NCBI GenBank assembly: GCA_028718185.1
Contig: JAQUMH010000001.1
Location: forward strand, 591,186-655,185
Reading direction: 5' to 3'
From: Elusimicrobiota bacterium
Lineage (GTDB): Bacteria > Elusimicrobiota > UBA8919
Length of the DNA stretch: 64,000 bases
Shown here: piece after piece, positions 1-64,000 of the stretch
Numbering within the stretch: position 1 is the stretch's first letter
Layout of the letters: each line of letters starts with the position of its first letter
Translations under genes and position numbers: made by a program
The notes under the pieces: generated by a model
Database searches by the model: none
What the model was told of the DNA's origin: nothing
The model's input: only the letters and a program-made list of their open reading frames with translations

Positions 1-73
1 TCATATTCGGATTTTTAATATGCTGGTTTAGTAATTCAAGTGATTTTTCCCTGCTAATACCGTATTTTGACAT
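1..73 (-). CDS. Partial CDS: N-terminus of a probable HD-superfamily hydrolase
   Basis: Only the first 24 codons are inside the window; the gene runs off the left edge. The ATG at 73 is preceded by GGAGG at 79-83 with a 5-nt spacer, so the start is well supported. The visible peptide is MSKYGISREKSLELLNQH followed by IKNPNM. Small HDIG/HD-domain phosphohydrolases often begin in this way (R-E-x-A/S-L-x-L-L, then K-N-x-N just before the first metal-binding His), but the catalytic His and HD residues lie outside the window. The presence of a gene is fairly sure; the family is inference from a short match. It lies downstream of the flavin reductase across a repeat-rich spacer. Confidence 0.45.
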   Translation of the reverse strand, partial: MSKYGISREKSLELLNQHIKNPNM

Positions 74-93
74 TTGGACCTCCGGAAAAAAAT

Positions 94-125
94 ATTAAAA
101 GATTGAAAGATTAAAAGATTAAGGA
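94..125. repeat. Short tandem repeat, 4 x 8 bp
   Basis: Four consecutive octamers, attaaaag / attgaaag / attaaaag / attaagga, fill the spacer between the partial gene at 1-73 and the flavin reductase. This is one of many tetrameric 7- or 8-bp repeat tracts in the window. No function is visible. Confidence 0.7.
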
Positions 126-127
126 TT

Positions 128-208
128 ATCCGCCCCGCCACTATTGCTTTGGCGGGCAAGCACTATTACTTTGGCGAGATTAGACTTTTCGCATTCTGCG
201 TAAAGTCT
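128..208. repeat. Palindromic spacer element reaching into a stop codon
   Basis: Two features are visible. A tract of the form cactattRctttggcg occurs twice, and the first copy can pair as CCCGCC (134-139) with GGCGGG (151-156). A longer hairpin follows: AGACTTT (182-188), T mismatch, CGCA (190-193), loop ttc, TGCG (197-200), T mismatch, AAAGTCT (202-208). The TAG stop of the flavin reductase (207-209) overlaps the end of this hairpin. On the minus strand no U-run follows, so it is not a typical intrinsic terminator. A related 'actttggcgggcaggc' tract is found at 17461-17476. Confidence 0.6.
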
Positions 209-755
209 AAGGTTTTGAAAACCATTCACCGGTAGTTTTTGCAACCGACAATTTCATTCCAAGATTTTGTCTTCTGGCTGGAATCATATCAACTATATCA
301 AGACAACAGGTATTCAGGATTCTTTCCATAAGGAATACACACAACGGCGCACCTCCGCCACCGCCTCCGGCAACACATATACCCAATACCTGCTTGCCGC
401 TAATGCCTTTCTTGCCGAAATCATGCCTGCATGTACGGCGAAAACGGTCAAGGAATGTTTTAAGACTTTCACTCAAATCAGAAAAATAAACAGGTGTAGC
501 AATAACAACTTTATCGGCATTTTTTAAACTATCTACAATTGCTTTGAAGTCATCATCAATTATGCACTTGCCTTCAGTTTTACATATACCCCAACCGGTG
601 TCTTCACACTGGCGGCAATGTTCAATTTTTTTCTTTGTCAAAAATATCTTTTCGCATACAGCATTATTCTTACCCGCGCCTTCTAAGAAAGCGTTGACAA
701 GCGATGCTGTCTGCCCGATTTCGTTTCTACTCCCGATTAATACGACAATTTTCAT
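207..755 (-). CDS. NAD(P)H-dependent FMN reductase / iron-sulfur flavoprotein family
   Basis: This 182-residue protein has a flavodoxin-like fold. Near the N-terminus it has the FMN-phosphate loop GSRNEIGQT after a hydrophobic first strand, and it has the family motif ATPVYFSDLSESLKTFLDR. Between them is a cysteine cluster with spacing C-x2-C-x7-C-x5-C. Members of this family reduce FMN or carry an FMN plus an iron-sulfur centre; the Cys cluster favours the latter type, but its spacing is looser than in classical Isf. A frame open from a TTG at 797 exists, but the ATG at 755 begins directly at the first strand (MKIVVLIGS) and is preferred. No strong ribosome site is seen. The stop codon lies in a palindrome, so the last residues may be element-derived. 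The metallophosphoesterase lies 45 bp upstream. Confidence 0.8.
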   Translation of the reverse strand: MKIVVLIGSRNEIGQTASLVNAFLEGAGKNNAVCEKIFLTKKKIEHCRQCEDTGWGICKTEGKCIIDDDFKAIVDSLKNADKVVIATPVYFSDLSESLKTFLDRFRRTCRHDFGKKGISGKQVLGICVAGGGGGGAPLCVFLMERILNTCCLDIVDMIPARRQNLGMKLSVAKTTGEWFSKP

Positions 756-800
756 ACTTAGAACTCTACTGTTTTCCGGATTGAGGACCGTCCCCAATTA

Positions 801-1682
801 CTATATTTTTTCTGAACCTTCTAATATTTCTCTTTTAATTTTCAATACTCCATCCTTTTCATTCTTAACACTCCATTTCACTAAAGTGATTTCTCCGTTC
901 TCTATTTCCAAACCGGTTATGCAGCGAGGATGGACACAGCTGCCGGAATTAAAATATTGAACTTTATCTTTGTGCGGAAACCTTGGTCTATGCGTGTGTC
1001 CCGTAATAATTGTCTGGTTATTATCTTTGGACCATTTTATCAGACTTTTTTCTACTCTCAGACATTTTCTAAATACTTTCGCGGGACTCGTAGGGTCCTT
1101 AAAACCAAACAATTGAAGGTTCCGCCAAATATACCTGACAAAAAACCTACCTACCTTCCACAAATAATCGTTAATCAAGTCACCTTGATGGCCATGAACA
1201 AGAAACAATTTTTTTCCTGTTTTAGAATGCTGTAAAACCAGCATTTCACGGACAATAATACCGTCAAATAATGGCTTATATGATTCCTCGCGTTTGTCAA
1301 AATATCCAAAAAGCGTTTTTTCGGTTTTTGAGGGGCACTGCCGTTCCTTGTCGTGATTGCCGAATATAAGGTAAAGCCTTTTTTGTTCGTGAAAATTTTT
1401 CATCAGCCAAAATATATGGCTGTATGCCTGTCTTATATCGGCAAATTTTTTATTTTCAAAAAGTTCGTCACCATCGCCAAGTTCTATATATGTAAAACCA
1501 TTTGAATAATAATGGTCCAGTGCATGAAAAAACGTGTTTTGGTTGTCCGCAAAGTTATCAGTCCAACCGCCGTCGCCGCGGTGACAGTCGCTGAATATAA
1601 TAAACTTTGAAGAATCATCAAACATTACCGGTTCAGCAGAAGCCGCCCTGAACAGATTTGTCAGACATTTTTGCATAAACAT
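801..1682 (-). CDS. Calcineurin-like metallophosphoesterase
   Basis: The 293-residue protein carries the full set of metallophosphoesterase metal-binding motifs in order: SDCHRGD (residues 31-37, the D-x-H motif), GDGDE (69-73), GNHD (108-111), a VHGHQGD block (162-168) and GHTH (228-231). It is a soluble two-metal hydrolase. The layout resembles UDP-2,3-diacylglucosamine hydrolase-type and related bacterial phosphoesterases, but the substrate cannot be read from the sequence. There is no signal peptide. The start may be M1 or M3. The stop of the patatin gene lies 2 bp upstream, so the two are almost certainly cotranscribed; a lipid-related substrate would fit that neighbour but is inference. 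Confidence 0.85.
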   Translation of the reverse strand: MFMQKCLTNLFRAASAEPVMFDDSSKFIIFSDCHRGDGGWTDNFADNQNTFFHALDHYYSNGFTYIELGDGDELFENKKFADIRQAYSHIFWLMKNFHEQKRLYLIFGNHDKERQCPSKTEKTLFGYFDKREESYKPLFDGIIVREMLVLQHSKTGKKLFLVHGHQGDLINDYLWKVGRFFVRYIWRNLQLFGFKDPTSPAKVFRKCLRVEKSLIKWSKDNNQTIITGHTHRPRFPHKDKVQYFNSGSCVHPRCITGLEIENGEITLVKWSVKNEKDGVLKIKREILEGSEKI

Positions 1683-1684
1683 AA

Positions 1685-2539
1685 TTAACCTACCACTTCC
1701 TTTGCTCTTTCATAACCATGCTGTATACCATCCAGAATGGCTTTATGTTCAAACTGGAGTTCATCAATAAAATGTCTTGACGGGTCAATAATTTTACATT
1801 CTATATGGCGGTACTTATTTTTATAATAGTCGCTTTTTCCCCGCAATTCGTTTTTGAACTTTAATACATTGACGTCGTTTAACATCGTTTCATTTTTCAT
1901 TATGTCGTCTATTGCTCTTAATATCACTGAAGTTATACTTTTGTATTTTTTGTTTTCAGCAGTTAAATTCAGGGGCATGCAGGGCACGACATAAATGGTG
2001 TCGGCACCTTCCTGGATAGCTTTTTTCAAAGGAACAATATCACGGACACCGCCATCTACCAATTGATACTCACCGGATTTTATAGGAGGAAATATTATCG
2101 GAATAGTGCAGGAAGCGAGTATCTTGTCGATATCTATAGTGTTTCTATCCCAATATTCCAATTTAGCTGTTTGCATATTTACCGTACCGACAAAAATGCT
2201 TGTTGTAGAGTTTTTTATTTTCTCTTTATCAAAATATTTCTCAAGAATTTTTCTAAGACCTTTAAGTTCCAGTAACCCGTTGGAATAACCAAACACCAAC
2301 CCTAATATCCTGTAAATACTGGTAGAACAAATATCGCTTCTTTTCGTTACAGATTTCCACAAATCGTTCAATACCTCAAGGTCATGCTGGGCAACACAAA
2401 ACGATTGCAGACTTCCGGTAGAAATACCGAAAACCATATCCGGAATTATTTTTTTTTCACCCATTAAATAATTCAATACGCCGACCTGAAACGAACCTTT
2501 AGCCGCACCGCCACTCAATACAAAAGCTACCTTACCCAC
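1685..2539 (-). CDS. Patatin-like phospholipase
   Basis: The 284-residue protein has the patatin Ser-Asp dyad signature: an oxyanion loop GGAAKG (residues 10-15), the nucleophile elbow GISTG (38-42, Ser40), and the DGG motif (162-164, Asp162). Patatins hydrolyse acyl esters of phospholipids or related lipids, in bacteria often in the cytoplasm or as secreted toxins. No signal peptide or membrane segment is visible, so a cytoplasmic lipid hydrolase is likely. It lies between the membrane adenylate cyclase (22 bp upstream) and the metallophosphoesterase (2 bp downstream) and is probably in one transcription unit with them. Confidence 0.88.
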   Translation of the reverse strand: MGKVAFVLSGGAAKGSFQVGVLNYLMGEKKIIPDMVFGISTGSLQSFCVAQHDLEVLNDLWKSVTKRSDICSTSIYRILGLVFGYSNGLLELKGLRKILEKYFDKEKIKNSTTSIFVGTVNMQTAKLEYWDRNTIDIDKILASCTIPIIFPPIKSGEYQLVDGGVRDIVPLKKAIQEGADTIYVVPCMPLNLTAENKKYKSITSVILRAIDDIMKNETMLNDVNVLKFKNELRGKSDYYKNKYRHIECKIIDPSRHFIDELQFEHKAILDGIQHGYERAKEVVG

Positions 2540-2561
2540 AATTAACGCCCCCTTTATTACT

Positions 2562-3866
2562 TTATACTTTTACAACATATGCTTTTACCGGCTTATTTTT
2601 CCCTTTTATTTTAAAATGTGTTTCCGATTCTATAATATCTTTAATCGCTTCACAATACGTGTGTTCACCTATTATAATCGGTTTGTTTATTTCTCTTGTC
2701 ATTCTTTCCAGACGTGATGCTATATTTACTACATCTCCCAACGCTGTATATTCCATTCTTTTTTGAGTTCCGATATTTCCAAGCACAACCTCGCCGGAGT
2801 TTATACCTATTCCCAACTCCATCTTCCAGTTAAAACCAATATCTTCTACCGGATTTTTGAAACCGGATACAGATTTGCACAATTCTATTGCACACCTTAC
2901 TGCATTTTCCCTGTGTTTTTTATCGGCAATCGGGGCACCGAACTCTACCATTATCGCGTCACCGATAAATTTATCTATAATCCCGTTATACGAACTGATT
3001 TTTTCTATTGCAAGAGAGAAAAAACTGTTTAATACCGTTATCAGTATTTTCGGGTCAGTTTTTTCAGCCATATCTGTAAAATTTTTAATATCAACAAACA
3101 TTATAGTGGCAGTTCTTTTCTCGCCGTCAACAGGTATTTTTTTCTGCAATATTTTATCCACAATCTCATCCGAAACATATCTTCCGAAAGTATCCTTTAT
3201 GTATTCCTTTTCCTTTCTATCCATCAACCCTTTAATAAAAAGTTTATCAAAGTTTTTAGCTATCGCGTAACCGAGATAACCGCAAAGCACCAGCATCGCC
3301 ACTTTTATCATTTCATTTACTATATCGTTACTAGTACCATAACCTGCCGGTAAAATCCCGTTATTATAAAAATTGTTTCCGGTAAACATAATAATTACTA
3401 TGACAAAATATTCAAACCCGGCTAGTAAACCCGTATATATTGCATTTACAGGATCGTGCCTCCTTATTGAATAAAGTATTATAGGCATGTATACCGCAAA
3501 CGAACTGCTAATCATAATAGACATGATTGAATTATGAGGGTCATACCTGCTGAAGTAAACTGATAAGGAAACGAGGGTTATGTCAACGGTGGAAGATATA
3601 TAACCGGCAAACCTGACATGTTTTTCAATCCCGAACAGGACCAGGAGAACAACAGAATAAACTGCAGCTACCAAAGTAATAAAAAGATTTACTTTGTCGG
3701 ATAAATTAAATGATTTATTCGCTATCCCCATTAGCAGCACAAGAACAGCAATTAAAATGGAAAGGATAAGCCTGAAATACGCTATATCTTTTTCACCTTT
3801 AATAATGTTCGGGTAGATTAGGTTATAGAGTTCTGAATCTTTCTGGTAAGACAGGTTATCTAACAT
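2562..3866 (-). CDS. Membrane-bound class III adenylate cyclase
   Basis: The 434-residue protein has about six hydrophobic segments (roughly residues 30-48, 58-80, 88-105, 113-135, 145-163, 184-205) followed by a class III nucleotide cyclase domain (about 250-430). Metal-binding aspartates are Asp259 (FVDI) and Asp303 (FIGDAIM). Lys299 and Thr374 (EYTALGD) occupy the purine-specifying positions, and Asn381 with Arg385 (NIASR) the transition-state positions. Lys plus Thr is the pattern of class IIIb adenylate cyclases, the group that includes bicarbonate-responsive cyanobacterial enzymes. All catalytic residues are present, so it should make cAMP as a homodimer. The membrane domain presumably senses a signal; no known ligand-binding motif is visible. 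No cAMP receptor gene lies in the window. Confidence 0.9.
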   Translation of the reverse strand: MLDNLSYQKDSELYNLIYPNIIKGEKDIAYFRLILSILIAVLVLLMGIANKSFNLSDKVNLFITLVAAVYSVVLLVLFGIEKHVRFAGYISSTVDITLVSLSVYFSRYDPHNSIMSIMISSSFAVYMPIILYSIRRHDPVNAIYTGLLAGFEYFVIVIIMFTGNNFYNNGILPAGYGTSNDIVNEMIKVAMLVLCGYLGYAIAKNFDKLFIKGLMDRKEKEYIKDTFGRYVSDEIVDKILQKKIPVDGEKRTATIMFVDIKNFTDMAEKTDPKILITVLNSFFSLAIEKISSYNGIIDKFIGDAIMVEFGAPIADKKHRENAVRCAIELCKSVSGFKNPVEDIGFNWKMELGIGINSGEVVLGNIGTQKRMEYTALGDVVNIASRLERMTREINKPIIIGEHTYCEAIKDIIESETHFKIKGKNKPVKAYVVKV

Positions 3867-3900
3867 TTAAATTTGTTGCCATCTACGATTTCATATGGTT

Positions 3901-4557
3901 TTACGGTCTTATTTGTTTAAAAAGTCTGAGGAACTCGATTGTTGGTGTAAGTTTAGGATTTAGTTCTGTCGCCTTTGCAAAATCCTCCATCGCATTTTGA
4001 TGCTCACGCAAGTCGACATATGCGTTCCCGCGGTTATAATACGCCACCGCATATTTAGAATCTAATTCTATAGCCTTAGTGTAATCTTTTATTGCATTCC
4101 GGTAGTCATGCAAACCGGAATAAACAATCCCGCGATAATAATATGCAAGCATATATTTAGAATCTAAATCTATAACCTTGTTAAAATCTTCTATCGCATT
4201 CTGGTTGTTATTCAAACCGGCATAAGCAATCCCGCGGTTATAATACGCCGGTATATATTTTAGATTTAGTTCTGCCACCCTGTTAAAATCACTTATTGCA
4301 TTCTGGTAGTCCTGCAGGACGGCATAAGCAAGCCCGCGATTATAATACGCCATCAGGTTCTTTTGGTCTAATTCTATTGCCTTGGTAAAATTTTTTATAG
4401 CATTTTTGTACTCGCTCAAATATATATACGCAAGCCCGCGGTCAATATGCGTGTTTGCATCCCCGGTATCTAATTTAGTGGTACAACTTGTGCAAAGACA
4501 TAATGTCAAGATTAATAAAACGCTTTTGAATAATAAATACCTTTTGGTTTTATTCAT
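3901..4557 (-). CDS. Secreted TPR-repeat protein, possible lipoprotein
   Basis: This 218-residue protein has an N-terminal hydrophobic stretch ending CTSC, a weak lipobox, followed by about five 34-residue tetratricopeptide repeats of the type AYYNRGxAYxxLxxYxNAIxDFxKAIELD. The ATG at 4557 is chosen because GGGAGAA lies just upstream; an ATG 12 bp earlier overlaps that site and lacks its own. TPR arrays bind other proteins, so a periplasmic or membrane-attached scaffold is likely. The repeats are also conserved as DNA: the hexamer cccgcg recurs at 4027, 4129, 4231, 4333 and 4435, exactly 102 bp apart, which points to recent internal duplication or gene conversion. It has its own promoter (4603-4631), divergent from the XRE-cupin gene. 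Confidence 0.85.
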   Translation of the reverse strand: MNKTKRYLLFKSVLLILTLCLCTSCTTKLDTGDANTHIDRGLAYIYLSEYKNAIKNFTKAIELDQKNLMAYYNRGLAYAVLQDYQNAISDFNRVAELNLKYIPAYYNRGIAYAGLNNNQNAIEDFNKVIDLDSKYMLAYYYRGIVYSGLHDYRNAIKDYTKAIELDSKYAVAYYNRGNAYVDLREHQNAMEDFAKATELNPKLTPTIEFLRLFKQIRP

Positions 4558-4602
4558 AACTTCTCCCATTACAATAATATATCCGCCGTCTTCTACTGCT
4601 AC

Positions 4603-4631
4603 ATTTTAAATATTCTTGAGGTCAATGTCAA
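4603..4631 (-). promoter_or_regulatory. Sigma-70-type promoter of the TPR gene
   Basis: On the minus strand TTGACA (4631-4626), a 17-bp spacer, and TAAAAT (4608-4603) form a near-consensus promoter about 46 bp before the start codon at 4557. It stands back to back with the plus-strand promoter at 4650-4678, so the -35 boxes are only about 18 bp apart and a regulator bound between them could affect both genes. Confidence 0.75.
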
Positions 4632-4649
4632 GTATTCAGTAAATAGCTA

Positions 4650-4678
4650 TTGACAAAAATAAGATTGTATGATATATT
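4650..4678 (+). promoter_or_regulatory. Sigma-70-type promoter of the XRE-cupin / OCD / MttB operon
   Basis: TTGACA (4650-4655), a 17-bp spacer and TATATT (4673-4678) make a strong promoter. Transcription would start near 4685, giving a leader of under 20 nt that just contains the ribosome site AAGGTGA (4688-4694) before the ATG at 4703. Autoregulation by the XRE protein would be usual for this gene arrangement, but no operator repeat is obvious. Confidence 0.8.
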
Positions 4679-4702
4679 ATATTCAACAAGGTGATATACA
4701 TT

Positions 4703-5278
4703 ATGCAACATATTAAAGGCAGTGATTATTCTGAAGATGTCGGTTATCTTCTAAAAAAGCAGAGAACAAAAAATAATTTAAGTATCCGGAGTTTAGCCGT
4801 GAAAGCAGGTGTTTCTCCTGCAATTATATCCCGTATTGAACAGGGACACACGTCGCCGTCATTTATCACTTTAAAAAAAATACTGGACCCGCTTAAATTA
4901 AACTTCGCCGCTTTTTTCTCAATGGAGAAATCTGAAACAGATAACCCGGTCATAAAAAAGAAAAATATGAAAAAAATCCATGGAATCGGCAAAAACATGG
5001 AAATGGTTTTAATAAGCAGCGAAAAACCGGGTAAAATCCAGATGTTTATTGAAAAATATTACCCCGGCGGAAACTCCGGCGACGAAATGCTGATTCATGA
5101 TTCGACAGAAACAGGAATATGCATTAAAGGTAAACTTAAACTCGAGCTTGCCGGAAAAACTTACTTTATATCAGAAGGCGACGGCTGGCTGTTTGATTCG
5201 AAATTGCCCCATAAATTTTCTAACCCGGGAAATAAAAAAGCGATATTAATTTCGTCAAACACACCGCCGGTATTTTAA
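4703..5278 (+). CDS. XRE-family transcriptional regulator with cupin domain
   Basis: The 191-residue protein has an N-terminal helix-turn-helix of the Xre/Cro type (about residues 12-66: LLKKQRTKNNLSIRSLAVKAG, then SPAIISRIEQG) and a C-terminal single-domain cupin (about 110-190) containing YYPGGNSGDE and the GDGWLFDSKLPHKF segment. This architecture is common in regulators of amino-acid, polyamine and methylamine metabolism, where the cupin binds the inducer. The ATG at 4703 is preferred over the in-frame GTG at 4691 because AAGGTGA lies 8 bp before it. It is the first gene of a plus-strand operon and probably controls the two downstream enzymes; that role is inference from position. Confidence 0.88.
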   Translation: MQHIKGSDYSEDVGYLLKKQRTKNNLSIRSLAVKAGVSPAIISRIEQGHTSPSFITLKKILDPLKLNFAAFFSMEKSETDNPVIKKKNMKKIHGIGKNMEMVLISSEKPGKIQMFIEKYYPGGNSGDEMLIHDSTETGICIKGKLKLELAGKTYFISEGDGWLFDSKLPHKFSNPGNKKAILISSNTPPVF

Positions 5279-5300
5279 TATAATAAAGGAGGCACTATCA

Positions 5301-6278
5301 ATGAAAAAAAATATAAAAGTAGAATTTTTATATTTGAACAGGGAAGACGTTCTTAGTCTCGGTTTGTCAATGAAAGAAGTTATAACTGAAGTAGAAAAGG
5401 GGCTCGTTGAGCATGGAAAGAAAAAGGTAGAAATGCCCCCCAAGCCGGGAATTCATACTTTTCCCGACGCTTTTATCCACGCAATGCCTATTTATATTCC
5501 AAAATATAAAGCTGCAGGGATGAAATGGGTCAGCGGTTATCCCCAGGCAAGAAAATATGGATTGCCGTATATAATGGGAATACTTGTCCTTAATGACGCG
5601 GGAACGGGTGCGCCATACGCTATTATGGAATGCGGTTTTGAAACAGCGATGAGGACAGGAGCAGTTACAGGCATAGCGGCAAAATACCTGGCAAAAAAGA
5701 ATTCACAGGTTGTCGGCATTTGCGGGCTGGGAGAACAAGCCATATACCAACTTTTAGCGTTAAAAGAAACTGTTAATTTTAAAATAATTAAAGCATATGA
5801 CATATTTGACTCAGCCAAAAATAAGTTCGTTGAAAAGATGAGTAAAAATTATAATTTAAATATTGTAGCCGCTAAAACGGCAGAAGACGCGGTCGCGGGC
5901 TCGGATATTGTTATTACAGCATGTTCTGAAAACGTTAAACCATTTGTTAAAAAGGAATGGCTTAAGGAAGGAGTTTTAGGACTGCCCATAGAGTTGAATC
6001 TCGCCTGGACAGACGAGGCGATATTCTCTGTAGACAAAATTATTCTTGACGATTGGAAACAATTTTCTGAACATGTAAAAAGAACCGGGAGAAAAATACC
6101 CGGCATGTATTCAGAATTAGGGGAAATTATTGCAGGAATTAAACCAGGAAGAAAAAATGACAAAGAGAAAATATGGAATTCAAATTACGGATTATCCGTA
6201 CACGACGCAATGGTAGGAAAATTAATTTATAAAAAAGCCATAAATAAAGGTATAGGAAAAAAACTCAGGTTATTGTGA
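5301..6278 (+). CDS. Ornithine cyclodeaminase / mu-crystallin family protein
   Basis: The 325-residue protein matches the OCD/mu-crystallin family. It has the conserved lysine in GMKWVSGYP (Lys75), the AMRTGA motif (Arg118) and a Rossmann loop GLGEQA (142-147) for NAD(P). Family members include ornithine cyclodeaminase, alanine dehydrogenase and imine (ketimine) reductases. At the place where ornithine cyclodeaminases have the catalytic Asp (G-A-D-A-P-G-K) this protein reads IELNLAWTDEAI, so that Asp appears absent and true ornithine cyclodeaminase activity is doubtful. An aGGAGGc ribosome site lies 6-8 bp before the ATG. It sits 22 bp after the XRE-cupin gene and 10 bp before the MttB homologue, so the three form one operon, possibly for a methylated amine or amino-acid betaine. 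Confidence 0.85.
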   Translation: MKKNIKVEFLYLNREDVLSLGLSMKEVITEVEKGLVEHGKKKVEMPPKPGIHTFPDAFIHAMPIYIPKYKAAGMKWVSGYPQARKYGLPYIMGILVLNDAGTGAPYAIMECGFETAMRTGAVTGIAAKYLAKKNSQVVGICGLGEQAIYQLLALKETVNFKIIKAYDIFDSAKNKFVEKMSKNYNLNIVAAKTAEDAVAGSDIVITACSENVKPFVKKEWLKEGVLGLPIELNLAWTDEAIFSVDKIILDDWKQFSEHVKRTGRKIPGMYSELGEIIAGIKPGRKNDKEKIWNSNYGLSVHDAMVGKLIYKKAINKGIGKKLRLL

Positions 6279-6288
6279 GGGATAAAAT

Positions 6289-7737
6289 ATGATAAAACCA
6301 ATTAATAGTCTACCGCAATTTTCTCTGTTGTCAGAAGACGAAATTAAAAAACTTCATTTAGCTGCACTTGAAGTTTTACAACGGGTAGGAGTTGTGTTCC
6401 AGCATGAAAAAGCGCTTGATATTCTCAGTTCAATCGGCTGCAAAATTGAAAAGAAGAACATCGTAAAGATTCCCGCGCATCTTGTAGAAGAATCTATAAG
6501 AAACAGCCCCCCTTCCGTTCATATTTATGACAGGAAAGGACTGTTAAAGATGAAACTTGAAGATAAAAATGTATATTTTGGAGCAGGTCTTACATGTCCA
6601 AATTTAATTGAAATAGACGGTACCCGTAAACCTTATACTTCTATAGAATGTGAAAAAAACTCAAGAATAGCAGATGCTCTTGAAAATATTGATTTTACTA
6701 TGGCAATGGCTCATATCAGCGATGTCCCGAATGAAGTCAGAGATGTACATGAAATATATTGCGTTCTAAAAAACTCAGTTAAACCAATTATCATCACTTC
6801 ACATGACCACAAAAGTTTAGAAACAATTGTTGATATTTGTAGTATAATATCGTCTTCAAAAGAAAATTTTCTAACCAAACCTTATTTAATATATTACACG
6901 GAACCGGTCTCTCCTTTACAACATACTACCCATTCATTGGAAAAACTTTTCAAAGCAGTTGATTATGGTTTACCCATACTTAATACTCCTGCTCCAATGG
7001 CCGGCGGAACTGCTCCTATAACTTTAACCGGTACTTTATTAAGCGGTCTTGCAGAGTTACTTAGCGGACTTGTATTAATTCAAAATTACAAGAAAGGTAC
7101 ACCTGTTATTTTTGGAGGCGTGTTCACTACTTTAGATATGCGTGACATGATTTTCACTTATGGTTCTCCCGAATTACAATTAATGAATACCGCAATTGCA
7201 CAAATTGCCAGACATTACCGGATACCGTCTTTTGGAACTGCCGGTGTTACTGATGCTCATGAAGTTGATGAACAGGCATCTTTTGAATGCGCGTCATCAA
7301 TAATTTTTAACATTCTTTCGGGTTCAAACCTTGTCCATGATGTCGGATGGATAAGTTCCGCTTCAGGCACTTCAAATGAATTGCTTGTTTTCTGTAACGA
7401 GATTATAGATTATGCCAGACATTACATGTCAGGTATAAATACTAACAATTTGGAAAAAAGTATTAATGAACTTATGGAAGTAGGTCCCGGGGGTAAGTTT
7501 ATAGACAGAGAATTAACATTTGAACTTTTTAAAAGCGAAATATGGTACCCAAAGCTAATGTCAAGAAATCCATACGAAAAGTGGAAAAGTACCGGTAAAA
7601 CTTCTTTTAAAACGCGGTTAAAAAATGAAACAAATAAGATTATTCAGGAACATCAACCAATTGTAATAGAAAACGATAAAAAACTCGAGATTGAAAATCT
7701 TATTAAATTATACGACAACCAACGCATGAAACAATAA
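6289..7737 (+). CDS. Trimethylamine methyltransferase (MttB) superfamily protein, non-pyrrolysine
   Basis: This 482-residue protein belongs to the MttB/MtgB superfamily: it has the N-terminal LSEDEIKKLHLAALEVLQRVGV segment (listed here in part), PAPMAGGTAPITLTGTLL, GSPELQLMN and a VTDAHEVDEQASFE block typical of the TIM-barrel methyltransferases. There is no in-frame TAG, so it lacks the pyrrolysine of true trimethylamine methyltransferase and falls with the non-Pyl branch, known members of which demethylate glycine betaine, proline betaine or carnitine and pass the methyl group to a corrinoid protein. No corrinoid protein or reactivase is encoded nearby, so a partner must lie elsewhere or the reaction differs. 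The gene ends 9 bp from the convergent acetyltransferase at 7747. Confidence 0.85.
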   Translation: MIKPINSLPQFSLLSEDEIKKLHLAALEVLQRVGVVFQHEKALDILSSIGCKIEKKNIVKIPAHLVEESIRNSPPSVHIYDRKGLLKMKLEDKNVYFGAGLTCPNLIEIDGTRKPYTSIECEKNSRIADALENIDFTMAMAHISDVPNEVRDVHEIYCVLKNSVKPIIITSHDHKSLETIVDICSIISSSKENFLTKPYLIYYTEPVSPLQHTTHSLEKLFKAVDYGLPILNTPAPMAGGTAPITLTGTLLSGLAELLSGLVLIQNYKKGTPVIFGGVFTTLDMRDMIFTYGSPELQLMNTAIAQIARHYRIPSFGTAGVTDAHEVDEQASFECASSIIFNILSGSNLVHDVGWISSASGTSNELLVFCNEIIDYARHYMSGINTNNLEKSINELMEVGPGGKFIDRELTFELFKSEIWYPKLMSRNPYEKWKSTGKTSFKTRLKNETNKIIQEHQPIVIENDKKLEIENLIKLYDNQRMKQ

Positions 7738-7746
7738 AATACGTTT

Positions 7747-8943
7747 CTATACCTTTTCAAGCGACCAGATAAAGAAATTTAACGGGAATATACTGTCTAA
7801 AATCATTTTATCACCGCTAATCTGAAAATTGTCCGACGGCTTTGACATGCCGAACAATAACCTGACCATATCTATTTCAGAAAGCACCAATCTATCTGAA
7901 GATTCTTTATCTATTACTTTCACGCTTTCACCAACCTGTAACGTTGCAGATTGGTTATTTTCTGAAATTACCAGGGTTATATTTTTCTTATTTTTATAAC
8001 CGGTACTTTTTAATCTTTTTGTCATCTGGTTAGTAAACTTTTTCAATAATGATTCCAAATTGATTATTTTTATCATTCCGCTGGAAACGATTTCCCAACT
8101 TGAAGAACATTCAAATAAAACTTCTCTATATTTACTGAAAAATACCGGCGCATTAACGGTTAAAAATTCTAATTTAAATTTTTCAACGATATATTTAATT
8201 AAAAATTTTAATCCTTCTATATCACCACCATATTCACGTACTTTTGTATTTTTAACATTTGCTTTAAACTTTTGTATTGTTATATACGACAGGACTTTAT
8301 TATTCTTAACCGCCAGGTATGTTTCCTTTTTTAATCCGCCGAATAAAACTTTATATTCTTCACCGTTTCTTTTTAACCCGAATTTTTCTTTTACGTGCAT
8401 ATCCCTGATTTGTTTCAAATATCTGTTTTCGCCTTTATAAAATTTAACCTTAAAATCCCTGCTATTAATATTTTTCAAAATATTAATATTCTTTACCGTT
8501 CTATCTGTTATATAAAACCTGTAAACCATACCGGCATTTTCCCAGCCAAAACTATTGTATCTTTTCCTGTCGCCGGCTAACCAGGAAATATCATATTCCT
8601 GCTCTTTCATAATTCTGATTGTCTGATTAAGGAGCAGATTCATTAATCCCTGTCCGCGATAATCTGTATGTGTGGCTACTTGCCCGATCCCGCCGACTTT
8701 TATAATCGAACCGTCTACCATCAAGTTCATCGGAAGAAGCCCGACGTGGCTTATAACTTTACTTTTATCTTTTATAATTAAATGCTTTTTGAAATTCTTT
8801 TCTAATCTATCACATGCGTGAGGCCAAGTTCTGTCAAAAGGACCCTCACCGGGAAATGCATTATCCAACAATTTAAAAAAACTATCAAGCGACGATTTGT
8901 CAAGAAAACTTATTTTTTTATCCATATTTGATTTTATCTTCAT
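7747..8943 (-). CDS. GNAT-family N-acetyltransferase, Eis-like
   Basis: The 398-residue protein begins with a GNAT fold; the acetyl-CoA-binding motif is VATHTDYRGQGLMNLLL (about residues 90-106), followed by a WLAGDRKRYNSFGWE segment. The remaining ~250 residues fit the two-GNAT-plus-sterol-carrier-like layout of Eis-type enzymes, which acetylate amines on small molecules or proteins. The substrate is unknown. The start ATG at 8943 overlaps the TGA of the DUF362 gene (ATGA), indicating translational coupling, and this decides the start over a second ATG at 8925. It converges on the MttB-family gene with only 9 bp between the two stop codons and no clear terminator. Confidence 0.8.
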   Translation of the reverse strand: MKIKSNMDKKISFLDKSSLDSFFKLLDNAFPGEGPFDRTWPHACDRLEKNFKKHLIIKDKSKVISHVGLLPMNLMVDGSIIKVGGIGQVATHTDYRGQGLMNLLLNQTIRIMKEQEYDISWLAGDRKRYNSFGWENAGMVYRFYITDRTVKNINILKNINSRDFKVKFYKGENRYLKQIRDMHVKEKFGLKRNGEEYKVLFGGLKKETYLAVKNNKVLSYITIQKFKANVKNTKVREYGGDIEGLKFLIKYIVEKFKLEFLTVNAPVFFSKYREVLFECSSSWEIVSSGMIKIINLESLLKKFTNQMTKRLKSTGYKNKKNITLVISENNQSATLQVGESVKVIDKESSDRLVLSEIDMVRLLFGMSKPSDNFQISGDKMILDSIFPLNFFIWSLEKV

Positions 8944-10043
8944 TTTATTTCTTCAAGCTGATATTTTGATTCACAATCATAGTGTTTTTCCATATATTTT
9001 ATCATCAGGTAAGGGTCCCTTGCGTGAATTTTCTCAAACAAGTGGTTACCCTTATCCAGTAATTTCCGGTTTTTAGGTAAACCACCCGGCAGAAAATTTT
9101 CCGTTTTAATCATATCCAAAGATGCCGTTTCTATCGACGCTATATCTTCCGAGCATAAAATTCCGATATCAGGGACCAGTGAAGCAGTACTGAAACCCCA
9201 GCAATCACAAAAGATTGTAATGTTGGTAAGGAAATTTATAAAAAGTAAGTTTTCAGGTTTAAATTTCTTCAAAAATTTAGAGGCAACTATCGCCAGCCCT
9301 TCGGCGAAAGCTTCAAATTTACTGCCTTCCATTTTTATAGCCTTTTCAGGACATATTAAAGAACAATGCTGGCAATATGTGCAATTATGGAAGAAAAAAC
9401 TTATTTCTTTTTTAGCTTTATCGGTTGATATTGCACCATTGGGGCAGGAATCGAAACATTTAAGACAGAAAACACATTTGCTTCTATCAATACTCAGCCC
9501 GCCTTCAAGCCCGTGTAATTTTCTTCTGCTTTGCCCGGGAATAATTCCCATAGCTATATTTTTAATGGCTCCACCGAAACCGCAATCACCGTGCCCTTTA
9601 ACATGTGATAAATCCAGAAAGAAATCCGAATCAAGGGCTTCACCGGCAAATAAAACATCGTCAAGACTTCTGAAACCTATCTTTTCTTTTAATAAATGTT
9701 TCCCGTCTTTCCCGAAACACGAAACAACGGGACAGCCGATTACTTCCTGAGTATAACCGCGGGCGACAGCACCTTCTATTGAACCATCCATTACTTTTAC
9801 CGATTTTGCACCTGCTTCTACCAGCATCTGTACGAGCATCCTGACAAAAAACGGGTGTATTGTAGTATAACCTAAATTCCCGCCCAAATGCATTTTAACA
9901 ACAACTTTTTTATCCTTAACCTTTTTTGAAAGATTAAGATTATTAATCATCCTCTTGAATTTTGCAGGTAAGGTTGATTCCGCTTCGAGACTGTCTACTT
10001 CAATGTTAGCAAAAAATACTTTTGGCATACTTTTTCCTGTCAT
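8940..10043 (-). CDS. DUF362 domain protein with two 4Fe-4S clusters
   Basis: The 367-residue protein has an N-terminal DUF362 region (motifs KVVVKMHLGGNLGYTTIHP and the glycine-rich HGDCGFGGAIKNIAMG) and a bacterial ferredoxin module in the middle with two C-x2-C-x2-C-x3-C motifs: CVFCLKCFDSC (with a following Pro) and CTYCQHCSLIC. The protein therefore should carry two [4Fe-4S] clusters. DUF362 proteins are widespread in anaerobes, but their reaction is unknown; an electron-transfer role is likely. The sequence suggests an anaerobic lifestyle for the host. It is translationally coupled to the acetyltransferase at 7747-8943. Confidence 0.88.
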   Translation of the reverse strand: MTGKSMPKVFFANIEVDSLEAESTLPAKFKRMINNLNLSKKVKDKKVVVKMHLGGNLGYTTIHPFFVRMLVQMLVEAGAKSVKVMDGSIEGAVARGYTQEVIGCPVVSCFGKDGKHLLKEKIGFRSLDDVLFAGEALDSDFFLDLSHVKGHGDCGFGGAIKNIAMGIIPGQSRRKLHGLEGGLSIDRSKCVFCLKCFDSCPNGAISTDKAKKEISFFFHNCTYCQHCSLICPEKAIKMEGSKFEAFAEGLAIVASKFLKKFKPENLLFINFLTNITIFCDCWGFSTASLVPDIGILCSEDIASIETASLDMIKTENFLPGGLPKNRKLLDKGNHLFEKIHARDPYLMIKYMEKHYDCESKYQLEEIK

Positions 10044-10091
10044 ATATTTTTATTTTCGACCCGCTTAAAATCTTATTATATTCCTCTCATC

Positions 10092-10135
10092 CCTGCCTGC
10101 CGATAGGCAGGTTTCATCTTCTCACAAGGTGAGAA
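10092..10135. repeat. Two short perfect hairpins between yajQ and the DUF362 gene
   Basis: CCTGCC (10096-10101), loop gata, GGCAGG (10106-10111) is followed by TTCTCAC (10119-10125), loop aag, GTGAGAA (10129-10135). Both stems are perfect. They lie between the yajQ stop and the DUF362 start in reverse order of transcription, that is after yajQ's neighbour on the minus strand. There is no U-run, so intrinsic termination is unlikely. The second belongs to a set of small hairpins with an AAG/CAAG loop. Confidence 0.65.
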
Positions 10136-10161
10136 GAAAGAAAGGAAATAAATATCTACTG

Positions 10162-10659
10162 TTATCTATAATTTACGAACTGGAGCGGTATCGGGTAATC
10201 TTTGGATTTAATAAAACTAATTACAGTCTGGAGGTCGTCTTTAGCCCTGCTAGTAACCCTTATTTGCTCGTCCTGTATGGCAGACTGGACTTTCAGGTTA
10301 AGTGTTTTTATATCCTTTACAATATTTTTGGCAAGTTCTTTTTCTATACCGCTGACAACATTATTTGTTTCTCTTACAGCGCCGCTTAAATTGGTTTCAG
10401 TATTTTTAACTGTTAGCGATTTATTACTTACTCCTCTTTTTGCCATTTTTGACAATAAAACAGCTTTTATCTGTTTAAGATGAAAATCTGAACCTGCAGA
10501 CAAAATAACTGTTTTTTCAGTACGGTTAAATTCAATTTTGGAATTTGTCCCTTTTAAATCATATCTGTTGATTATTTCTTTCATTGCAATGTTAACAGCA
10601 TCATCTATCGCTTGTAAATCAATCTGTGAAACTATATCAAAACTAAAATCACTAGGCAT
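10162..10659 (-). CDS. yajQ: YajQ-family nucleotide-binding protein
   Basis: This 165-residue protein matches the YajQ (UPF0234) family over its whole length: it begins with FSFDIVSQIDLQAIDDAVN, has NRYDLKGTNSKIEF, and ends in PIPLQFVNYR. Family members bind nucleotides, and some bind c-di-GMP and act as effectors; which applies here cannot be told. Given the probable c-di-GMP riboswitches at 60.4-60.7 kb, a c-di-GMP effector role is worth testing. GGGAGG lies 6 bp before the ATG. The gene is short, soluble and apparently monocistronic, with a plausible promoter at 10700-10727. Confidence 0.92.
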   Translation of the reverse strand: MPSDFSFDIVSQIDLQAIDDAVNIAMKEIINRYDLKGTNSKIEFNRTEKTVILSAGSDFHLKQIKAVLLSKMAKRGVSNKSLTVKNTETNLSGAVRETNNVVSGIEKELAKNIVKDIKTLNLKVQSAIQDEQIRVTSRAKDDLQTVISFIKSKDYPIPLQFVNYR

Positions 10660-10675
10660 AATTTACCTCCCTTTC

Positions 10676-10694
10676 GGCTTGCCAAGGGCAAGCC
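10676..10694. repeat. Perfect hairpin in the yajQ leader
   Basis: GGCTTGCC (10676-10683), loop aag, GGCAAGCC (10687-10694) is a perfect 8-bp stem. It sits between the proposed -10 box (10700-10705) and the ribosome site of yajQ, so it would be at the 5' end of the yajQ mRNA. It shares the AAG/CAAG loop with hairpins at 10119, 13488 and 35761. Confidence 0.6.
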
Positions 10695-10699
10695 ACTAC

Positions 10700-10727
10700 A
10701 ATATACGGAAAAATTACATCAAGACAA
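10700..10727 (-). promoter_or_regulatory. Probable promoter of yajQ
   Basis: On the minus strand TTGTCT (10727-10722), a 16-bp spacer and TATATT (10705-10700) give a fair sigma-70 promoter about 40 bp before the yajQ start. The -35 box is imperfect, so this is moderate evidence. Confidence 0.45.
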
Positions 10728-10736
10728 TTATAAAAT

Positions 10737-12032
10737 CTAAAAACCAAAGCCTAAACCGAAAAGAATCTGGTTCATTGATATTGATATAGTGTCAACTTCA
10801 CTTTTTATACCTCTGTCAATACTACACGTATTGAAAGCATAACGATATTCGCCGAATATAGAAGTTTTCTCACCTATCATGATTCGCATACCTATCGGAA
10901 TCCTGAACAAAAATCCTGGTGTTACCTGGCTAAGCGGTTTTTCATATACAGAACCGTGATATTGATATATCCACGGTGACGTGACTTTGTTCAGAGTCAA
11001 CCCCAGGCCCATACCAAGATACGGCTGGATGACCTTGTCGCTTAAACGCATTAAAAGATCGCCTGATAACAAGGTAAGTATGCCCACATTTATATAACCA
11101 TCGTTATAAAATTGAAAACTGGAAGTTTTTGCGTCATTAAGAGTCATGATTGTGTCCTGTTTTTTTAACTGTCGCGATACATATGATATTTCAAAATCAG
11201 CCCCGAAGGTTTTGCCGAATCCCCCAAACCGGATTCCGATAGGCCTGCTTGCACTGTTTGTTTCAAGTTTTTCAAAACTTATTTTTCTAAAAGTGTAAGT
11301 GTTCTCTAAAAACCCTGAACCGTTTACATCAAATGACAGGTCTACTTCATCTATAGGATATACAGTGTTTTCAAACGATAAATTCATCAATCCGCCGCTT
11401 GAACCTATAAACATATCTACAAAACCGCCGCCTGGCTTTCTATAAGAAGCTGAAGGCTGCTGATAAGCGGGCTGCGAATATGCCGGCTGCTGGTATACAG
11501 GCTGACCTTGTTGAATTTGAGGCTGTGTTGTCGAGACATCGGACCATATTTTTTTTATCTCAGCAACTGCCGTAGCAATAACTTCCGCAGTTTCTGTTTT
11601 TATCATCCTGGCGTTAATTTCAACCTGACCATCTTCGACATCTAAAAGAGTACCGGTGATTATTGCATCAACACCTAATACTTTCCCAAGCTGTTTTGTG
11701 GTTTCAACATCCGCTATTCCTGAAGACTCCAAGTGTAATTCCTGTACAACTTTTTCGAGCAGTTCTCTTTCAATGACCTGTAGTTTCTTTAACTTGACAA
11801 TACGGGTTGTCAGCCGTTCTGCAATAATTATTCCACCGTCTGATTTTCTTTTATCTGTATAAGCGAAAGGCATAATAGCAACTTTATGCTGGGTTAAAAG
11901 ATTTGATGCGTCAGAAAGTTCTCTGGCTATTGTATCATACGGGTCTTCTTTGGCAAATAAATTAACCGCAGATAAACTTGCAAAAACAGCAAAGACCAGC
12001 ATGCAAAATATTTTCTTGCTCATTTTGTTCAT
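10737..12032 (-). CDS. Secreted CsgG/FlgO-like domain protein with C-terminal barrel-like region
   Basis: The start is the ATG at 12032, preceded by GAGGAGGAACC; a frame open to 12092 is only repeat sequence. The 431-residue protein has a signal peptide (KKIFCMLVFAVFASLSAVNL, cleaved near FAKE). Residues ~35-170 match the CsgG/FlgO-type fold: VAIMPFAYTD, IIIAERLTTRIVKLKKLQVIE, LGKVLGVDAIITGTL. A P/Q/Y-rich linker with QQPAYSQPAY-type repeats follows, then ~230 residues of alternating hydrophobic and polar strands ending in a glycine- and Phe-rich LFGLGFGF, like a small outer-membrane barrel. FlgO/CsgG proteins act at the outer membrane in export or envelope attachment. The combination suggests an outer-membrane-associated protein; the exact job is unknown. 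Confidence 0.75.
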   Translation of the reverse strand: MNKMSKKIFCMLVFAVFASLSAVNLFAKEDPYDTIARELSDASNLLTQHKVAIMPFAYTDKRKSDGGIIIAERLTTRIVKLKKLQVIERELLEKVVQELHLESSGIADVETTKQLGKVLGVDAIITGTLLDVEDGQVEINARMIKTETAEVIATAVAEIKKIWSDVSTTQPQIQQGQPVYQQPAYSQPAYQQPSASYRKPGGGFVDMFIGSSGGLMNLSFENTVYPIDEVDLSFDVNGSGFLENTYTFRKISFEKLETNSASRPIGIRFGGFGKTFGADFEISYVSRQLKKQDTIMTLNDAKTSSFQFYNDGYINVGILTLLSGDLLMRLSDKVIQPYLGMGLGLTLNKVTSPWIYQYHGSVYEKPLSQVTPGFLFRIPIGMRIMIGEKTSIFGEYRYAFNTCSIDRGIKSEVDTISISMNQILFGLGFGF

Positions 12033-12049
12033 GGTTCCTCCTCTAACAC

Positions 12050-12081
12050 AATGTTCTAATGTTCCAGTGTTCTTATGCTCT
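12050..12081. repeat. Short tandem repeat, 4 x 8 bp
   Basis: Four octamers, aatgttct / aatgttcc / agtgttct / tatgctct, lie just upstream of the CsgG/FlgO-like gene. Their unit sequence is nearly the same as in the tract inside the second riboswitch at 60412-60489, so the two tracts are related although 48 kb apart. Confidence 0.75.
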
Positions 12082-12118
12082 TTAATTTTCAATTATTTTG
12101 ACAGTACACAAACATCTT

Positions 12119-12802
12119 CTATCTTTTAAATTTTAAATTTATCCAGCCTTCCGACATATGAAAACCAAAATCAATATTCTTTATAAAAGGTGAACAGGAA
12201 CTCAATTCTACCCCGTTTGGAAGATATACAGAATAATCATAACGGGACAAGTGAAATTTCCATTCATCCCCATTATCCGGTATTTTACCATTTAAGGTTT
12301 CCAGACTTTTAAACGGTATTGCAACTTCTAATTGCCAATATTCATCAACATCATGCCAGTTATTAAGCGTACCTTTGATAAATACGGCACGTTTAATACC
12401 GGGACAGTCCCACCTGTTCCACCTGTGATTAAATTCACCGCCTGCATACATTTTTGGACTAAAAGCGTCATAAATTGTTCCTAAAGGATTAATTTCAAAA
12501 TTATAGTAAGGTTCATTTTTTGGATTTGTTTTAATAAACAGTTCTAAAACGTCTTCCTGACAGGTCGGGTCATTGCGTTTTTTAAAATAACCCCAAATAT
12601 CCTTATCGTATGCTTTATAACCTATATAAAGATATTTTTTATCCCAGAGTAGCCTGCCTTCAGTTTTACTTATAGGTTTCTTGCGGGTATTTATTTCAAA
12701 AAAATTTAATACTTTTGCCTTCTTCCACGCAGGTTCGTTTAGAAGACCGTCAATCTTTATTGGAGTATTAATATAATTACACTCGTAAACAATTTTTTTC
12801 AT
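12119..12802 (-). CDS. Carbohydrate-binding family 9-like domain protein
   Basis: The 227-residue protein is almost entirely a CBM9-like (DOMON-type) beta-sandwich. It starts with the characteristic PIKIDGLLNEPAWKKAKVL, continues with LLWDKKYLYIGYKAYD and DVLELFIKTNPKNEPYYNFE, and ends with DFGFHMSEGWINLKF. Single-domain proteins of this type occur in many uncultured bacteria and are thought to bind sugars. There is no signal peptide, which is odd for a carbohydrate-binding protein, so it may act in the cytoplasm or be exported another way. The gene stands alone between two short spacers. Confidence 0.85.
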   Translation of the reverse strand: MKKIVYECNYINTPIKIDGLLNEPAWKKAKVLNFFEINTRKKPISKTEGRLLWDKKYLYIGYKAYDKDIWGYFKKRNDPTCQEDVLELFIKTNPKNEPYYNFEINPLGTIYDAFSPKMYAGGEFNHRWNRWDCPGIKRAVFIKGTLNNWHDVDEYWQLEVAIPFKSLETLNGKIPDNGDEWKFHLSRYDYSVYLPNGVELSSCSPFIKNIDFGFHMSEGWINLKFKR

Positions 12803-12919
12803 TTATACATCTTCCTTTAAATTATCCAACCGTTATGAGCAATACCACACTTTGTCTTTTTCCTCAAAACACTAAACGCAAACTTCCTTAATACATATCT
12901 TTATTTTCGATGGATAGAA

Positions 12920-13471
12920 TTACTTCTTTTGCTCCTTTTTTATAATTTTTTTGGTTTCTTTAAAGGTAATCGTTTTGTCATTTTGTTTAGAATATGCTCC
13001 TATGAATTTAAAAGTAGGTATCATTTGGTCGTAAATTTTCTGAAAAGAATCATTATGTGAATCATTAAATAACCTTAACTGATAGATAACATTTCCTCTC
13101 TTGTCCTTCCAAACACCCTTTTCATCTAATTTTTTACCTAGAAAAAATTCTGGTTTGAAAGCAAATAGTAAAATTGGAGCAAGAGTAGAGGACATATGTT
13201 TACCGTTGTCTGGGCACTTGCAACCACCGTTCGTATCACCAAGTTCTGGTGGACAAAATTCCATATTTGGTTCACCTCGTAAAATATTTTCACCACAATT
13301 CCAATTGGGAGGATATTTTATTTCAATCCTATACTCTGTATTACGATAAGTTTTCCAACCAGCAGTTTTATCTTTTGACGATACTTCTTTAACTATTTTG
13401 TCTGCTGATATTACTAATTGTTGCCAAGTTAAAATGCATACAATCCATGACAAAATAATGTTTTTTTGCAT
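12920..13471 (-). CDS. Secreted protein of unknown function
   Basis: The 183-residue protein has a signal peptide (MQKNIILSWIVCILTWQQLV, cleaved near ISADK). The mature part contains TEYRIEIKYPPNWNC, the 'Y-G-F-x-I-x-Y-P-x-x-W' start shared by many small secreted proteins of the PsbP/lipoprotein type, and six to seven Cys, several in a CPPELGDTNGGCKCPDNGK segment that could form disulfides or bind metal. The C-terminus is lysine-rich. I do not recognise a specific family. An hairpin lies 17 bp upstream of the start. Confidence 0.65.
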   Translation of the reverse strand: MQKNIILSWIVCILTWQQLVISADKIVKEVSSKDKTAGWKTYRNTEYRIEIKYPPNWNCGENILRGEPNMEFCPPELGDTNGGCKCPDNGKHMSSTLAPILLFAFKPEFFLGKKLDEKGVWKDKRGNVIYQLRLFNDSHNDSFQKIYDQMIPTFKFIGAYSKQNDKTITFKETKKIIKKEQKK

Positions 13472-13487
13472 AAAAAACTATCCTATC

Positions 13488-13503
13488 GCCAACCAAGGTT
13501 GGC
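13488..13503. repeat. Perfect hairpin upstream of the secreted-protein gene
   Basis: GCCAACC (13488-13494), loop aa, GGTTGGC (13497-13503). On the minus strand it lies 17-32 bp before the start at 13471 and 45 bp after the DUF2914 stop. It could be part of a leader or a weak terminator, but the U-rich stretch is 12 bp further on. Confidence 0.55.
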
Positions 13504-13547
13504 AACCACACAAACATCCATAAAAAATTAAAGCTCGTTACAAAACT

Positions 13548-14006
13548 TTATTGTTTTGGAGCTTCTGCTTTTTGTATCTTGAACGTTGCTGATTTAATAA
13601 CATTTCCGGCTGCGTCCACAATGTCAACTTTCCAGTCACCAATCTGTTCCGGAAGAATTGTTTTATATGACCAGAGGCGATAGCGCGGATATTTTACTGC
13701 AATTGAAATTTCTGCAACTTTTACGCTGTTAAAATACCAAACATGTTTTACTTCTGTCGGCTCAGTTGCTCCGGTAATAGTCGCCCATAAATAAACTTTG
13801 CCTACTTCAGGTGCAAAAACCTCTGCTTTATCAACCGGCTGGCGGGTTTCTACGCTCTTACAAAAAGCAAAATCCGTTACACTCAAAGTTGCAGCAGCAG
13901 GAGCAGCGGTAACAGCAGGTGTTTTTACAGCAGCCTCTTCCGCTCTGACAAAACTGCCGCCAACCAAACCAACAAACAACAACACAACAACAAACCCTTT
14001 CTTCAT
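13548..14006 (-). CDS. Secreted DUF2914-domain protein
   Basis: The ATG at 14006 is chosen because AAGGGGGG lies 6 bp before it; an upstream start at 14027 has none. The 152-residue protein has a clear signal peptide (KKGFVVVLLFVGLVGGSFVRA, cleavage after RAE or near it), an Ala/Thr/Pro-rich stretch, and a DUF2914 domain (about 45-145) with the markers VYLWATITG, VKHVWYFNSVKVAEI, YRLWSYKTI and GDWKVDIVDAAGNV. DUF2914 is a small beta-sandwich found in secreted proteins of many Proteobacteria and Planctomycetes; its function is not known. It is followed 62 bp downstream by the secreted protein gene at 12920 and preceded by a degenerate repeat. Confidence 0.85.
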   Translation of the reverse strand: MKKGFVVVLLFVGLVGGSFVRAEEAAVKTPAVTAAPAAATLSVTDFAFCKSVETRQPVDKAEVFAPEVGKVYLWATITGATEPTEVKHVWYFNSVKVAEISIAVKYPRYRLWSYKTILPEQIGDWKVDIVDAAGNVIKSATFKIQKAEAPKQ

Positions 14007-14089
14007 ACGAACCCCCCTTAAAACCAATTAAAAGATTATAAGACATTAAAAAAATTAGAAAGTATTCAATCTTTTAATCTTCTTTCAGT

Positions 14090-14620
14090 TTACTTCATTA
14101 GACAATTCTTCACTTCACCGATGTACATTCTGTGATAATCTTTATTGGGATAATTTTTATAAATTTCCGGGTCAAGGAAACCGTTAGGATTAATATCCTG
14201 GCAATATATCTTTTTACATTCTATGACAAGCCTTGCTTCTGAAAAATATACACCCAATTTACCTTTTACAGGAGTTATACCCGTTTTAGCTATCTTGTCT
14301 ACTTTTTTACCCGACGTAGAACCGCATAAATCTAAAACACTTCTATATTTTTCTTCAAAAAAAGAAAGCGTGAATGAATCGGATTTTTCAATAAAACTAT
14401 AAGTATGCCGTATAGGCCTGATAAAACAAAAACAAACCTTTTTAAACCACAGAACACCGAACCCTCCCCAATTTGCTGTCATTGTGTTAAAAGATTCCAT
14501 AGTACCTGCCGTTATTAACATCCAATCGGCACCTATCAGCTTAAACGTATTGTCTTCTATTTGTTCAACCTCTATTTTTTTGAATTTGTTTAACATAGTT
14601 AAAAATGTTTTATAAAACAT
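14090..14620 (-). CDS. Flavin reductase-like domain protein
   Basis: The 176-residue protein has the FMN-binding split-barrel of the flavin reductase family: WMLITAGTMESFNTMTANWGG at about residues 33-53, then FIRPIRHTYSFIEKSDSFTLSFF. This is the small type common in anaerobes, which bind FMN and may reduce it or act in oxygen or nitric oxide defence. The start at 14620 is preferred because AAGGAGG lies immediately before it, although the spacing is short; a second ATG at 14596 has no site. It overlaps the end of the acetyltransferase gene by 22 bp, so the two are coupled. Confidence 0.85.
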   Translation of the reverse strand: MFYKTFLTMLNKFKKIEVEQIEDNTFKLIGADWMLITAGTMESFNTMTANWGGFGVLWFKKVCFCFIRPIRHTYSFIEKSDSFTLSFFEEKYRSVLDLCGSTSGKKVDKIAKTGITPVKGKLGVYFSEARLVIECKKIYCQDINPNGFLDPEIYKNYPNKDYHRMYIGEVKNCLMK

Positions 14621-15720
14621 CTCCTCCTTTTATGTTGTCTTGCGTCAAAATATCTCCAATGTGCCTGAACTTTGGTGTTTTCTTCTAATTCAGGATTGGT
14701 TTCTGCGGATATTATGGATTTTTTAATTGCTGACCTTGTAAGCTCTGTCATCACCAAAGCGTTTACGCCTTTACCCTGCAAAGAAGGATGGACTGCTACA
14801 AGATATAAATCTATATACTTGGGTTTTTTCAAAGCATACAAAAGATGTAAGAAACCAAACGGTAAAAGTTTACCCCTGGCTTTTTGAAGTGCTACTGATA
14901 ATGAAGGCATCGCTATTACAAACGCTATTACTTCGTCTTTTGAATCAACAACAATCTTAATGAAATTAGGGTTAACAAATCCCAAATACTGTTTTATATA
15001 CAAGTTAATCTGCTTATCCGTAAGGTGAACAACGCCATAGAGATCTTTATATGCTGAATTTATCAGTTCAAAAATACCTTTTGCATATTTCAGAACATCT
15101 TTGGATTTTTTTATATCAACTATGCGGAGGTTTAATTTTTTCAACATTATCTGTGATATTCTTTCCGCTTTTTCAGGTAATTCTGAAGGTACTTTTACAT
15201 TATATTCCACCCAGTCAACATCTTTCTTGTATCCGCATTTTTCCATGTGAACCTGATAATACGGGTAATTGTAATTAGTTGCCATTGTTCCAAGCTCATT
15301 AAAACCTTCAATAAGCATACCTTCACGGTCTAAATCAGTAAAACCTAACGGACCATGAACGGCTACTAAATTCTGCTCTTTTGCCCATTTTTCTACTGTA
15401 TCAAGAAGCGCACGGGAAACTTCCTCGTCATCGATAAAATCAAACCAGCCAAACCGTACATACTTGTTTTTCCATATTTCGATATATTTTTTATTAACGA
15501 TACCGGCAATCCTGCCTACTACCTTGCCGTCTTTAAGTGCAATCCAATACTTAACTATACAATGTTCAAAAGCGGAATTCTTATCCCACCTTAAAGTATT
15601 CATCTCGTCAAATCGCAGCGGCGGAACAAAATAATTATTGTTTTTATAAAGTTCATATGGAAAATCAATAAATCTTTTTAAATCTTTGACTGTTTTTACT
15701 TCTTCAATTTTAATCGTAAT
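14599..15720 (-). CDS. N-acetyltransferase-like protein with probable AUU start codon
   Basis: The frame is open far above the first ATG (15603). The upstream 39 codons read TIKIEEVKTVKDLKRFIDFP and then YELYKNNNYFVPPLRFDE, which is exactly the start expected for this ~375-residue family ('...F..FP..LYK...WVPPL'). No ATG, GTG or TTG is available between the in-frame TAG and that block, but AGGAGG lies 6 bp before an ATT at 15720. The gene therefore most likely starts at AUU, giving 373 residues. The protein has two acyltransferase-like halves with DGKVVGRIAGIVN and, near the C-terminus, LYLVAVHPSLQGKGVNALVM, a GNAT acetyl-CoA motif. The substrate is unknown. It overlaps the flavin reductase gene. 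Confidence 0.8.
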   Translation of the reverse strand: MTIKIEEVKTVKDLKRFIDFPYELYKNNNYFVPPLRFDEMNTLRWDKNSAFEHCIVKYWIALKDGKVVGRIAGIVNKKYIEIWKNKYVRFGWFDFIDDEEVSRALLDTVEKWAKEQNLVAVHGPLGFTDLDREGMLIEGFNELGTMATNYNYPYYQVHMEKCGYKKDVDWVEYNVKVPSELPEKAERISQIMLKKLNLRIVDIKKSKDVLKYAKGIFELINSAYKDLYGVVHLTDKQINLYIKQYLGFVNPNFIKIVVDSKDEVIAFVIAMPSLSVALQKARGKLLPFGFLHLLYALKKPKYIDLYLVAVHPSLQGKGVNALVMTELTRSAIKKSIISAETNPELEENTKVQAHWRYFDARQHKRRRCFIKHF

Positions 15721-15787
15721 AGTAACCCTCCTTTTGTTAAACTACTTCTCGTTTATTATGTTATACTTAGCTAAAATTACTTTATAA

Positions 15788-16768
15788 TCAGCGGGATAAA
15801 ATATAAGCTAAAGCGGATATTGCCGCTGAACATGGTATCGTCAATACCCAAGCCCATACAATCTGCCTTGCAACTCCCCAGCGGACTGCACTTAACCGTT
15901 TAAGAGAACCTATACCCATAATAGCACCCGTAATCGTATGCGTGGTGCTTACAGGAATACCAAATGCTGATGATATAAATAATGTTATCGCTGCACCGGA
16001 CTCTGCACAAAATCCGTCTACCGGCTTCAGCTTGGCAACTTTTTGCCCCATAGTCTTAACGATACGCCACCCACCGAACATTGTTCCCAGTGCGATAGCA
16101 GAATGACATGAAAGCACTACCCATAAAGGAATATAAAATTTACTGCCTAATAACCCTACGCTGAAAAGAAGACTTGCAATGATACCCATGGTTTTCTGAG
16201 CGTCATTCCCACCGTGTCCCAAACTGTAAAAGGCGGCAGATAATAATTGTCCTTTCCTGAAAATGTGGTCAACCTTTAAAGGAGCACTTTTTCTAAATAT
16301 CCAGTAAACAACAATACCAAACCCTAATCCTAATACAAGACCCAGTACCGGTGAAACAAACAGGAATATGACCGTTTTCAGAATACCGGACCATACGAGC
16401 GACCTGGTACCTGTTTTAATCAGAGCCGAACCTATCATGCCGCCGATGAGTGCATGAGAAGAACTGGTAGGTAATCCAAAATACCAGGTAATAATATTCC
16501 AGCCGCAGGCACCCATTAGTGTTCCAAAAATAATTCCATTGTCTATAATGGTTATATCTATAATACCTTTACCTATAGTATTAGCGACATGCAGTCCAAA
16601 AAAAAGAAATGCAACGAAATTAAAAAACGCCGCCCAGATTACAGCGATACGGGGAGAAAGCACCCGCGTCGAAACAATTGTAGCAATAGAATTAGCAGAA
16701 TCGTGAAAACCATTTAAAAAATCAAAGGTAAGCGCAAGCAAAATTAAAAAAAATATACTTAATGTCAT
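15788..16768 (-). CDS. pit: Inorganic phosphate transporter, PiT family
   Basis: The 326-residue integral membrane protein carries both PiT signature blocks: FDFLNGFHDSANSIATIVSTR near the N-terminus (given here in part) and SLGHGGNDAQKTMGI in the middle, plus the mirrored C-terminal STTHTITGAIMG repeat. About nine or ten membrane segments are visible. PiT proteins import phosphate (or metal-phosphate) driven by the ion gradient. The gene follows the DUF47/PhoU-like gene by 4 bp, the usual pairing, in which the DUF47 protein modulates the transporter. Length is slightly short for the family but complete at both ends. Confidence 0.93.
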   Translation of the reverse strand: MTLSIFFLILLALTFDFLNGFHDSANSIATIVSTRVLSPRIAVIWAAFFNFVAFLFFGLHVANTIGKGIIDITIIDNGIIFGTLMGACGWNIITWYFGLPTSSSHALIGGMIGSALIKTGTRSLVWSGILKTVIFLFVSPVLGLVLGLGFGIVVYWIFRKSAPLKVDHIFRKGQLLSAAFYSLGHGGNDAQKTMGIIASLLFSVGLLGSKFYIPLWVVLSCHSAIALGTMFGGWRIVKTMGQKVAKLKPVDGFCAESGAAITLFISSAFGIPVSTTHTITGAIMGIGSLKRLSAVRWGVARQIVWAWVLTIPCSAAISALAYILSR

Positions 16769-16772
16769 TATA

Positions 16773-17399
16773 TTAAACCTGTTTTACAAGAATAGATTCC
16801 ACTACATTAACAACATCTTCACAGATATCAAGAACTGTTTCTGCATCCTGGTATATTTCTTTCCACTTAATTACAACAATAGGATTTTTTTCATTTTCAA
16901 ACAAATCTATAAGTACTTTATCCCTCATTGAATCGCCGACATTTTCAAGACGGTTAACTTCCACACAATATTCCTTAACGGCTTTAAAGTTTTTCATGTT
17001 ACGCAAGCCCTTTACAGCACCGGCTACATTAACAACAGATTCTTCAATTACATTAGCAAATTCAACTAGATTCTTATCTGTGCCGGTAAGATTATATATT
17101 ACTAACCGGCCCACAATTGTGTTAAGCATATCTATAATATCGTCTATTTCTTTCGCCAGGGCATGAATATCTTCGCGGTCAAACGGTGTAATAAAGGTTT
17201 TGTTTAACTGTTCAATAATAGCATGTGTAGCTTCATCCCCCTGATGTTCTATATCATGTATCGTTTTACGTGTTTCTGCATTAACAGTACCATTTGACAC
17301 TATCTTTTTGAAATATTTTGCAGCATCAACAGCATAACCGACCTGCTTATCAAATAAATCAAAAATGTTAAACTCTTTGGGAAGAAACTTAAAAAACAT
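16773..17399 (-). CDS. DUF47 (PhoU-like) phosphate transport regulator
   Basis: The 208-residue, mostly helical protein is of the DUF47/TIGR00153 family: it has FDLFDKQVGYAVDAAKYF, IEHQGDEATHAIIEQLNKTFI and FDREDIHALAKEIDDIID, the E/D-rich metal-cluster motifs of PhoU-like proteins. It would sit on the cytoplasmic side and control the PiT transporter encoded 4 bp downstream. CAGGAGATAATTT precedes the ATG, a good ribosome site. A 190-bp hairpin-rich spacer separates it from the membrane protein gene upstream. Confidence 0.92.
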   Translation of the reverse strand: MFFKFLPKEFNIFDLFDKQVGYAVDAAKYFKKIVSNGTVNAETRKTIHDIEHQGDEATHAIIEQLNKTFITPFDREDIHALAKEIDDIIDMLNTIVGRLVIYNLTGTDKNLVEFANVIEESVVNVAGAVKGLRNMKNFKAVKEYCVEVNRLENVGDSMRDKVLIDLFENEKNPIVVIKWKEIYQDAETVLDICEDVVNVVESILVKQV

Positions 17400-17400
17400 A

Positions 17401-17589
17401 AATTATCTCCTGTTGAGCCCCAACGATTAAAATCGGTGGAACCTACTCCCCACCACTGATACTTTGGCGGGCAGGCATCTTAGGCAAACACCTCGCCGAA
17501 GCATCCGCCACAAGACGCTGGCGGATTACCCTTTACACACTCATCCCCCGACTTCGTCGAAGATATTCTTCGCAGGCGGGTAAAACAGT
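17401..17589. repeat. Hairpin-rich spacer
   Basis: The 190 bp between two genes is full of small inverted repeats: CGATT-aa-AATCG, ATCCGCC (17503-17509) with GGCGGAT (17520-17526), and CTTCG-T-CGAAG. It also contains 'actttggcgggcaggc', shared with the left-end spacer at 128-177. No ORF of note and no promoter is clear. It probably represents several nested palindromic elements. Confidence 0.6.
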
Positions 17590-18390
17590 CTAAATTTTCC
17601 TTAAATCCCGCGGTAAATCACTAGGTGGAATTTTTACGCTTTTCAATTCTATCGCACCAGAAATCAATGCACCTACAAAATATATCACCCACAAATAAGT
17701 ATAATATCTACCGACCAGCGCAGCTATACCTGCAACTATCATAGATAAAACAAATATTTCCAGCCCTATTTCAAGATATTTCCATTTAAGAGGCATTAAA
17801 TTATAAATACTGTCTTTAGAATAGTTATGCCTGCGGCTACGAACAATGGAAATCGCTAATATAAAGAAACCTACCGGTGAAATCAACTGGACGAAAAGGT
17901 GAATTAACATAAGTTCAATTTTTTTTGGTCCCGATGAAAACCATACTGCATCATATAAGTTAAACCCACCATACGACGATATTATTTTTGAACCGTCTAT
18001 TGCAACACTATTTACAAGAATAAATATTATAGCCATAAGAAATCCGACTGAATATGATGCAATTCTTGCTGACCTTGGTATATCACCTCCGTCATAATCC
18101 CAGTAGAATATTCCGACAAGGATTGCCGGCGAAATAATGCTCATTAAAAAAAACTGTCTTATACAATTTAGTATCATAGGCCAGGGATGCGGACCTGCTA
18201 TATTCTGCAATGGACGGGTTATAAAATATATGCCAAATAAAATAAACGCATTAAAAATCTTTTTGTAACCTATCTCACCAAAAATAAGCTGCCTTATTTT
18301 GCCTACTTTTTTAACTTCCAGCGCCATTACAAAATAAATAATTCCCGTAAGTATAGGAACAATAATATTAACTAAAAATTCAATAAGCAT
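17590..18390 (-). CDS. Integral membrane protein of unknown function
   Basis: The 266-residue protein has about seven hydrophobic segments (near residues 5-23, 45-60, 75-95, 110-128, 165-185, 212-230, 232-250) and a lysine-rich cytoplasmic tail. The even 7-TM layout resembles membrane sensor domains of the histidine-kinase-N/7TM type, but there is no attached output domain and no motif I can name. AAGGA precedes the ATG with a 4-bp spacer. It has its own promoter (18423-18451) and stands apart from its neighbours. Confidence 0.65.
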   Translation of the reverse strand: MLIEFLVNIIVPILTGIIYFVMALEVKKVGKIRQLIFGEIGYKKIFNAFILFGIYFITRPLQNIAGPHPWPMILNCIRQFFLMSIISPAILVGIFYWDYDGGDIPRSARIASYSVGFLMAIIFILVNSVAIDGSKIISSYGGFNLYDAVWFSSGPKKIELMLIHLFVQLISPVGFFILAISIVRSRRHNYSKDSIYNLMPLKWKYLEIGLEIFVLSMIVAGIAALVGRYYTYLWVIYFVGALISGAIELKSVKIPPSDLPRDLRKI

Positions 18391-18422
18391 CTTTTCCTTG
18401 TTTTACCAACAGTTACCGTTAG

Positions 18423-18451
18423 ATTTTATAAAAATAAGACCACATTGTCAA
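18423..18451 (-). promoter_or_regulatory. Promoter of the membrane protein gene
   Basis: On the minus strand TTGACA (18451-18446), a 17-bp spacer and TAAAAT (18428-18423) lie about 35 bp before the start at 18390. The -35 box overlaps the stop codon of the upstream peptidase gene, so the two units are packed tightly. Confidence 0.65.
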
Positions 18452-21216
18452 TAATTTAACGAAACACCCAGCGAAAAAGCCCACCTGTCGCCGGAATCAT
18501 TTGTCCTCTTGGCATAATCAACAGTTATAGGTAAAAGATAACCCGCTAAAAATGTATATAACCGGACCCCCCCGCCGACACTATTCCCGATCTTACCGGT
18601 AGTCAAATTTTCAAAATCTTCTTCTGAATTAAACCCGAACCCGTTATCTGTATAACAAAAACAATTAATCGATTTTAAAATGAAATCCGACAGAGGCCAT
18701 ACTTGTTCAAGCGTTAATACCGGAAAACGATATTCAACTGTTGAAGCGAAAAGACGATTATAAATATACTTGTCATCGGAACGTGAAAAACCTCTTAACG
18801 GAAGTCTAAAATATCTCTTATTTAGACCTTCACTTGATACAGCGAGAGTTCCTAATACAATAGCACTTTCCGAAAATACCGGAAAATATTTTTCATACCT
18901 TCCTACATATTCTTTGTATTTTATATCACCACCATATTCCTTAAACGCCTCCCTATAAAGCAATCTGAAATCTGAACCGAATCTGGCATAAAGATATTTT
19001 CCTGCAATTGTATTTCTGTCATATGCTACATAATACAGGTTGGTCCTCTCATCTATAATAATATCATCAAGTGTCCTGTTTTTTGCGGAATATTTTTCCG
19101 TTTCTGCCGACGTCTCAATACTATTAAATCTGTCAAGCGGGTAAATCATTGTAACCGCCTGAGTATGATCTTTTTCTTTTATTATCTCTTCATCGGGAGT
19201 TAAATATTCCGTATTATTGCCGTTAAAGGAAAATACAAACTGGGGCCTCCATTTTTTATAAGAATACGCGAATGAATATTGTAATTCACCGGTACCGGAC
19301 GCATAAAGAAGTTGATTGCTTATCTCGTGATTTCCTAAAAGTTCGGATGCCTGCCAATAGGTTGCCAGAAAAAGCCCGTATTCAGAATGATACAGCAAAA
19401 AAGGCACCAGTATATCAAGTGAAGGTTTGAAATGATATGGAAAGACAGGCGATACCAGTTGTTTGTTTATTCCTGTTGTTGAAGACGATACTGAAAAATT
19501 TTCGTTATTATTTTTAGAAACAATATCTTCAAAAGAAAATTTATCTGTTAAATAAATATCTCTCCTGAAGTTTCTGTAATATGAAAACATCACATCTTTG
19601 CCGTCCGGTGAAAATACAGGCGTATATGCGCCTGTCAATAAATTTGTATATTTTTTAATTTTATGTTCATCAACGGATACGCTATAAATGTTTATCGGAG
19701 AACCGGTTTTTTCATCTGAAGTAAATATTATTTCTTTGCCATCGGGCGAAAATGAAGGGCTGCTGTCGGTACCCGGGAAATCAGTAAGCTTATCTTTTAT
19801 GCCGGTTTTAAGGTTGAGTAAGAAGATATTACATTGCAAAGTATCCGCATCTTCCTGCGAAAAAGCAATTAAACTGTCGTCAGGACTATAAGACGGGCTT
19901 CCCTTATTTGCCTGATCATCCGTTATTTTTTTTAATGAGTTATCTCCGAAATTAAATTCATAAATGTTATTGAAAACAGTCTGCATACCGATAAAAACTA
20001 TTTTTTTACCGTCAGAAGAAAATGAGGGCGATTTTACGGAAAATATATCAAGCGGCAGTTTTGATACTTTTTCAGTTTTAAAGTTGTAAATATATATGTA
20101 ATCTTTTTGCGTTTTTTCACCTGAAAACGCTAACAAGTTACCATCCGGAGAAAACGAAATCTTTTCATTATGAATAACATCGATTTCAGATGAATTGCTT
20201 TCGACGAGAATTTTTCTTTTTTTATTATTTAAAGCTGCAATAACAATTTTATTTACGCCGTCATCATCAGTAATGTAAGCGATTGATTTACCGTCCGGAT
20301 AAAACGCCGGGTTGGTATTAAAATCCGGAATATTATCACCATTATCGGCAGTTAATTTTACACCATAGTCCGATGCTTCCCTAAAACCATTTATCTTATC
20401 TTCATATTCTTCGTAAATCCATTCTTCCCATCTTTTCATAAATAACGCAGGAGAAACATTAAGAACATCCATGAATGCGGAAGTAGTATCTAACTTGTCA
20501 CGAAGTACTTTAAGCATTTCCTGCGGTTTATCAGGACCATATTCATCAACTAAGAAATGATAAGCAGATTCAGCAAGTTTGTATGCAGGTGTTATTTGAT
20601 GCGGTTTTAAGTGATTAAAAGTACTTAAATTCTCTAAAGACAGAACATGCTTACTCGCAACCATATCCTTGATAACCATTTCTCTCGTTGTTGCATCTAA
20701 GTCACCGGTATTATATTCAGCCATACCCTCCATCATCCACAAGGGTATGAAAATACCGCGGGCTAAACGCATCGCTTTAACAATTGCAGATTCTTCGTAG
20801 AGAACGGTAAATTCTATAACATGCGTGAATTCATGTGAAATTACATTTTTTAGCCACCTGACTGAACCATCGTTGTAAACAAGAAATCTATTTTTAAACG
20901 CTTCGGTAACACCGCCGGTCCCTTCACCGACATCAACAATATTTGTTTGTTCAAATTCATTATGATTTCCATAAATAAAGAAAGGTGTTCTTTTTGAAGG
21001 ACTGTATTCATAAAACCGGGTTGTTGTATTAAACATCTCTTCCAGAATATCAGAAACTATCGGTAATATTTCCCGCTCTTCCGGATAGTGATATACCTTA
21101 AAGTGTCCCGTTTCAATATATTGCCATTTCTTTACATCAATGATAACCTTGTTATCGGCATAAAGGCGGTTAAAAAAAATAATGATGAGAATAACCGGTA
21201 AAATATTTTTTTTCAT
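18448..21216 (-). CDS. Secreted zinc peptidase-like / TolB-type propeller / outer-membrane barrel fusion
   Basis: The 922-residue protein has a signal peptide (KKNILPVILIIIFFNRLYA). Residues ~30-270 resemble gluzincin (MA-clan) peptidases, with HEFTH at 128-132 and downstream glutamates in LWMMEGMAEYNTG (E163/E167) as the likely third zinc ligand. Residues ~290-570 hold about six TolB/PD40 propeller blades of the form PSFSPDGKEIIFTSDE. Residues ~600-922 are rich in alternating strands and end in SLGVSLNY with a terminal aromatic, as in outer-membrane barrels. It is probably anchored in the outer membrane with the propeller in the periplasm or at the surface. The gene directly follows the TPR gene (TAA next to ATG). 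Similar peptidase-TolB proteins occur in several uncultured phyla; no function is established. Confidence 0.78.
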   Translation of the reverse strand: MKKNILPVILIIIFFNRLYADNKVIIDVKKWQYIETGHFKVYHYPEEREILPIVSDILEEMFNTTTRFYEYSPSKRTPFFIYGNHNEFEQTNIVDVGEGTGGVTEAFKNRFLVYNDGSVRWLKNVISHEFTHVIEFTVLYEESAIVKAMRLARGIFIPLWMMEGMAEYNTGDLDATTREMVIKDMVASKHVLSLENLSTFNHLKPHQITPAYKLAESAYHFLVDEYGPDKPQEMLKVLRDKLDTTSAFMDVLNVSPALFMKRWEEWIYEEYEDKINGFREASDYGVKLTADNGDNIPDFNTNPAFYPDGKSIAYITDDDGVNKIVIAALNNKKRKILVESNSSEIDVIHNEKISFSPDGNLLAFSGEKTQKDYIYIYNFKTEKVSKLPLDIFSVKSPSFSSDGKKIVFIGMQTVFNNIYEFNFGDNSLKKITDDQANKGSPSYSPDDSLIAFSQEDADTLQCNIFLLNLKTGIKDKLTDFPGTDSSPSFSPDGKEIIFTSDEKTGSPINIYSVSVDEHKIKKYTNLLTGAYTPVFSPDGKDVMFSYYRNFRRDIYLTDKFSFEDIVSKNNNENFSVSSSTTGINKQLVSPVFPYHFKPSLDILVPFLLYHSEYGLFLATYWQASELLGNHEISNQLLYASGTGELQYSFAYSYKKWRPQFVFSFNGNNTEYLTPDEEIIKEKDHTQAVTMIYPLDRFNSIETSAETEKYSAKNRTLDDIIIDERTNLYYVAYDRNTIAGKYLYARFGSDFRLLYREAFKEYGGDIKYKEYVGRYEKYFPVFSESAIVLGTLAVSSEGLNKRYFRLPLRGFSRSDDKYIYNRLFASTVEYRFPVLTLEQVWPLSDFILKSINCFCYTDNGFGFNSEEDFENLTTGKIGNSVGGGVRLYTFLAGYLLPITVDYAKRTNDSGDRWAFSLGVSLNY

Positions 21217-22059
21217 TTATTTAGAAAGGTATTTTTTTGCTTTTATATTACCCGCATCTACTAAAATAACTTTTTGAAAACATTTCTTAGCTTCTTCTTT
21301 TTGATTTAATCCCAAGTAAGTTTCTCCCAATTCCAATAAAGCTGCGGCTGAATCCGGTTTTTTTTCAAGTACTTTTTTATAGTATATCCCGGCATTAGTA
21401 AAATCTTTTTTTACAAAATATAATTCTGCAATTTTCATTAATATTTCAGGTGATAAAGGTGCCTTTAATGATGAAGCTAATTTGAATTTTTCAATAGATT
21501 CGTCATACATGTCTCTTGCCTTATAAGTCAAAGCGAGATTTATTATTGCTATTTGATTCTTAGGTTCCAAGGCGGCTGCAATCTCATATTGTTCCGACGC
21601 TGAATCATATCTATTCAAACGAAAGTAAAGATTCCCGTAACGCATGCGTATATAAACATCTTTAGACCTGTTTCTTAAAAATTTTTCATAACAACTAAAC
21701 GCTTTATCTGTTAAGCTTAATTCATCATACATTATACCTAAATAAAATGGAACCCTTATGTCTACCGCACCTAATTTCTGTGCTTTTTGAAGTTGATTGA
21801 TTGCTTCAGAGTAGAACTCCTTTCCCTTCTGGTAATTGGCAATTCCATTTTCAATATAAGAAAATATATCTTCGGGATTTTCTTCGATTTTAGTGCGGGT
21901 AGTTAAAATTATCTTGTTGAGTTTTTCAGCAGGTAAATATTGTGCAGTACTTTTTATAAATTCGTCATTTCTATTAGAGTAAACACGGGACAGATAAACA
22001 GCCAAAATTAGAATAATTAAAACATATAAAAAATATGAAAGGACTTTTTTCATTTTCAT
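21217..22059 (-). CDS. Membrane-anchored TPR protein
   Basis: The 280-residue protein has an N-terminal membrane anchor (SYFLYVLIILILAVYLSRVY) and about six tetratricopeptide repeats from residue ~60 to 275, for example ALLELGETYLGLNQKEEAKK. It is likely a periplasm-facing scaffold. The start ATG overlaps the rpsA stop (ATGA), and its TAA abuts the ATG of the peptidase-TolB gene, so all three are translated from one message; its function may be linked to the outer-membrane protein downstream. Confidence 0.8.
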   Translation of the reverse strand: MKMKKVLSYFLYVLIILILAVYLSRVYSNRNDEFIKSTAQYLPAEKLNKIILTTRTKIEENPEDIFSYIENGIANYQKGKEFYSEAINQLQKAQKLGAVDIRVPFYLGIMYDELSLTDKAFSCYEKFLRNRSKDVYIRMRYGNLYFRLNRYDSASEQYEIAAALEPKNQIAIINLALTYKARDMYDESIEKFKLASSLKAPLSPEILMKIAELYFVKKDFTNAGIYYKKVLEKKPDSAAALLELGETYLGLNQKEEAKKCFQKVILVDAGNIKAKKYLSK

Positions 22060-23438
22060 TCATTGTCTTCTATTAAATCTGCAAATTTTATTTTTGTTTC
22101 CTGTGAATTGAGAAAACCTTTTATTCCTTCTTCCTCCTGTTCCTGGTCATATTGCTTAATTGATATTTCAATCCTTTTTTTCAACTTATCATTTTTTACT
22201 ACTTTGCCGGTGACATCTTCACCGACTGCAAGGACATCTGACGGTTTATCTATTCTTGTTTTAGAAATTTCGGAAACATGGACAAAACCATGAACCCCGG
22301 TTTTCCCGCATGCAGGATTATCCTGAACTTCCAGCTCTATCTGAACAATACAGCCAAAATCCATTAATTTTATTACATGCCCGGAAACCACATCACCAAC
22401 CTTAAATTTATCATAAGGGTTTTCGAAAACAGATTTATAACTTAATGATATTTTTTTCTTCTGTGCATTAGAATCTAAAACAATCGCTTCTATTTCCTGT
22501 CCTTCTTCAAAAACATCTTTTGGGTGAGCTATCCGTTCCGTCCATGAAATGTCAGATACGTGAATTAAACCGTCAACACCGTCCTCCAACATTACAAAAG
22601 CGCCGAAAGGTGTAAGAGTCATTATTTTTCCTTTAACTTTCAATCCCGGCTTATATTTCTTTTCCACATCGTCCCACGGATTTTTTTGAAGTTGTTTCAA
22701 TCCAAGTGCAATTTTATTTTCTTTCGGCTCAAATTTTAAAACTTTTACTTCCAGCATATCTCCAACCTTATAAATATTTGCGAGATTTTCCACCCGTTTA
22801 TAAGAAACATCATTTATATGAACCAGCCCGTCAATGCCGCCTATATCCACAAAAATACCAAAATCAGCAATAGTTGTAATTTTACCCTTTATAATATCCC
22901 CTTCTTTTAAAGTAGAAAATATTTCCTGCTTCTTAATTTCATTTTTTTCTTTTTCAACTATCCTGTTTGATACAACAACATTTCTCTGTTTTTTGTCGAA
23001 TTCAACTATTTTTACTTCTATAACATCACCATCGGTTTTTTTAGAATATTTCTTAGCTATCTGCGAACTCGGCATAAAAACAGGTACACCTATATTAATT
23101 TCGAAACCGCCTTTAATTTTTTTAGTTATTTTGCCTTCCATCACTTTGCCGGATTTAAAATTTTCCTCAAGTTCTTTCCACACCAAGATTTCTTTTGCTT
23201 TAGTATACGAGATGACCGGGGACCCGTCGCGTGCATCTAACCTGCTTATATAAACATCGATATCAGAACCGACAGAAGGTATTGTCTGAAAATCACTTGC
23301 TTCTATAAAACCGTCGTTTTTTAACCCCAAATTGACAACTACTTTACCGTCATAAACGGCAATTACCTTTGATTTAATAATCTGGCCCGGTTTCAATTCC
23401 TGAAATTCAGGCATTTTGTCCATCGCTAATTCTTCCAT
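22056..23438 (-). CDS. rpsA: 30S ribosomal protein S1
   Basis: The 460-residue protein consists of about five S1 (OB-fold) repeats, at roughly residues 15-80, 95-160, 178-245, 262-332 and 348-425, with canonical strings such as GIFVDIGGIDGLVHINDVSY, GAFVMLEDGVDGLIHVSDIS and HGFVHVSEIS. S1 binds mRNA leaders at the 30S platform. Five repeats rather than six is within the range seen outside Proteobacteria. The start at 23438 has AGGGGGATTGT before it. The order cmk-plsC-ispH-rpsA is a conserved bacterial cluster, and this supports the call. It is translationally coupled to the TPR gene downstream. Confidence 0.93.
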   Translation of the reverse strand: MEELAMDKMPEFQELKPGQIIKSKVIAVYDGKVVVNLGLKNDGFIEASDFQTIPSVGSDIDVYISRLDARDGSPVISYTKAKEILVWKELEENFKSGKVMEGKITKKIKGGFEINIGVPVFMPSSQIAKKYSKKTDGDVIEVKIVEFDKKQRNVVVSNRIVEKEKNEIKKQEIFSTLKEGDIIKGKITTIADFGIFVDIGGIDGLVHINDVSYKRVENLANIYKVGDMLEVKVLKFEPKENKIALGLKQLQKNPWDDVEKKYKPGLKVKGKIMTLTPFGAFVMLEDGVDGLIHVSDISWTERIAHPKDVFEEGQEIEAIVLDSNAQKKKISLSYKSVFENPYDKFKVGDVVSGHVIKLMDFGCIVQIELEVQDNPACGKTGVHGFVHVSEISKTRIDKPSDVLAVGEDVTGKVVKNDKLKKRIEISIKQYDQEQEEEGIKGFLNSQETKIKFADLIEDNE

Positions 23439-23458
23439 ACAATCCCCCTAAAAAAATA

Positions 23459-24313
23459 TCAATAAATAGAATATTTTTTTCTTTTATTTTTAACTGCGTC
23501 AATAAATTCTTTAATTATCCAGTCCGGAGTCGACGCACCCGCAACGACACCAACAATATTTGCTTTTCTCAACCAGCTGTCTCTTAGCTCGCCCGTTGTT
23601 TCTATATGATACGTATCCGGTTGAATCTTTTTTGAAATTGCAAATAAGCGTTTTGTATTTGCAGAATTTTTACCGCCGATAACTATCATTACGTCTGATT
23701 TTCCGGCAAGTTTTACCGTCTCATTCTGCCTGTTAATCGCATCAGGACATATCGTGTTAAATATTTTGAACTCATCCGAATATTTCAAAAGTCCTGATGT
23801 AATTTCAACAAAATTTTCTAATGATTGCGTTGTTTGAGTTATGATACCAAGTTTTTTGAAATATTTCATTTTCCTGACATCACTTATTGTTTTCAAGATA
23901 ACACTGTCTTTTGGAGCATACGAAACAATGTATTTTATTTCCGGATGATACGGATTCCCTATAATAACGATGCGATATCCTTCTTTTGCAAGTTCTTCAA
24001 TATGTTTTTTTGACCTCTTAACATACGGACACGTCGCATCCAGAATTCCTACTTTTTTTCTTTTTAGCTCTTCCAGTGTTTTTCTTGGAATTCCATGGGC
24101 ACGAATAATAATATTGCTTCCTTTTTTAATTTCTTTTAAATTTCTAATTACCCCTATCCCGCTTTCCTCAAGTTTTTTTACAACCTGAGAATTATGAATT
24201 ATAGGACCTAATGTATATACATCGCCGGTTTTTTTTGAAAAATTAGAAGCAAGCTCTATCGCACGCCGAACACCAAAACAAAACCCTGAATTTTTAGCAA
24301 CTATTATCTTCAT
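23459..24313 (-). CDS. ispH: 4-hydroxy-3-methylbut-2-enyl diphosphate reductase
   Basis: The 284-residue enzyme of the last MEP-pathway step makes IPP and DMAPP using a [4Fe-4S] cluster. The three cluster cysteines are visible in GFCFGVRRA (Cys10-12 region), DATCPYVKRSKKH and NTICPDAINRQNE, together with HNSQVV and the conserved HGIPRKT. The ATG at 24313 is preferred over a GTG 9 bp upstream because it begins the conserved MKIIVAKNSGFCFG. It lies 20 bp before rpsA. With dxr and ispG in this window, three MEP genes are present, so isoprenoids are made by that pathway. Confidence 0.96.
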   Translation of the reverse strand: MKIIVAKNSGFCFGVRRAIELASNFSKKTGDVYTLGPIIHNSQVVKKLEESGIGVIRNLKEIKKGSNIIIRAHGIPRKTLEELKRKKVGILDATCPYVKRSKKHIEELAKEGYRIVIIGNPYHPEIKYIVSYAPKDSVILKTISDVRKMKYFKKLGIITQTTQSLENFVEITSGLLKYSDEFKIFNTICPDAINRQNETVKLAGKSDVMIVIGGKNSANTKRLFAISKKIQPDTYHIETTGELRDSWLRKANIVGVVAGASTPDWIIKEFIDAVKNKRKKYSIY

Positions 24314-24337
24314 AAACACCACGCTGATTGGAGTTTA

Positions 24338-24385
24338 TCCCGATGAATATCGGGACAGATACTTCAGCGTCTATCTGCGTTATTC
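24338..24385. repeat. Hairpin and repeat tract between plsC and ispH
   Basis: TCCCGAT (24338-24344), loop gaat, ATCGGGA (24349-24355) is a perfect hairpin, flanked by 'acgctga' and 'ttcagcgtctatctgcg' sequences that resemble the tract at the pgeF-pheA junction (31591-31624). The plsC stop codon (24380-24382) lies at the edge of the tract. Confidence 0.6.
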
Positions 24386-24955
24386 TGCTTCTATTTCTTT
24401 TAATTTCTCTATTTCTGACATAATTCTTTCTGTAATTGAACTATAAGCTTCGGATGAATCAAATCTCATTGGAATTCCAAATTTTACTTTTAATTTACTG
24501 AAACTTGGAAGCTTGTCGGAATTCATTACAGCAACCGGAATAACCGGTGAATTTGAAGCAACAGCTAACATGGCTGCGCCATTTTTTAATTTTCTTATTT
24601 TCCCAGGCTTATATCTCGTCCCTTCCGGGAAAACCAGGAGCGAATCCCCGTTGCCCAATATTTTAAGCGCATTCTTTAACGCCCCTATATCAGTATTACC
24701 CCTGTCAACCGGAAAGGCATTCATTTTTTTGATACACCAGCCAAAAACTGGAATATTAAAAAGTTCTTTTTTTGCAATGTAGTGTATAGGTTTCCTGATA
24801 CAACTACCGACAAGCGGGGGATCAGCGTAACTCTGGTGGTTTGCAGCCAAAATATACGAACCCGACCCAGGCAAATTTTCCAACCCGGTTACTTCCCTTA
24901 GATAAATTATTTCAAAAATTACCTTTGAAATAAACCAACCCAACCAATATATCAT
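24380..24955 (-). CDS. plsC: 1-acyl-sn-glycerol-3-phosphate acyltransferase
   Basis: The 191-residue protein has the PlsC motifs NHQSYAD (the H-x4-D catalytic motif) and FPEGTRYK, with a hydrophobic N-terminal segment WLGWFISKVIFEIIYL. It makes phosphatidic acid from lysophosphatidate at the inner membrane. The ATG at 24955 is chosen over a GTG at 24994 because the upstream part is encoded by an octamer repeat tract and is not conserved in character. The gene lies in the conserved cmk-plsC-ispH-rpsA order, with a 343-bp repeat-filled gap after cmk. Confidence 0.9.
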   Translation of the reverse strand: MIYWLGWFISKVIFEIIYLREVTGLENLPGSGSYILAANHQSYADPPLVGSCIRKPIHYIAKKELFNIPVFGWCIKKMNAFPVDRGNTDIGALKNALKILGNGDSLLVFPEGTRYKPGKIRKLKNGAAMLAVASNSPVIPVAVMNSDKLPSFSKLKVKFGIPMRFDSSEAYSSITERIMSEIEKLKEIEAE

Positions 24956-24983
24956 TAGCGTCTTTGCATCGCAGAAAATCGTC

Positions 24984-25114
24984 CATGTGTTCACGTGTTG
25001 ATGTGTTCATTGAAAACCCAGAAAAACGTTCATGTGTTCATGTGTTGATGTGTTGAAATGTTTATCAAAATCACACCACCGCGAACAAATGAACACGTGA
25101 ACATGTGAACGCCG
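24984..25114. repeat. Octamer repeat tracts in inverted arrangement
   Basis: Three tracts of octamers are seen. catgtgtt/cacgtgtt/gatgtgtt at 24984-25007, four units at 25031-25062 (catgtgtt, catgtgtt, gatgtgtt, gaaatgtt), and four complementary units at 25083-25114 (gaacaaat, gaacacgt, gaacatgt, gaacgccg). The third is roughly the reverse complement of the first two, so the region can fold into a long hairpin. It fills the spacer between plsC and cmk together with the element at 25144-25330. No gene is present in this stretch. Confidence 0.8.
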
Positions 25115-25143
25115 TTCATCTCCCGTGAACGCTCTTCATCAAT

Positions 25144-25330
25144 TTTAATCGCAAACGAGGGAGAAATTTTTGAAGAGCCTGAATTTGCGACTTTTATTAT
25201 TCTTTTTAATCCAGAGCGAAGCAAGAAATTTTCGCAGAGCCTAGATTTGCGACTACGCTCTCAGGAGCAAATCTCAGAGCGAGTTGGTGCCGAGCGACTC
25301 AAGAAAATTTACTTGCGAGTTTTATTTCAT
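25144..25330 (-). repeat. Dispersed double-hairpin element, copy A (diverged)
   Basis: Copy A contains the left-hairpin motif twice: aatcgcaaacgagggaga then aagagcctgaatttgcga, and later agagcctagatttgcga. The right arm 'ggagcaaat' with agagcgagtt follows; the matching arm is degraded. The TGA of cmk (25299-25301) lies within the element, so the last residues of Cmk (about LASKFS) are encoded by it. Copies B and C (30343, 47301) are better preserved. Orientation relative to the upstream gene is the same in all three. Confidence 0.7.
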
Positions 25331-25979
25331 TTAGTATTTTTTCAGCAACTTGCTGAGCCATCATATTTGACGAATCAATTACTATTGCGTCTTTTGCTTT
25401 TCTTAAAGGGTTTATTTCCCTGTGTTCATCATTATAATCTCTTTTTTTAATCGCTTCATATATGCTTTTCAAAGAAACCTTTTTACCGCTTGTCCTTAGT
25501 TCTCTCCATCTTCTTAACGCGCGTTCGCCGGGTTTTGCATCAAGATAAAACTTTTTCTCTGCCTCGGGAAAAACATCCGTTCCTATATCCCTGCCTTCCA
25601 TAACAACTCCGCCTTTTTTACCTAATTCTCTTTGTTTTCTTCTTAAAACCTCTCTTACGCCCTGGATTGCCGCTATAGTATTTACATTTTTTGTAACATT
25701 TGTCGTTCTAATTTTTCCAGTTACATCTTTATCATCAACCGTTACTCTCAACTTTTCACCCGATTGAATAAGCTTAATATTCATTTTTTTAGCAAGTTGA
25801 ACTATTTTTTCGTTATCATTTAAATTAATTTTACAATTAAGTACTTTCCACGTAACAGCACGATACATAGCGCCACTGTCAATATAAAGAAAATTTAATT
25901 CCCCGGCAATAATCCTTGCTATTGTCGATTTCCCGGCCCCTGCAGGACCATCTATTGTTACAATTGGTTTTTTTTTCAC
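25299..25979 (-). CDS. cmk: Cytidylate kinase
   Basis: The 226-residue enzyme phosphorylates CMP/dCMP. It has the P-loop GPAGAGKST at the N-terminus, DSGAMYRAVTWK, GRDIGTDVFPEAEKKFYLDA and the ARG-rich RDYNDEHREINPLRKA block. The start is the GTG at 25979, which overlaps the aroA stop as GTGA and places the P-loop at the usual distance; the ATG at 26033 would give an extension inside aroA. The C-terminus runs into repeat copy A, so the last five or six residues are not native to the family. Coupling to aroA is a common arrangement. Confidence 0.93.
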   Translation of the reverse strand: MKKKPIVTIDGPAGAGKSTIARIIAGELNFLYIDSGAMYRAVTWKVLNCKINLNDNEKIVQLAKKMNIKLIQSGEKLRVTVDDKDVTGKIRTTNVTKNVNTIAAIQGVREVLRRKQRELGKKGGVVMEGRDIGTDVFPEAEKKFYLDAKPGERALRRWRELRTSGKKVSLKSIYEAIKKRDYNDEHREINPLRKAKDAIVIDSSNMMAQQVAEKILNEIKLASKFS

Positions 25980-27229
25980 TTTGTAATATTTTTTAAAATG
26001 TTCCAAAACTCCGGGAATGAAATATTCACACACTCTTTATCTTTTATTTCCGTGTCACCATCGGCAACAAGCGAAGCAATTGCCAGTGACATAGCAATCC
26101 TGTGGTCTTTGTATGAATCAACTTTTGCACCTTTCAATTTTGTAGGACCTTTTATTACCAAACCGTCTTCGTATTCCTCTATATCCGCACCCATTTTTTT
26201 TAGTTCTGATGACATCGCTTTTAAACGATCAGTTTCTTTTACCCGCAATTCCCTTGCATCCGTAATTCTTGTGGTCCCTTCCGACTGTGTTGCGGCAACT
26301 GCAATAATCGGTATCTCGTCAATTAATAAGGGTATCTCTTCTCTTCCTATTTCCGTCGATTTCAGATCTGTCGATTTTATAACTATATCAGCAACCGGTT
26401 CACCGGCAATTTTTCTTTTATTTTCAATTGAAATCTTTGCACCCATCCTCTTTAGAACATCGATAACGCCTGTCCTGGTCGGGTTCACTCCTACATTTTT
26501 TATTCTTAATTTCGAATTCTTAATTATTGCCGCTGCCGCTATAAAAAATGCCGCTGAAGAAATATCACCGGGAACATAAATATCGGATGAACAAAGTTTT
26601 GCGGGACCCTTTACTGAAACGGTATTATTTTTTACAATAACTTTTGCTCCGAAATTTTTCAGCATTCTTTCAGTATGGTCACGGGATTTCTCCGGTTCGG
26701 TAAAACTTGTAATTCCATCAGCATAAAGTCCAGCCAGTAAAACACAAGATTTCACTTGCGCCGATGAAAGTCTTGATTCATATTCTACCGGGTTCAGGCT
26801 CGTACCTTCAATCTCTATCGGTAAGCAGCCGTCGCTTGATTTTATTTTTGCACCCATTTTTTCAAGCGGCTCAATGATTCTTCTCATAGGTCTTTTAGAA
26901 AGCGACTCATCCCCGGTAATTTTAGTTGTAAAACTTTGACCTGCAAGTATTCCCGAAAGGAGCCGTACTGTCGTTCCTGAATTACCTGCATCTAAAATCT
27001 TCAACGGTTTATCCAGCTTCAAACCGCTTCCTTTTACAATAATTTCGTCGTTCTCTTCCGAAATAGATACCCCAAGTTTTTTCAAGCAGTTCATTGTCGA
27101 AATACAGTCTTCTGCTTTGAGAAAGTTCTTTATACGGGTTTCCCCTTTTGAAACAGCAGAAATCATTAACGCTCTGTGGGATATAGATTTATCGGAAGCA
27201 ACTTCTATTTCTCCGGCTATTTTTACCAT
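25976..27229 (-). CDS. aroA: 3-phosphoshikimate 1-carboxyvinyltransferase (EPSP synthase)
   Basis: The 417-residue enzyme catalyses the sixth shikimate step (shikimate-3-phosphate plus PEP). Conserved blocks are in order: DKSISHRALMISA, LDAGNSGTTVRLLSGILAG, SLSKRPMRRIIEPL, SSAQVKSCVLLAGL, IPIIAVAATQ, ELRVKETDRLKAM and YKDHRIAMSLAIA. The enzyme is complete. The start overlaps the end of tyrA by 7 bp, and its stop overlaps the GTG of cmk, so tyrA-aroA-cmk are translated together. Confidence 0.96.
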   Translation of the reverse strand: MVKIAGEIEVASDKSISHRALMISAVSKGETRIKNFLKAEDCISTMNCLKKLGVSISEENDEIIVKGSGLKLDKPLKILDAGNSGTTVRLLSGILAGQSFTTKITGDESLSKRPMRRIIEPLEKMGAKIKSSDGCLPIEIEGTSLNPVEYESRLSSAQVKSCVLLAGLYADGITSFTEPEKSRDHTERMLKNFGAKVIVKNNTVSVKGPAKLCSSDIYVPGDISSAAFFIAAAAIIKNSKLRIKNVGVNPTRTGVIDVLKRMGAKISIENKRKIAGEPVADIVIKSTDLKSTEIGREEIPLLIDEIPIIAVAATQSEGTTRITDARELRVKETDRLKAMSSELKKMGADIEEYEDGLVIKGPTKLKGAKVDSYKDHRIAMSLAIASLVADGDTEIKDKECVNISFPEFWNILKNITK

Positions 27230-28077
27230 ACTTTATCTCTTTTAACTTTTGCCTTTTTGAAAATATCGTAAAGCTCCTTTTTTGACTTTGCATTTTCAAT
27301 TTTTGATAATTCATTTACATATTTTTTTACCGCTTTTATAACATTTGACCGGTTATTGAAAATTATATCAGCCCAGATTCCGGGATCAGAAGATGCAATT
27401 CTTGTAGTATCCTTCAAACCACCGCCCGTAAATCTAAAATCATCAATTATATTTATTAATGAAAACGCCAAAACGTGCGGCAGGTGACTTGTCAAAGAGC
27501 TTATTTCGTCATGTCGCTCAGCTGATATAATCTCTACTTTTGCTTTCATCGCTTTCCATATTCCTTTTATAATATTTAATGCCTTCTTATTAGACTTTTT
27601 AGTAGAAGTCAGAACAACAACAGCATTTTTAAAAAGTTTATTAGAAGCATATTTGACGGATGTTTTTTCAGAACCTGCTATTGGATGACCGCCGATAAAG
27701 ACGGGAGCGGAATTGTGGGATAGCGGGATAGCGGGATAGCGGGATTGAGATAAAAATTTCTCAACTTCTTCTACTATCGGGGCTTTTACACTGCCTACGT
27801 CTGTGATTATTGCGCCTTTTTTGCAGAAAGGTATAATTTTTATGACTGTATCTGCAATAAGTCTGACTGGAAGACAAATAAATATTATATCGGCATTTTT
27901 AACACCGTTCTTTATATCGGTTGTAACTTCGTCAACTGCTCCGAGTTTTTTAGCAAGTTTTAACCTGTCAATATTCCTGCCAATACCAATAATATTTTCA
28001 ATCTTTAATTTTGAATTTTTAACCGCCAACCCTATGGAACCGCCTATAAGCCCGACACCGATTATCGCTATTGTCAT
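27223..28077 (-). CDS. tyrA: Prephenate dehydrogenase
   Basis: The 284-residue enzyme has a Rossmann NAD site GVGLIGGSIGLAVK at the N-terminus, LPVRLIADTV, DVGSVKAPIVEEV, GGHPIAGSE and SLTSHLPHVLAFSL with the catalytic His region, so it makes 4-hydroxyphenylpyruvate for tyrosine. Between VEEVEKF and FIGGHP it carries LSQSRYPAIPLSHNSAPV, which is encoded by four octamers (gggatagc x3, gggattga; 27717-27748). Homologues have only a short loop there, so this is a repeat insertion that kept the frame. The insertion is at the surface before the HP-A-G-S active-site motif. It follows aroF after a repeat tract. Confidence 0.94.
   Translation of the reverse strand: MTIAIIGVGLIGGSIGLAVKNSKLKIENIIGIGRNIDRLKLAKKLGAVDEVTTDIKNGVKNADIIFICLPVRLIADTVIKIIPFCKKGAIITDVGSVKAPIVEEVEKFLSQSRYPAIPLSHNSAPVFIGGHPIAGSEKTSVKYASNKLFKNAVVVLTSTKKSNKKALNIIKGIWKAMKAKVEIISAERHDEISSLTSHLPHVLAFSLINIIDDFRFTGGGLKDTTRIASSDPGIWADIIFNNRSNVIKAVKKYVNELSKIENAKSKKELYDIFKKAKVKRDKVW
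27717..27748. repeat. 4 x 8 bp tandem repeat inside tyrA
   Basis: Exactly three copies of gggatagc and one gggattga lie in the coding region of tyrA and add about a dozen residues (SRYPAIPLSHNS and neighbours) relative to the expected loop. Confidence 0.85.
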
Positions 28078-28105
28078 ATCACCATTAAACTTTCATTGAG
28101 TTATT

Positions 28106-28198
28106 GGGTTATAGGGTTATAGCGTTTTAGGGTTTTAGGGTTTTTAACTCTATAACTCTATGAACTCTATGAACTCTATAACTCTATAACTCTATAAA
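28106..28198. repeat. Octamer repeat tract between aroF and tyrA
   Basis: Units gggttata (twice), gcgtttta, gggtttta, gggttttt are followed by aactctat-type units repeated about six times with single g insertions. The two halves are partly complementary (ttatagggttatag against ctataactctataa), so a hairpin is possible. The tract runs up to and slightly into the end of aroF. No gene lies in it. Confidence 0.8.
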
Positions 28199-29205
28199 CT
28201 TCTTCCTACTGCTTCGGCAACTAATTTTAATTCATCCATCATTTTATCAAACTGATGGGGCAACAGGGATTGTGGACCGTCTGAAAATGCGTTTTCTGGA
28301 TGATTATGAACTTCTAACAACAGACCATCTGCACCACAGGCAACTGCTGCTTTACACATAGCAGGAACATACTCGCGTACTCCTACACCGTGCGACGGGT
28401 CAACAAAAACAGGCAAATGTGAAAGTTTCTTTATTACCGGAACAGCATTCAAATCGAGCGTAAATCTTGTTGCTGTTTCGAAAGTTCTTATTCCTCTCTC
28501 ACATAAAATAACATTATAATTGCCCTGTGCTAAAATATATTCTGCCGACATTAAAAACTCTTCTATGGTTGCAGAAAATCCTCGTTTGAGTAAAACCGGT
28601 CTTTTACTTTTACCCACTTCTTTTAACAAATCATAATTTTGCATGTTTCTTGCACCAATCTGCATAATATCTACATACTTGGCAACAAGAGCAACCTGAT
28701 TTATATTCATTACTTCGGTAATCGCGGGAAGTCCTGTTGCTTTTTTAACTTCTGCAAGATACTTCAAGCCTTTTTCTCCAAGTCCCTGGAATGCATATGG
28801 AGATGTTCTCGGCTTAAAAGCACCGCCCCTTACCATTTTTGCCCCGGAATTTTTAACCGCTTCCGCAATTTCGTCAAGTGATGCTTTTGATTCCACAGAA
28901 CAGGGACCGGCAGCGACAAATATCTTCTGTCCCCCGATTTTTAACCCGCATATTTCAATAACCGTGTTATCTTTTTTGAACTCGCGACTAACCAATTTAT
29001 ACGGTTTTGAAATCGGGGTAATAAAAGCAACCACGTCCATTGCCTCAAAAATATCTCTTTTCAGGATAGCATTCTGACCTATAACGCCTATAACTGTCAA
29101 TTCTTTGCCCTGAGAAAGGTGAGGCGCAAATCCTAATTCTTTAATCTTTTTGCAAATTAAATCAACATCTTTTTTTGCTGCTTTAGGTTTTAGCGTTAAA
29201 ATCAT
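28192..29205 (-). CDS. aroF: 3-deoxy-7-phosphoheptulonate synthase, type I-beta
   Basis: The 337-residue enzyme joins PEP and erythrose-4-phosphate in the first shikimate step. An N-terminal ferredoxin-like regulatory domain (residues 1-70) is followed by the TIM barrel with [45 protein letters not shown] and DPSHGVG. This is the DAHP synthase type fused to a ferredoxin-like domain as in Thermotoga, which mediates feedback inhibition by Tyr/Phe. The start overlaps the hisC stop (ATGA). Its last codons lie at the edge of a repeat tract. Confidence 0.95.
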
Positions 29206-30296
29206 TTTATTTTTATAATCTCCTTAATAAATTTTTTATTTTCATACGGAGTGCCAATTGTAACTCTTATGAAATTTTTAAAGCCATATTCCCCCATAGC
29301 CCTTACAATAATTCCCTTGCTTAAAAGTTTATTAAAAACAGATTGCCCGTCGTTTTCCATGTTTATAAGAATAAAATTACCCGCTGAAGGGATATATTCC
29401 AGTCCTATTTCATCTAATTCTTTATACAAATATTTCTTTTGTTCAAGAACCATTTTTTTCGATTTCTTCAGGTGTTGTTTATCTTCCAATGCCGCAACAG
29501 CACCGGCTTGAGCGACTGATGAAACGTTAAACGGCGGCCTTATTCTTTCCATATATGATATTATTTCAGGAGATGAAATCCCGTAACCGACTCTTAAGCC
29601 CGCAAGCCCGTATATTTTTGAAAATGTCCTTGAAAAAATAACATTCAATCCTTTTTTCAAATATTCAATCCCCAGCGGGTAATCAGTCTCACCAACATAT
29701 TCCGCATAAGCCTCGTCTATAAAAGTAAGCGGGGAGCAGGGAGTAGGAAGTAGTTTAAAATAATTATCAAATTCATTTTTTGTATTGTATGTTCCGGTCG
29801 GATTGTTCGGGTTTGCAATAAATACAATTTTTGTCTTTTCTGTAACCGCACCGGCCATTGCTTCCAAATCATGCTTGTAATTCTTCATCGGGACTTCAAT
29901 AACTCTACATTCCATTAAATCTCCGGCCATTTTATACCTTATAAAAGCGTGTTCGGAAGCCACTATTTCATCACCGGGATTTAAGAACGTTTTGCCTACG
30001 AGCTCAATTATTTCGTCAGTGCCATTCCCGAAAATAACCTGATTTTCACCGACGTTATAAATCCCTGCTATTTTTTTTCTTAAACTAAAACAATTCCCGT
30101 CCGGGTAAATATTAATTCCGTTTAACATTTTTTTTATAGCAGAAACTGCCTTCCGTGAAGGACCCAGCGGGTTTTCATTAGACGCTATTTTAATAACTTC
30201 CTTAAGATTAAATTCCCGCTTAACATCCTCAATAGGTTTCCCCGGTATATAAGCCTGGAAATTCATCACATTTTTCCTAACAAAATTTTTATCCAT
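29202..30296 (-). CDS. hisC: Histidinol-phosphate aminotransferase
   Basis: The 364-residue PLP enzyme has [40 protein letters not shown] and the PLP-lysine motif [18 protein letters not shown]. In this context, between pheA and aroF, it probably also serves as the aromatic aminotransferase. The segment [20 protein letters not shown] contains PTPCSP in place of a shorter, usually PxxVL-type sequence; it is encoded by heptamers related to those at the ftsQ end (29731-29751). The gene follows pheA after a 220-bp repeat region. Confidence 0.93.
29731..29751. repeat. Degenerate 3 x 7 bp repeat inside hisC
   Basis: ggggagc / agggagt / aggaagt in frame with hisC. The unit matches those at 35794-35821 and 40087-40114. 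The change to the protein is small (PTPCS), so this is weaker than the tyrA, ddl and ispG cases. Confidence 0.5.
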
Positions 30297-30342
30297 TTTT
30301 TCCTTACTAATATCCTATAAGTTTTATACTAATTTAATTTCG

Positions 30343-30533
30343 AGCAAAGCTAGAAATTTCATCCTACCTTAATCGCAAACGAGAGAAAAATTTACCCTAT
30401 CCTAATCGTAAGCGAGGGAGAAATTTCTGAAGAGCCTGAATTTGCGACTTATTCTTTCCAGGAGCAAATGTTAGAGCGAGTTCCAACGAGCGTCTCGAAG
30501 AAATTTGCTCCCGAGCGCTATTCGCCAGTAGGA
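30343..30533 (-). repeat. Dispersed double-hairpin element, copy B
   Basis: Best single copy. The left hairpin uses TCGTAA (30405-30410) against TTTGCGA (30441-30447), with the self-complementary AGAAATTTCT (30419-30428) between them. The right hairpin pairs GGAGCAAAT (30461-30469) with ATTTGCTCC (30503-30511), a perfect 9-bp stem. Two further partial left-hairpin motifs lie at 30343-30400. The element abuts the pheA stop codon TAG (30518-30520): the stop codon itself is shared with the 'gaatag' that also ends tsf at copy C. No ORF lies in the region to 30296. Confidence 0.8.
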
Positions 30534-32242
30534 TACGACCCCAGCACCTTCAGCATAGTACAGTTACTTTCAAGTTCCGATAAAGCTTTTTTAACATTTT
30601 TATCTTCAATATGACCCATGAAATCAATAAAAAAAATGTATTCCCACGCTTTTTTCTTAGTCGGTCGTGATTCTATTTTAGTAAGATTAAGTTTGTGCTT
30701 TTTAAAAGGAATCAGCATATCATGAAGTACGCCAATCCGGTCTTTTGCAGAAAACATAATTGATGTCTTATCGCTTCCGGAAATAGACGGACTCTTCTTA
30801 CCTATTACAAGAAATCTTGTGAAATTATTTTTAAAATCCTCTATGTTCCTGGCTATAACGTTGAGTCCATATACTTCACTGGCAACAATTGAGGATATAG
30901 CAGCAGTGTTTTTTTCTTTTTTAGCGAGCTTAGCAGCTTCAGAAGTAGACGCTACTTCCACAACGCTGACGCCTCTTAGATTTTTTTCTATCCAATTTCT
31001 TGTCTGTGCTATCGGTTGCGGATGAGAATAGACTTTTTTTATTTTCCCAAGAGACGTCTCAGTAGACAATAAACAATGGGAAATCTCAAGAAATATTTCC
31101 GAAGTAATCTGTAAATCTGATTCAATGAACATATCAAGCGTATGATTGACAATGCCTTCCGTAGAATTCTCAATGGGAACGACCCCATAATCAGCACGGT
31201 TTTTTTCTATTTCCGTAAAAACATCTTTTATCGAACCGACAGGGATATAATCAACATATTTACCGAATATTCTTATAGCGGCAAGATGAGTGAATGTCGC
31301 TTCAGGTCCAAAATATGAAACTTTTATTTTTTTCTGTATTGAACGGGAAACATTTAATATCTCTTTAAAAATATCCGATAAACATTCGTTAGGAATAGGA
31401 CCTTTATTTAATTTAATTATATTTGAAATAATCTCTTTTTCTCTTACCGGGACGAAAACCTCTTCTTTCTTACTCGATTTAATCTTACCTATTTTAATAG
31501 CCAGTTCTATTCTATCGTTTAAAAGTTTTAAAATATTTTTATCTATAACATCAATTTTTTTCCTTATTTCCCCAATCATCTTCCCCCCTGAACGCTGATT
31601 TTTTAATCTGCGGACATCAGCGTTTCCCTCAAGCATCATAACAGATATCATTCTTTCTTCTGTTTTGTTTTTTCTATATGAAAAAAAATCTTTATTGTGA
31701 GTACAAACATCTGAAAAGCTGATTTTGCTAACGCCTGCCGTATTTATTTGTTTCTTAGCAACTTTATCTAAATCAGTATCGTAACAACATTTTTTTATAT
31801 GCGGTCCGACCGCAACAAAAACATTTCCGGGGTCCGAATGAAACACCTTTTCCATTGTGCCGATTGCCCTACTAATAATCTTTTTTTCAAGACCGACACG
31901 ACCCGCATGAACCAATCCGATTATTTTTTTCACTTTATCGTAAATAAATACCGGCAGGCAATCAGCAGTAAAAACGGCTAGCGGAACATTATTTTTATTA
32001 GTTATAAACCCGTCTGTTGAATAAAATATTTTATTAATATCTTTTTTAGTAACAATCTTTATATTATCGCTGTGTGTCTGTTTGCCGAAAACAACTTTTT
32101 TTATTCCAAAATATTTTTTCAGGTAATACCGGCGATTTTTTTCGTTCTTCATATCGCCGTATAAAACAGTAGTAGTAAAACCAATTACACCGTATTTTTT
32201 AAGTTGATTTTCAAAATATAAACCGTTTTTTAATTTCCACAT
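30518..32242 (-). CDS. pgeF-pheA: Fused PgeF-type purine nucleoside phosphorylase and chorismate mutase/prephenate dehydratase
   Basis: The 574-residue ORF joins two proteins. Residues 1-205 are a PgeF/YfiH (LACC1-type) domain with GKQTHSDNI, TADCLPV and VHAGRVGLEKK, the His-Cys-His zinc site; it ends in ISVMMLE, the usual PgeF terminus. Residues 222-574 are a complete P-protein: chorismate mutase (MIGEIRKKIDVIDKNILKLL), prephenate dehydratase (SYFGPEATFTHLAA, ENSTEGIVNHTLDMF) and a C-terminal ACT domain for Phe feedback. The 15-residue join (GNADVRRLKNQRSGG) is encoded by a palindromic octamer repeat, AACGCTGA (31591-31598) with TCAGCGTT (31617-31624). The repeat appears to have replaced the pgeF stop codon. 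A ribosome site AGGGGGG and ATG at 31579 could still start free PheA. Confidence 0.9.
   Translation of the reverse strand: MWKLKNGLYFENQLKKYGVIGFTTTVLYGDMKNEKNRRYYLKKYFGIKKVVFGKQTHSDNIKIVTKKDINKIFYSTDGFITNKNNVPLAVFTADCLPVFIYDKVKKIIGLVHAGRVGLEKKIISRAIGTMEKVFHSDPGNVFVAVGPHIKKCCYDTDLDKVAKKQINTAGVSKISFSDVCTHNKDFFSYRKNKTEERMISVMMLEGNADVRRLKNQRSGGKMIGEIRKKIDVIDKNILKLLNDRIELAIKIGKIKSSKKEEVFVPVREKEIISNIIKLNKGPIPNECLSDIFKEILNVSRSIQKKIKVSYFGPEATFTHLAAIRIFGKYVDYIPVGSIKDVFTEIEKNRADYGVVPIENSTEGIVNHTLDMFIESDLQITSEIFLEISHCLLSTETSLGKIKKVYSHPQPIAQTRNWIEKNLRGVSVVEVASTSEAAKLAKKEKNTAAISSIVASEVYGLNVIARNIEDFKNNFTRFLVIGKKSPSISGSDKTSIMFSAKDRIGVLHDMLIPFKKHKLNLTKIESRPTKKKAWEYIFFIDFMGHIEDKNVKKALSELESNCTMLKVLGSYPTGE
31579..31590 (-). 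promoter_or_regulatory. Internal ribosome site for PheA within the fusion
   Basis: CAGGGGGGAAG lies directly before the ATG at 31579, which starts MIGEIRKKIDVID, the normal beginning of a chorismate mutase domain. Separate translation of PheA (353 residues) from this site is therefore likely. Confidence 0.6.
31591..31624. repeat. Palindromic octamer repeat at the pgeF-pheA join
   Basis: AACGCTGA, a 18-bp middle containing tctgcgga, and TCAGCGTT. The arms are perfectly complementary. It carries the codons of the fusion linker. Confidence 0.75.
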
Positions 32243-32246
32243 TAAA

Positions 32247-33329
32247 CTAAGCAGTTGTTCCGCTCTCAGAAGTTATACCACGGATATTCATCATCAGCTC
32301 TTCCGGATTAGTCGCAGCTGCCAATGCGTCCTCAAGTGAAATATTACCAGAATTATAAAGACTTAAAAGCGACTGGTTGAACGCCTGCATACCATAATAT
32401 CCGCCTTGTTTTATTGCCTGTGCTATTTCACCCATAGTATTTTGTTCAATATATTTTTTTACTAACGCCGTGACAACAAGAATTTCACAGGCGGGAATTC
32501 TTCCACCTTTTAAATTTGGAAGGAGCCGCAGGGAAATAACACCCTTTAAGGTATCTGCTAACTGAAGCCGAATCTGATTTTGATGATACGGCGGAAACAT
32601 ATCGACAATTCTGGTTACTGTTTCTATTGCATCAATAGTATGAACTGTAGAAAAAACAAGATGGCCTGTTTGTGCTGCGGTCAGCGCTGCTGCCATAGTA
32701 TCCCTATCACGCATTTCTCCGATTAAAATAACATTCGGGTCCTGCCTGACAATATTTTTCAAAGCCTCAATGTAAGAAGTCGTATCAATTCCGAGTTCTC
32801 TCTGGGAAATTATGGAAACTTTATCTTTATGCAGAAACTCTATCGGGTCTTCTATTGTTACAATATGAGCACTGCGATTTGAATTTATATGATCAATCAT
32901 TGCTGCAAGAGTGGTAGATTTACCGCAACCTGTGGTACCAGTAACCAGCACAAGACCCCTGTGATTATCCGCTATCTTTTTTATTACCGGAGGAAGATTA
33001 AGCGAATCAAACGGGGGTATTTCAATCGGAACATACCTCATTGCGATATTAATGCTTCCTCTTTGACGATAAATATTACCCCTGAATCTCCCAACACCCG
33101 CAATCGGATAAGACAAATCATACTCGCCTTTTTGATTAAACACTTCACGCTGTTTTATATTCATTATTGACTCTACAATCTTTTCCATATCCGTCGCTGA
33201 AAATGTTTTTCCTTCAAGAGATTCTAATCTTCCGTCAATTCTCAAAACGGCATTAGTATTTGCCCTCAAATGTAAATCAGACGCTTTTTTAAAAACCATA
33301 AGTTCAAGAAGCTCATTTAGTTCTTCCAT
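32247..33329 (-). CDS. pilT: Twitching motility ATPase
   Basis: The 360-residue hexameric ATPase retracts type IV pili. Residues 1-100 form the PAS-like N domain (LLELMVFKKASDLHLRA), followed by Walker A GTTGCGKSTTLAA, the Asp box VTIEDPIEFLH, Walker B RQDPNVILIGEMRD and the His box STVHTIDAIETVTRIVDMFP. The start follows AGGAGCATATGTTTT. It sits just after ftsZ and 4 bp before pgeF. It shows the organism has type IV pili. Confidence 0.95.
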   Translation of the reverse strand: MEELNELLELMVFKKASDLHLRANTNAVLRIDGRLESLEGKTFSATDMEKIVESIMNIKQREVFNQKGEYDLSYPIAGVGRFRGNIYRQRGSINIAMRYVPIEIPPFDSLNLPPVIKKIADNHRGLVLVTGTTGCGKSTTLAAMIDHINSNRSAHIVTIEDPIEFLHKDKVSIISQRELGIDTTSYIEALKNIVRQDPNVILIGEMRDRDTMAAALTAAQTGHLVFSTVHTIDAIETVTRIVDMFPPYHQNQIRLQLADTLKGVISLRLLPNLKGGRIPACEILVVTALVKKYIEQNTMGEIAQAIKQGGYYGMQAFNQSLLSLYNSGNISLEDALAAATNPEELMMNIRGITSESGTTA

Positions 33330-33342
33330 AAAACATATGCTC

Positions 33343-34431
33343 CTATTTTAATTTTCTCACTTTTATTCTTTTATATGCCGGTATATCCAGGTTTTCTTTG
33401 TTTAAAACATCCTCTTTCTTTCTCTCTTCATTAAAAATAATTTTTTTTTGCTTTGATAATTTTCTTTCACCGGAAAATCCGGTAGCAATAACCGTAATTT
33501 TTAAATTATCGTTTAATTCATCATCAAACGCCTGACCATAAATAAGATGTGCGTCGGGTGATGCTGCACTATGAATTATTGACATTGCAGTGTCTATCTC
33601 CGACATTTTCAAGTCTTTACTGTTTCCTGTAATATTAACCAAAACACCTTTTGCACCGTCAATACTTACATCTTCTAATAACGGACTAGAAATAGCCATC
33701 TTTGTAGCAACTGTTGCACGGTCATCACCGGAAGCCTCACCAAAACCAAGCATAGCATCACCTGCACTTAGCATAATTGTCTTAACATCCTGAAAATCAA
33801 CATTTATCATACCATGAGAGGTTATGATGTCGGATATGGATTGAACAGCTTTCTTAAGAACTTCGTTAGCTTTTTCAAAAGTTTGTGTAGCGAGAGTATC
33901 ATCGTCTATTATTGAAAACAAACGCTGATTAGGAATTTCAATTAAAGCATCAGTATATGCTTTTAATTCTTTTATTCCTTCTTCGGCTATTGCCATTTTA
34001 ACTTTACCTTCCCACATAAACGGTTTCGTTACTACTCCGACAGTAAGAATGTTTGCTGATTTCGCTATCTTTGCTATAACAGGAGCTCCGCCGGTTCCGG
34101 TACCGCCTCCCATACCTGCAGTAATAAAAAGCATATCGGTGCCCTCTAATATTTGCGCTATTGAAGAAATACTTTCTTCAGTTGCCTGTTTTCCTATTTC
34201 GGGTCTTGCACCGGATCCCTGGCCCTTTGTTAATTTAGGACCAAGCTGAATTTTGTGTTCTGCAAGTGACTTCTTAAGCGCATCGGCATCAGTATTTGCT
34301 GAAATAAATTGGACACCTTTTAAATTTGAAATAACCATCAGATTAACTGCATTTCCACCGCCGCCGCCCACACCAATTACCTTAATATTTGCAGGGGAAG
34401 TCTGTGGATCATCAATAATTTTCATTTTCAT
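33343..34431 (-). CDS. ftsZ: Cell division GTPase FtsZ
   Basis: The 362-residue tubulin homologue has VGGGGGNAVN at the N-terminus, the GTP loop ITAGMGGGTGTGGAPVIA, and IEIPNQRLFSI. The C-terminal linker is short and ends in NLDIPAYKRIKVRKLK, which matches the FtsA/ZipA-binding peptide. The ATG at 34431 is chosen over the first ATG of the frame (34470), which would overlap ftsA; GAGG lies 10 bp upstream. Gene order is ddl-ftsQ-ftsA-ftsZ, as in many bacteria. Confidence 0.97.
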   Translation of the reverse strand: MKMKIIDDPQTSPANIKVIGVGGGGGNAVNLMVISNLKGVQFISANTDADALKKSLAEHKIQLGPKLTKGQGSGARPEIGKQATEESISSIAQILEGTDMLFITAGMGGGTGTGGAPVIAKIAKSANILTVGVVTKPFMWEGKVKMAIAEEGIKELKAYTDALIEIPNQRLFSIIDDDTLATQTFEKANEVLKKAVQSISDIITSHGMINVDFQDVKTIMLSAGDAMLGFGEASGDDRATVATKMAISSPLLEDVSIDGAKGVLVNITGNSKDLKMSEIDTAMSIIHSAASPDAHLIYGQAFDDELNDNLKITVIATGFSGERKLSKQKKIIFNEERKKEDVLNKENLDIPAYKRIKVRKLK

Positions 34432-34453
34432 AATTTTAGTGCCTCGACAGCCG

Positions 34454-35686
34454 CTATACCATATCCTCAAACATCTTTTTTATTTTTGATACAACACCTG
34501 ACTTTTTAGATATATATCTGTTTGATCTTTTAAACTCAGATAAGTAAGAATATTTCACAAGACCTATACCACAGGCAAGAGACGGGTCGGCTATTCCATT
34601 TACAGAACCTCTTATATACTGCGGAATACCAATTCTGGACGGCATCTGTAACATTTCTTCACACGCTTCTTTCATGCCTAAAAGCTGGCAACCGCCGCCT
34701 GTAATAACCGAACCGGCAGAAAGCATGTCACGATATTGCGTTTTTATTATTTCCTCATTAACAAATGATAATATTTCTTCAACTCTCGACTTTATGATAT
34801 CACAAAGTATCTTACGGGATACTTTTTTTTGAGTTCTACCGTCAATAGAAATATAAGTTACTTCCTCCTTGGAGTCTATTAGAGATGAAACCGTTGAACC
34901 GTATTGTTCCTTCAGATTCTGTGCAACGTTATAAGATGTGACTAACCCGCGGGCGATATCCATTGTTATACTATCGCTCCCAAGAGCTACTTCTTTAATG
35001 CATCTGCTTGAACCGTCAAGATAAACCGCGATATCGGTAGTCTGGGCGCCCATGTCAATCAATACACACCCTATTTTTTTCTCTTCCACGGAGACGGTAA
35101 CTTCTCCTGTTGCAAGAATACTTGAAACAAAATTTTTACAAACAAAACCGGCGTTACTGACACATTTTGCCAAATTATTTATAGCTGATGTTAACCCAAT
35201 AATTATATGAACATCTACTGATAAATGCGAGCCTTCCAAACCTACCGGATCTGTAATTCCCCTATGTCCATCTACAATGAATTCCTGAGGTATAATATGT
35301 ATTATTTCCTTGTCATAGTTAAGCCGTATCATTTTGGCTGAAGATATCACTTGCGCAACATCATCACTGGTAATCTCCTTGTCAGTCCGGGTAACATTTA
35401 TGGCTGTAGAATGATTCAGTGACTCTATGTTCTGTCCTTTTATGCTTACAACAACTTCATCATCATCTATTTTTGTATCAGCCATTTCTTCTGCCTGGTC
35501 TACTGCTGCGGTAATTGCAGCTTCCGTCTCCTTCATACCGACAACAGTTCCATGTCTAAGCCCTTTACAGGGAGCTATACCTATACCTATTACTTCAGGT
35601 AAATCTGATTCTTCTTTTTTTGCAATTACACAAGCAACTTTTGAAGACCCGATATCAAGACCTGCAATAACTTTTTCCCTTGCCAT
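34454..35686 (-). CDS. ftsA: Cell division protein FtsA
   Basis: The 410-residue actin-like ATPase that tethers FtsZ to the membrane. It has AGLDIGSSKVACVIAKK as phosphate-1 loop, IDMGAQTTDIAVYLDG, VITGGGCQLLGM, and a C-terminal amphipathic helix ending VSKIKKMFEDMV. The gene lies 22 bp before ftsZ. The spacer toward ftsQ (35687-35797) is filled by GGCGGG hairpins and repeat sequence. Confidence 0.96.
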   Translation of the reverse strand: MAREKVIAGLDIGSSKVACVIAKKEESDLPEVIGIGIAPCKGLRHGTVVGMKETEAAITAAVDQAEEMADTKIDDDEVVVSIKGQNIESLNHSTAINVTRTDKEITSDDVAQVISSAKMIRLNYDKEIIHIIPQEFIVDGHRGITDPVGLEGSHLSVDVHIIIGLTSAINNLAKCVSNAGFVCKNFVSSILATGEVTVSVEEKKIGCVLIDMGAQTTDIAVYLDGSSRCIKEVALGSDSITMDIARGLVTSYNVAQNLKEQYGSTVSSLIDSKEEVTYISIDGRTQKKVSRKILCDIIKSRVEEILSFVNEEIIKTQYRDMLSAGSVITGGGCQLLGMKEACEEMLQMPSRIGIPQYIRGSVNGIADPSLACGIGLVKYSYLSEFKRSNRYISKKSGVVSKIKKMFEDMV

Positions 35687-35696
35687 TTAACATCAG

Positions 35697-35821
35697 TGAG
35701 TGGTAAGTAGTACTTGCCTCGCCAAGATATAACGGCGGGCTTGCCCCGCCAATATTTAGCGGCGGGCTTGCCCGCCAAAGATTCAGTGGCGGGCTTCCTA
35801 CTTTCTACTTCCTGCCTCCTG
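35697..35821. repeat. Hairpins and heptamer repeat between ftsQ and ftsA
   Basis: Two GC-rich hairpins with CTTG loops, GGCGGG-cttgc-CCCGCC (35734-35750) and GGCGGG-cttg-CCCGCC (35761-35776), are followed by four heptamers cttccta / ctttcta / cttcctg / cctcctg (35794-35821). The ftsQ stop codon (35798-35800) lies in the heptamer tract. Confidence 0.8.
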
Positions 35822-36583
35822 CTTTGTCCTTAAAACGACCTCTTTATGTTCTTTTGAAAAATCACGCATATTTATATATTCTGCTTTTTTCCCTTTCATT
35901 TCCAAATCAGAAAGAACTTTTTCAAGATAAGTTACTTTATAAGCGATATCTTCAGGTAAACCCATACAAACTTTACAATTATCTTCGAAAAAAAATATTA
36001 AATCGTCAGGTGCGAGCGCAGTCACGCCTGTAATACTCTTATATATAGGCAAACCGGAAACTTCTTTTAAAAATTTAATACATGCCGTTTTGTTTTCTAT
36101 AGTCATGTTTTCAGAGAGTTTCGGCAGAACCCTGTAATCTACGGGTAATATAAACGCTTTTAAATACTCATCAATACCGATTCTTTTATCTGAAACCTTA
36201 ACTTCAGCAAGGGGAATTCTCTCGCTAATTTTCACCACGATCCTGCCCGGCAAGTATCTACCTATAGAAACATCTCTTACATTTGAAAACTTTTCCTTTA
36301 ACTGGGACTCAGCCTTTTTTAGTTTAAGCCGGAAAATGTTTTTTCCGTTAAAATCCAAATAATCAAGAACTGCCGCTTTTTCAACTATATTATTACCTTT
36401 TATCTCAGTAGATTTTACATTAAAAACCTGAGATGTCAATAAAAATTTTGCTGTCAGGTTGACGGCAAAACCAACGACAAACAATATTGCACATATTACC
36501 GTTATTGCAATTAAAGCTTTTCTTCGTTTTTTATTGTTTTCTAATTTAGTTTTGAGTCGAACCGCAACTTTATGCTTTTTCAT
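35798..36583 (-). CDS. ftsQ: Cell division protein FtsQ/DivIB
   Basis: The 261-residue protein has a basic cytoplasmic head, one membrane helix (ALIAITVICAILFVVGFAV), then a POTRA domain (VKSTEIKGNNIVEKAAVLDYL) and a FtsQ beta domain with VVKISERIPLAEV. It stabilises the divisome. The C-terminal ...TKQEAGSRK is encoded by the heptamer repeat at 35794-35821, and the stop codon is supplied by the repeat, so the native end was probably replaced. It overlaps ddl by 14 bp. Confidence 0.9.
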   Translation of the reverse strand: MKKHKVAVRLKTKLENNKKRRKALIAITVICAILFVVGFAVNLTAKFLLTSQVFNVKSTEIKGNNIVEKAAVLDYLDFNGKNIFRLKLKKAESQLKEKFSNVRDVSIGRYLPGRIVVKISERIPLAEVKVSDKRIGIDEYLKAFILPVDYRVLPKLSENMTIENKTACIKFLKEVSGLPIYKSITGVTALAPDDLIFFFEDNCKVCMGLPEDIAYKVTYLEKVLSDLEMKGKKAEYINMRDFSKEHKEVVLRTKQEAGSRK

Positions 36584-37481
36584 CTAAGGAAAACATCATA
36601 ATTTTCTTCAACATTTCATTAAAAGATATCCCGTCATATTTTGAGGCATCCGGGAAAAGTGAGGTACTTGTCATTCCGGGTATAGTATTAACTTCGAGCA
36701 CGTAAATATCACTCTTTTTATCTACTATCATATCTACCCGTGACATCACCCTGCAGCCAAGCGCTTTGTGCGATAAAAGTCCTAACTCTCTTGCTTTATT
36801 TATAATATTTTTAGGAAGACGGGCGGGTATTATGTGTTGTGAACCGCCTGATGCATATTTTGAATAAAAATCATAAAACTCATTTTTAGGAACAATTTCT
36901 ATCGGAGTAAGCGGATTTTCACCTAAGATAGCAACTGTTATTTCCTTTCCTTCAATATATTCTTCAATAATCGCTTCCGTATCATATTTCAGGGCATTTT
37001 TAATTGCTTTTACAATCTGAGATTTTTCTTTGACAATAGTAACACCGATTGCGGAACCTTGTTTAGAAGGCTTGACAACAAAAGGCAGTCCGAGGTCCGA
37101 GGTCCGAGGTCCGAGGTCTGAAGTAACAACACACCACTTTGGGGTGTTTATGTTGGCTGATTCAAAAATTCTTTTTGAGTATATTTTATTCATTGACAGT
37201 GCGGATGCTAAAACACCGCAACCGCTATACGGAACACCTGCAATTTCCAAAAGTCCCTGCATAGTACCGTCTTCGCCTCCCGGTCCATGCAAAGCAATAA
37301 AAGCAAAATCAATTTTTTCCGATAAAAGTTTCTTTATAAAATCTTTCTTGCCGGAATCTATAAGCACAATATTATACTTCTCTTTTTTTAAGGCACTTGC
37401 AATAGCAGAACCTGTTTTTAGCGAGATTTCCCGCTCACTTGATTTCCCGCCATAAATAACCCCGATTTTCCTTATTTTCAT
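36570..37481 (-). CDS. ddl: D-alanine-D-alanine ligase
   Basis: The 303-residue ATP-grasp enzyme has GVIYGGKSSEREISLKTGSA, ALHGPGGEDGTMQGLLE, LPFVVKPSKQGSAIGV and EVNTIPGMTSTSLFP. It makes the D-Ala-D-Ala end of peptidoglycan. The insertion TSDLGPRTSDLG before LPFVVKP is encoded by four heptamers gtccgag plus a degenerate gtctgaa (37088-37122). That site is the loop ahead of the ATP-binding lysine; the frame and all catalytic residues are kept. The gene overlaps ftsQ by 14 bp and follows murB. Confidence 0.95.
   Translation of the reverse strand: MKIRKIGVIYGGKSSEREISLKTGSAIASALKKEKYNIVLIDSGKKDFIKKLLSEKIDFAFIALHGPGGEDGTMQGLLEIAGVPYSGCGVLASALSMNKIYSKRIFESANINTPKWCVVTSDLGPRTSDLGLPFVVKPSKQGSAIGVTIVKEKSQIVKAIKNALKYDTEAIIEEYIEGKEITVAILGENPLTPIEIVPKNEFYDFYSKYASGGSQHIIPARLPKNIINKARELGLLSHKALGCRVMSRVDMIVDKKSDIYVLEVNTIPGMTSTSLFPDASKYDGISFNEMLKKIMMFSLDEKA
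37088..37122. repeat. Heptamer repeat inside ddl, 4 units plus one degenerate
   Basis: gtccgag at 37088, 37095, 37102 and 37109, then gtctgaa at 37116. The encoded peptide is the duplicated LG(P)RTSD pattern, which is foreign to the family. Confidence 0.85.
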
Positions 37482-37502
37482 AATTACTTCAAGATATATT
37501 TC

Positions 37503-37534
37503 CCCTATAACCCTATAACTCTATAACTTATTTT
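37503..37534. repeat. Octamer repeat at the end of murB
   Basis: ccctataa / ccctataa / ctctataa / cttatttt. The murB stop codon (37528-37530) lies within the last unit, between murB and ddl. Confidence 0.65.
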
Positions 37535-38433
37535 CCTATTATCTTTATTTCCAATCCTAATTTTTTTGAAAATTTATCTTTAACTTTTTTCTGGACTATT
37601 TTTATCAATTTAAGGATATCTGAAGCCGTCGCATTGCCTGTATTATTTATGTAATTTGCATGTAAACCAGAAACAACTGCATCACCAACCGATACGCCTT
37701 TAAGCCCTGCCTTATCTATAAGGCGAGAAGCATAATCATTGTCCGGGTTCTTAAAAACACAGCCGGCATTAAAATATCCTATCGGCTGTGTTTTTGCACG
37801 GCGAAGTAATAATTCATTCAGCTTTTTTATTATATCACTTTTATCTTTCTTTTTCAATACGAATTCAGCAGAAATAACTATGTTTTTTTCCGGTATATCT
37901 GAACTCCTGTAAGAAAACTTTAAAGATTTTTTATCTATCTTTTTTATACCGCCTTTCTCATCCATTATTGTTACCGATTTAACGATTGAACCGATATTTC
38001 CATCTTTCGTTCCGGCGTTCATAATAACGGCACCGCCAATAGTACCCGGAATACCTACAAGAAATTCCATTCCGCCAAGACCGTTATCGGCACATTTTTT
38101 CACGAGAAGCTGCAGGGCGCAACCACCGCCGGCTATTACATTGTTTTTATCCAAATTAAAATCTAAATTGAAAAAATCTCCGGTTAGCCTGATAACAATT
38201 CCCCTAAACCCTTTATCTTTTATCAAAATATTTGAACCAAAACCGACCACTAAATAATCAACTTTTTTTTCACGAATATATTGTAAAAGCTGTTTTAGTT
38301 CGCCGGTCGTTTTCACTTCAACATAAAAATCGCAGGGACCGCCGACACGAAATGTAGTACGCCTGCTCATCGGTTCAGACTCAAGAACTCTTCCGCTAGT
38401 GATTTTTGAAATTTCAGAATGGTTTAGTTTCAT
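37528..38433 (-). CDS. murB: UDP-N-acetylenolpyruvoylglucosamine reductase
   Basis: The 301-residue FAD enzyme completes UDP-MurNAc synthesis. It has VGFGSNILIKDKGFRG, GMEFLVGIPGTIGGAVIMNAG, FSYRSSDIPEKN and NAGCVFKNPDNDYASRLID. The proton-donor position reads Cys (GCVFKNP), where E. coli MurB has Ser; a Cys or Ser is found in different MurB groups. The start overlaps the end of murC. The stop codon lies in an octamer tract. Confidence 0.95.
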   Translation of the reverse strand: MKLNHSEISKITSGRVLESEPMSRRTTFRVGGPCDFYVEVKTTGELKQLLQYIREKKVDYLVVGFGSNILIKDKGFRGIVIRLTGDFFNLDFNLDKNNVIAGGGCALQLLVKKCADNGLGGMEFLVGIPGTIGGAVIMNAGTKDGNIGSIVKSVTIMDEKGGIKKIDKKSLKFSYRSSDIPEKNIVISAEFVLKKKDKSDIIKKLNELLLRRAKTQPIGYFNAGCVFKNPDNDYASRLIDKAGLKGVSVGDAVVSGLHANYINNTGNATASDILKLIKIVQKKVKDKFSKKLGLEIKIIGK

Positions 38434-39796
38434 TTAATATTTTTAATATCTCTGCTGATTTTTTCCAGACATCTCCGGCACCGAGAGTAATAACCACATC
38501 TCCGTTCTTTATTTCCTTAGCAAGATTTTCTACGCTAACTAATTTTGTAACATCTTTTTTTGATTCTTTTTTAATCGAATCAATAATAGTCTGCGAGGAA
38601 ATCCCCGGAATAGGTTCTTCACTTGCTGCATAAATATCAAGGACTCTTACCATATCGGCATCAACAAAAGCGGTGCCAAACTGGTCTTTAAGGAATTTTG
38701 TTCTTGTATACCGGTGCGGTTGAAACAGAACAAGCACTCTACTGTCAGGGTTAACCGACCTGACTGCAGAAAGCGTAGCTTTTATCTCTGTCGGATGATG
38801 TCCATAATCATCAATGAAAACAACATTTTTATAATTACCTTTCTTTTCCAGACGACGGCCAACACCATTAAAATCAAATAGCGCCTTTGCAATTTTAGAA
38901 AATTCTATTTCCAATTCATACCCGCATACTAAACTTGCAGTCGCATTTAATATGTTATGCCGACCCGGGATTTTTAATTCTATTTTTCCCATATTTTTAT
39001 TATGATAAGAAACATCAAATTTAGTGCTCGCAGGCGTTACATTAACGTTTTCTATCTTAAAATCAGCAGAATCATTAAAACCATACGTATAATATTTTCT
39101 CGTAATTTTAGGAATTATGCTTTTCAGGTTTTCATCATCACTACACAAAATTGCACAACCGTAAAACGGAATTTTATTTATAAATTCTATAAATGCCGAT
39201 TTTATATTATCAAGAGTGCCATAGTGATCAAGGTGGTCGTTGTCTATATTGGTAACGACCGCGAATGTCGGAAATAGTTTCAAAAAAGAACCGTCAGATT
39301 CATCTGCTTCAGCAACAAGATATTCGCCGTGACCTAATTTGGCACCTGTACCGAAATTATTAAATCTTCCTCCTATAACAACAGTAGGGTCAAACCCTGC
39401 GTTAGCTAAAATCAAAGATGCCATTGAAGTTGTGGTTGTTTTACCGTGACAACCTGCGATTGCTATTGAATATTTTAACCGCATCAGTTCGGCAAGCATT
39501 TCAGCACGGGGAATCACCGGAATTTTATGCAAACGCGCAGCGACAACTTCAGGATTATCTTTTGTAACAGCAGTTGATGTTACAACGACATCTACTACTG
39601 AATTTTCTATATTTTCTTTCCTGTGCCCTATTTCGATCCTGGCACCAAGTTTTTTAAGCCGTTTTGTAACATCGGATTCTCTTAAATCAGAACCGGTAAT
39701 ATTAAAACCGAGATTTAAAAGCACTTCTGCAATACCCGACATTCCGCTTCCGCCAATTCCTACAAAATGAATATTTTTGAATTTTTTTCTAAACAT
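38414..39796 (-). CDS. murC: UDP-N-acetylmuramate-L-alanine ligase
   Basis: The 460-residue Mur ligase has GIGGSGMSGIAEVLL, the P-loop AIAGCHGKTTTTSM, EADESDGSFLKLFP, NIDNDHLDHYGTLD and FQPHRYTRTKFL. It adds the first amino acid to UDP-MurNAc. It is the first gene of the murC-murB-ddl-ftsQ-ftsA-ftsZ run; murG and ftsW, which often precede murC, are not in the window. Confidence 0.96.
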   Translation of the reverse strand: MFRKKFKNIHFVGIGGSGMSGIAEVLLNLGFNITGSDLRESDVTKRLKKLGARIEIGHRKENIENSVVDVVVTSTAVTKDNPEVVAARLHKIPVIPRAEMLAELMRLKYSIAIAGCHGKTTTTSMASLILANAGFDPTVVIGGRFNNFGTGAKLGHGEYLVAEADESDGSFLKLFPTFAVVTNIDNDHLDHYGTLDNIKSAFIEFINKIPFYGCAILCSDDENLKSIIPKITRKYYTYGFNDSADFKIENVNVTPASTKFDVSYHNKNMGKIELKIPGRHNILNATASLVCGYELEIEFSKIAKALFDFNGVGRRLEKKGNYKNVVFIDDYGHHPTEIKATLSAVRSVNPDSRVLVLFQPHRYTRTKFLKDQFGTAFVDADMVRVLDIYAASEEPIPGISSQTIIDSIKKESKKDVTKLVSVENLAKEIKNGDVVITLGAGDVWKKSAEILKILNETKPF

Positions 39797-39819
39797 ATAT
39801 TATTTGTGCGCTCCGCTCT

Positions 39820-39836
39820 CCCGACCTTTAGTCGGG
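39820..39836. repeat. Short perfect hairpin between ispG and murC
   Basis: CCCGAC (39820-39825), loop cttta, GTCGGG (39831-39836). It lies in the spacer between the ispG terminator-like hairpin and the murC start. Confidence 0.55.
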
Positions 39837-39865
39837 CTAAATTATGAATTGAATTTATTTTATAA

Positions 39866-39883
39866 AGCACCCCTGAGGGTGCT
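39866..39883 (-). terminator. Probable intrinsic terminator of ispG
   Basis: On the minus strand AGCACCC-TCAG-GGGTGCT, followed by TTATAAAAT, starts 13 bp after the ispG stop codon. The stem is perfect over 7 bp; the tail is AT-rich but not a pure U-run, so efficiency is uncertain. Confidence 0.65.
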
Positions 39884-39895
39884 CTATCACCATTA

Positions 39896-40981
39896 TTATG
39901 TTAATTCCTTTTTTATTTCTTTCAGAATCTCGCTGACCCATTTACTTTGATGGATTTTTCTTAACGGCTTACCTTTTTTGAAAAGCAAACCAAAACCTTT
40001 ACCACCCGCTATCCCTATATCTGCACCTTTTGCCTCACCAGGACCATTGACAACACAACCCATAACGGCAACTTTAAAAGAAAATCGGGAAGTGGGAAGT
40101 TGGAAGTGGGAAGTAGCCAACTGTTTTTCTAATTGGTGGGCTATTTTTATTAAGTCTATCTCGCATCTGCCGCAGGTGGGACAGGAAATCACTTCAATCC
40201 CGCCTTTTCTAAGTCCCAACGTTTTTAATATCTCCCAACCGGCTTTAACTTCTTTCTCGGGTGAAGCAGTTAAAGATACCCTAATGGTATTCCCAATTTT
40301 TTGGTTTAGTAAAATACCGAATGCTGCTGTTGACTTTATAATACCTGAAAATTCTGTTCCTGCTTCAGTAACCCCTAAATGAACGGGATAATCTCTCATT
40401 ATAGAAAAAAGCTGATTTGCTAAAACTGTTGTCCGGACATCATTTGCTTTAAGCGAAACAACTATATCCGTAAAATCCATCTTCTCAATAATTTTTATGT
40501 TCTCCATTAACTCTTTAACCATCTGTTCTGCTATTTGTAAATAAGACATCTTAAGCCAGCCATTAGATTCTTTGAAAATTTTCAATGAACCCGCATTTAC
40601 ACCTACCCGGATAGCAATTTTCCTTTTTTTAGCGGCATCAACCACTTTTTCAATATTCTCTTTGGAACCGATATTGCCGGGATTTATTCTAATCTTATCA
40701 ACACCCTGATTTATCGCCTCAACTGCAAGTCTCCAGTCAAAATGAATATCTGCAACAAGCGGGATTTCGATATTTTTTTTAATCTTTGAAATAACTTTTG
40801 CCGACTCCATATCCGGAACAGCTACACGGATAATTTCACAACCGGCACCTTGCAGTTTTTTTATCTGGTTAACAGTAGCCCGCCAATCCCCGGTTTCAGT
40901 TTTAGTCATTGACTGAACCCGGACCGGCTCGCCACCGCCGATAAATATGTCACCAACTCTTACTTTCTTTGTTTTATGCAT
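39896..40981 (-). CDS. ispG: 4-hydroxy-3-methylbut-2-en-1-yl diphosphate synthase
   Basis: The 361-residue iron-sulfur enzyme of the MEP pathway has VADIHFDWRLAVEAINQGVDKIRINPGNIG at the start of its TIM barrel (cited in part) and the cluster motif SCPTCGRCEID plus VMGCVVNGPGEAKGADIG. The loop HQLEKQLATSHFQLPTSRFSF between these contains a heptamer insertion (40087-40114), absent in other IspG. All cysteines remain. The gene follows the MFS gene after an octamer tract and ends at a terminator. Confidence 0.95.
   Translation of the reverse strand: MHKTKKVRVGDIFIGGGEPVRVQSMTKTETGDWRATVNQIKKLQGAGCEIIRVAVPDMESAKVISKIKKNIEIPLVADIHFDWRLAVEAINQGVDKIRINPGNIGSKENIEKVVDAAKKRKIAIRVGVNAGSLKIFKESNGWLKMSYLQIAEQMVKELMENIKIIEKMDFTDIVVSLKANDVRTTVLANQLFSIMRDYPVHLGVTEAGTEFSGIIKSTAAFGILLNQKIGNTIRVSLTASPEKEVKAGWEILKTLGLRKGGIEVISCPTCGRCEIDLIKIAHQLEKQLATSHFQLPTSRFSFKVAVMGCVVNGPGEAKGADIGIAGGKGFGLLFKKGKPLRKIHQSKWVSEILKEIKKELT
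40087..40114. repeat. 4 x 7 bp tandem repeat inside ispG
   Basis: gggaagt / gggaagt / tggaagt / gggaagt, exactly four heptamers. They encode the TSHFQLPTSRF insertion between the two cluster-binding motifs. Confidence 0.85.
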
Positions 40982-40988
40982 ATAAATT

Positions 40989-41044
40989 GGGTTATAGGGT
41001 TATAGGGTTTTTACTCTACTATCCCACAATCCCACTATCCCACG
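40989..41044. repeat. Octamer repeats between ispG and the MFS gene
   Basis: gggttata twice and gggttttt are followed by actctact / atcccaca / atcccact / atcccacg (four octamers). Unit sequences match the aroF-tyrA tract and the tyrA insertion. Confidence 0.8.
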
Positions 41045-41049
41045 ATTCC

Positions 41050-42246
41050 TTATACGATTCTAATTTTCTGTTTATTATTCCATTTAGTATAAATAATTGT
41101 TTCAGCCAGCATTGCCATAATAAGTATTATTATGCCTGGGAAAAAACTATATTTAACAGATATAAATTCAGCAAGAATGTATCCTAATAATCCTGCCATA
41201 ACACCCCCCAGCCCGACTAGCGCTTCGTTAATATTTATATACGCATCTTTCTTACCTTCAAAAATGAGAGAATAAAAAGAAGAAGAGAAAAAGGTAAAAG
41301 CGAGAAGAAATCCAAAAACCACTGCTCCTGCAAAATACAGAATAACGCTTTTTGTAAAAACAAAAAAGAAAATTGCTACCAGTGAGAGTATTTGGAATAA
41401 TATCAGATACCTGAATGAAAACAGCCAGAACGTATATTTTCTCATAAAAAGAACTAAAACAATTAAAGAAAAATACATAATAGAATTAATATTTCCGATT
41501 GTTAAAGAACTCAAGTTCTCACTTTTACCCATTTCAGTAAAAATGAAGCGGATCAACCCGCATACAAACAATGAACAAAAAATTGATATCCACATTATAT
41601 AAAGAAACAGCCTGCATTTCTCCTGTGACACTTCCTGTATAAAAGCTTTAGGTATTTCATTTATTGAAACAGGTAATAATATTTGTTTATATTTATCAAA
41701 AATAAAAGAAATACCTACCAATAACGAAACAATTGCAGAACCTAAAAATATTACATTGAGCCTGGCATTCAGATTATTCAGCCCTAAAATATCTGATACT
41801 AAAATATATCCTCCTATTGAAGGACCTACTAAGAAACCAAGCACCCATGCAACCGAATAACCGCCCATAGTTTTAATCAGCTGCGGTTTATCCATACCTT
41901 CCGTAATCCACGTTTGTAAAGTAGGGTAAAAAAACGCATTCCCCATACCCAGGAGAAATGACGTGGTAATAAGAGTACCTATGTTTTTAACACCTACTGC
42001 AAGGAAACATGCGGCTGCAATTAAAAACATTCCTATAGCAAGATTACTTCGTTGATTTTTTATTATCCGGATACGGGAAGCAAACAGGCACGTTACAGTG
42101 TATAATGCCGTATTTACAATATTTGCAATAGTACCCATGTTACCTGCACCAATATGTAATGCAAAGTAGGGCATTGCCAATATAATAGCGCCGTTTAACG
42201 CATCAATCAATCCTGCTGTAAAATACCCGTGTTGTACCCGTGTCAT
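41050..42246 (-). CDS. Major facilitator superfamily transporter
   Basis: The 398-residue protein has about 12 hydrophobic segments and a GMGNAFFYPTLQTWI motif typical of MFS proteins. The start MTRVQHGYFTAGLIDALNGA resembles drug/sugar efflux permeases of the YfcJ/BtsT-independent type, but the substrate cannot be told. It lies between ispG and rseP in the isoprenoid and envelope gene cluster, which does not prove a link. Gap to rseP is only 6 bp, so the two are cotranscribed. Confidence 0.85.
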   Translation of the reverse strand: MTRVQHGYFTAGLIDALNGAIILAMPYFALHIGAGNMGTIANIVNTALYTVTCLFASRIRIIKNQRSNLAIGMFLIAAACFLAVGVKNIGTLITTSFLLGMGNAFFYPTLQTWITEGMDKPQLIKTMGGYSVAWVLGFLVGPSIGGYILVSDILGLNNLNARLNVIFLGSAIVSLLVGISFIFDKYKQILLPVSINEIPKAFIQEVSQEKCRLFLYIMWISIFCSLFVCGLIRFIFTEMGKSENLSSLTIGNINSIMYFSLIVLVLFMRKYTFWLFSFRYLILFQILSLVAIFFFVFTKSVILYFAGAVVFGFLLAFTFFSSSFYSLIFEGKKDAYININEALVGLGGVMAGLLGYILAEFISVKYSFFPGIIILIMAMLAETIIYTKWNNKQKIRIV

Positions 42247-42252
42247 ATTATA

Positions 42253-43326
42253 TTACTTTGTCTGTTCTACCTGCTTCCAAAAACCGCTCTTTGTCCTTAA
42301 AATATCCCTATATGTTGCATAAAGTGCAAGAGTAATAAGCAAAGCAAATCCAACTGAATTTGCAAACTGCATAATTTTTTTATTCAGTGATTTCCTTGAA
42401 ATACCTTCGAACAAATAAAACATAATATGTCCTCCGTCTACTATTGGAATTGGAAGCAGATTAAACATACCGAGTGCAACTGATACTATCGCTATAAAAT
42501 TAAGAAATGTTTTTATTCCGAGTTTTGCTGCAAAATAAGCTGCTTGCATAATTCCAATCGGACCGGATACCTCAGCAGGTGCTTCAAAAAGAACAAGTTT
42601 CATATAAAGATACTTTAAAGGTAATACTGTCCAAAAGACAATATTTTTAAACGATTCTTTAACTGCTTTTAAAAATCCGACTTTTACAACAATTGGTTCG
42701 GTTGCCATATCATAAACAATTCCTATCCTTGTCATTTTTAGCTTGTCGTCATACTTAGGTGTAACTTTTATCTCTATATCTTTATTGTCTCTTTTAACCA
42801 TGAAAAGCAATTCTTTCCCTGCGGACGACTTGACTATTTTCGAAACCAATTGTGCATCTTCAAGTTTTTCATTATTTATTCCTATAACTTCATCCCCTGG
42901 TTTTAAACCCGACATAAAAGCAGGTGAATTTTTTTCCACCAATTTTACAACGGGACGCTGATATTGAATCCCCCAAACCGCAATCACGAATAAAAAAAGA
43001 AAAAAAGCGGAAATATAATTCATTATGGCACCGGCTGAAACTATACCGATACGTTCATACCATTTCTTCGAAAAATACTCGTCAACATCACCTTTATATT
43101 CCTCAATCTCTTCTCCTGCCATTTTAACAAATCCGCCGAAAGGAATAGGTCTTACAGAGTATCTTGTCTCATTTTTAGTCCAGCCAAAAAGTTCAGGACC
43201 AAACCCAAACGAGAAACTTAAAACTTTTACTTTCAGTTTTTTGGCGACTATAAAATGACCGAGCTCGTGAATTATAATTACAAAACCAAACATTACCGTA
43301 ACAGCAACTATTCCTAAAATTATCAT
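42253..43326 (-). CDS. rseP: Site-2 intramembrane protease RseP
   Basis: The 357-residue membrane metalloprotease has the zinc motif IIHELGHF in the first membrane helix, a PDZ domain (about 110-195: SPAFMSGLKPGDEVIGINNE), and the second motif NLLPIPIVDGGH in the third helix. It cleaves anti-sigma factors or signal-peptide remnants inside the membrane. It is the standard neighbour of dxr, cdsA and uppS. The start at 43326 gives a normal-length first helix. Confidence 0.94.
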   Translation of the reverse strand: MIILGIVAVTVMFGFVIIIHELGHFIVAKKLKVKVLSFSFGFGPELFGWTKNETRYSVRPIPFGGFVKMAGEEIEEYKGDVDEYFSKKWYERIGIVSAGAIMNYISAFFLFLFVIAVWGIQYQRPVVKLVEKNSPAFMSGLKPGDEVIGINNEKLEDAQLVSKIVKSSAGKELLFMVKRDNKDIEIKVTPKYDDKLKMTRIGIVYDMATEPIVVKVGFLKAVKESFKNIVFWTVLPLKYLYMKLVLFEAPAEVSGPIGIMQAAYFAAKLGIKTFLNFIAIVSVALGMFNLLPIPIVDGGHIMFYLFEGISRKSLNKKIMQFANSVGFALLITLALYATYRDILRTKSGFWKQVEQTK

Positions 43327-43395
43327 ATTATCTCCTTTGCTTCGCCCACCCGCCCTGAAGGACAGGTTATAAACCAGTAATTACGCAAATTATTT

Positions 43396-44463
43396 TTATT
43401 CAACATATTTTCTTGTTTCACAATCTACATTTAATATATCTTCCAATTTTGGATTTTTTATTACTTTGTGCCTGTTCATCGCTTTTTCAATCAATTTTGG
43501 TATCTGTAAAAATTTAATTCTATTTTCTAAAAATTTCTTAACAGCGATCTCATTTGCTGCATTTAAAACAACCGGCATACTGCCGGATATCTTTGCAGCA
43601 GAAATAGCTAATTCAAAACACGGAAAATTTTTAGAAACCATCTTAAAAAACTCAAGTTTTCCAACTTCAGTCAAATCCAGCTTTTTAACAGTTGAAACTT
43701 TTCTTTCAGGATAAGTAACTGCATATTGTATAGGTAACCGCATATCAGTTCTTCCCATCTGTGCTATTATTGATCCATCTATAAATTCAACCCCGCTATG
43801 AACTATTGACTGCGGATGTATTACTACATCTATTTTTTCGTATGGAATCCCGAAAAGATAATGCGCCTCTATTACCTCAAATCCTTTATTAATGAGTGTT
43901 GCAGAATCTACTGTAATTTTTCTACCCATTTTCCACGTAGGATGTCTCAAAACATCTTCAACATTAACTTTAGAAAGTTTTTTATGCGGATAATTTCTAA
44001 ACGGTCCCCCGGACGCAGTCAAAATTATCTTTGATATTTCTTTTGGATTTTTACCGTCTATGCATTGAAAAATCGCCGAATGTTCACTATCAACCGGAAT
44101 AATTCTGGCAGGATGTTTTTTTAGCAGACTAAATATTAAATCACCTGCTATAACAATTGCTTCTTTATTAGCAAGAGCGATTCTTTTTTTTAACTTAATA
44201 GCATTTATAAGCGGTATCAGCCCTGCTGCACCTACAACCGAAATTAAAACAATGTCAGCTTTTTCAATTAGCTGAATATTATTCAAACCATCACTACCGA
44301 CTGCAACTACCTCCGGTTTAAATTTTTTGGATTGTTTTTTCAACAGTTCCAGGTTCTTGTTGGCAGAAAGCCCGACAACCTTATATTGTTTTAATCCGGA
44401 AATAACATTTAACGCCGCTGTGCCAATTGAACCCGTAGAGCCAAAAATAGAGATTTTAGTCAT
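43396..44463 (-). CDS. dxr: 1-deoxy-D-xylulose 5-phosphate reductoisomerase
   Basis: The 355-residue enzyme makes MEP from DXP with NADPH. It has the cofactor loop GSTGSIGTAALNVI, ALANKEAIV, VDSEHSAIFQ (catalytic Glu and metal site), ASGGPFR and HPTWKMGRKITVDSATL-type block. Start overlaps the cdsA stop (TAATG). With ispG and ispH it confirms the MEP route. Confidence 0.96.
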   Translation of the reverse strand: MTKISIFGSTGSIGTAALNVISGLKQYKVVGLSANKNLELLKKQSKKFKPEVVAVGSDGLNNIQLIEKADIVLISVVGAAGLIPLINAIKLKKRIALANKEAIVIAGDLIFSLLKKHPARIIPVDSEHSAIFQCIDGKNPKEISKIILTASGGPFRNYPHKKLSKVNVEDVLRHPTWKMGRKITVDSATLINKGFEVIEAHYLFGIPYEKIDVVIHPQSIVHSGVEFIDGSIIAQMGRTDMRLPIQYAVTYPERKVSTVKKLDLTEVGKLEFFKMVSKNFPCFELAISAAKISGSMPVVLNAANEIAVKKFLENRIKFLQIPKLIEKAMNRHKVIKNPKLEDILNVDCETRKYVE

Positions 44464-45278
44464 TAGAGAATAAAGAATTTTACATAATAGTAAAATATTG
44501 GAGAGGCAAAAATAAAACTGTCAAGCTTGTCAAGAACACCACCGTGGTCTTTAAGAAGTGTCGATGAATCTTTTACTCCTGCAGAACGTTTTAGTAATGA
44601 CTCTGCTAAATCGCCGAACTGTGCAGAAATACTTGTTAGAACACCCAGGAAAAACACATCTGAAGGTTTCAGCATATTTAACCAAAATATTTTTGCTAAA
44701 AATACTACAAATATTGAACTTAGGACCGAAGCGATTGCACCTTCAACCGTTTTTTTAGGACTAATAGGTGTAAGAGCGTGTGAACCATATAACGACCCGT
44801 AAAAATAAGCAGCAGAATCGGCAACCCACACGGTTACAAGTAAAAGAACTGTATATTTAAAACCATCAGGTCTTAAATCACGTAAAAGCAGAAAATGACC
44901 CGGCAGCCATCCTGTGTAAATAATTCCTAAAAAAGTTACTGATAACGACGGGATCGCCGTGCGAATATCATATTTTAATATCTCATAAACAAATAAAAGT
45001 AAAATTGCAATTGTAAATATCAAGGAAGTTGTTTCATTTGAAACAAAGGAAGCTATTTTTGAGCCGTTAAAAAAAATAGAAACAATAAGTAAAACTATAA
45101 ATAAATTCCCAAACACTTTTCTTGGCACAAAACCCATTTTTGAAACCAATACCCAAAACTCATATGCAGCTAAAAAACATACGCCGCAAATGAAAATAAG
45201 GAACGGAATATTTCCAAGATATACAGCAAGAACCACGACAGGAATCAAAATAATTGAAATAAATATTCTATTAAACAT
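44463..45278 (-). CDS. cdsA: Phosphatidate cytidylyltransferase
   Basis: The 271-residue membrane enzyme makes CDP-diacylglycerol. The C-terminal signature is present as SAGVKDSSTLLKDHGGVLDKLDS, preceded by ISPKKTVEGAIA and SAQFGDLAESLLKR. About seven membrane segments are visible. The gene overlaps dxr by one base and follows uppS by 2 bp in the standard uppS-cdsA-dxr-rseP order. Confidence 0.95.
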   Translation of the reverse strand: MFNRIFISIILIPVVVLAVYLGNIPFLIFICGVCFLAAYEFWVLVSKMGFVPRKVFGNLFIVLLIVSIFFNGSKIASFVSNETTSLIFTIAILLLFVYEILKYDIRTAIPSLSVTFLGIIYTGWLPGHFLLLRDLRPDGFKYTVLLLVTVWVADSAAYFYGSLYGSHALTPISPKKTVEGAIASVLSSIFVVFLAKIFWLNMLKPSDVFFLGVLTSISAQFGDLAESLLKRSAGVKDSSTLLKDHGGVLDKLDSFIFASPIFYYYVKFFIL

Positions 45279-45280
45279 TT

Positions 45281-45964
45281 TTATACTCCGCCATACCGCC
45301 TATCACGTTTTTGATATTCAGAAATAGCATCCATTAAATCTTCTTTTTTAAAATCCGGCCATAAAACATCAGTGGTATAAAATTCAGAATACGCAGTTTG
45401 CCATAAAAGAAAATTCGAAATCCGGCTCTCCCCGGATGTCCTTATAAGCAAATCCGGATCCGGAAGTCCATTTGTATAAAGATATTTTTCGAATGTTTTC
45501 TCATCAACTTTTTCAGCACCGTCACGGATGATTTTATTGACAGCATTAACTATTTCCCGCCTGCCGCCGTAATTCAGAGCAATATTCAATATCATACCTG
45601 TACTTTCTGACGTGTAATTGACAGCTTTTTTTATATCGTTTCTAATATCCTGCGGTAATTCTGTCATATCACCCATAACAAGTAATTTAATATTGTTTTT
45701 TTTCAGTTCTTCAATCTTTTTCTGCAGAAACATCTTCAGCAAAGCAAAAAGTCCTTTTATTTCACTTGCAGGTCTCAGCCAATTCTCGGTGGAAAAAGCG
45801 TAAATAGACAGGACAGCAACCCCGAGATTACTTGCATCCTTAACTATTCTTTCAACAGTATTAACCCCCACCCTGTGCCCTTCAATACGCGGAAGTCCTT
45901 TTGCCTTCGCCCACCTGCCATTACCATCCATTATTATTGCTATATGCCCGGGGACCTTTTTCAT
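45281..45964 (-). CDS. uppS: Undecaprenyl pyrophosphate synthase
   Basis: The 227-residue cis-prenyltransferase has the IIMDGNGRWAK active-site motif at the N-terminus, HRVGVNTVERIVKD, YAFSTENWLRP and the C-terminal RTSGESRISNFLLWQTAYSEF motif. It makes the C55 lipid carrier for peptidoglycan. It is preceded by frr and followed directly by cdsA. Confidence 0.97.
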   Translation of the reverse strand: MKKVPGHIAIIMDGNGRWAKAKGLPRIEGHRVGVNTVERIVKDASNLGVAVLSIYAFSTENWLRPASEIKGLFALLKMFLQKKIEELKKNNIKLLVMGDMTELPQDIRNDIKKAVNYTSESTGMILNIALNYGGRREIVNAVNKIIRDGAEKVDEKTFEKYLYTNGLPDPDLLIRTSGESRISNFLLWQTAYSEFYTTDVLWPDFKKEDLMDAISEYQKRDRRYGGV

Positions 45965-45986
45965 TTTACTTTTCTAATATACAAGC

Positions 45987-46544
45987 TCAAACTTCCATTA
46001 TTTCTTTTTCTTTGCGGACAAGAATTTCATCAATTATTTTAATATAGCTTTCTGTAAGTTTTTGCAGTTCATCCTGCAATTTAAATTTAATATCCTCAGT
46101 AATTTTTTTCTCTTCAAAAGATTTTTTAATAAGCTCAAGAGCGTCCCTTCTTTCGTTTCTCAATATTATTTTATGCTCTTCAGTATTTTTTTTCGCTGTT
46201 TTTATAATGTCTTTCCTGCGTTCTTCTGTCAACTGTGGAACCGGAAGCCGTATAACCTTACCGTCATTTTGCGGTGTTATTCCGATATCTGCTTTTAATA
46301 TTGCTTTCTCCAACTCCGGCAACAACGACTTTTCCCATGGCGTAATAACGATAAGCCGCGGTTCAGGAATAGTTATGCCTGCAACCTGATTCACCGGTAC
46401 ATCCGTATCATAATATTTTACTTTAACAGTATCCAGGATTGCAGGTGTGGCACGGCCGGTTTTAAGAGATAAAAATTCAGATTTTAAATGTTCTGCCGTT
46501 TTTTTCATTTTTTCTTCTGCTTGTAATAAAATCTGGTTTGACAT
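45987..46544 (-). CDS. frr: Ribosome recycling factor
   Basis: The 185-residue protein starts at the ATG 46544, which has GGAGG 5 bp upstream; the ORF extends further but without a site. Conserved blocks are LKSEFLSLKTGRATPAILD, VAGITIPEPRLIVITPWEKS, RLPVPQLTEERRKDIIKTAKK and RNERRDALE. It frees ribosomes after termination together with EF-G. It follows pyrH and precedes uppS, the usual order. Confidence 0.97.
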   Translation of the reverse strand: MSNQILLQAEEKMKKTAEHLKSEFLSLKTGRATPAILDTVKVKYYDTDVPVNQVAGITIPEPRLIVITPWEKSLLPELEKAILKADIGITPQNDGKVIRLPVPQLTEERRKDIIKTAKKNTEEHKIILRNERRDALELIKKSFEEKKITEDIKFKLQDELQKLTESYIKIIDEILVRKEKEIMEV

Positions 46545-46594
46545 TTTTCCTCCAATTAGTTTTTGTTGAAAAAGGCACAAAAACTAAGATTTAT

Positions 46595-47293
46595 TTAAAA
46601 ATAAACTAACGAGCCAACTGACTCATTAGAAACCGCTTTGAGAATATTGCCTTTCTTATTAAAATTAAAGACAACAATTTTTATTTTATGCTGGCGGCAC
46701 AACGAAAAAGCAGACATATCCATTACTTTTAAATTTTTTTCAATTACCTCATTAAACGAGATTTTTTTAAAAAGCTTTGCTTTTGGATTTTTCCTGGGGT
46801 CATCGTCATATACCCCGTCAACATTTGTCGCTTTAAATATTGCTTCTGCTTTTGATTCTATTGCAAAAATTACGCTGGCGGTATCAGTTGTAAAATGCGG
46901 GCGGCCGGTACCTCCTGCCATAATAACTATGTTTTTATTTTGCCATGCACTTTCTATCTTTTCCAAAGAGAATTGTTCAAGAAAATTACTTACATTAAAA
47001 GGAGAGAATACTTTCGCAGAAATACCGCTTATTTTGAAATGTTCACACAAAACCATACCATTTACTAAGGTAGCCGTCATCCCGATATAATCCGCTGCTG
47101 TTTTATCAATTTTTACACCGTCAACATTACCACGCCAGATATTTCCACCGCCAATAACAATCCCGATAGAAATACCTTTCTTATACACAGGAATTATCTC
47201 AGAAACTATTTTCTCAACCGAACCGGAATCAATACTTTTCCCGTCCTTACCAAGTGATTCACCAGAAAGCTTTAAAACAATTCTTTTATACAT
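46595..47293 (-). CDS. pyrH: UMP kinase
   Basis: The 232-residue amino-acid-kinase-fold enzyme has YKRIVLKLSGESLGKDG, IGIVIGGGNIWRG, GMTATLVNGMVL, AGGTGRPHFTTDTASVIFA and TNVDGVYDDDPRKNPKAK. It phosphorylates UMP and is often feedback-controlled by UTP. The ATG at 47293 gives the normal start. The tsf gene precedes it, but 254 bp of double-hairpin element separate the two. Confidence 0.97.
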   Translation of the reverse strand: MYKRIVLKLSGESLGKDGKSIDSGSVEKIVSEIIPVYKKGISIGIVIGGGNIWRGNVDGVKIDKTAADYIGMTATLVNGMVLCEHFKISGISAKVFSPFNVSNFLEQFSLEKIESAWQNKNIVIMAGGTGRPHFTTDTASVIFAIESKAEAIFKATNVDGVYDDDPRKNPKAKLFKKISFNEVIEKNLKVMDMSAFSLCRQHKIKIVVFNFNKKGNILKAVSNESVGSLVYF

Positions 47294-47300
47294 TATTTTC

Positions 47301-47551
47301 TGCAAACGAAACAAGAAATTTCATCCACTCTAATCGCAAGCAAGGTAAGTCCTGCATTTGCGACTTATTTTTTCCAGGAGCAAATGTTAGAGCGAGTTCC
47401 AACGAGCGTCTCGAAGAAATCTTACCCCACCCCAATCGCAAGCGAGGGAGAAATTTCTGAAGAGCCTAAATTTGCGACTTATTCGTTCCAGGAGCAAATG
47501 CCAGAGCGAGTTCCAACGAGCGTCTCGAAGAAATTTGCTCCCGAGCGCTAT
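47301..47551 (-). repeat. Dispersed double-hairpin element, copy C (tandem duplication)
   Basis: Copy C has two units. The first (about 47331-47425) lacks part of the left hairpin; its right arm GGAGCAAAT is at 47377-47385. The second (about 47433-47546) is complete: left hairpin from aatcgcaagcgaggg to tttgcga (to 47477), right hairpin GGAGCAAAT (47491-47499) with ATTTGCTCC (47533-47541). Both match copy B almost base for base over more than 100 bp. The element begins at the tsf stop (TAG at 47548-47550) and fills the spacer to pyrH. No ORF of substance lies in it. Confidence 0.85.
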
Positions 47552-48177
47552 TCTTCGCCAACCTTAAATCTTGCAAATCTTTTAATTGAAATATTTTCAC
47601 CTAATTTTGCAATAGTTTCGGTTATAACTTCTTTTACTTTCTTTTTTCCGGAAGTGTCCCTGATATACGGCTGTTCCAAAAGACACGCCTTCTCATAAAA
47701 TTTATCTAAACGCCCTGTAATTATTTTATCTATAATCTTTTCCGGCTTACCCTCTTTCAACGCCTGAACCTTTAGTATCTCTTTCTCTTTTTCCAATTCC
47801 TCTTTACAAACATCTTCTTTACATACACATGAAGGAGACGCTGCTGCAACCTGCATCGCAAGTTCTCTGCCTAAATTTAGAAAATCTTCGGTTTTTGCGA
47901 CAAAATCTGTTTCACAATCCAGCTCAACAAGTACTCCCAATTTACTCCCGCTGTGAATATAAGAAAAAATTAAACCTTCTTTTGTTGTCCTGACTGATTT
48001 TTTTAACGCTGTGGCTATACCTTTTTCTCTTAATTTTATTATTGCTTTCTCTTCGTCACCATTTGCTTCGATTAACGCCTGTTTGCAATCCATTATTCCA
48101 CAACCTGTCTTTTCACGTAGACGGGCTACCATCTCGCCTGTTATTTTCCCATTTACTGCAGATTTTATTTCACTCAT
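47548..48177 (-). CDS. tsf: Elongation factor Ts
   Basis: The 209-residue factor exchanges nucleotide on EF-Tu. It has the UBA-like N-terminus MVARLREKTGCGIMDCKQAL and the SLGVLVELDCETDFVAKTEDF core typical of EF-Ts (here SKLGVLVELDCETDFVAK). The length matches the short form with one core subdomain, and the end (RFARFKVGEE) is the family's normal terminus, so the repeat begins right after the gene. It overlaps rpsB as ATGA. Confidence 0.96.
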   Translation of the reverse strand: MSEIKSAVNGKITGEMVARLREKTGCGIMDCKQALIEANGDEEKAIIKLREKGIATALKKSVRTTKEGLIFSYIHSGSKLGVLVELDCETDFVAKTEDFLNLGRELAMQVAAASPSCVCKEDVCKEELEKEKEILKVQALKEGKPEKIIDKIITGRLDKFYEKACLLEQPYIRDTSGKKKVKEVITETIAKLGENISIKRFARFKVGEE

Positions 48178-49001
48178 TTCCCTGTTACCTCCGGATTTGC
48201 CTGTTCTTCAATTTTTGTTTCTTCTTTTGCTGTATTCTTATCATCGCCTGTTAAAGCCACTTCTTCATCAGATGAAAACTTTTCTTCAGGAGAAACACCT
48301 TGACCGCTTTCATTCTTTATAGCCGATTTTCCTTCCAACACCGCATCGGCAATTATGCTTACAAGTAACGTTATAGATTTTATTGCATCATCATTACCCG
48401 GAATACAATAATCCACAGAATCAGGATCGCTATTGGTGTCGCATATAGCAACTATCGGTATTTTTAAGCGGTGAGCTTCATCAACCACTGTCTTTTCTGT
48501 GACAGGATCAACAACAAAAATAACTCCCGGAAGAGTTTGCATGTTCCTTATTCCGGAAAGCGTCACATCTAATTTTTTCATTTCTTTTGTTAGTACAGAT
48601 ATTTCTTTTTTAGGAAGTTTTTCTAAAATACCGTCTGTCTTCATTCTTTCCAGTTCATTATACCGCGCCACATTCTTCCTTATTGTTTCAAAATTTGTGA
48701 GAATACCCCCAAGCCACCTGTAGACCACATAATGTGCCCCACATCTAATTGCCTCATTTTTAACAATTTCCTGAGATTGGTGCTTTGTTCCCACAAAAAG
48801 AACCGGGACATTGGTTGCTGAAATGTCTCTTATAAATTTACATGCTTTCTTTAATTCCTTAACTGTCTTCGCAAGATCTATAATGTGGACCTTGTTCCTG
48901 TGCCCAAAAATAAACTTTGACATTTTTGGGTTCCATTGACTTTTCTGATGTCCGAAATGAACACCAGCTTCAAGTAAACCCTTCATTGATACATTACTCA
49001 T
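48174..49001 (-). CDS. rpsB: 30S ribosomal protein S2
   Basis: The 275-residue protein has LLEAGVHFGHQKSQWNPKM, YVVYRWLGGILTNFETI, LPGVIFVVDPVTEKTVV, IPIVAICDTNSDPDSVDYCIPGNDDA. The start follows GGAGGTAGAAA. A ~40-residue acidic C-terminal tail (ending EEQANPEVTGK) extends beyond the usual S2 core; such tails vary. The order rpsB-tsf-pyrH-frr is one of the most conserved in bacteria. A 7-bp inverted repeat (TAAATCT-a-AGATTTA at 49024-49038) lies in the leader. Confidence 0.97.
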   Translation of the reverse strand: MSNVSMKGLLEAGVHFGHQKSQWNPKMSKFIFGHRNKVHIIDLAKTVKELKKACKFIRDISATNVPVLFVGTKHQSQEIVKNEAIRCGAHYVVYRWLGGILTNFETIRKNVARYNELERMKTDGILEKLPKKEISVLTKEMKKLDVTLSGIRNMQTLPGVIFVVDPVTEKTVVDEAHRLKIPIVAICDTNSDPDSVDYCIPGNDDAIKSITLLVSIIADAVLEGKSAIKNESGQGVSPEEKFSSDEEVALTGDDKNTAKEETKIEEQANPEVTGK

Positions 49002-49066
49002 TTTCTACCTCCATATAAGCGACTAAATCTAAGATTTAATCTATTTCCTTAGTATCTTATTCTATT

Positions 49067-50065
49067 TTAGGATATTTTAAGGTATTTTTTAATTATCTCA
49101 AAAAAATCTGAAAAAATCAAGTAAAATCTAAAAAATAAACGTTTAAAAAAACCTTTCCTCCCAACTAATGACAATATTTTAACAGTAAGGTTTTCAGGAA
49201 CAACTGCTTTCCCTACAACACCTGCTGCAAGCCGTACGGTAATTATCAAGTCGTCTTTTACTTTCTTTATCTCCTGAATTTTAGAAGGAATCATAATAGG
49301 CCGGTATGCATTCCTGCCGCCTAAGAGCCCGCTTAAATATTGCGCTATATCCCTCTTATCGTTTATAATGACAAAAATTTCATCTCCGGATAAAAGTGCT
49401 CCTGCTTTAATAGAAGGGACTGCATTCGGAATAGTCTCTACATCAATAGAGAGCGGGTCGGTAAAGTTAAAATTATATTCGTTAAACTCAAATTCTATTT
49501 GCTGAGGAGGGTTTCTATCAGATATCTTCTTGAACTGTGAAAGATTTAATTCTTCAAGTGAAATTTCAAAATTAACTGCAGCTGTTCTTAAAGGTTCTCT
49601 TAAAATGTCTTCCAAAATATCAGCAACTTCCATGATATTTTTTTCTTTTACGGCAGAAAAAAAACTTTTATTATATTCATCCAGAATTTCGCTGACAACT
49701 TTTGATTCAATACTAAGCGTCATGTCAGGGATACTACCGGACACTAACCTTGCTGTATAAAGTTTCTTTTCATATTCATACCAATTTTGAAGCAAATCCG
49801 TCTCATACACTTTCGGGTTGTATGTTACCAGCGCTTTTGTTCTCAAATGGTTGTTATGGTTAATATCAACTATAATTGTAAGCATTCCATACAGATGATT
49901 TCCAAAAGTATAGAATTTGCCTTTTATAACAATAATATCTCTTAATAAATCAAAAATTTTCGATATCGATTTTGATATATCGTAATTGCATGATTCAAGA
50001 GCAACTATTGCCTGCCCTTCATCACAACCAGTTTCTTCCATTACCAACCGGATACTATCTCTCAT
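49067..50065 (-). CDS. Unknown protein with N-terminal UBA-like motif
   Basis: The 332-residue protein begins IRLVMEETGCDEGQAIVALESC, a three-helix UBA-like pattern of the kind seen at the N-terminus of EF-Ts and archaeal NAC. The middle is mixed alpha/beta without a recognisable motif; residues ~145-180 contain an acidic NIMEVADILEDILRE helix, and 205-280 include two or three beta strands. The last 30 residues (RLFFRFYLIFSDFFEIIKKYLK) form a strongly amphipathic helix, possibly membrane- or ribosome-bound. There is no signal peptide. The position, between xerC and rpsB-tsf, could reflect a role at the ribosome, but that is speculation. I do not recognise the family. Confidence 0.6.
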   Translation of the reverse strand: MRDSIRLVMEETGCDEGQAIVALESCNYDISKSISKIFDLLRDIIVIKGKFYTFGNHLYGMLTIIVDINHNNHLRTKALVTYNPKVYETDLLQNWYEYEKKLYTARLVSGSIPDMTLSIESKVVSEILDEYNKSFFSAVKEKNIMEVADILEDILREPLRTAAVNFEISLEELNLSQFKKISDRNPPQQIEFEFNEYNFNFTDPLSIDVETIPNAVPSIKAGALLSGDEIFVIINDKRDIAQYLSGLLGGRNAYRPIMIPSKIQEIKKVKDDLIITVRLAAGVVGKAVVPENLTVKILSLVGRKGFFKRLFFRFYLIFSDFFEIIKKYLKIS

Positions 50066-50088
50066 AACTAATTATTTAAAAATTATTC

Positions 50089-50991
50089 TTATGCTCTCGG
50101 GTGAACCTTATCGTAAATTTTTTTCATCCTTGTTGTTGTTATATGCGTATAAATTTGTGTTGTTGAAAGATTTTTATGCCCGAGCATTTCCTGAACACTT
50201 CTTATGTCACAACCGGCATCAAGAAGATGTGTTGCAAAAGTGTGTCTTAAGGAATGCGGCGTGATTTTTTTTACTATTCCGGTTTTTTGCAGATATTTAT
50301 GAAGTGTTTTTTGTACCCATCTTGCAGACAATCTCTGAAAACGATAATCAACGAAAAGTGCCTGTGATGAATCTTTTCGCATTTTAATATACTTTCTCAT
50401 AATATCAAGAGCAGTATCCCCTATAGGAACAAGCCGCTGTTTTGAACCTTTACCCATTACTTTTATCATACCTGAAAAAAAATCAACATCACTTTTATCC
50501 ATTCCCACAAGTTCGGAAACACGTATACCGGAAGAATAAAGTAATTCAAAAATTGCCTTATCCCTCAGTCCTAAAATGACAGTTGTATCCGGAGCTGATA
50601 ACAAAATATTTGTTTCTTCTATTGTCAGAAAATTGGGAAGATTGATTTCTTTTTTTGGGGTAAGGATTAACTCCATTGGCGATCTTTTCAACATTTTACA
50701 TCTTACAAGAAACTTAAAAAAACCCCTTAGTGCTGCGATTTTTCTTATTATAGTAGTTTTCTTTTGTGAAAACTTAAGCAGATTGGCAAGATAATCTCTT
50801 AAAATAACTTTATCAACATCAGTTATATCTAATTTCCTGTTGTTTATAAATTTTAAAAATTGATTTAAATCTCTGCTATAAGCAAGTTTTGTATTTTCAG
50901 AAATGTTTTTTTGAATAAGCAGAAATTGCAGAAAATTTTTTATATTTTCATTTTTCTCTTCTATCTGTTTTATTTTCATTTTTGTTACCAC
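50089..50991 (-). CDS. xerC: Tyrosine recombinase XerC/XerD
   Basis: The 300-residue site-specific recombinase has an N-terminal SAM-like domain (KNISENTKLAYSRDLNQFLKF) and a catalytic domain with SSGIRVSELV (Arg), HSLRHTFATHLLDAG (His, Arg), LGHKNLSTTQIYTHI (His and the nucleophile Tyr). It resolves chromosome dimers at dif. Whether it is XerC or XerD cannot be decided from sequence. The start may be the GTG at 50991 overlapping the topA stop or the ATG at 50979. topA-xerC order is common. Confidence 0.93.
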   Translation of the reverse strand: MVTKMKIKQIEEKNENIKNFLQFLLIQKNISENTKLAYSRDLNQFLKFINNRKLDITDVDKVILRDYLANLLKFSQKKTTIIRKIAALRGFFKFLVRCKMLKRSPMELILTPKKEINLPNFLTIEETNILLSAPDTTVILGLRDKAIFELLYSSGIRVSELVGMDKSDVDFFSGMIKVMGKGSKQRLVPIGDTALDIMRKYIKMRKDSSQALFVDYRFQRLSARWVQKTLHKYLQKTGIVKKITPHSLRHTFATHLLDAGCDIRSVQEMLGHKNLSTTQIYTHITTTRMKKIYDKVHPRA

Positions 50992-53006
50992 TAGGTTTCA
51001 CTTGGCGGGCTTTGTTTTTCCTGGTCGATACTTTTAGTATTCCTGCACTTAGGATAACCACTGCACGCTAAAAACGTTCCCCTGCGACCCGACCTTATAA
51101 CCATAGGCTCACCGCATTTTTCACATACTTTGTCCGTTTTTTCCGGAGTAATCTTTTTGCCTTCCTTATCAAGAGACATGGTGTTCCTGCATTTAGGAAA
51201 GTTAGAACATGCCATAAATTGACCGAATTTGCCGTCACGAATCACCATTTCCGAACCGCATTTAGCACATTTCTCATCAGTTTTAATTACTTGTTTGACA
51301 TTTTCCATGTTTAATTTTGCATTATCAAGTGTTTTAGAAAACGGGATATAGAAATCCGACAACATCTTTTTCCATTCAACTTTTCCTTCTGCAATATTAT
51401 CAAGTTTTTCTTCCATTTCAGCGGTAAAATTTAAATCTAAAATATCCGGAAAATATTTTTTTAAAATATCTATTACAGTAAATCCCACTTTCTGAGGAAT
51501 AATCCTCATTTTCTCAATAATTATATAACCTCTGAACCGCAAAGTCGAAACTGTAGGAGCATATGTAGAAGGACGGCCTATCCCGCGTTCTTCAAGTATT
51601 TTTATAAGTGAAGCTTCGGTATATCTTGGGGGTGGCTCTGAAGAATGTTGTTTTGGAATAAGATTTTCGAGTTCCAACTTTTCCCCTTCTGTTAAATCGG
51701 GAAGCATTGTGTTCTTTGACTCTTCAGGATATGCTTTTAAATAACCGTCAAACTTAATTGAAGAACCTGTTGCATGAAAAATATATTCACCTGCTTTAAT
51801 ATCAACCACGACTGAATTTACGACAGCAGATACCATCTGGCTGGCGATAAATCTTAGCCAGATGAGTTCGTAGAGTTTCTGCTCGTCCTTTTCGAGATTC
51901 AATGTTTGCGGAGTTTTTGAAACATTAGTCGGCCTGATTGCTTCGTGCGCTTCCTGGGCTGACTTGCTTTTTGTTTTGTAAATCTTGGTTTTTTCCGGTA
52001 AATATTTTTTACCATAATTAGTAAGAATAAAACCTGCTGCCTGTTTTTGGGCAATTTTTGATACATCAAGAGAATCGGTTCTCATGTAAGTAATCAGTCC
52101 GTTTTCATATAATTTTTGAGCAATGGACATTGTTCTCGATGAACTAAACCCGAGTTTATTTATTGAATCCCGCTGAAGTGTAGACGTCATGAATGGCGGG
52201 AGCGGATTTTTAAAATGTTCGGTTTTATCAACCGAAGAGACAATAAATTCACTATTATTCAAATCACTAATAATTTTGCCCGCATCTTCTTCAGTGTTTA
52301 TAGATGTTATTTTTACGCTGTATTTTTCCGCGAATAACGCATGGTTAATGGTAGAGTAATATTTTTTTTTATCTTTTTCAATCAAATCCGCGGCAAAACT
52401 CTGCTGATTTTTTTTCAACTGTGCAGATATCGTCCAATATTGCTGTGATTTAAAATCTTTAATTTCATTTTCTCTTTCAATTAACAACCGTAGGGCAACT
52501 GACTGAACTCGTCCTGCCGAAAGCCCTTTTCTTACATTTTTTCCCAAAAGCGGACTTATCTGATAACCAACCAGGCGGTCTAAAATTCTTCTTGATTGCT
52601 GGGCATTAACTAGATTTGTATCTATAGGACGGGGATTTTTAACTGCTTCTTCGATAGCTGCTTGCGTTATTTCATGGAAAACAATCCGTTTTACTTTTTT
52701 AATATTAAGTTTTGCCGCTTCAACTATATGCCACCCGATCGCTTCACCTTCCCGGTCATAGTCAGTTGCTATATAAACTTCTGGTGCTGATTTTGTAGCT
52801 GCAATTATTTCTTTTAAAACCTTCTCTTTGCCGGCAAGAATCTTATATGTCGGCTGGAAATCCTTCTTTACATTAACACCAAGATGCCGCCGTGGTAAAT
52901 CAAGAATATGCCCCATAGATGCAATAATTTTGAATTTCCCTTTCAAGAAATTCGTCATTATCTTTGCTTTGGTCGGTGACTCAACAACTACAAGTGGACT
53001 TTTCAT
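50991..53006 (-). CDS. topA: DNA topoisomerase I
   Basis: The 671-residue type IA enzyme has the TOPRIM domain (VVVESPTKAKIMTNFL, ATDYDREGEAIGWHI), the active-site tyrosine in YENGLITYMRTDS, and two C-terminal C4 zinc ribbons: CAKCGSEM...CSNFPKC and CEKCGEPM...CSGYPKC. It relaxes negative supercoils. It overlaps xerC by one base and follows dprA by 66 bp, the order dprA-topA-xerC being widely conserved. Confidence 0.97.
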   Translation of the reverse strand: MKSPLVVVESPTKAKIMTNFLKGKFKIIASMGHILDLPRRHLGVNVKKDFQPTYKILAGKEKVLKEIIAATKSAPEVYIATDYDREGEAIGWHIVEAAKLNIKKVKRIVFHEITQAAIEEAVKNPRPIDTNLVNAQQSRRILDRLVGYQISPLLGKNVRKGLSAGRVQSVALRLLIERENEIKDFKSQQYWTISAQLKKNQQSFAADLIEKDKKKYYSTINHALFAEKYSVKITSINTEEDAGKIISDLNNSEFIVSSVDKTEHFKNPLPPFMTSTLQRDSINKLGFSSSRTMSIAQKLYENGLITYMRTDSLDVSKIAQKQAAGFILTNYGKKYLPEKTKIYKTKSKSAQEAHEAIRPTNVSKTPQTLNLEKDEQKLYELIWLRFIASQMVSAVVNSVVVDIKAGEYIFHATGSSIKFDGYLKAYPEESKNTMLPDLTEGEKLELENLIPKQHSSEPPPRYTEASLIKILEERGIGRPSTYAPTVSTLRFRGYIIIEKMRIIPQKVGFTVIDILKKYFPDILDLNFTAEMEEKLDNIAEGKVEWKKMLSDFYIPFSKTLDNAKLNMENVKQVIKTDEKCAKCGSEMVIRDGKFGQFMACSNFPKCRNTMSLDKEGKKITPEKTDKVCEKCGEPMVIRSGRRGTFLACSGYPKCRNTKSIDQEKQSPPSET

Positions 53007-53072
53007 ATTATTAGTTTATTCGCTCCATTCACCCACAATGAAAGGTGTGTAAATTCTTTTTTTCGCTCCGCC

Positions 53073-54188
53073 CTAATTATCATATTTCTTCCTTATGTAC
53101 ATTTTTCCGGGTAACTCAGAAATAAATCCGCCTATAATAAGCTCTAAAAGAACCGAAGAAAGTTTTTCAAACGGTATTTTTGTATTCTCGGCTATTAAAT
53201 CGATATAAACCGGTTCAAAACTTATCGATTCAAAAACCAACTTAGCATCTTCACTTAAATTTTTATTTTGCTTTACCAACTTTAAATTTTTATTAGTCCT
53301 TTCAACAAAATTTTTCAAGATGTTGATTTCGCTTATAATATCATCAATCGTTTCAACAAGTTTCGCCCCTTGTTTTATCAGTTGATGGGTACCTTTTGAA
53401 TATTTCGAAAAAATACTCCCGGGTACAGCAAAAACCTCCCTACCTTGTTCAATAGCATATTTTGCTGTTATTAAAGCACCGCTTTTTTCATCCGCTTCAA
53501 CAACTATAACACCTAAAGAAAGACCGCTTATTAAACGGTTTCTACGGGGAAAATTTTGCCTGTCAGGTTTAGTATGCATACTAAATTCAGAAATCACAGC
53601 ACCATTTTCAGCAATACGGTCTTCAAGTTTTCTATTTTCCGGCGGATAACAATTCGATAAACCATTCCCCAAAACAGCGATTGTTCTTCCTTTTTCTTCA
53701 ACTGCTATCGTATGTGCTACAGTATCAATTCCCCTTGCCAGACCGCTTATCACTGTAATTCCTGCATTAACAAGTTCCCGCGCAAGATATTCACAAACAG
53801 ACTTCCCGTAAGTTGTAATTTTTCTGGTTCCCACAACAGCAACTGAAACGACATCGCATTCCTTTACTTGACCTTTAACATAAAGAACAGGAGGATAATC
53901 GTAAATCGTCTTTAATACCTGCGGATACTCATCCATACCTGATGTAATAATATTTACATTATTAAAGGCCGCTTCTTCAATTTCTTTCCGAACATCTATT
54001 TTTTTTCGCTCAGCAACAATTACATTTGCAGTTTTTTCATTAATATCTTCAACCTGCAATAAATCACTTACAGACGACAATAGAACCTTTTCGATATTAC
54101 CAAAGTAATCTAAAAGTTTCTTAAATTTAACAGGACCAATAACTGAAATTTGATTCAATATAAGCCAAGATTCTAACTCGGTAGGCAT
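53073..54188 (-). CDS. dprA: DNA-processing protein DprA/Smf
   Basis: The 371-residue protein has a HhH-like N-terminus (ISVIGPVKFKKLLDYFGNIEKV), the Rossmann-like core VGTRKITTYGKSVCEYLA, SGLARGIDTVAH, GRTIAVLGNGLSNCYPPEN, NFPRRNRLISGLS and a C-terminal winged helix. It loads RecA on incoming single-stranded DNA during transformation. The promoter at 54197-54224 would start transcription only about 2 nt before the ATG, so the mRNA is probably leaderless. With PilT, it hints at natural competence. Confidence 0.95.
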   Translation of the reverse strand: MPTELESWLILNQISVIGPVKFKKLLDYFGNIEKVLLSSVSDLLQVEDINEKTANVIVAERKKIDVRKEIEEAAFNNVNIITSGMDEYPQVLKTIYDYPPVLYVKGQVKECDVVSVAVVGTRKITTYGKSVCEYLARELVNAGITVISGLARGIDTVAHTIAVEEKGRTIAVLGNGLSNCYPPENRKLEDRIAENGAVISEFSMHTKPDRQNFPRRNRLISGLSLGVIVVEADEKSGALITAKYAIEQGREVFAVPGSIFSKYSKGTHQLIKQGAKLVETIDDIISEINILKNFVERTNKNLKLVKQNKNLSEDAKLVFESISFEPVYIDLIAENTKIPFEKLSSVLLELIIGGFISELPGKMYIRKKYDN

Positions 54189-54196
54189 AGCAGGTC

Positions 54197-54224
54197 ATTA
54201 TATAACAAATGGAAAAAAAGTCAA
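54197..54224 (-). promoter_or_regulatory. Promoter of dprA, apparently leaderless
   Basis: On the minus strand TTGACT (54224-54219), a 16-bp spacer and TATAAT (54202-54197). Initiation about 7 bp further would fall near 54190, two bases before the ATG at 54188. No Shine-Dalgarno sequence is present. Confidence 0.7.
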
Positions 54225-54267
54225 GTTTCTCTATTCAAACAATTATTTTTATTAATAATTTTAATCT

Positions 54268-54966
54268 TTATAAAGGCCGGCGGGCACCCATAAATCTACT
54301 CTTGAAGTACATTTCATTAAGAGAACTAATAGTAACCTTTTGTGCACCGTAAGAGGCATGTATAAACTCATCATTACCAATATATAGTCCGACATGACTG
54401 ATTCTTGACCCGTATGTATTCTTTTTAAAAAACACAAGATCTCCCGGCATCAACTCATCTAACTTTATTTTTTTACCGATTTTGAATTGTAAACGGGAAG
54501 TTCTTGGTAAAATAGTACCTAATGATTCATAAATCGTCTGTACAAAATAGGAACAGTCAATACCTTTTTCGGGATCCATACCGCCATATTTATATCTAAC
54601 ACCCAAAAAATCAAACGCAAAGTTAACTAATTCAGCAACTACTTCTTCTGAAATATCCACATCTTCTTCAGCAAGAACGGTTTTATTTTCATTAAACTCA
54701 TCTACTAAGTTTGCAGATATATTCTCTTCTGAAAGCAACTTTGAAACGGCAAATTCTGCTTTTTCTTTTTCCTTATATGGACCGACTATTACTTTGTAAT
54801 TATTATTGAAATTAAGCGTTGCGCTGTAGTTATGACTTGCAAGATAAACCAATAAATTCTTTGCAGACTCCTTATCTCTAAAAACCCCCGCTTGAATATA
54901 ATATTCAGAGTAAAGAAAATTAAAAAATAAGAAGTAAGAAATAATAAACAAGAAAGTCTTTTTCAT
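54268..54966 (-). CDS. Secreted NlpC/P60 endopeptidase with SPOR domain
   Basis: The 232-residue protein has a signal peptide (KKTFLFIISYFLFFNFLYS), a SPOR domain (about 20-90, YYIQAGVFRDKESAKNLLVYL) and an NlpC/P60 domain (about 110-230). Catalytic residues are visible: Cys in DCSYFVQTIY, His in SHVGLYIG and a third polar residue in HASYGAQKV. It cleaves peptidoglycan stem peptides, and the SPOR domain directs it to denuded glycan at the septum. It lies 8 bp after the TPR gene upstream and has PG-related genes elsewhere in the window. Confidence 0.9.
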   Translation of the reverse strand: MKKTFLFIISYFLFFNFLYSEYYIQAGVFRDKESAKNLLVYLASHNYSATLNFNNNYKVIVGPYKEKEKAEFAVSKLLSEENISANLVDEFNENKTVLAEEDVDISEEVVAELVNFAFDFLGVRYKYGGMDPEKGIDCSYFVQTIYESLGTILPRTSRLQFKIGKKIKLDELMPGDLVFFKKNTYGSRISHVGLYIGNDEFIHASYGAQKVTISSLNEMYFKSRFMGARRPL

Positions 54967-54974
54967 AATTGAAT

Positions 54975-55358
54975 TTAATAATTTAACAGCATTTCATATT
55001 TTGTCTTTACTCTATATATATCAGGATAGTCCGGATATTCCTCCAATATCTTTTTGTACATATCTCTTGCCTGTCCAAATCTTTTAGTATCTTCGTAAAT
55101 TATACCTATTAAATATAACGAGTCAACTTTATATTTAGATTTAGGATATTTTTCCACCAAATGGTTAAAACAAAATTCTGCTTTTTCATATTTAGATGCC
55201 GTTTGGTAAATATTCCCTAAATAAAACTGAGCCGTAGGCGCCCAATTTTCACCGGAGTTATCATCAATAAATTTTTGTAATTTTCCGGTTTTAACAAAAT
55301 CGGTCGCCCAGTAAATAATTCCTATAACTATAAGAACAAAAAGTACGAACTTTCTCAT
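54975..55358 (-). CDS. Small membrane-anchored TPR protein
   Basis: The 127-residue protein has an N-terminal membrane segment (KFVLFVLIVIGIIYWATDF) and about two to three TPR repeats from residue 30: WAPTAQFYLGNIYQTASKYE and SLYLIGIIYEDTKRFGQARDM. It resembles YbgF/CpoB-like periplasmic TPR proteins. Since it precedes the SPOR-NlpC/P60 gene, it may be a scaffold for that hydrolase. The start at 55358 lies 85 bp after a consensus promoter. Confidence 0.75.
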   Translation of the reverse strand: MRKFVLFVLIVIGIIYWATDFVKTGKLQKFIDDNSGENWAPTAQFYLGNIYQTASKYEKAEFCFNHLVEKYPKSKYKVDSLYLIGIIYEDTKRFGQARDMYKKILEEYPDYPDIYRVKTKYEMLLNY

Positions 55359-55443
55359 TCTTTACAATTCCAAACTAATTTATTTACTTCTATTTTTTAA
55401 CTGCCTCATCTTCTCATTCTACATAATTTTAGACAGTGTTATA

Positions 55444-55472
55444 ATTATAAAGTATTTTTAGTGTTTTGTCAA
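55444..55472 (-). promoter_or_regulatory. Consensus promoter of the TPR-NlpC/P60 unit
   Basis: TTGACA (55472-55467), 17-bp spacer, TATAAT (55449-55444). Spacer and downstream sequence, ctaaaaatact then ttat after the -10 box, are nearly the same as at the 60757-60785 promoter. Confidence 0.85.
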
Positions 55473-55540
55473 TAGTTTTTTAATTGTGGTAAAGAAAAAA
55501 TGATATTATTGAGATGCCAGTTAGAAGTAGATATTCTTAA

Positions 55541-56497
55541 TCATTTGAACTTATAGTTAATGGAAAATATGTGAGTGTCGCTAAGCGGATCAAACGGCAG
55601 ATATGCATAATCAACTGTTATTAAATCAAAAACTATTCCAATCCCAAGCGTAATCCTTGAAGATGTCTCAAAAGACGAATCAAACTTATAACCACCCCTT
55701 AAATTTAGGATATCATAAATTAGTATTTCAGTACCGATATCAGCATAGGGTTTAGAGTCCCTCATTAATACAAAATCTGATGACATTAACAGGATTTTGC
55801 CGAGCGGGCGGTATGAAATCCCGGCAACGAATTTAGTAGGAAGGTTCTCTTTGACATCAATATATTTATGCCTTTTTAATTCTATATTCTGAATATTTAA
55901 TCCGGCAGTAAATATTTTGTATGAATTTATTTTCTTTTCATATATAGTACCTATATCAATTGCCAGAGCAACAGATTTTTTATCATCAATTTTGCTTTCA
56001 ATATACTTAGAACTTAACCCAAATGAAATGTTTTTATTTAACAAATATGAAATACCTATAACTGAAGATAAATCATGAGAACTGAACTCCTCTATTTGTG
56101 AAGTTTGAGTTTCCATTCCTTTAATCCCGCTTATGCCAAGATATTCGATACCAAATCCAAGTGAAAATCTGTTTCTTAACGGCATAATACAAGACACATT
56201 CTCAAATTTCATATCTTCAAGCCACTCGCTATGCGATAATGATACTTTCGTTTCATTCGTAAATCCCAAACCTGCAATATTATAAAAAACTGCTGTTGAA
56301 TCATCCGATACCGATGTAAAAGCTCCTGCCATTGCCGATGCTCTCGCTCCTTTTGGTATCAGAAGAAATTCTGAGGAAGTTTTACCTGCAGCAGAAAGAC
56401 CGCTATCCACAAGCAAGAAGCAAGAAGCAAGAAGCAAGATAGTTAATAACCTGTTGATATATAAACATCCCGGTATATGATAATTTATATTTTTCAT
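55541..56497 (-). CDS. PorV/PorQ-like outer-membrane protein
   Basis: The 318-residue protein has a signal peptide followed by the PorV/UPF0164 hallmark SSEFLLIPKGARASAMAGAF and DSTAVFYNIAGLGF, and alternating strands of a FadL-type 14-strand barrel ending in HIFSINYKFK. PorV carries substrates with T9SS sorting domains through the outer membrane. The hydrophobic core of its signal peptide (LLLASCFLLV) is encoded by four heptamers (56411-56438). Start overlaps the stop of the surface protein (ATGA). A cargo protein with a matching C-terminal domain is encoded immediately upstream, so they are probably client and carrier. Confidence 0.82.
   Translation of the reverse strand: MKNINYHIPGCLYINRLLTILLLASCFLLVDSGLSAAGKTSSEFLLIPKGARASAMAGAFTSVSDDSTAVFYNIAGLGFTNETKVSLSHSEWLEDMKFENVSCIMPLRNRFSLGFGIEYLGISGIKGMETQTSQIEEFSSHDLSSVIGISYLLNKNISFGLSSKYIESKIDDKKSVALAIDIGTIYEKKINSYKIFTAGLNIQNIELKRHKYIDVKENLPTKFVAGISYRPLGKILLMSSDFVLMRDSKPYADIGTEILIYDILNLRGGYKFDSSFETSSRITLGIGIVFDLITVDYAYLPFDPLSDTHIFSINYKFK
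56411..56438. repeat. 4 x 7 bp tandem repeat in the PorV-like signal peptide
   Basis: aagcaag repeated exactly four times. It encodes the leucine-rich hydrophobic core of the signal peptide, so it is being used as coding sequence. Confidence 0.9.
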
Positions 56498-59400
56498 CTT
56501 ATTACCGCCAATTTGCCTTTTGTTTTGCCTCTGCCGTTTTTATCTTCAATATAATAGATATAAACACCCGAAGCAACGGATGGACACCAATTGTAAGTTC
56601 CGTCTGTTACTGCTTCAAATTCTTCGGCAAGACGCCCGGCAACAGTATAGATTCTAATATTTACATTTTCCGTAAGCCCATCAAATGTAACATGTGTGTG
56701 CCCCCTAGACGGTCTATACGGATTAGGATAAACAACAACGCTGTTTAAATTTAATTTTGTAACTTTTGCAAAAACACCAAATTTCGTAAAGTGGTTCACT
56801 TTTGCCGAAATAGTCTTGGATAATTTTGATGATAGTAAAACTTTTTTATTATTTTTATTATCTGAATTATTCGGGTTGTTTGTTCCGCCGTTTTTTGAAT
56901 TATCCCTGCCGTCACCTTGCCCCGGATTAGTCCCGTCGCCAAGACCTGAACGGTTATCTACATTTTTCCATTCTTTCGCTTTTTCATCCAAATAACAAAT
57001 AGTAAGATCTTCTGTTTTTACATCTGTTCCGTCAACAACACCATTATTGTCATCATCGGGAAACGGTAATGAGATTGTTATTTCTTCATCAAACTGCGAT
57101 TGCCCATCCGTAAAACTAAATTCCCTGAAAACACCAACCGGTTCTATTGAACTATTCACTGCGGGAACCGGAACTTCAGTGGTTGCTAATTCCTTTATTT
57201 CCAATATACTTCCGTCTTCAACTACCCCTACCGGAACAATTGCACTGGTGCCATCAGCTATAATTACTTCTGTCTCAGCAGGTTCAGCGGTCGTAACAGA
57301 CGTAACAGGCTCAGTAGGAACAACAGGAGTAACAGGTTCAGTAGGTGTAGTGATTTTTTCTTGTTTTATATGCTGATCATTTGGATTTACCGATGGATTT
57401 CCGTCTTCTGAAATATCCCAATTGGAATCATCCACGTAAACAGTAATTTCAACCGGATTTTCTTCCGGCAAATTTAAAAGGTCATATGCAATTGTACGAA
57501 GCCTGTATTCACCATTTTTTAATCCGGAAAGATTCCAATATACGGCAAAAGGCGGCTTTTTATCAATCATGTCTATTTTTGTCCATTCCTCACCGCTATC
57601 TTTATACTGGAATAAAACGCCTGTTGTATTAGCTGTGGCGTCAGCAATAACAGTAACCGCATTACCTTTTAAACGCTTACCATCTTTCGGTATTCTTATG
57701 CTTGCACTTGCTTCACTTTTTTTATTGATATTTACAGTGACATAATTTATATTTTGTTCTTCAGTACCTTCAATATCAACTACCCTTACTGCAAACTTAT
57801 AAAGTCCTTCATCCAGCGATTGCGAAATCCATGATGATGCATCCGGCTCTGTTAGTTCTGCAACAGGGTTAGAATAATCAATAGTTCCATGTCCCTTATC
57901 CCAGTAAATATGATATTTTGCATAATACGACTTCTCGTAGTAACCCTCATTTTTATAGTAAATATTGTACAGATCCGTCATAGATGCTAATGAGGGTTCC
58001 CATTCTATTTTCGCTTTGCATTCTACCGTGGGATATCCTTTTAGATTTCTCACCTCTTCAGGATAAATATTAATTACTGAAAAAATTGCATATGTTCCTG
58101 TCCTGTCAACGAAAGTACTGCAATAATTTTGTGATATATTTGTAACTGTTTCAAAACCTCCAATCCATTTATGTTCAACTTCGTCATATCTCAGTATAAC
58201 AAGTGTCGTCTCTTTTATACTTGTACCGTCAAGATAACCATCGTTGTCTAAATCTGCATATTGTATCACAATAGGAAGTTTTTGTGATATTATTGTATCA
58301 CTGATTGTTTTAGTTACTCCACTACTTATAGGCTCCTCTGAAATAATTGTTCTTGGTTCAGAAACGCATATCATATTTGCCGGTTTTTCCAAAAGAATTT
58401 TTCCTGTTGTTGCAGCATCGGGTTGTGAAATAGAAATGTCTAAATTTGAAACCGCAATTTCTGGCGGTATTTTTAATATGGTTAAATATCTTTTTAAATG
58501 ACTTATTTTTTCTTCTTCAAATAGTGCAGATTCCTCTTCTCCAGACAATAAAGGTCCTGATGTTTTTATCAGAATCCGTGAAGCAGGAATATCTTTAATG
58601 TTAACATCGCTGTTTTCAATTTCACTTGTAATCGGAACAATTGCAAATTTATATTCACCTACCGAATTGAGTTCCGGAGTCGTAATATTTTTATTTTCAG
58701 AATCAATAATACCGATCGGAGACGAATAGTCGATTGCGCCAGTTCCCCTATCGTAGTAAACTCTGTAAAATACTTTATCTAAACCGGCAAAATTAGTAAT
58801 ACCTATTAAATAATTATTGTTCTGTACTGCATTTACAGAAATATTGTCTAATTCAGGTAATGGAATTTCCTTTATTGATATTGTCTTAATGTCTGTTGTA
58901 GTTCTATTGCCGGATGAATCAATTGCTTCTACGTAATACGTTAAAGAAGATGAATTGTTATATTCTGCGGGAATAACTCCTGACCACAAATCACCGTTAA
59001 TATTTATCATCTGCCAGGAATTTATGCCACTATGAAGAACAACAGAAGAAATTTTAGAATTATCATTAATATCAGCAACAACAGGTATGGAAAAGTATCT
59101 AAACTGACCATCCGCAACGGGTTGAAGTATTATAGAAGGGGCAATTATATCCGAGACAACATTAAAAGCATATTTTGATACTAAATTAAGTTTCTCTACC
59201 TGAGCTGTTATAACATAATGCCCTATGGAAAATGTTTTATTAATTTTTTCCGTGTAAGTTGTTTTACCCGGCTTTAAAGTACGCGGTGTTTCTGATAAAA
59301 TAAATGTTTTATCGTCAGAATAACGATATAGATTGTCAATTGTAAAATCAAATATTTTTGTTGAAGGGAAATCTAAAACTTGGGTTGAAGCTGAAGTGTT

Positions 59401-60342
59401 TTCAAGTACAATTTCAACATCTACCGGCTCGCCATATAGATATGTTGTTTTTAATGTTTTGGCTGAAAATTCAATTGCTGAAATAACAGAAAATGTTATG
59501 CCGGAACCTACTTCGCCTTCAATACCTGCAAAATCAACTGCCTGAGAAACTACATTATAGAAATGAGCCACTTTCCATATAGAAACCAGCATAGAAAATG
59601 AATTTGCATCTTCGGTTCTAACCCAAATCTCGCTGGTATTCCAACCTTGTCCATCCCAGTATGTATTATCTGTTATATCTTTAAGGCAAACTCTTGTAAA
59701 AGCAACACCGGACGCAGAATCGTTTGACTGACCATAAATCTTTGGTATATCTGAATAAACTTGTTTGTTTCCCGGAAATGAAATACCTGAATATGGCGGG
59801 CGCAAATCTATTATATAGGTTATACCATTATCGGGTGTTTCAATATTGCCCGAATTATCAGTTGCACGTGATTTTATATTATAGGTGAGGTTTTCTGAAA
59901 AGTAGGTTGAAAATTTATATGTCCATGAAGATGTTCCCTGACATACAAGCCAGATAGGATTTTCCCCGACCCAGCATTTTCCATCCCAGTATGTTTTTGA
60001 ATCGACCTGCTCAATTGCAATTTCCACTTTTTTTGTATCATAAGAGGCTGTCCCGTTTATCGGTATGTATTGGATACTATAGGCAGATTTATAAGGACTA
60101 AGAATTGTAGAAACAGCATAAATTTTTTGCGTACTAAATCCAAAAATTAAAAAACACAGGAAAACAAATTTTAAGAATGTTTCTTTATATTCTTCCGGAT
60201 CCAGGTCACTTTCACTTTTTATATTTATTAAACGTAAAAACCAATCTAAAACCGACACTCTATTGCCATTAAGTTTTATAGCAATAGGATATTGGTTCAA
60301 ACCGGTCTTTGCCTGTTTATTATAGTTCGGTAGTTCAGCCAT
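56494..60342 (-). CDS. Large surface protein with Ig-like domains and T9SS/FlgD-type C-terminal domain
   Basis: The 1282-residue protein has a hydrophobic segment at about residues 68-85 (FLKFVFLCFLIFGFSTQKIYA), preceded by an unusual 60-residue N-terminal extension. The body holds several Ig/fibronectin-like modules: two related 'TYWDGxxW' units at ~120-240, a PLDNISVNAV region, and VTVIADATANTTGVLFQYKDSG at ~930. A D-rich segment DDDNNGVVDGTDV resembles a calcium-binding dockerin-like loop. A Thr/Pro/Val-rich linker follows at ~1045. The last ~85 residues (VYPNPYRPSRGHTHVTF, YTVAGRLAEEF, ASGVYIYYIEDKNGRGKTKGKLAVIR) match FlgD/T9SS type A sorting domains. It is probably exported via PorV and exposed on the surface, under control of a riboswitch leader. 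Confidence 0.8.
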   Translation of the reverse strand: MAELPNYNKQAKTGLNQYPIAIKLNGNRVSVLDWFLRLINIKSESDLDPEEYKETFLKFVFLCFLIFGFSTQKIYAVSTILSPYKSAYSIQYIPINGTASYDTKKVEIAIEQVDSKTYWDGKCWVGENPIWLVCQGTSSWTYKFSTYFSENLTYNIKSRATDNSGNIETPDNGITYIIDLRPPYSGISFPGNKQVYSDIPKIYGQSNDSASGVAFTRVCLKDITDNTYWDGQGWNTSEIWVRTEDANSFSMLVSIWKVAHFYNVVSQAVDFAGIEGEVGSGITFSVISAIEFSAKTLKTTYLYGEPVDVEIVLENTSASTQVLDFPSTKIFDFTIDNLYRYSDDKTFILSETPRTLKPGKTTYTEKINKTFSIGHYVITAQVEKLNLVSKYAFNVVSDIIAPSIILQPVADGQFRYFSIPVVADINDNSKISSVVLHSGINSWQMININGDLWSGVIPAEYNNSSSLTYYVEAIDSSGNRTTTDIKTISIKEIPLPELDNISVNAVQNNNYLIGITNFAGLDKVFYRVYYDRGTGAIDYSSPIGIIDSENKNITTPELNSVGEYKFAIVPITSEIENSDVNIKDIPASRILIKTSGPLLSGEEESALFEEEKISHLKRYLTILKIPPEIAVSNLDISISQPDAATTGKILLEKPANMICVSEPRTIISEEPISSGVTKTISDTIISQKLPIVIQYADLDNDGYLDGTSIKETTLVILRYDEVEHKWIGGFETVTNISQNYCSTFVDRTGTYAIFSVINIYPEEVRNLKGYPTVECKAKIEWEPSLASMTDLYNIYYKNEGYYEKSYYAKYHIYWDKGHGTIDYSNPVAELTEPDASSWISQSLDEGLYKFAVRVVDIEGTEEQNINYVTVNINKKSEASASIRIPKDGKRLKGNAVTVIADATANTTGVLFQYKDSGEEWTKIDMIDKKPPFAVYWNLSGLKNGEYRLRTIAYDLLNLPEENPVEITVYVDDSNWDISEDGNPSVNPNDQHIKQEKITTPTEPVTPVVPTEPVTSVTTAEPAETEVIIADGTSAIVPVGVVEDGSILEIKELATTEVPVPAVNSSIEPVGVFREFSFTDGQSQFDEEITISLPFPDDDNNGVVDGTDVKTEDLTICYLDEKAKEWKNVDNRSGLGDGTNPGQGDGRDNSKNGGTNNPNNSDNKNNKKVLLSSKLSKTISAKVNHFTKFGVFAKVTKLNLNSVVVYPNPYRPSRGHTHVTFDGLTENVNIRIYTVAGRLAEEFEAVTDGTYNWCPSVASGVYIYYIEDKNGRGKTKGKLAVIR

Positions 60343-60354
60343 CTTGATTCAGTC

Positions 60355-60520
60355 CCTTTTATAAGGACCGCCTCTTAGATTCTGTAACTTTGCGCCCCCC
60401 CAGGAGAAACCGTTCTTATGTTCTAATGTTCTCACGTTCTCATGCTCTTTAGATTCTTAAGCACTCAAGAACTTACGAACATTAGAACTATCTCTGAGAG
60501 TTTGCCTTTTTCGACTTAAC
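60355..60520 (-). ncRNA. Second probable c-di-GMP-I (GEMM) riboswitch, with repeat insertion
   Basis: On the minus strand the conserved GGCAAA (60501-60506 region) is followed by CTCTCAGAGA, which pairs with TCTCCTGGGGG before the conserved GCGCAAAG (about 60388-60395). Together these form the P2 helix of GEMM-I. Inside the P2 loop an 80-nt octamer tract (60412-60489) is inserted, whose ends are complementary (GTTCTAATGTTC with GAACATTAGAAC), making an extra-long hairpin. The P3 side (GTTACAGAATCTAAGAGGCGG) is less canonical, so ligand binding is less certain than for the first copy. It ends about 13 bp before the start codon, so it could act on translation. Confidence 0.6.
60412..60489. repeat. 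Octamer repeat inside riboswitch P2
   Basis: gttcttat / gttctaat / gttctcac / gttctcat (four octamers), a middle of about four diverged units, and complementary units to cgaacatt / agaacta. The repeat is inserted into a structured RNA and extends an existing stem. Confidence 0.75.
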
Positions 60521-60551
60521 AGTCAATAAATAAAAAACCGAATTACCTTAT

Positions 60552-60597
60552 AATTGTCACATGCAAATGCAAAATTTGCAAATAAAATATGACAATT
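60552..60597. repeat. Inverted repeat between the two riboswitches
   Basis: AATTGTCA (60552-60559) and TGACAATT (60590-60597) are perfect 8-bp arms, and the interior has nested ATTTGCAAAT-like pairing. The location between the two aptamers suggests an expression-platform or terminator-like stem; no U-run directly follows on the minus strand. Confidence 0.5.
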
Positions 60598-60654
60598 AGC
60601 TCGGCAACTCGGCAGACCTTAAAAATCTGGATTTGACTGTTTAATTACAGTTAA

Positions 60655-60745
60655 ACACGATAAAACGGCAGCCAGACAAACCTTAAAGGTTCCGTAGCTT
60701 TGCGCCTGCCGATTGTAACACCGGCATTTGCCTTTTTCGTTACTT
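60655..60745 (-). ncRNA. c-di-GMP-I (GEMM) riboswitch
   Basis: Reading the minus strand, AAAAAGGCAAA (60736-60726) opens the aptamer. P2 follows: TGCCGGT ... AATCGGCA, with a hexanucleotide loop. The strongly conserved GGCGCAAAGCTACGG comes next (60705-60691), then a P3 arm with AACCTTTAAGGTT and the closing GGCTGCCG (60673-60666). The order GGCAAA - stem - GCAAAGC - stem - GGNNGCCG is the GEMM-I consensus. It sits at the start of the 430-nt leader of the surface-protein/PorV operon, 12 bp after a consensus promoter. It would tie this operon to c-di-GMP. Confidence 0.8.
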
Positions 60746-60756
60746 CCTTCACCATA

Positions 60757-60785
60757 ATTATAAAGTATTTTTAGGCATTTGTCAA
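60757..60785 (-). promoter_or_regulatory. Consensus promoter of the riboswitch/surface-protein operon
   Basis: TTGACA (60785-60780), a 17-bp spacer, TATAAT (60762-60757). Transcription would begin near 60750, directly before the first GEMM motif. The sequence is almost the same as at 55444-55472. Confidence 0.88.
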
Positions 60786-60848
60786 GTACTTTTTTGACGT
60801 TATCGTCGGTATTTTGGACTAATAATTCAGCTGATAATTTACACATTT

Positions 60849-61433
60849 TTATCTTAAAAGGGTCATTACAAAAGCGGAAACAACGGGAATAAGTAAATTG
60901 TCTTTGACTGGCAGGATTTCAATAATTGTCGCGGCAACTGAACCTAATATTATTTGCAAAAAAGTTATTTGACTAAAATATTTAAATAAAAATCCGGTAA
61001 CCAGGCAGGCTAATAAATTAGCAGCTGATCCTTCCCAACTTTTCTTCCTGCAAATCTTATGACGGCCGCATCTTTCACCTACCAGGGCAGCAAAACCGTC
61101 GCCAAAAGTAAGAAAAAAAATGGCGAGGAGTGCATATTTCTTTTCAAAAAAATATATTGTAAAAAAAATACCGGAAAGCGAATAAACAAGGGTAGATGTG
61201 TTATTTATCTCTTCTGCTCTACAAATATCTCCAAACATTTCTAGATATTTTTGGTTAAGTTTTTCATTTTTTTGCCGCATTAACTCAAAAATTACTACAA
61301 GTATTATTAAAATACCCAGAATTATAAGCACTTTATATCTTGAAAATAAAAAAATATAAAAAATCGGTACCAACAATATACACCAATGCGATAATTTTCT
61401 TTTAAATTCGGGACTCATAATAAAACCAATCAA
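60849..61433 (-). CDS. CTP-dependent lipid kinase family (phytol/diacylglycerol kinase, SEC59/VTE5 type)
   Basis: The 194-residue membrane protein has about six hydrophobic segments and the family block FLTFGDGFAALVGERCGRHKICRKKSWEGSAA, as in dolichol/phytol kinases and CTP-dependent diacylglycerol kinases. It probably phosphorylates a lipid alcohol (isoprenoid or diacylglycerol). The reading frame starts with a TTG at 61433 overlapping the TGA of the RNase gene, or the ATG at 61418; neither has a strong site. The strand between this gene and the surface-protein operon holds the riboswitch leader. Confidence 0.8.
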   Translation of the reverse strand: MIGFIMSPEFKRKLSHWCILLVPIFYIFLFSRYKVLIILGILIILVVIFELMRQKNEKLNQKYLEMFGDICRAEEINNTSTLVYSLSGIFFTIYFFEKKYALLAIFFLTFGDGFAALVGERCGRHKICRKKSWEGSAANLLACLVTGFLFKYFSQITFLQIILGSVAATIIEILPVKDNLLIPVVSAFVMTLLR

Positions 61434-62839
61434 TTTCCTAATATTATCTTATAATCTTCTCTGTGTATTTGCGAATTTCCCTCAACATTCATTTTTCTGC
61501 CTATTTTATCCTCAATCTTTTTTACATACTCTTCATCGAATATTTCTGCAATATCCGGATGTACTATAAGGCGAACTGGCTGTTCTCCGCCGCGAGTAAC
61601 AAGTTTTATTATTTCCTTTTTTATCTTTATAGCCATTGTTTCTCTTGACAAAACCTTACCGCTGCCCTCACAATAAGGGCAAGTCTCAGATAAAAAATTA
61701 ACAATACTTTCCATTTTTCTCTGCCTTGTCATTTCAATAAGCCCTAATTTTGTAACAGGTAAAACTTCCGTTTTTGCCTTGTCTTTTTTCACAAGTTCGG
61801 TTAAAAGTCTGAATACTTTTTTCCTGTCACTTGAATGTTTCATATCAATTAAATCAAGAACAATTATCCCGCCAATATTTCTTAAACGCAATTGGGCGGC
61901 AATCTCATAAATGGCCTCAATATTTGTCTTTAAAACTATCTCATGTATAGAACCTGCTTTGGTAAACTTACCGCTATTAACATCAATGGCGCACAATGTT
62001 TCAGCTTCCTGTATTATTATATACCCGCCGGACGGAAGCTTAATTTTTTGTTTCTGAATATTTTTAATCTGCTGTTCAACATTATTCATATCAAAAATCG
62101 GTGTCTTACCTTTATATAAGTGAATTTTATCCTTAAATCTTGGAGATACCATCTCGACAAAATTAAGAGTATCTTCATATTCATCCTTCGAGTCAATGAA
62201 AAATGCGCTAACTTCATCATTAAGATAATCTCTCACTGTTTTGAAAACTAATCCTAAATCTCTATGTAAAAGCGAAATACCGGGTGCTGATTCATATTTC
62301 CTGTTAATTGTTTCCCACAATCTTACCAGGTATTTTATCTCGCGCTTAAAAACATCTTTTTCTTTGCCCACGCCTTCGCTTCTTACGATTAAACCGCCGG
62401 TCGCCGGTTTTATTTCTTCTATTATTGACTTGAGACGGAACCTTTCTTTATCATCACTAATGTTTTTTGAGATACCCACATTGAAAGAACTGGGCATATA
62501 GACCAGATAATGACCGGGAAGAGAAATCTGCTGGGTTAGTTTACAACCTTTAGTACCAAGCGCGCCTTTAGTAACCTGAACGAGTATATTTTTTACTTTT
62601 GGCAGTTCTGATTTACTAATCGTCAATTCTGAAAATGGAAGATATCCATTTTTTGAAACACCTATATTAACAAAAGATGCCTGGATGCCGTCAAGCACCG
62701 ATACAACTTTACTCCTGTAAATATTGCCAACAAGATTTTCCTCACCTAATCGCTCAATAAACAAATCTGTAAGATGTCCATCCTCTACTATTGCAACTCT
62801 TATTTCATCTTCGGTACAATTTGCCAAAATTTCTTTCAT
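61430..62839 (-). CDS. rng: Ribonuclease E/G
   Basis: The 469-residue enzyme has an S1 domain (about 35-115: NIYRSKVVSVLDGIQASFVNIG), the catalytic DNase-like core with AIDVNSGK and IIVLDLIDMKHSSDRKK (the two metal-binding Asp), and the zinc-link ETCPYCEGSG. It has no long C-terminal scaffold, so it is closer to RNase G than to RNase E. A hairpin precedes its ribosome site GAGGTAATAT. It degrades mRNA and matures 16S rRNA. The DUF2344 gene precedes it, as in many genomes. Confidence 0.94.
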   Translation of the reverse strand: MKEILANCTEDEIRVAIVEDGHLTDLFIERLGEENLVGNIYRSKVVSVLDGIQASFVNIGVSKNGYLPFSELTISKSELPKVKNILVQVTKGALGTKGCKLTQQISLPGHYLVYMPSSFNVGISKNISDDKERFRLKSIIEEIKPATGGLIVRSEGVGKEKDVFKREIKYLVRLWETINRKYESAPGISLLHRDLGLVFKTVRDYLNDEVSAFFIDSKDEYEDTLNFVEMVSPRFKDKIHLYKGKTPIFDMNNVEQQIKNIQKQKIKLPSGGYIIIQEAETLCAIDVNSGKFTKAGSIHEIVLKTNIEAIYEIAAQLRLRNIGGIIVLDLIDMKHSSDRKKVFRLLTELVKKDKAKTEVLPVTKLGLIEMTRQRKMESIVNFLSETCPYCEGSGKVLSRETMAIKIKKEIIKLVTRGGEQPVRLIVHPDIAEIFDEEYVKKIEDKIGRKMNVEGNSQIHREDYKIILGN

Positions 62840-62853
62840 TATATTACCTCACT

Positions 62854-62881
62854 GAGATTGTTAAAAAAAAACAACAATCTC
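62854..62881 (-). promoter_or_regulatory. Hairpin in the RNase E/G leader
   Basis: GAGATTGTT (62854-62862) and AACAATCTC (62873-62881) form a perfect 9-bp stem with an A-run loop on the plus strand, that is a U-rich loop in the mRNA. It lies 15 bp before the rng start. A U-rich stem-loop in the leader is what E. coli uses to let RNase E repress itself, so the same could apply here. Confidence 0.5.
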
Positions 62882-62926
62882 TGATTACACCGATTAAAAC
62901 CCAACGGCAGTATCTGTGTAATCAAA

Positions 62927-62950
62927 ACCGTTGAGTATTTTCTCAACGGT
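62927..62950 (-). terminator. Probable terminator or attenuator after the DUF2344 gene
   Basis: On the minus strand ACCGTTGAG-AAAATA-CTCAACGGT, a perfect 9-bp stem, followed by TTTGATT, starts 4 bp after the stop codon at 62955. The U-tract is short. It could reduce read-through into rng. Confidence 0.6.
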
Positions 62951-62954
62951 CTAT

Positions 62955-63626
62955 TTACTGTTTTATCAGTCTTCCATCTTCTGTTTCATAAAAAAGCTCG
63001 TCTCTGTTTATAATCAAAGCTGACCTTTCACTATCATTTAAATTAAATATCTTTTGAATAATCATATCCGGTTTAACAGTCTTCCTTGGTCCAAACCTGA
63101 CCAACATTTCTATTTTACCGTCAATATTTTTTATATCAATTACAAGCGGTCTGACATCAATTTCTCTTTTATTTTTATCTGTCAGCCGTTCTACTAAAAG
63201 TTCCTTCAACTCAAAAAAATCTTTTATTCTTACCGGTATCATATTTTCAGATGTAGTTAACCATTTAACAGAATATTTAGCTACATTCATTGATAACTCC
63301 ATAGACTTTGCTGCAACGGGAACAGACGTAACAGCTAAAATTCCAAGAGAAGAAGGCATGCTCAATAAAAGAGATTTCTTGACTTCTTCAGGAATTACCC
63401 TGCTAACCATCTCCATATCAAAAATTTCACATGTAGAAGTGTAACCGACAGAAAGCGGGGGACCGAATGCAATTTTTAACTGCGGGCTAAATCCCTCAGA
63501 AAAACAAACGGGCAAATTTGCCCGTCTAACACCCTGTCTTATTGCAGACACAACTTCAAGATGAGAAAGGAATCTTAATGGGTCCTGTTTAGCATATTTA
63601 ACTCTTATTTTAATTATTGTTTTCAA
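62955..63626 (-). CDS. DUF2344 / TIGR03936 protein
   Basis: The 223-residue protein has KYAKQDPLRFLSHLEVVSAIRQGVRRANLPV (cited in part) and FSEGFSPQLKIAFGPPLSVG, the hallmark of the DUF2344 family, which is often fused to or next to a radical-SAM protein and RNase E/G. The function is unknown; genome context suggests tRNA or rRNA metabolism. The start is TTG (63626) overlapping the TGA of the response regulator. It is 115 bp upstream of rng. Confidence 0.88.
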   Translation of the reverse strand: MKTIIKIRVKYAKQDPLRFLSHLEVVSAIRQGVRRANLPVCFSEGFSPQLKIAFGPPLSVGYTSTCEIFDMEMVSRVIPEEVKKSLLLSMPSSLGILAVTSVPVAAKSMELSMNVAKYSVKWLTTSENMIPVRIKDFFELKELLVERLTDKNKREIDVRPLVIDIKNIDGKIEMLVRFGPRKTVKPDMIIQKIFNLNDSERSALIINRDELFYETEDGRLIKQ

Positions 63627-63982
63627 ACAGTCCTTGCCCTGCTGACAATATTTGACTTAAGATATTCAAAATTAAGCGGTTTTAATATACAGTCAACTGC
63701 CCCTTCCCTGAAAGCAGCTATAACTTTTTCAGCATCTTTGAACGCAGTTATCATCATAACCGGCAGTTCGCTGTCAACTTTATGTATTTTCTTCAGCAAT
63801 TCAATTCCATCTATATCAGGTAAATTAACATCCAAAAGAACAAGTGAAAATGTTTCCTTAAGGATTGTGCTAATTACTGTCCCGCCTTTTTCATGCAAAG
63901 AAACAGTATAACCCTCAGTTTCCAGGAAAACTTTTAACAGTTCTCTTACTTCCGGATCATCATCAACAACAAGAATCTTCAC
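63623..63982 (-). CDS. Single-domain response regulator
   Basis: The 119-residue CheY-like receiver has all conserved residues: acidic pair DDD at 7-9, the phosphoacceptor Asp51 (LLDVNLPDIDGIELL), the switch Thr/Ala in MMITAFK (around 78-80) and Lys102 (ILKPLNFEYL). No output domain is attached, so it works through a partner. The start is a GTG at 63982 with GGGAGGGATAA before it. Coupling to DUF2344 by TTGA is odd, and its cognate kinase is not in the window. Confidence 0.9.
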   Translation of the reverse strand: MKILVVDDDPEVRELLKVFLETEGYTVSLHEKGGTVISTILKETFSLVLLDVNLPDIDGIELLKKIHKVDSELPVMMITAFKDAEKVIAAFREGAVDCILKPLNFEYLKSNIVSRARTV

Positions 63983-64000
63983 TTATCCCTCCCTTTGTCA

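Follow-up and report, generated by a model that had tools for sequence, protein, structure and literature searches.

How do two genes that lie next to one another throughout a bacterial phylum come to be read as a single gene? Within the window (the whole 64,000-nucleotide stretch of Elusimicrobiota DNA that was analysed), the question is raised by positions 30518..32242 of the minus strand, the strand of every part of the frame located below, where a fused pgeF-pheA open reading frame of 574 codons runs with no internal stop. The original prediction held that a repeat insertion had joined the two genes, and its description of the frame stands: a single frame of 574 amino acids is present, no stop codon follows the end of PgeF at ISVMMLEG, and NADVRRLKNQRSGGK forms an in-frame bridge from PgeF to PheA. 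Likewise, the usual start of PheA, which had been placed at M222 behind its own ribosome site, is present, with AGGGGGG three bases upstream of the ATG. The bridging tract had been described as a palindrome of octamers; it is indeed palindromic, while its arms measure 9 bp rather than 8 (AACGCTGAT and ATCAGCGTT, 31591-31624, with 16 nt between them).

Profile searches place the first half of the frame (residues 1-206, 31625..32242) in the peptidoglycan editing factor/YfiH family, with 146.8 bits against TIGR00726 (cut-off 141.15) and 144.5 bits against PF02578 (cut-off 22.9). This half also retains H57, C95, and H112, which are invariant in 18 sequences and which we take to be the conserved His-Cys-His site of YfiH. 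The PheA half (residues 222-574, 30518..31579) carries an AroQ-type chorismate mutase (CM_2, PF01817), a prephenate dehydratase (PDT, PF00800), and an ACT domain (PF01842), scoring 74.3, 220.5, and 43.2 bits against cut-offs of 27, 25.2, and 27, respectively. It also exceeds the cut-off of the prephenate dehydratase model NF008865 (290.9 bits, cut-off 219) and stays below that of PRK10622, the equivalog model for the enteric P-protein (217.5 versus 577 bits). The PheA sequence is 76-79% identical to proteins from relatives of the same taxonomic family, with no truncation, and its domains follow the usual order and usual start of a P-protein; unlike the P-proteins of the relatives that were read, it bears a PgeF domain at its N-terminus. 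In AlphaFold2 predictions, the PgeF half, modelled alone, had a pLDDT of about 97, the linker a low pLDDT, and the PheA half a pLDDT mostly above 90, the last from a run without a proper alignment for the PgeF half. Although they say nothing on activity, the models fit two predicted domains joined by a flexible, unstructured tether.

Relatives of the organism provide the state from which the fusion may have arisen. A search of 340 genomes of the phylum, and a reading of about 25 adjacent pgeF-pheA pairs, found that pgeF adjoins pheA across the Elusimicrobiota, and this adjacency is of long standing there. Just as the original prediction would have it, the genes of relatives are separate, with no repeat of the same family at their junction, and they form one frame only where the repeat is present. 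Among the pairs read, there was no second single PgeF-PheA frame, and hence no case of the same fusion without the repeat. Frames of 550-707 amino acids in some relatives (for example, G086, G239, G108, and G313) were considered as additional fusions and rejected, the genes being separate or PgeF absent.

Three Elusimicrobia metagenome-assembled genomes (MAGs) of the same family, G004, G005, and G007, share one form of junction. In these, pgeF ends in MMMEGK*, IMMEER*, and MMMEAK*, respectively, and its TGA overlaps the pheA ATG as ATGA, preceded by GGAGG (for example, GGAGGGAAAATGATT in G004). It follows from this overlap that pheA lies one frame off from pgeF and that its ribosome site sits within the last pgeF codons. 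Such an NTGA (-4) overlap is the commonest overlap spacing in prokaryotes, and translational coupling is most efficient at spacings of this kind (PMC12548453). Other arrangements also occur: the overlap is longer in G002, and in G008 and G011 both genes share one frame with a stop between them. Moreover, dispersed-looking sequences of other types occupy the junction, with no fusion, in G001 (L005), in G011 (L008), and at L056 (GCCGTCCGCCGCGGCGGAT; CTCTCCCTTCAAGGGAGAGG; one translating as VIASEAKQSRCFVSKRRDCFVAKAPRND), and insertions thus seem to gather, or to be tolerated, at this site.

When the flanks of the tract in the window, GAGGG and AAGATGATT, are joined, they reproduce the arrangement of G004, relative to which the window has 40 to 43 additional bases, the figure varying with the assignment of the G run. 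Within this addition lies the 34-nt palindromic dispersed repeat AACGCTGATGTCCGCAGATTAAAAAATCAGCGTT (31591..31624), and directly before it, at the end of pgeF, stands GAGGGA (31625..31630), which corresponds to the GGAGG found ahead of pheA in relatives. The repeat, together with the bases that follow, encodes the 15-residue linker NADVRRLKNQRSGGK (residues 207-221, 31580..31624), the first eleven residues of which are the repeat translated in frame. In the sense direction the element is open in a single frame, that reading NADVRRLKNQR, and has stops in the other two. By frame alone, then, an insertion here would be expected to fuse the genes in roughly one case out of nine.

From the comparison of these sequences, the fusion probably arose through the insertion of a small, dispersed palindromic repeat between pgeF and pheA, which brought pgeF into the frame of pheA. 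The ancestral state would have been a pgeF TGA overlapping the pheA start (ATGA), with the genes one frame apart. A copy of the repeat would then have entered the junction of the operon, and the added 40-43 nt (1 mod 3) would have shifted the end of pgeF into the frame of pheA. As the element is free of stops in that frame, a ribosome starting at pgeF would continue through the 15-residue linker into PheA, and the resulting fusion protein may work as two flexibly tethered domains. Ribosomes may in addition initiate at the pheA ATG (31577..31579), which is retained behind the Shine-Dalgarno-like AGGGGGG (31583..31589); with both signals kept, some free PheA from this internal start is plausible. 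The AGGGGGG itself may have arisen by duplication of the original site, and AGGG is possibly duplicated at the flanks of the tract. Longer copies of the repeat, in the same genome and in relatives, carry GTTCAG inside the element; the flanking repeat may therefore not be a duplication, and no target-site duplication is claimed. In one respect the event resembles a stop-loss fusion, in that any net change of +1 with an open insert would fuse genes at a -4 overlap. It differs from a simple stop loss in that the change here is an inserted repeat copy, which supplied the linker as well.

What the fusion does is a separate matter, and it stands close to an even chance that it amounts to an accident, neutral or slightly harmful, with PheA made mainly from the internal start and a linker with no role; such a fate would be compatible with origin by insertion. 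Retention of the internal ATG and AGGGGGG would favor an accident of this kind, as would the toleration of other repeat types at this junction in relatives. Nothing decisive speaks against it, and the absence of decay in both halves fits either view.

The fusion itself is read from a single assembly (3.03 Mb in 27 contigs), which is the sole genome of its genus examined. It is conceivable, then, that the repeat is real and the consensus wrong by one base, the true A6 run within the repeat (31599..31604) or G6 run within AGGGGGG being one base shorter, in which case pgeF would have acquired a 15-residue, repeat-derived tail. With one base removed from either run, PgeF has 221 amino acids and ends exactly at the ATGA of relatives, so that one wrong base in the consensus could pass for a fusion, and 27 contigs for a genome of this size could mean long reads. 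Against this, the window contains 225 homopolymers of 6 or more that lie 120 nt or farther within intact frames, and none of 20 neighboring frames tested with Pfam, a subset of those in the window, proved to be a protein split in two; among these there was thus no hint of a consensus prone to indels. With homopolymers intact elsewhere, an error at A6 or G6 thus appears unlikely, and since the insertion is present either way, and about a third of insertion lengths would yield a fused frame, the simpler interpretation is that the fusion is real. That the junction is instead polymorphic or slippery at these runs, with the population, ribosome, or polymerase yielding both the fused and the ATGA-overlap frames, is very improbable, for although two mononucleotide runs lie in the frame-critical stretch and TTA AAA AAT offers an in-frame heptamer (A AAA AAT), a run of 6 is short, and runs of equal length are common in intact genes of the window.

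Copies of the repeat were surveyed by pattern matching and on sampled stretches of DNA. The palindromic pattern CGCTGATN{0,30}ATCWGCG had 25 matches in the genome and the direct-pair pattern CGCTGATN{0,20}CGCWGAT had 35, versus 0 for each reversed-pattern control; the two full 9-bp arms are found together as an exact pair at one place only. A dispersed palindromic repeat family thus exceeds chance in this genome. Over-representation of the 9-mer AACGCTGAT within the 64,000-nt window was rejected (16 near-matches versus 13 expected). As RNA, the tract folds into a perfect 9-bp hairpin with a 16-nt loop (-10.6 kcal/mol, z -3.9), and a longer copy of the repeat forms a single extended hairpin in which A-A mismatches recur regularly (z -5.1). 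It is the tract alone that stands out, the fold of the 71-nt junction being unremarkable (z -0.5). A second, degenerate copy lies in the window at about 24320-24381, between two co-directional genes, and has an inner CCCGAT/ATCGGG stem. The gap between pheA and the aminotransferase gene that follows it (30352-30428) contains a different type of inverted repeat, an imperfect one with 20-nt arms at 80%.

The family also occurs in several Elusimicrobia of the same taxonomic family. It is common in G004, G007, and G006 and scarce across most of the phylum, and many of the matches there seem unrelated in sequence. Co-directional genes flank 23 of the 32 distinct repeat clusters, and the gaps between them mostly measure about 30-200 nt; since this share has no baseline, only the orientation bias was tested, and the A-type orientation relative to genes prevailed by 18 to 4 (p = 0.004; loci of the same genome and of G003, G004, and G007). 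Such a bias suggests a role at the RNA level, or a bias in insertion or retention. A full-text search of open-licence papers did not find the repeat's sequence, nor did a literature search find any report on palindromic repeats of Elusimicrobia.

Repeat copies also appear to be translated elsewhere, with gene identities in the window's genome read from sequence. For example, the rplE tail AADKR* and the accB tail IPADKKE* are repeat-encoded, and a phosphomannomutase-like gene may start inside a copy. Two related histidine kinases carry in-frame copies inside the ATPase domain (G000:C6:32018-32070 and 37632-37670; ..TADKKSAVICDKKSVVISVTDTG.. and ..ITADKKSVVISVTDTG..), and an unrelated gene of G004 terminates in NADVRR*, a peptide that the PgeF-PheA linker shares. 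The loci concerned are L149, L150, and L170 for the histidine-kinase copies and L144, L152, L153, L178 (G004), and L184 (G004) for copies at tails or at a possible N-terminus. The repeat family of Elusimicrobia is apparently undescribed, orientation-biased, and often translated. A bolder proposal, that orientation-biased, translated hairpin repeats repeatedly supply tails, loops, and linkers at operon junctions and here made a working PgeF-PheA fusion alongside free PheA, seems rather unlikely to hold in full.

Palindromic insertions of this sort have precedents. Rickettsia palindromic elements (RPEs), of about 150 bp and with conserved encoded peptides, are dispersed repeats lying in frame within protein-coding genes, to which they add a peptide, and in-frame fusions by intragenic MITEs have been described as not unusual (PMC10969869). 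The Elusimicrobia tract resembles RPEs in being an in-frame palindromic insertion in a coding gene. It differs from them in its length (34 nt), its 10-nt CGCWGAT units, and its host, and in joining two whole genes instead of lengthening one; with repeat, size, and host all distinct, its assignment as an RPE was rejected. Similarly, it shares with MITEs and with REP/BIME/ERIC-type repeats a short, hairpin-forming sequence found mostly in gaps between operon genes; neither the inverted termini of a known transposon nor a transposase nor a firm target-site duplication links it to MITEs here. The event thus works like known in-frame palindromic insertions, and what appears to be new is the repeat family and the joining of two complete genes. 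Moreover, the ancestral arrangement is still visible in relatives, which reveals a concrete step whereby a small dispersed repeat can convert two overlapping genes into one multidomain protein and supply its linker. If the protein is real, it would offer a case, open to testing, in which genes were fused by the insertion of a repeat rather than by deletion or by point loss of a stop.

Follow-up and report, generated by a model that had tools for sequence, protein, structure and literature searches.

Tandem arrangements of c-di-GMP-I riboswitches are known as 347 doublets and 12 triplets (PMC9481103), and Bc3-5 (PMC4759541) is a further tandem of this class. The tandems that combine two regulatory mechanisms comprise SAM combinations only, in a survey of expression platforms that the review itself calls non-comprehensive; in the SAM-II/SAM-V tandem the first switch has a terminator and the second acts on translation initiation (PMC9481103). 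The classes named as direct-occlusion riboswitches, in which ribosome-binding signals lie within the aptamer, are SAM-II/V, SAM-III, SAM-SAH and preQ1, c-di-GMP-I not being among them (PMC10907184). The c-di-GMP-I riboswitch Bc1 of Bacillus thuringiensis exerts dual effects on transcription and translation from one aptamer (PMC11218506).

The leader described here likewise contains two aptamers of one class; unlike in the c-di-GMP-I tandems above, each apparently has its own, different platform, a terminator for the first and a start codon for the second. A terminator, T1, follows aptamer 1 in seven species, and an AUG together with a Shine-Dalgarno (SD)-like motif is found in aptamer 2 in 5/5 species, which would give the order of mechanisms of the SAM-II/SAM-V tandem with a different ligand class. 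As in the direct-occlusion classes, the putative ribosome-binding signals lie within the aptamer, whereas here the SD lies on one strand of a helix and the AUG on its other strand, a hairpin separating the two. Bc1 is similar in joining a c-di-GMP-I aptamer to a terminator and to RBS/AUG effects, and differs in that it has a single aptamer, that its RBS and AUG lie outside the aptamer and that its two effects are opposite in sign. We consider it rather probable, from sequence comparison and folding, that the leader is a two-step c-di-GMP-I riboswitch, acting on transcription and then on translation, of an operon encoding a T9SS cargo and a PorV-type protein. Tandem c-di-GMP-I riboswitches being already known, what would be new is this kind of expression platform, together with the association with PorV genes; this novelty is provisional because coverage of the open literature was incomplete. 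Within that coverage no paper was found joining Elusimicrobia with c-di-GMP riboswitches, and the paper searches, incomplete to the same extent, returned no report of a direct RNA link from c-di-GMP to T9SS-type surface display.

The window, i.e. the whole 64,000-nt stretch of DNA analysed, which comes from an uncultured Elusimicrobiota bacterium, was searched with cmscan at the Rfam gathering thresholds (35 bits for RF01051, c-di-GMP-I). Exactly two matches were obtained, both to RF01051 and both on the minus strand, on which all features of the locus lie; no other Rfam family exceeded its gathering threshold in the whole window. Aptamer 1 (60664-60742; 40.4 bits, E 1.9e-4) was matched in a compact form closed by a proximal 3' strand (60681-60664), and aptamer 2 (60326-60516; 36.8 bits, E 1.4e-3) is 190 nt long and overlaps the start of the following open reading frame. 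The first-pass annotation had proposed tandem c-di-GMP-I aptamers and had named an RF01051 search as the check, with the lack of any match above threshold as the adverse outcome; both copies were recovered above the cut-off. It had also described the downstream copy as weaker on its 3' side. Aptamer 2 really extends into the reading frame as far as 60326, and it appeared weak because an end point at 60355 had truncated it. The start of the leader at a consensus promoter was confirmed, the sigma-70-type sequence TTGACA-N17-TATAAT (60757-60785) agreeing with the consensus at 12/12 positions and ending 14 nt before aptamer 1; a similar promoter precedes aptamer 1 in the related genomes G006, G007, G001, G005 and G004. 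The core GGCAAA...GCGCAAAG...GCCG/ACCG typical of RF01051 is common to both window copies. The locus departs from typical members of the family in the SD-like motif and AUG contained in aptamer 2, in long inserts at the P2 and P3 tips, and in the duplication of the aptamer 1 3' strand, which recurs at a distal site. Membership of aptamer 1 in RF03167 (c-di-GMP-I-GGC) was rejected, the score of 37.2 bits being below the cut-off of 59.

The leader is directly followed by the cargo/PorV gene pair, which is conserved together with it in related species. The surface protein of 1282 aa (56494-60342) carries a T9SS type A sorting domain at residues 1204-1272 (TIGR04183, 28.9 bits, cut-off 23), and the next gene (55541-56497), with a 4-nt overlap, encodes a PorV/PorQ-family protein (NF033709, 176.7 bits, cut-off 90), in agreement with the T9SS-type C-terminal domain and the coupled PorV-like gene recognized earlier. 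It is a PorV-family member and not PorV proper, for which the T9SS equivalog model NF033710 gave 85.3 bits against a cut-off of 250. Orthologs of the surface protein show 55-57% identity, and those in named records all belong to Elusimicrobia MAGs (UBA4817, CG06_38_11, RIFOXYD2_34_15, NC_groundwater_1671 and Zod_Metabat.39). The genome of the window contains an SprA_N match (34 bits, in a 1733-aa frame), 44 PorV-family matches above cut-off, and numerous T9SS-type C-terminal domains; its canonical GGDEF/GGEEF diguanylate cyclases number at least four. A PorU (Peptidase_C25) search gave no match, nor did its control, so that this blank says little about absence. The Ig-like region of the surface protein is matched by open frames of 14,455 aa (G011:C3) and 18,641 aa (G004:C1), and the contig with the former also has c-di-GMP-I matches at 65566 and 111412. 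The reading of the leader as c-di-GMP-I control of this operon was supported. Absent from the first-pass annotation were the inter-aptamer terminator, the start codon in aptamer 2 and the genome-wide association with PorV genes.

Relatives G001, G003, G005, G006 and G007 are assigned to the window's own family. In the orthologous operons of G001, G003, G006 and G007 the order aptamer 1-T1-aptamer 2, with the embedded AUG, is retained, the aptamer 2 orthologs of G003, G006 and G007 scoring 35.9-37.7 bits with RF01051 (cut-off 35). G004 and G005 lack aptamer 2; their leaders consist of aptamer 1 and the terminator, after which the start codon comes.

The intrinsic terminator T1 (60532-60612), which lies between the aptamers, consists of CCGAGUUGCC...GGUAAUUCGG followed by UUUUUU and is present in seven species with differing loop sequences; in G001, G003, G006 and G007 it takes the form AGCCGAGUUGCCGAA...GGURAUUCGG-UUUUU or one near it. 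It was missing from a simple terminator scan because the loop limit of the scan was 8 nt, and folding does show it. Its 5' arm doubles as the distal strand GGUCUGCCGAGUUGCCGAG (60600-60618), the duplicate of the aptamer's 3' strand, whose motif GCCGAGUUGCC occurs in 7/7 species and which is able to pair with GGCAA of the aptamer core, as judged from folds with and without the T1 3' arm. A further strand, UCCAGAUU (60624-60631), pairs in the minimum free energy (MFE) folds with UCUGG of the proximal 3' strand; this anti-proximal pairing is UCUGG/CCAGA in the window versus UCCGG/CCGGA in G003, G006 and G007, which amounts to one compensatory change. The MFE fold of the full-length window leader (-68.8 kcal/mol) combines the proximal aptamer with T1, and when the T1 3' arm is omitted GGCAA, CGG and ACCUU of aptamer 1 are paired by the distal strand instead.

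In the first step of the proposed mechanism c-di-GMP would lock aptamer 1 in its compact form with the proximal strand, leaving the distal strand free, and T1 would form. Without ligand the proximal strand would be sequestered in a hairpin of its own and the distal strand would pair with the core (GGCAA/UUGCC, CGG/CCG and ACCUU/AAGGU), by which T1 would be prevented. The window fold, together with the compensated anti-proximal strand, favours OFF for this step, and in the window OFF is judged the likelier of the two outcomes. An analogy is offered by a 33-copy element of the same genome, considered below, in which the proximal strand keeps CC in 28/28 complete copies and the distal strand has UC at that place in 11/28. 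This CC presumably includes the C that binds the ligand in the Vc2 structure, and by analogy its retention may count for the proximal, OFF form of aptamer 1.

The opposite sign for aptamer 1 is possible, though we hold it unlikely: the bound form would take up the distal strand and block T1, so that aptamer 1 would be an ON switch and, with aptamer 2 as an OFF switch, the leader would form a band-pass permitting expression only at intermediate c-di-GMP. The distal strand of the relatives does fit the c-di-GMP-I consensus (AG bulge, CCGAA); the top Rfam alignments of aptamer 1 in G003 and G007 use it (46.1 and 45.7 bits), and in G001 the 3' strand of aptamer 1 is the distal copy only. In these three relatives a distal-strand aptamer bound by ligand would block T1 and give read-through. 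Against this stand the fact that the proximal strand is transcribed first and retains GCU-N-CC in six species, the maintenance of the anti-proximal strand with a compensatory change, and the window MFE fold. We keep to the reading that c-di-GMP is probably OFF at both steps, the case being weaker for aptamer 1.

Aptamer 2 is distinguished by what it contains. The loop of its P2 is filled by a 77-nt palindromic dispersed repeat (60412-60488), which is matched in full or in part at 13 other places of the genome; in the orthologous leaders the loops are likewise filled by hairpin inserts, different in each species. The SD-like GAGG within CUAAGAGG (60371-60378) sits on the 5' side of the internal loop of P3 and overlaps the CUAAG strand of the aptamer. 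GAGG or GGAG is found there in 5/5 species, the site reading CUACGAGG in G003 and G007 and CUAAGGAG in G006 and G001. The genome has a 16S-type 3' end, GGATCACCTCCTT, the CCUCC of which is complementary to the SD-like sequence. The AUG of the surface protein (60340-60342) lies in the 3' strand of aptamer 2, within UCAAGAUGGCUGA, and is invariant in 5/5 species, the aptamers of G001, G003, G006 and G007 including AAGAUGGCUGA, which opens the surface-protein frame. A placement at the tetraloop-receptor UAUGG itself was considered and rejected, as the AUG lies two bases beyond it (CAAGAUGG), in P3 and the GG bulge.

Because the P3 hairpin carries the SD-like motif on one side and the AUG on the other, the bound aptamer should hide both. 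In the second step the ligand-bound aptamer 2 would bury them in the P3 helix and block translation, and the operon would thereby be switched off twice by c-di-GMP. An A-A mismatch in the lower P3 of the relatives counts against this. The spacer between SD and AUG, an insert at the P3 tip, varies from 27 to 111 nt between species, yet always folds into a hairpin, by which the two signals would be brought together once P3 opens. A hairpin between SD and AUG has a precedent in gene 38 of phage T4.

Seven candidates were collected as scored aptamers with a long open reading frame starting at an internal AUG; an embedded AUG as a trait of the whole phylum was rejected, as four of the seven (one in G011, one in G036 and two in G052) have a likelier ATG just after the aptamer. 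SD-like motifs as a feature of other aptamers were also discarded, pattern matches in 5/69 all falling either on the base of P3 (CUACGGG) or off the receptor strand. Many aptamers of the AUAGCAAA type, with an A signature, were seen in other Elusimicrobiota families (G027, G029, G044 and G056). At several of the A-signature loci L137, L140, L141, L142, L143, L148 and L162 the likely start codon is a few nucleotides after the aptamer.

The AUG within aptamer 2 might not be the start codon, initiation occurring further downstream and aptamer 2 acting only by way of the hairpin or terminator that follows. This is doubtful. The ATG does lie within an RNA-constrained stretch, in-frame TTG (codon 15) and GTG (codon 29) are available in the window, and the signal peptide begins about 50 codons in. 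In G001, however, no in-frame ATG, GTG or TTG besides the aptamer AUG precedes the signal-peptide core, the next TTG being within the core; the indels of the N-terminal extension after the aptamer are all multiples of three and preserve the frame, and the SD-like motif is kept in all five species. These indels and a pN/pS of 0.37-0.74 among the four relatives suggest that the extension is translated; selection on it is weak between window and relatives (pN/pS 0.78-0.95), which counts against the proposed mechanism. The absence of other start codons in G001, the retention of frame and the pN/pS values together make translation of the surface protein from the embedded AUG likely.

A strong hairpin (60248-60298; z-score -4.2) is found in the first codons of the gene in the window, at the position of a terminator, T2, of the relatives; its poor U-tract is a point against the proposed mechanism. 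In G003, G006, G007 and G001, T2 has a GC stem followed by UUUUUU and shows compensatory changes, the stems being GCCGCU...AGCGGC (G003 and G006), GCCGC...GCGGC (G007) and GCUGCC...GGCAGC (G001). Between G006 and G001 two of six pairs are altered on both sides, the changes in the 5' arm being synonymous (GCC GCU to GCU GCC). G004, which has no aptamer 2, has ACAGCUUUUCUG at this position and lacks the stem. In the relatives any ribosome that initiates at the aptamer AUG would have to traverse T2, and without a ribosome T2 should stop transcription; such a coupling is inferred from the arrangement.

It is improbable that aptamer 2 is merely a decaying copy, with aptamer 1 alone regulating, an explanation to which its lower score, the repeat inserted in P2, the imperfect lower P3 and its absence from G004 and G005 would conform. 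It scores above the cut-off in the window, G003, G006 and G007, and its core and AUG are invariant in five species, in which only the loops vary. Least of all do we expect another cyclic dinucleotide as the ligand, since, despite one A-signature (c-AMP-GMP) element in the genome (G000:C3:80010), both window aptamers have G and not A at the specificity position of GGCAAA (AAAGGCAAA) and no Hypr-type (N-S) GGDEF occurs among the eight GGDEF found in the window genome. In GEMM-I-type aptamers G at this position corresponds to c-di-GMP and A to c-AMP-GMP (PMC9481103), and c-di-GMP is the presumed ligand of both predicted aptamers. The A-signature element, L178:11-97 (G000:C3:80010-80096), with AGCAAA, is the best-scoring aptamer of the window genome and precedes ORFs of 210 and 1909 aa and a very long open frame of 18,319 aa.

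The genome of the window (G000) gave 13 RF01051 matches at E<=0.001. Eight of them are members of a family of 33 near-identical elements (e.g. L093-L122; 31 exact and two with one mismatch to CGCAAAACCNAGGGCTAAGATAG) and score 29.5-38.3 bits, seven of the eight below the Rfam cut-off, so that by score the elements can be called c-di-GMP-I-like only. They consist of a GAAA-capped P2, proximal and distal 3' strands and often a terminator. Covariation of P2 was pronounced (98.9% paired cells, 17 cells changed on both sides, 0/500 shuffles). Of the 44 PorV-family genes, 23 have an element no more than 600 nt upstream, which in 22 cases belongs to the 33-copy family and in one is a canonical c-di-GMP-I. 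Several further copies were noted upstream of other exported-looking ORFs. The 33-copy element was found neither in 19 relatives nor in the GTDB r220 contigs, a set that may omit the window's own genome.

Both aptamers, T1, the embedded AUG and the SD-like motif are conserved, and the locus appears real and functionally plausible. A wider interpretation can be offered tentatively, with less confidence than the two-step reading: aptamer 2 may be a direct-occlusion c-di-GMP-I switch acting via the SD and AUG of its P3; loss of ribosome entry may, in the relatives, fire the in-gene terminator as a riboswitch-gated attenuation; and with the 33 elements much of the PorV/T9SS surface proteome may be under direct RNA control by c-di-GMP. 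If true, the leader would represent a tandem c-di-GMP-I riboswitch whose two members act at different levels of expression. Its second c-di-GMP-I aptamer would itself bear the ribosome entry site and would thereby dictate the N-terminal residues MAELPK of the protein. It would also provide a direct RNA link, genome-wide, from c-di-GMP to the T9SS-type surface proteins in an uncultured phylum.

Follow-up and report, generated by a model that had tools for sequence, protein, structure and literature searches.

Of two tandem c-di-GMP-I riboswitch aptamers in the analysed stretch of 64,000 nucleotides (the window), the second carries in its P2 apical loop an array of octamer repeats from a family dispersed in an Elusimicrobiota genome, and on the predicted structures this array is probably a tolerated insertion, neutral or mildly tuning for the switch. 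The material consisted of metagenome-assembled genomes of Elusimicrobiota, with one species of the host's genus, and the structures were predicted; because the comparison spans that one species, the insertion event itself is unseen.

Both aptamers lie on the minus strand and exceed the gathering score of 35 of the Rfam covariance model RF01051: the first, with a short P2, at positions 60664-60742 (40.4 bits), and the second at 60326-60516 (36.8 bits), which bears out the sequence-only reading of the second copy as an aptamer. The second aptamer stays below the cut-off of the c-di-GMP-I-GGC model RF03167 (35.0 bits vs a gathering score of 59). Between the two, the sequence GGTAATTCGG followed by TTTTTT (60532-60547, minus strand) would form the 3' arm and U run of a putative terminator that is kept in the relatives. 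The 3' half of aptamer 1 recurs as GGTCTGCCGAGTTGCCGAGC (60600-60619, minus strand), and this second copy is complementary to the terminator arm; an arm located 3' of aptamer 1, GGTAATTCGGTTTTTT, is complementary to the 3' half of that aptamer. The motif survey recorded the same layout of doubled 3' halves, seen for aptamer 1 at 60600-60680 of the window, in about 30 of the 47 c-di-GMP-I-type aptamers of the family (L020-L049, L090-L119), the conserved half (..GGTTRCCGA) being repeated at a distance of about 30 to 140 nt with a variable hairpin in between, as though either copy might serve to close the aptamer. About 35 c-di-GMP-I-like matches were counted in the host genome (3.03 Mb), many of them at 22-32 bits, below the Rfam cut-off, with a common GAAAAGGCTGCTC...GGGCTAAGATAGT sequence, and several near contig ends.

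The downstream gene (56494-60342, minus strand) encodes a surface protein of 1282 aa with a T9SS type A sorting domain (TIGR04183), and is followed by a gene for a PorV/PorQ family protein (55541-56497, minus strand; NF033709, 176.7 bits). The AUG of the surface protein gene sits within the 3' strand of the P3 helix of aptamer 2, GAUGGCUGAACU (60332-60343, minus strand), which holds the start codon and codons 2 to 4, the aptamer's 3' strand encoding M-A-E-L-P. Five genomes of the family show the same coincidence of the aptamer 3' strand (window 60326-60343) with the coding start, MAELPK or close to it. Domains resembling those of the window's surface protein also occur in open frames that run to 17,000-19,000 codons (G000:C3, approximately 84800-116500; G004:C1, G042:C1 and G036:C6). 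From this arrangement we infer a division of labour, in which aptamer 1 would act on the terminator ahead of aptamer 2 and thus control transcription, while the binding of c-di-GMP to aptamer 2 would keep the AUG within P3/P1 and control translation.

In the Rfam match, the P2 apical loop of aptamer 2 holds about 90 nt, between the 5' strand of P2, CUCUCAGAGA (60491-60500), and its 3' strand, UCUCCUGGGGG (60397-60407), which is followed by the 5' strand of P3, AGUUACAGAAUC (60378-60389; all on the minus strand). The GTTCTnnn tract itself occupies 60412-60488 (minus strand). That its octamers fill the loop of P2 and have complementary ends, as had been claimed from the sequence, was confirmed by a period-8 array found by TRF at 60412-60448 (4.6 copies, 82% matches) and by a perfect 12-bp inverted repeat, in which GTTCTAATGTTC (60420-60431) is the exact reverse complement of GAACATTAGAAC (60477-60488), the two hairpin arms being GAACAUUAGAAC and GUUCUAAUGUUC, respectively, in the minus-strand RNA. 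The P2 arm of 111 nt has a folding energy of -37.9 kcal/mol against a shuffle mean of -22.9 (z -4.8), and 0 of the 200 shuffles were as good. The further claim that the tract prolongs P2 holds in so far as P2 is unbroken, but the predicted fold places an asymmetric internal loop of 2 nt against 12 nt between it and the tract, so that the latter is modelled as a self-contained hairpin mounted on an intact P2 rather than as part of a single continuous helix.

Folding with and without the insertion gave the aptamer as the minimum-energy fold in both cases, and with the tract present (60326-60530) the latter forms a separate hairpin on P2. The cost of forcing the aptamer fold was 0.57 kcal/mol with the tract and 0.29 kcal/mol when a GAAA loop replaced it. 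Composition-matched shuffled inserts gave a mean cost of 1.03, with 58% at or below the cost of the real tract; since they disturb the aptamer fold about as little, the tract appears harmless in the model and a need for its self-complementarity is unproven. For a longer transcript, reaching further into the gene, a competing fold with a rearranged P2 was predicted. The dispersed, self-complementary (GTTCTnnn)n octamer would thus have been inserted into, or have grown within, the P2 apical loop; because the tract folds back on itself, the base of P2 would be kept and the binding pocket left untouched, and the RNA of aptamer 2 should therefore still bind c-di-GMP.

The sequence-only reading had also raised the possibility that the tract disables the switch, and this is not supported by the state of the core, in which 16 of the 16 pairs picked by hand from the Rfam structure are standard, compared with 13 to 15 in the four relatives. 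Four positions of the six core P2 pairs are changed relative to these relatives, two of them on both sides, with the pairing kept, so that P2 has been rebuilt by compensatory changes; likewise, one P3 position with A-A in G006 and G007 has the restored pair U-A in the host. The motifs GGCAAA, GCAAAG and ACCGA are intact in the Rfam alignment, and the equivalents of G20, A47 and C92 (Vc2 numbering), which we take to be the ligand-contact bases, are present. The paired core, the compensatory changes in P2 and the intact contact bases argue for a working aptamer 2. A score barely over the threshold (36.8 vs 35), together with the lack of a second aptamer before the orthologous gene in G004 and G005, might be taken to mean that aptamer 2 is a dead relic, free to accumulate anything; however, the 16 intact core pairs with their compensatory changes, the kept contact bases and the conservation of the aptamer over the start codon in four relatives make such decay improbable.

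The tip of P2 in aptamer 2 carries no GNRA tetraloop, its place being taken by the octamer hairpin, and the same loop is absent from all five copies of aptamer 2 (the host and four relatives). The usual P2-P3 docking therefore cannot form in the standard way, and affinity or kinetics may differ in consequence. The missing loop does not bar membership in RF01051, because type II c-di-GMP aptamers lack the tetraloop receptor (PMC11218506), the docking of GNRA and receptor being a property of type I only.

Six further genomes of the family have an orthologous gene (53-55% identity), and aptamer 2 is kept over the start codon in four of them, from two genera (G001, G003, G006, G007); before the orthologous gene in G004 and G005 no second aptamer was found. 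The octamer tract is absent from aptamer 2 of the four relatives, which have in common a different P2 arm of 39-46 nt with GGUCNNNNGACC. P2 inserts are thus present in the relatives with another sequence, and the octamers cannot be read as a conserved P2, which was ruled out. Because of this different arm, an ancestral short P2 loop is also unproven. The relatives' arm is branched, with GGUC..GACC plus a hairpin and a conserved GGUCNNNNGACCCAA, and its occurrence in four relatives of two genera might indicate that an enlarged P2 is a family trait with a role of its own, for example in protein binding or aptamer-aptamer contact, the octamers having replaced the arm while the role was kept; the octamer hairpin, however, resembles that arm neither in sequence nor in shape, and we regard this as very unlikely.

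The claim that the same unit family recurs before an unrelated gene, at 12050-12081, was substantiated: a second tract lies at the start of another gene (12048-12083, plus strand), and the family is dispersed, with 93 occurrences of the unit pair GTTCTNNNGTTCT in the host genome against 17 of the reversed pattern. A chance origin of the tract and the family was ruled out, the reversed-pattern control and the shuffled folds falling far below the observed values. About 43 tracts or clusters, several of them inverted pairs, were found in the loci read. In G001 the same unit pair is also frequent; its counts exceed the control in G004, G005 and G006 and stay at the control level in G002, G003 and G007. 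Several tracts lie in frame within protein genes and others between genes: UvrB contains two in-frame tracts, both in regions with residues absent from the solved UvrBs, and CoaBC has four extra residues at its tract. The tract in AspRS was not counted as an insertion, as there is no length change relative to the solved structures. Octamers in frame in conserved genes were noted at L194, L175, L170 and L169, with the peptide EHKNTRT, the genes concerned being UvrB (twice), an antiporter-like protein (twice), CoaBC and the start of PurN. The RNase P RNA of the host genome is without a large insert (383 nt for a model of 367 positions). A 464-kb genome sample was used for the coding fraction and the counts. 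If about 30 intergenic tracts were placed at random, 0.04 to 0.17 of them would be expected in riboswitch loops, and one was observed; the excess over expectation is mild, and tolerance rather than targeting may be its cause.

It is possible that the tract tunes the switch. A stronger version of this, in which the tract is kept for removing the P2-P3 docking or for changing the folding speed, and slippage may give it different lengths in different strains, draws on the ability of tandem repeats to change length and on the enlarged, non-GNRA P2 of every aptamer-2 copy of the family, from which an undocked P2 may be preferred; against it, the tests made gave no sign of selection on the tract, the units are imperfect (82% matches) and octamer repeats also lie in many unrelated places, so that it is judged unlikely. 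A tolerated insertion, neutral or mildly tuning, is retained as the preferred reading, comparable to the dispersed repeats lodged in spare loops of other RNAs and proteins; the in-frame tracts of UvrB show that the family is tolerated there as well.

P2 at the same locus also holds repeats in other genera. In G001, P2 of aptamer 1 contains octamers whose family is dispersed in the same genome, and P2 of aptamer 1 in G004 contains TTTAACC heptamers, likewise of a dispersed family (137 matches in G004 vs 8 for the control). Dispersed repeats have thus come to occupy P2 at this locus recurrently, on three occasions in three genera. Repeat elements were also found in the P3 spacer of two other riboswitches of the host genome, L037 and L033, namely a GTCATTGCGAGC element (17 vs 1 control in the 464-kb sample) and an ATTACAC-type element, ATCTGTGTAATC (11 vs 3 control). 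Elements of the CCGAGCGTAGTCGAGGG type (G005, G002) and AGTAGTAAGTGG heptamers (G007) were not supported as dispersed repeats in aptamer loops, there being few copies. A more general and tentative proposal, to which we give a low but not negligible chance, is that several unrelated dispersed repeats regularly land or grow in the apical loops of the c-di-GMP riboswitches of this family, and that the aptamers thereby left undocked constitute a functional subclass with an output dependent on the repeat hairpin.

Should aptamer 2 still bind its ligand, it would be a natural experiment on the amount of change that P2 can bear while function is kept, and on whether the P2-P3 docking is dispensable; moreover, one octamer family has entered both proteins and a regulatory RNA within a single genome. 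The entry of a repeat into a regulatory RNA had been called unusual, which must be qualified, since other genera carry repeats in P2 of aptamer 1 at this locus and there are known cases of dispersed repeats within structured RNAs; the literature searches found no repeat inside a riboswitch aptamer, and nothing relevant on octamers in Elusimicrobia.

In its sequence and structure core, its tandem layout and its association with a cell-surface gene, the locus is like other c-di-GMP-I (GEMM-I, RF01051) riboswitches, and aptamer 2 differs from the usual form in that a 90-nt repeat hairpin replaces the P2 tetraloop and the start codon lies inside P3. Genome-dispersed short tandem repeats in a functional RNA are known from the STRR heptamers in the RNase P RNA of heterocystous cyanobacteria, where both the RNA and the unit are other than here. 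In the trnL group I intron of Nostoc, heptanucleotide repeats also build and lengthen the P6b stem-loop, where replacements have occurred repeatedly and independently (PMC4476775); this case is alike in that short tandem repeats with complementary copies lie in one variable stem-loop of a structured RNA, whereas its host RNA is a self-splicing intron rather than a ligand-sensing aptamer and its unit is 7 nt long. The Rickettsia palindromic elements, found in protein genes, tmRNA and M1 RNA, resemble the octamer family in being dispersed and hairpin-forming and in occurring both within structured RNAs and, in frame, within conserved proteins, and a riboswitch case is not described in the review (PMC2229807). 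However, they are units of 105-146 bp with terminal inverted repeats, whereas the octamer family is an 8-bp tandem unit in single or inverted arrays, without a fixed unit of 100-150 bp bounded by terminal inverted repeats, the unit number varying and inverted pairs occurring only in some. Repeats are already known from tmRNA, RNase P RNA and a group I intron, and the octamer tract adds a riboswitch aptamer to these hosts.
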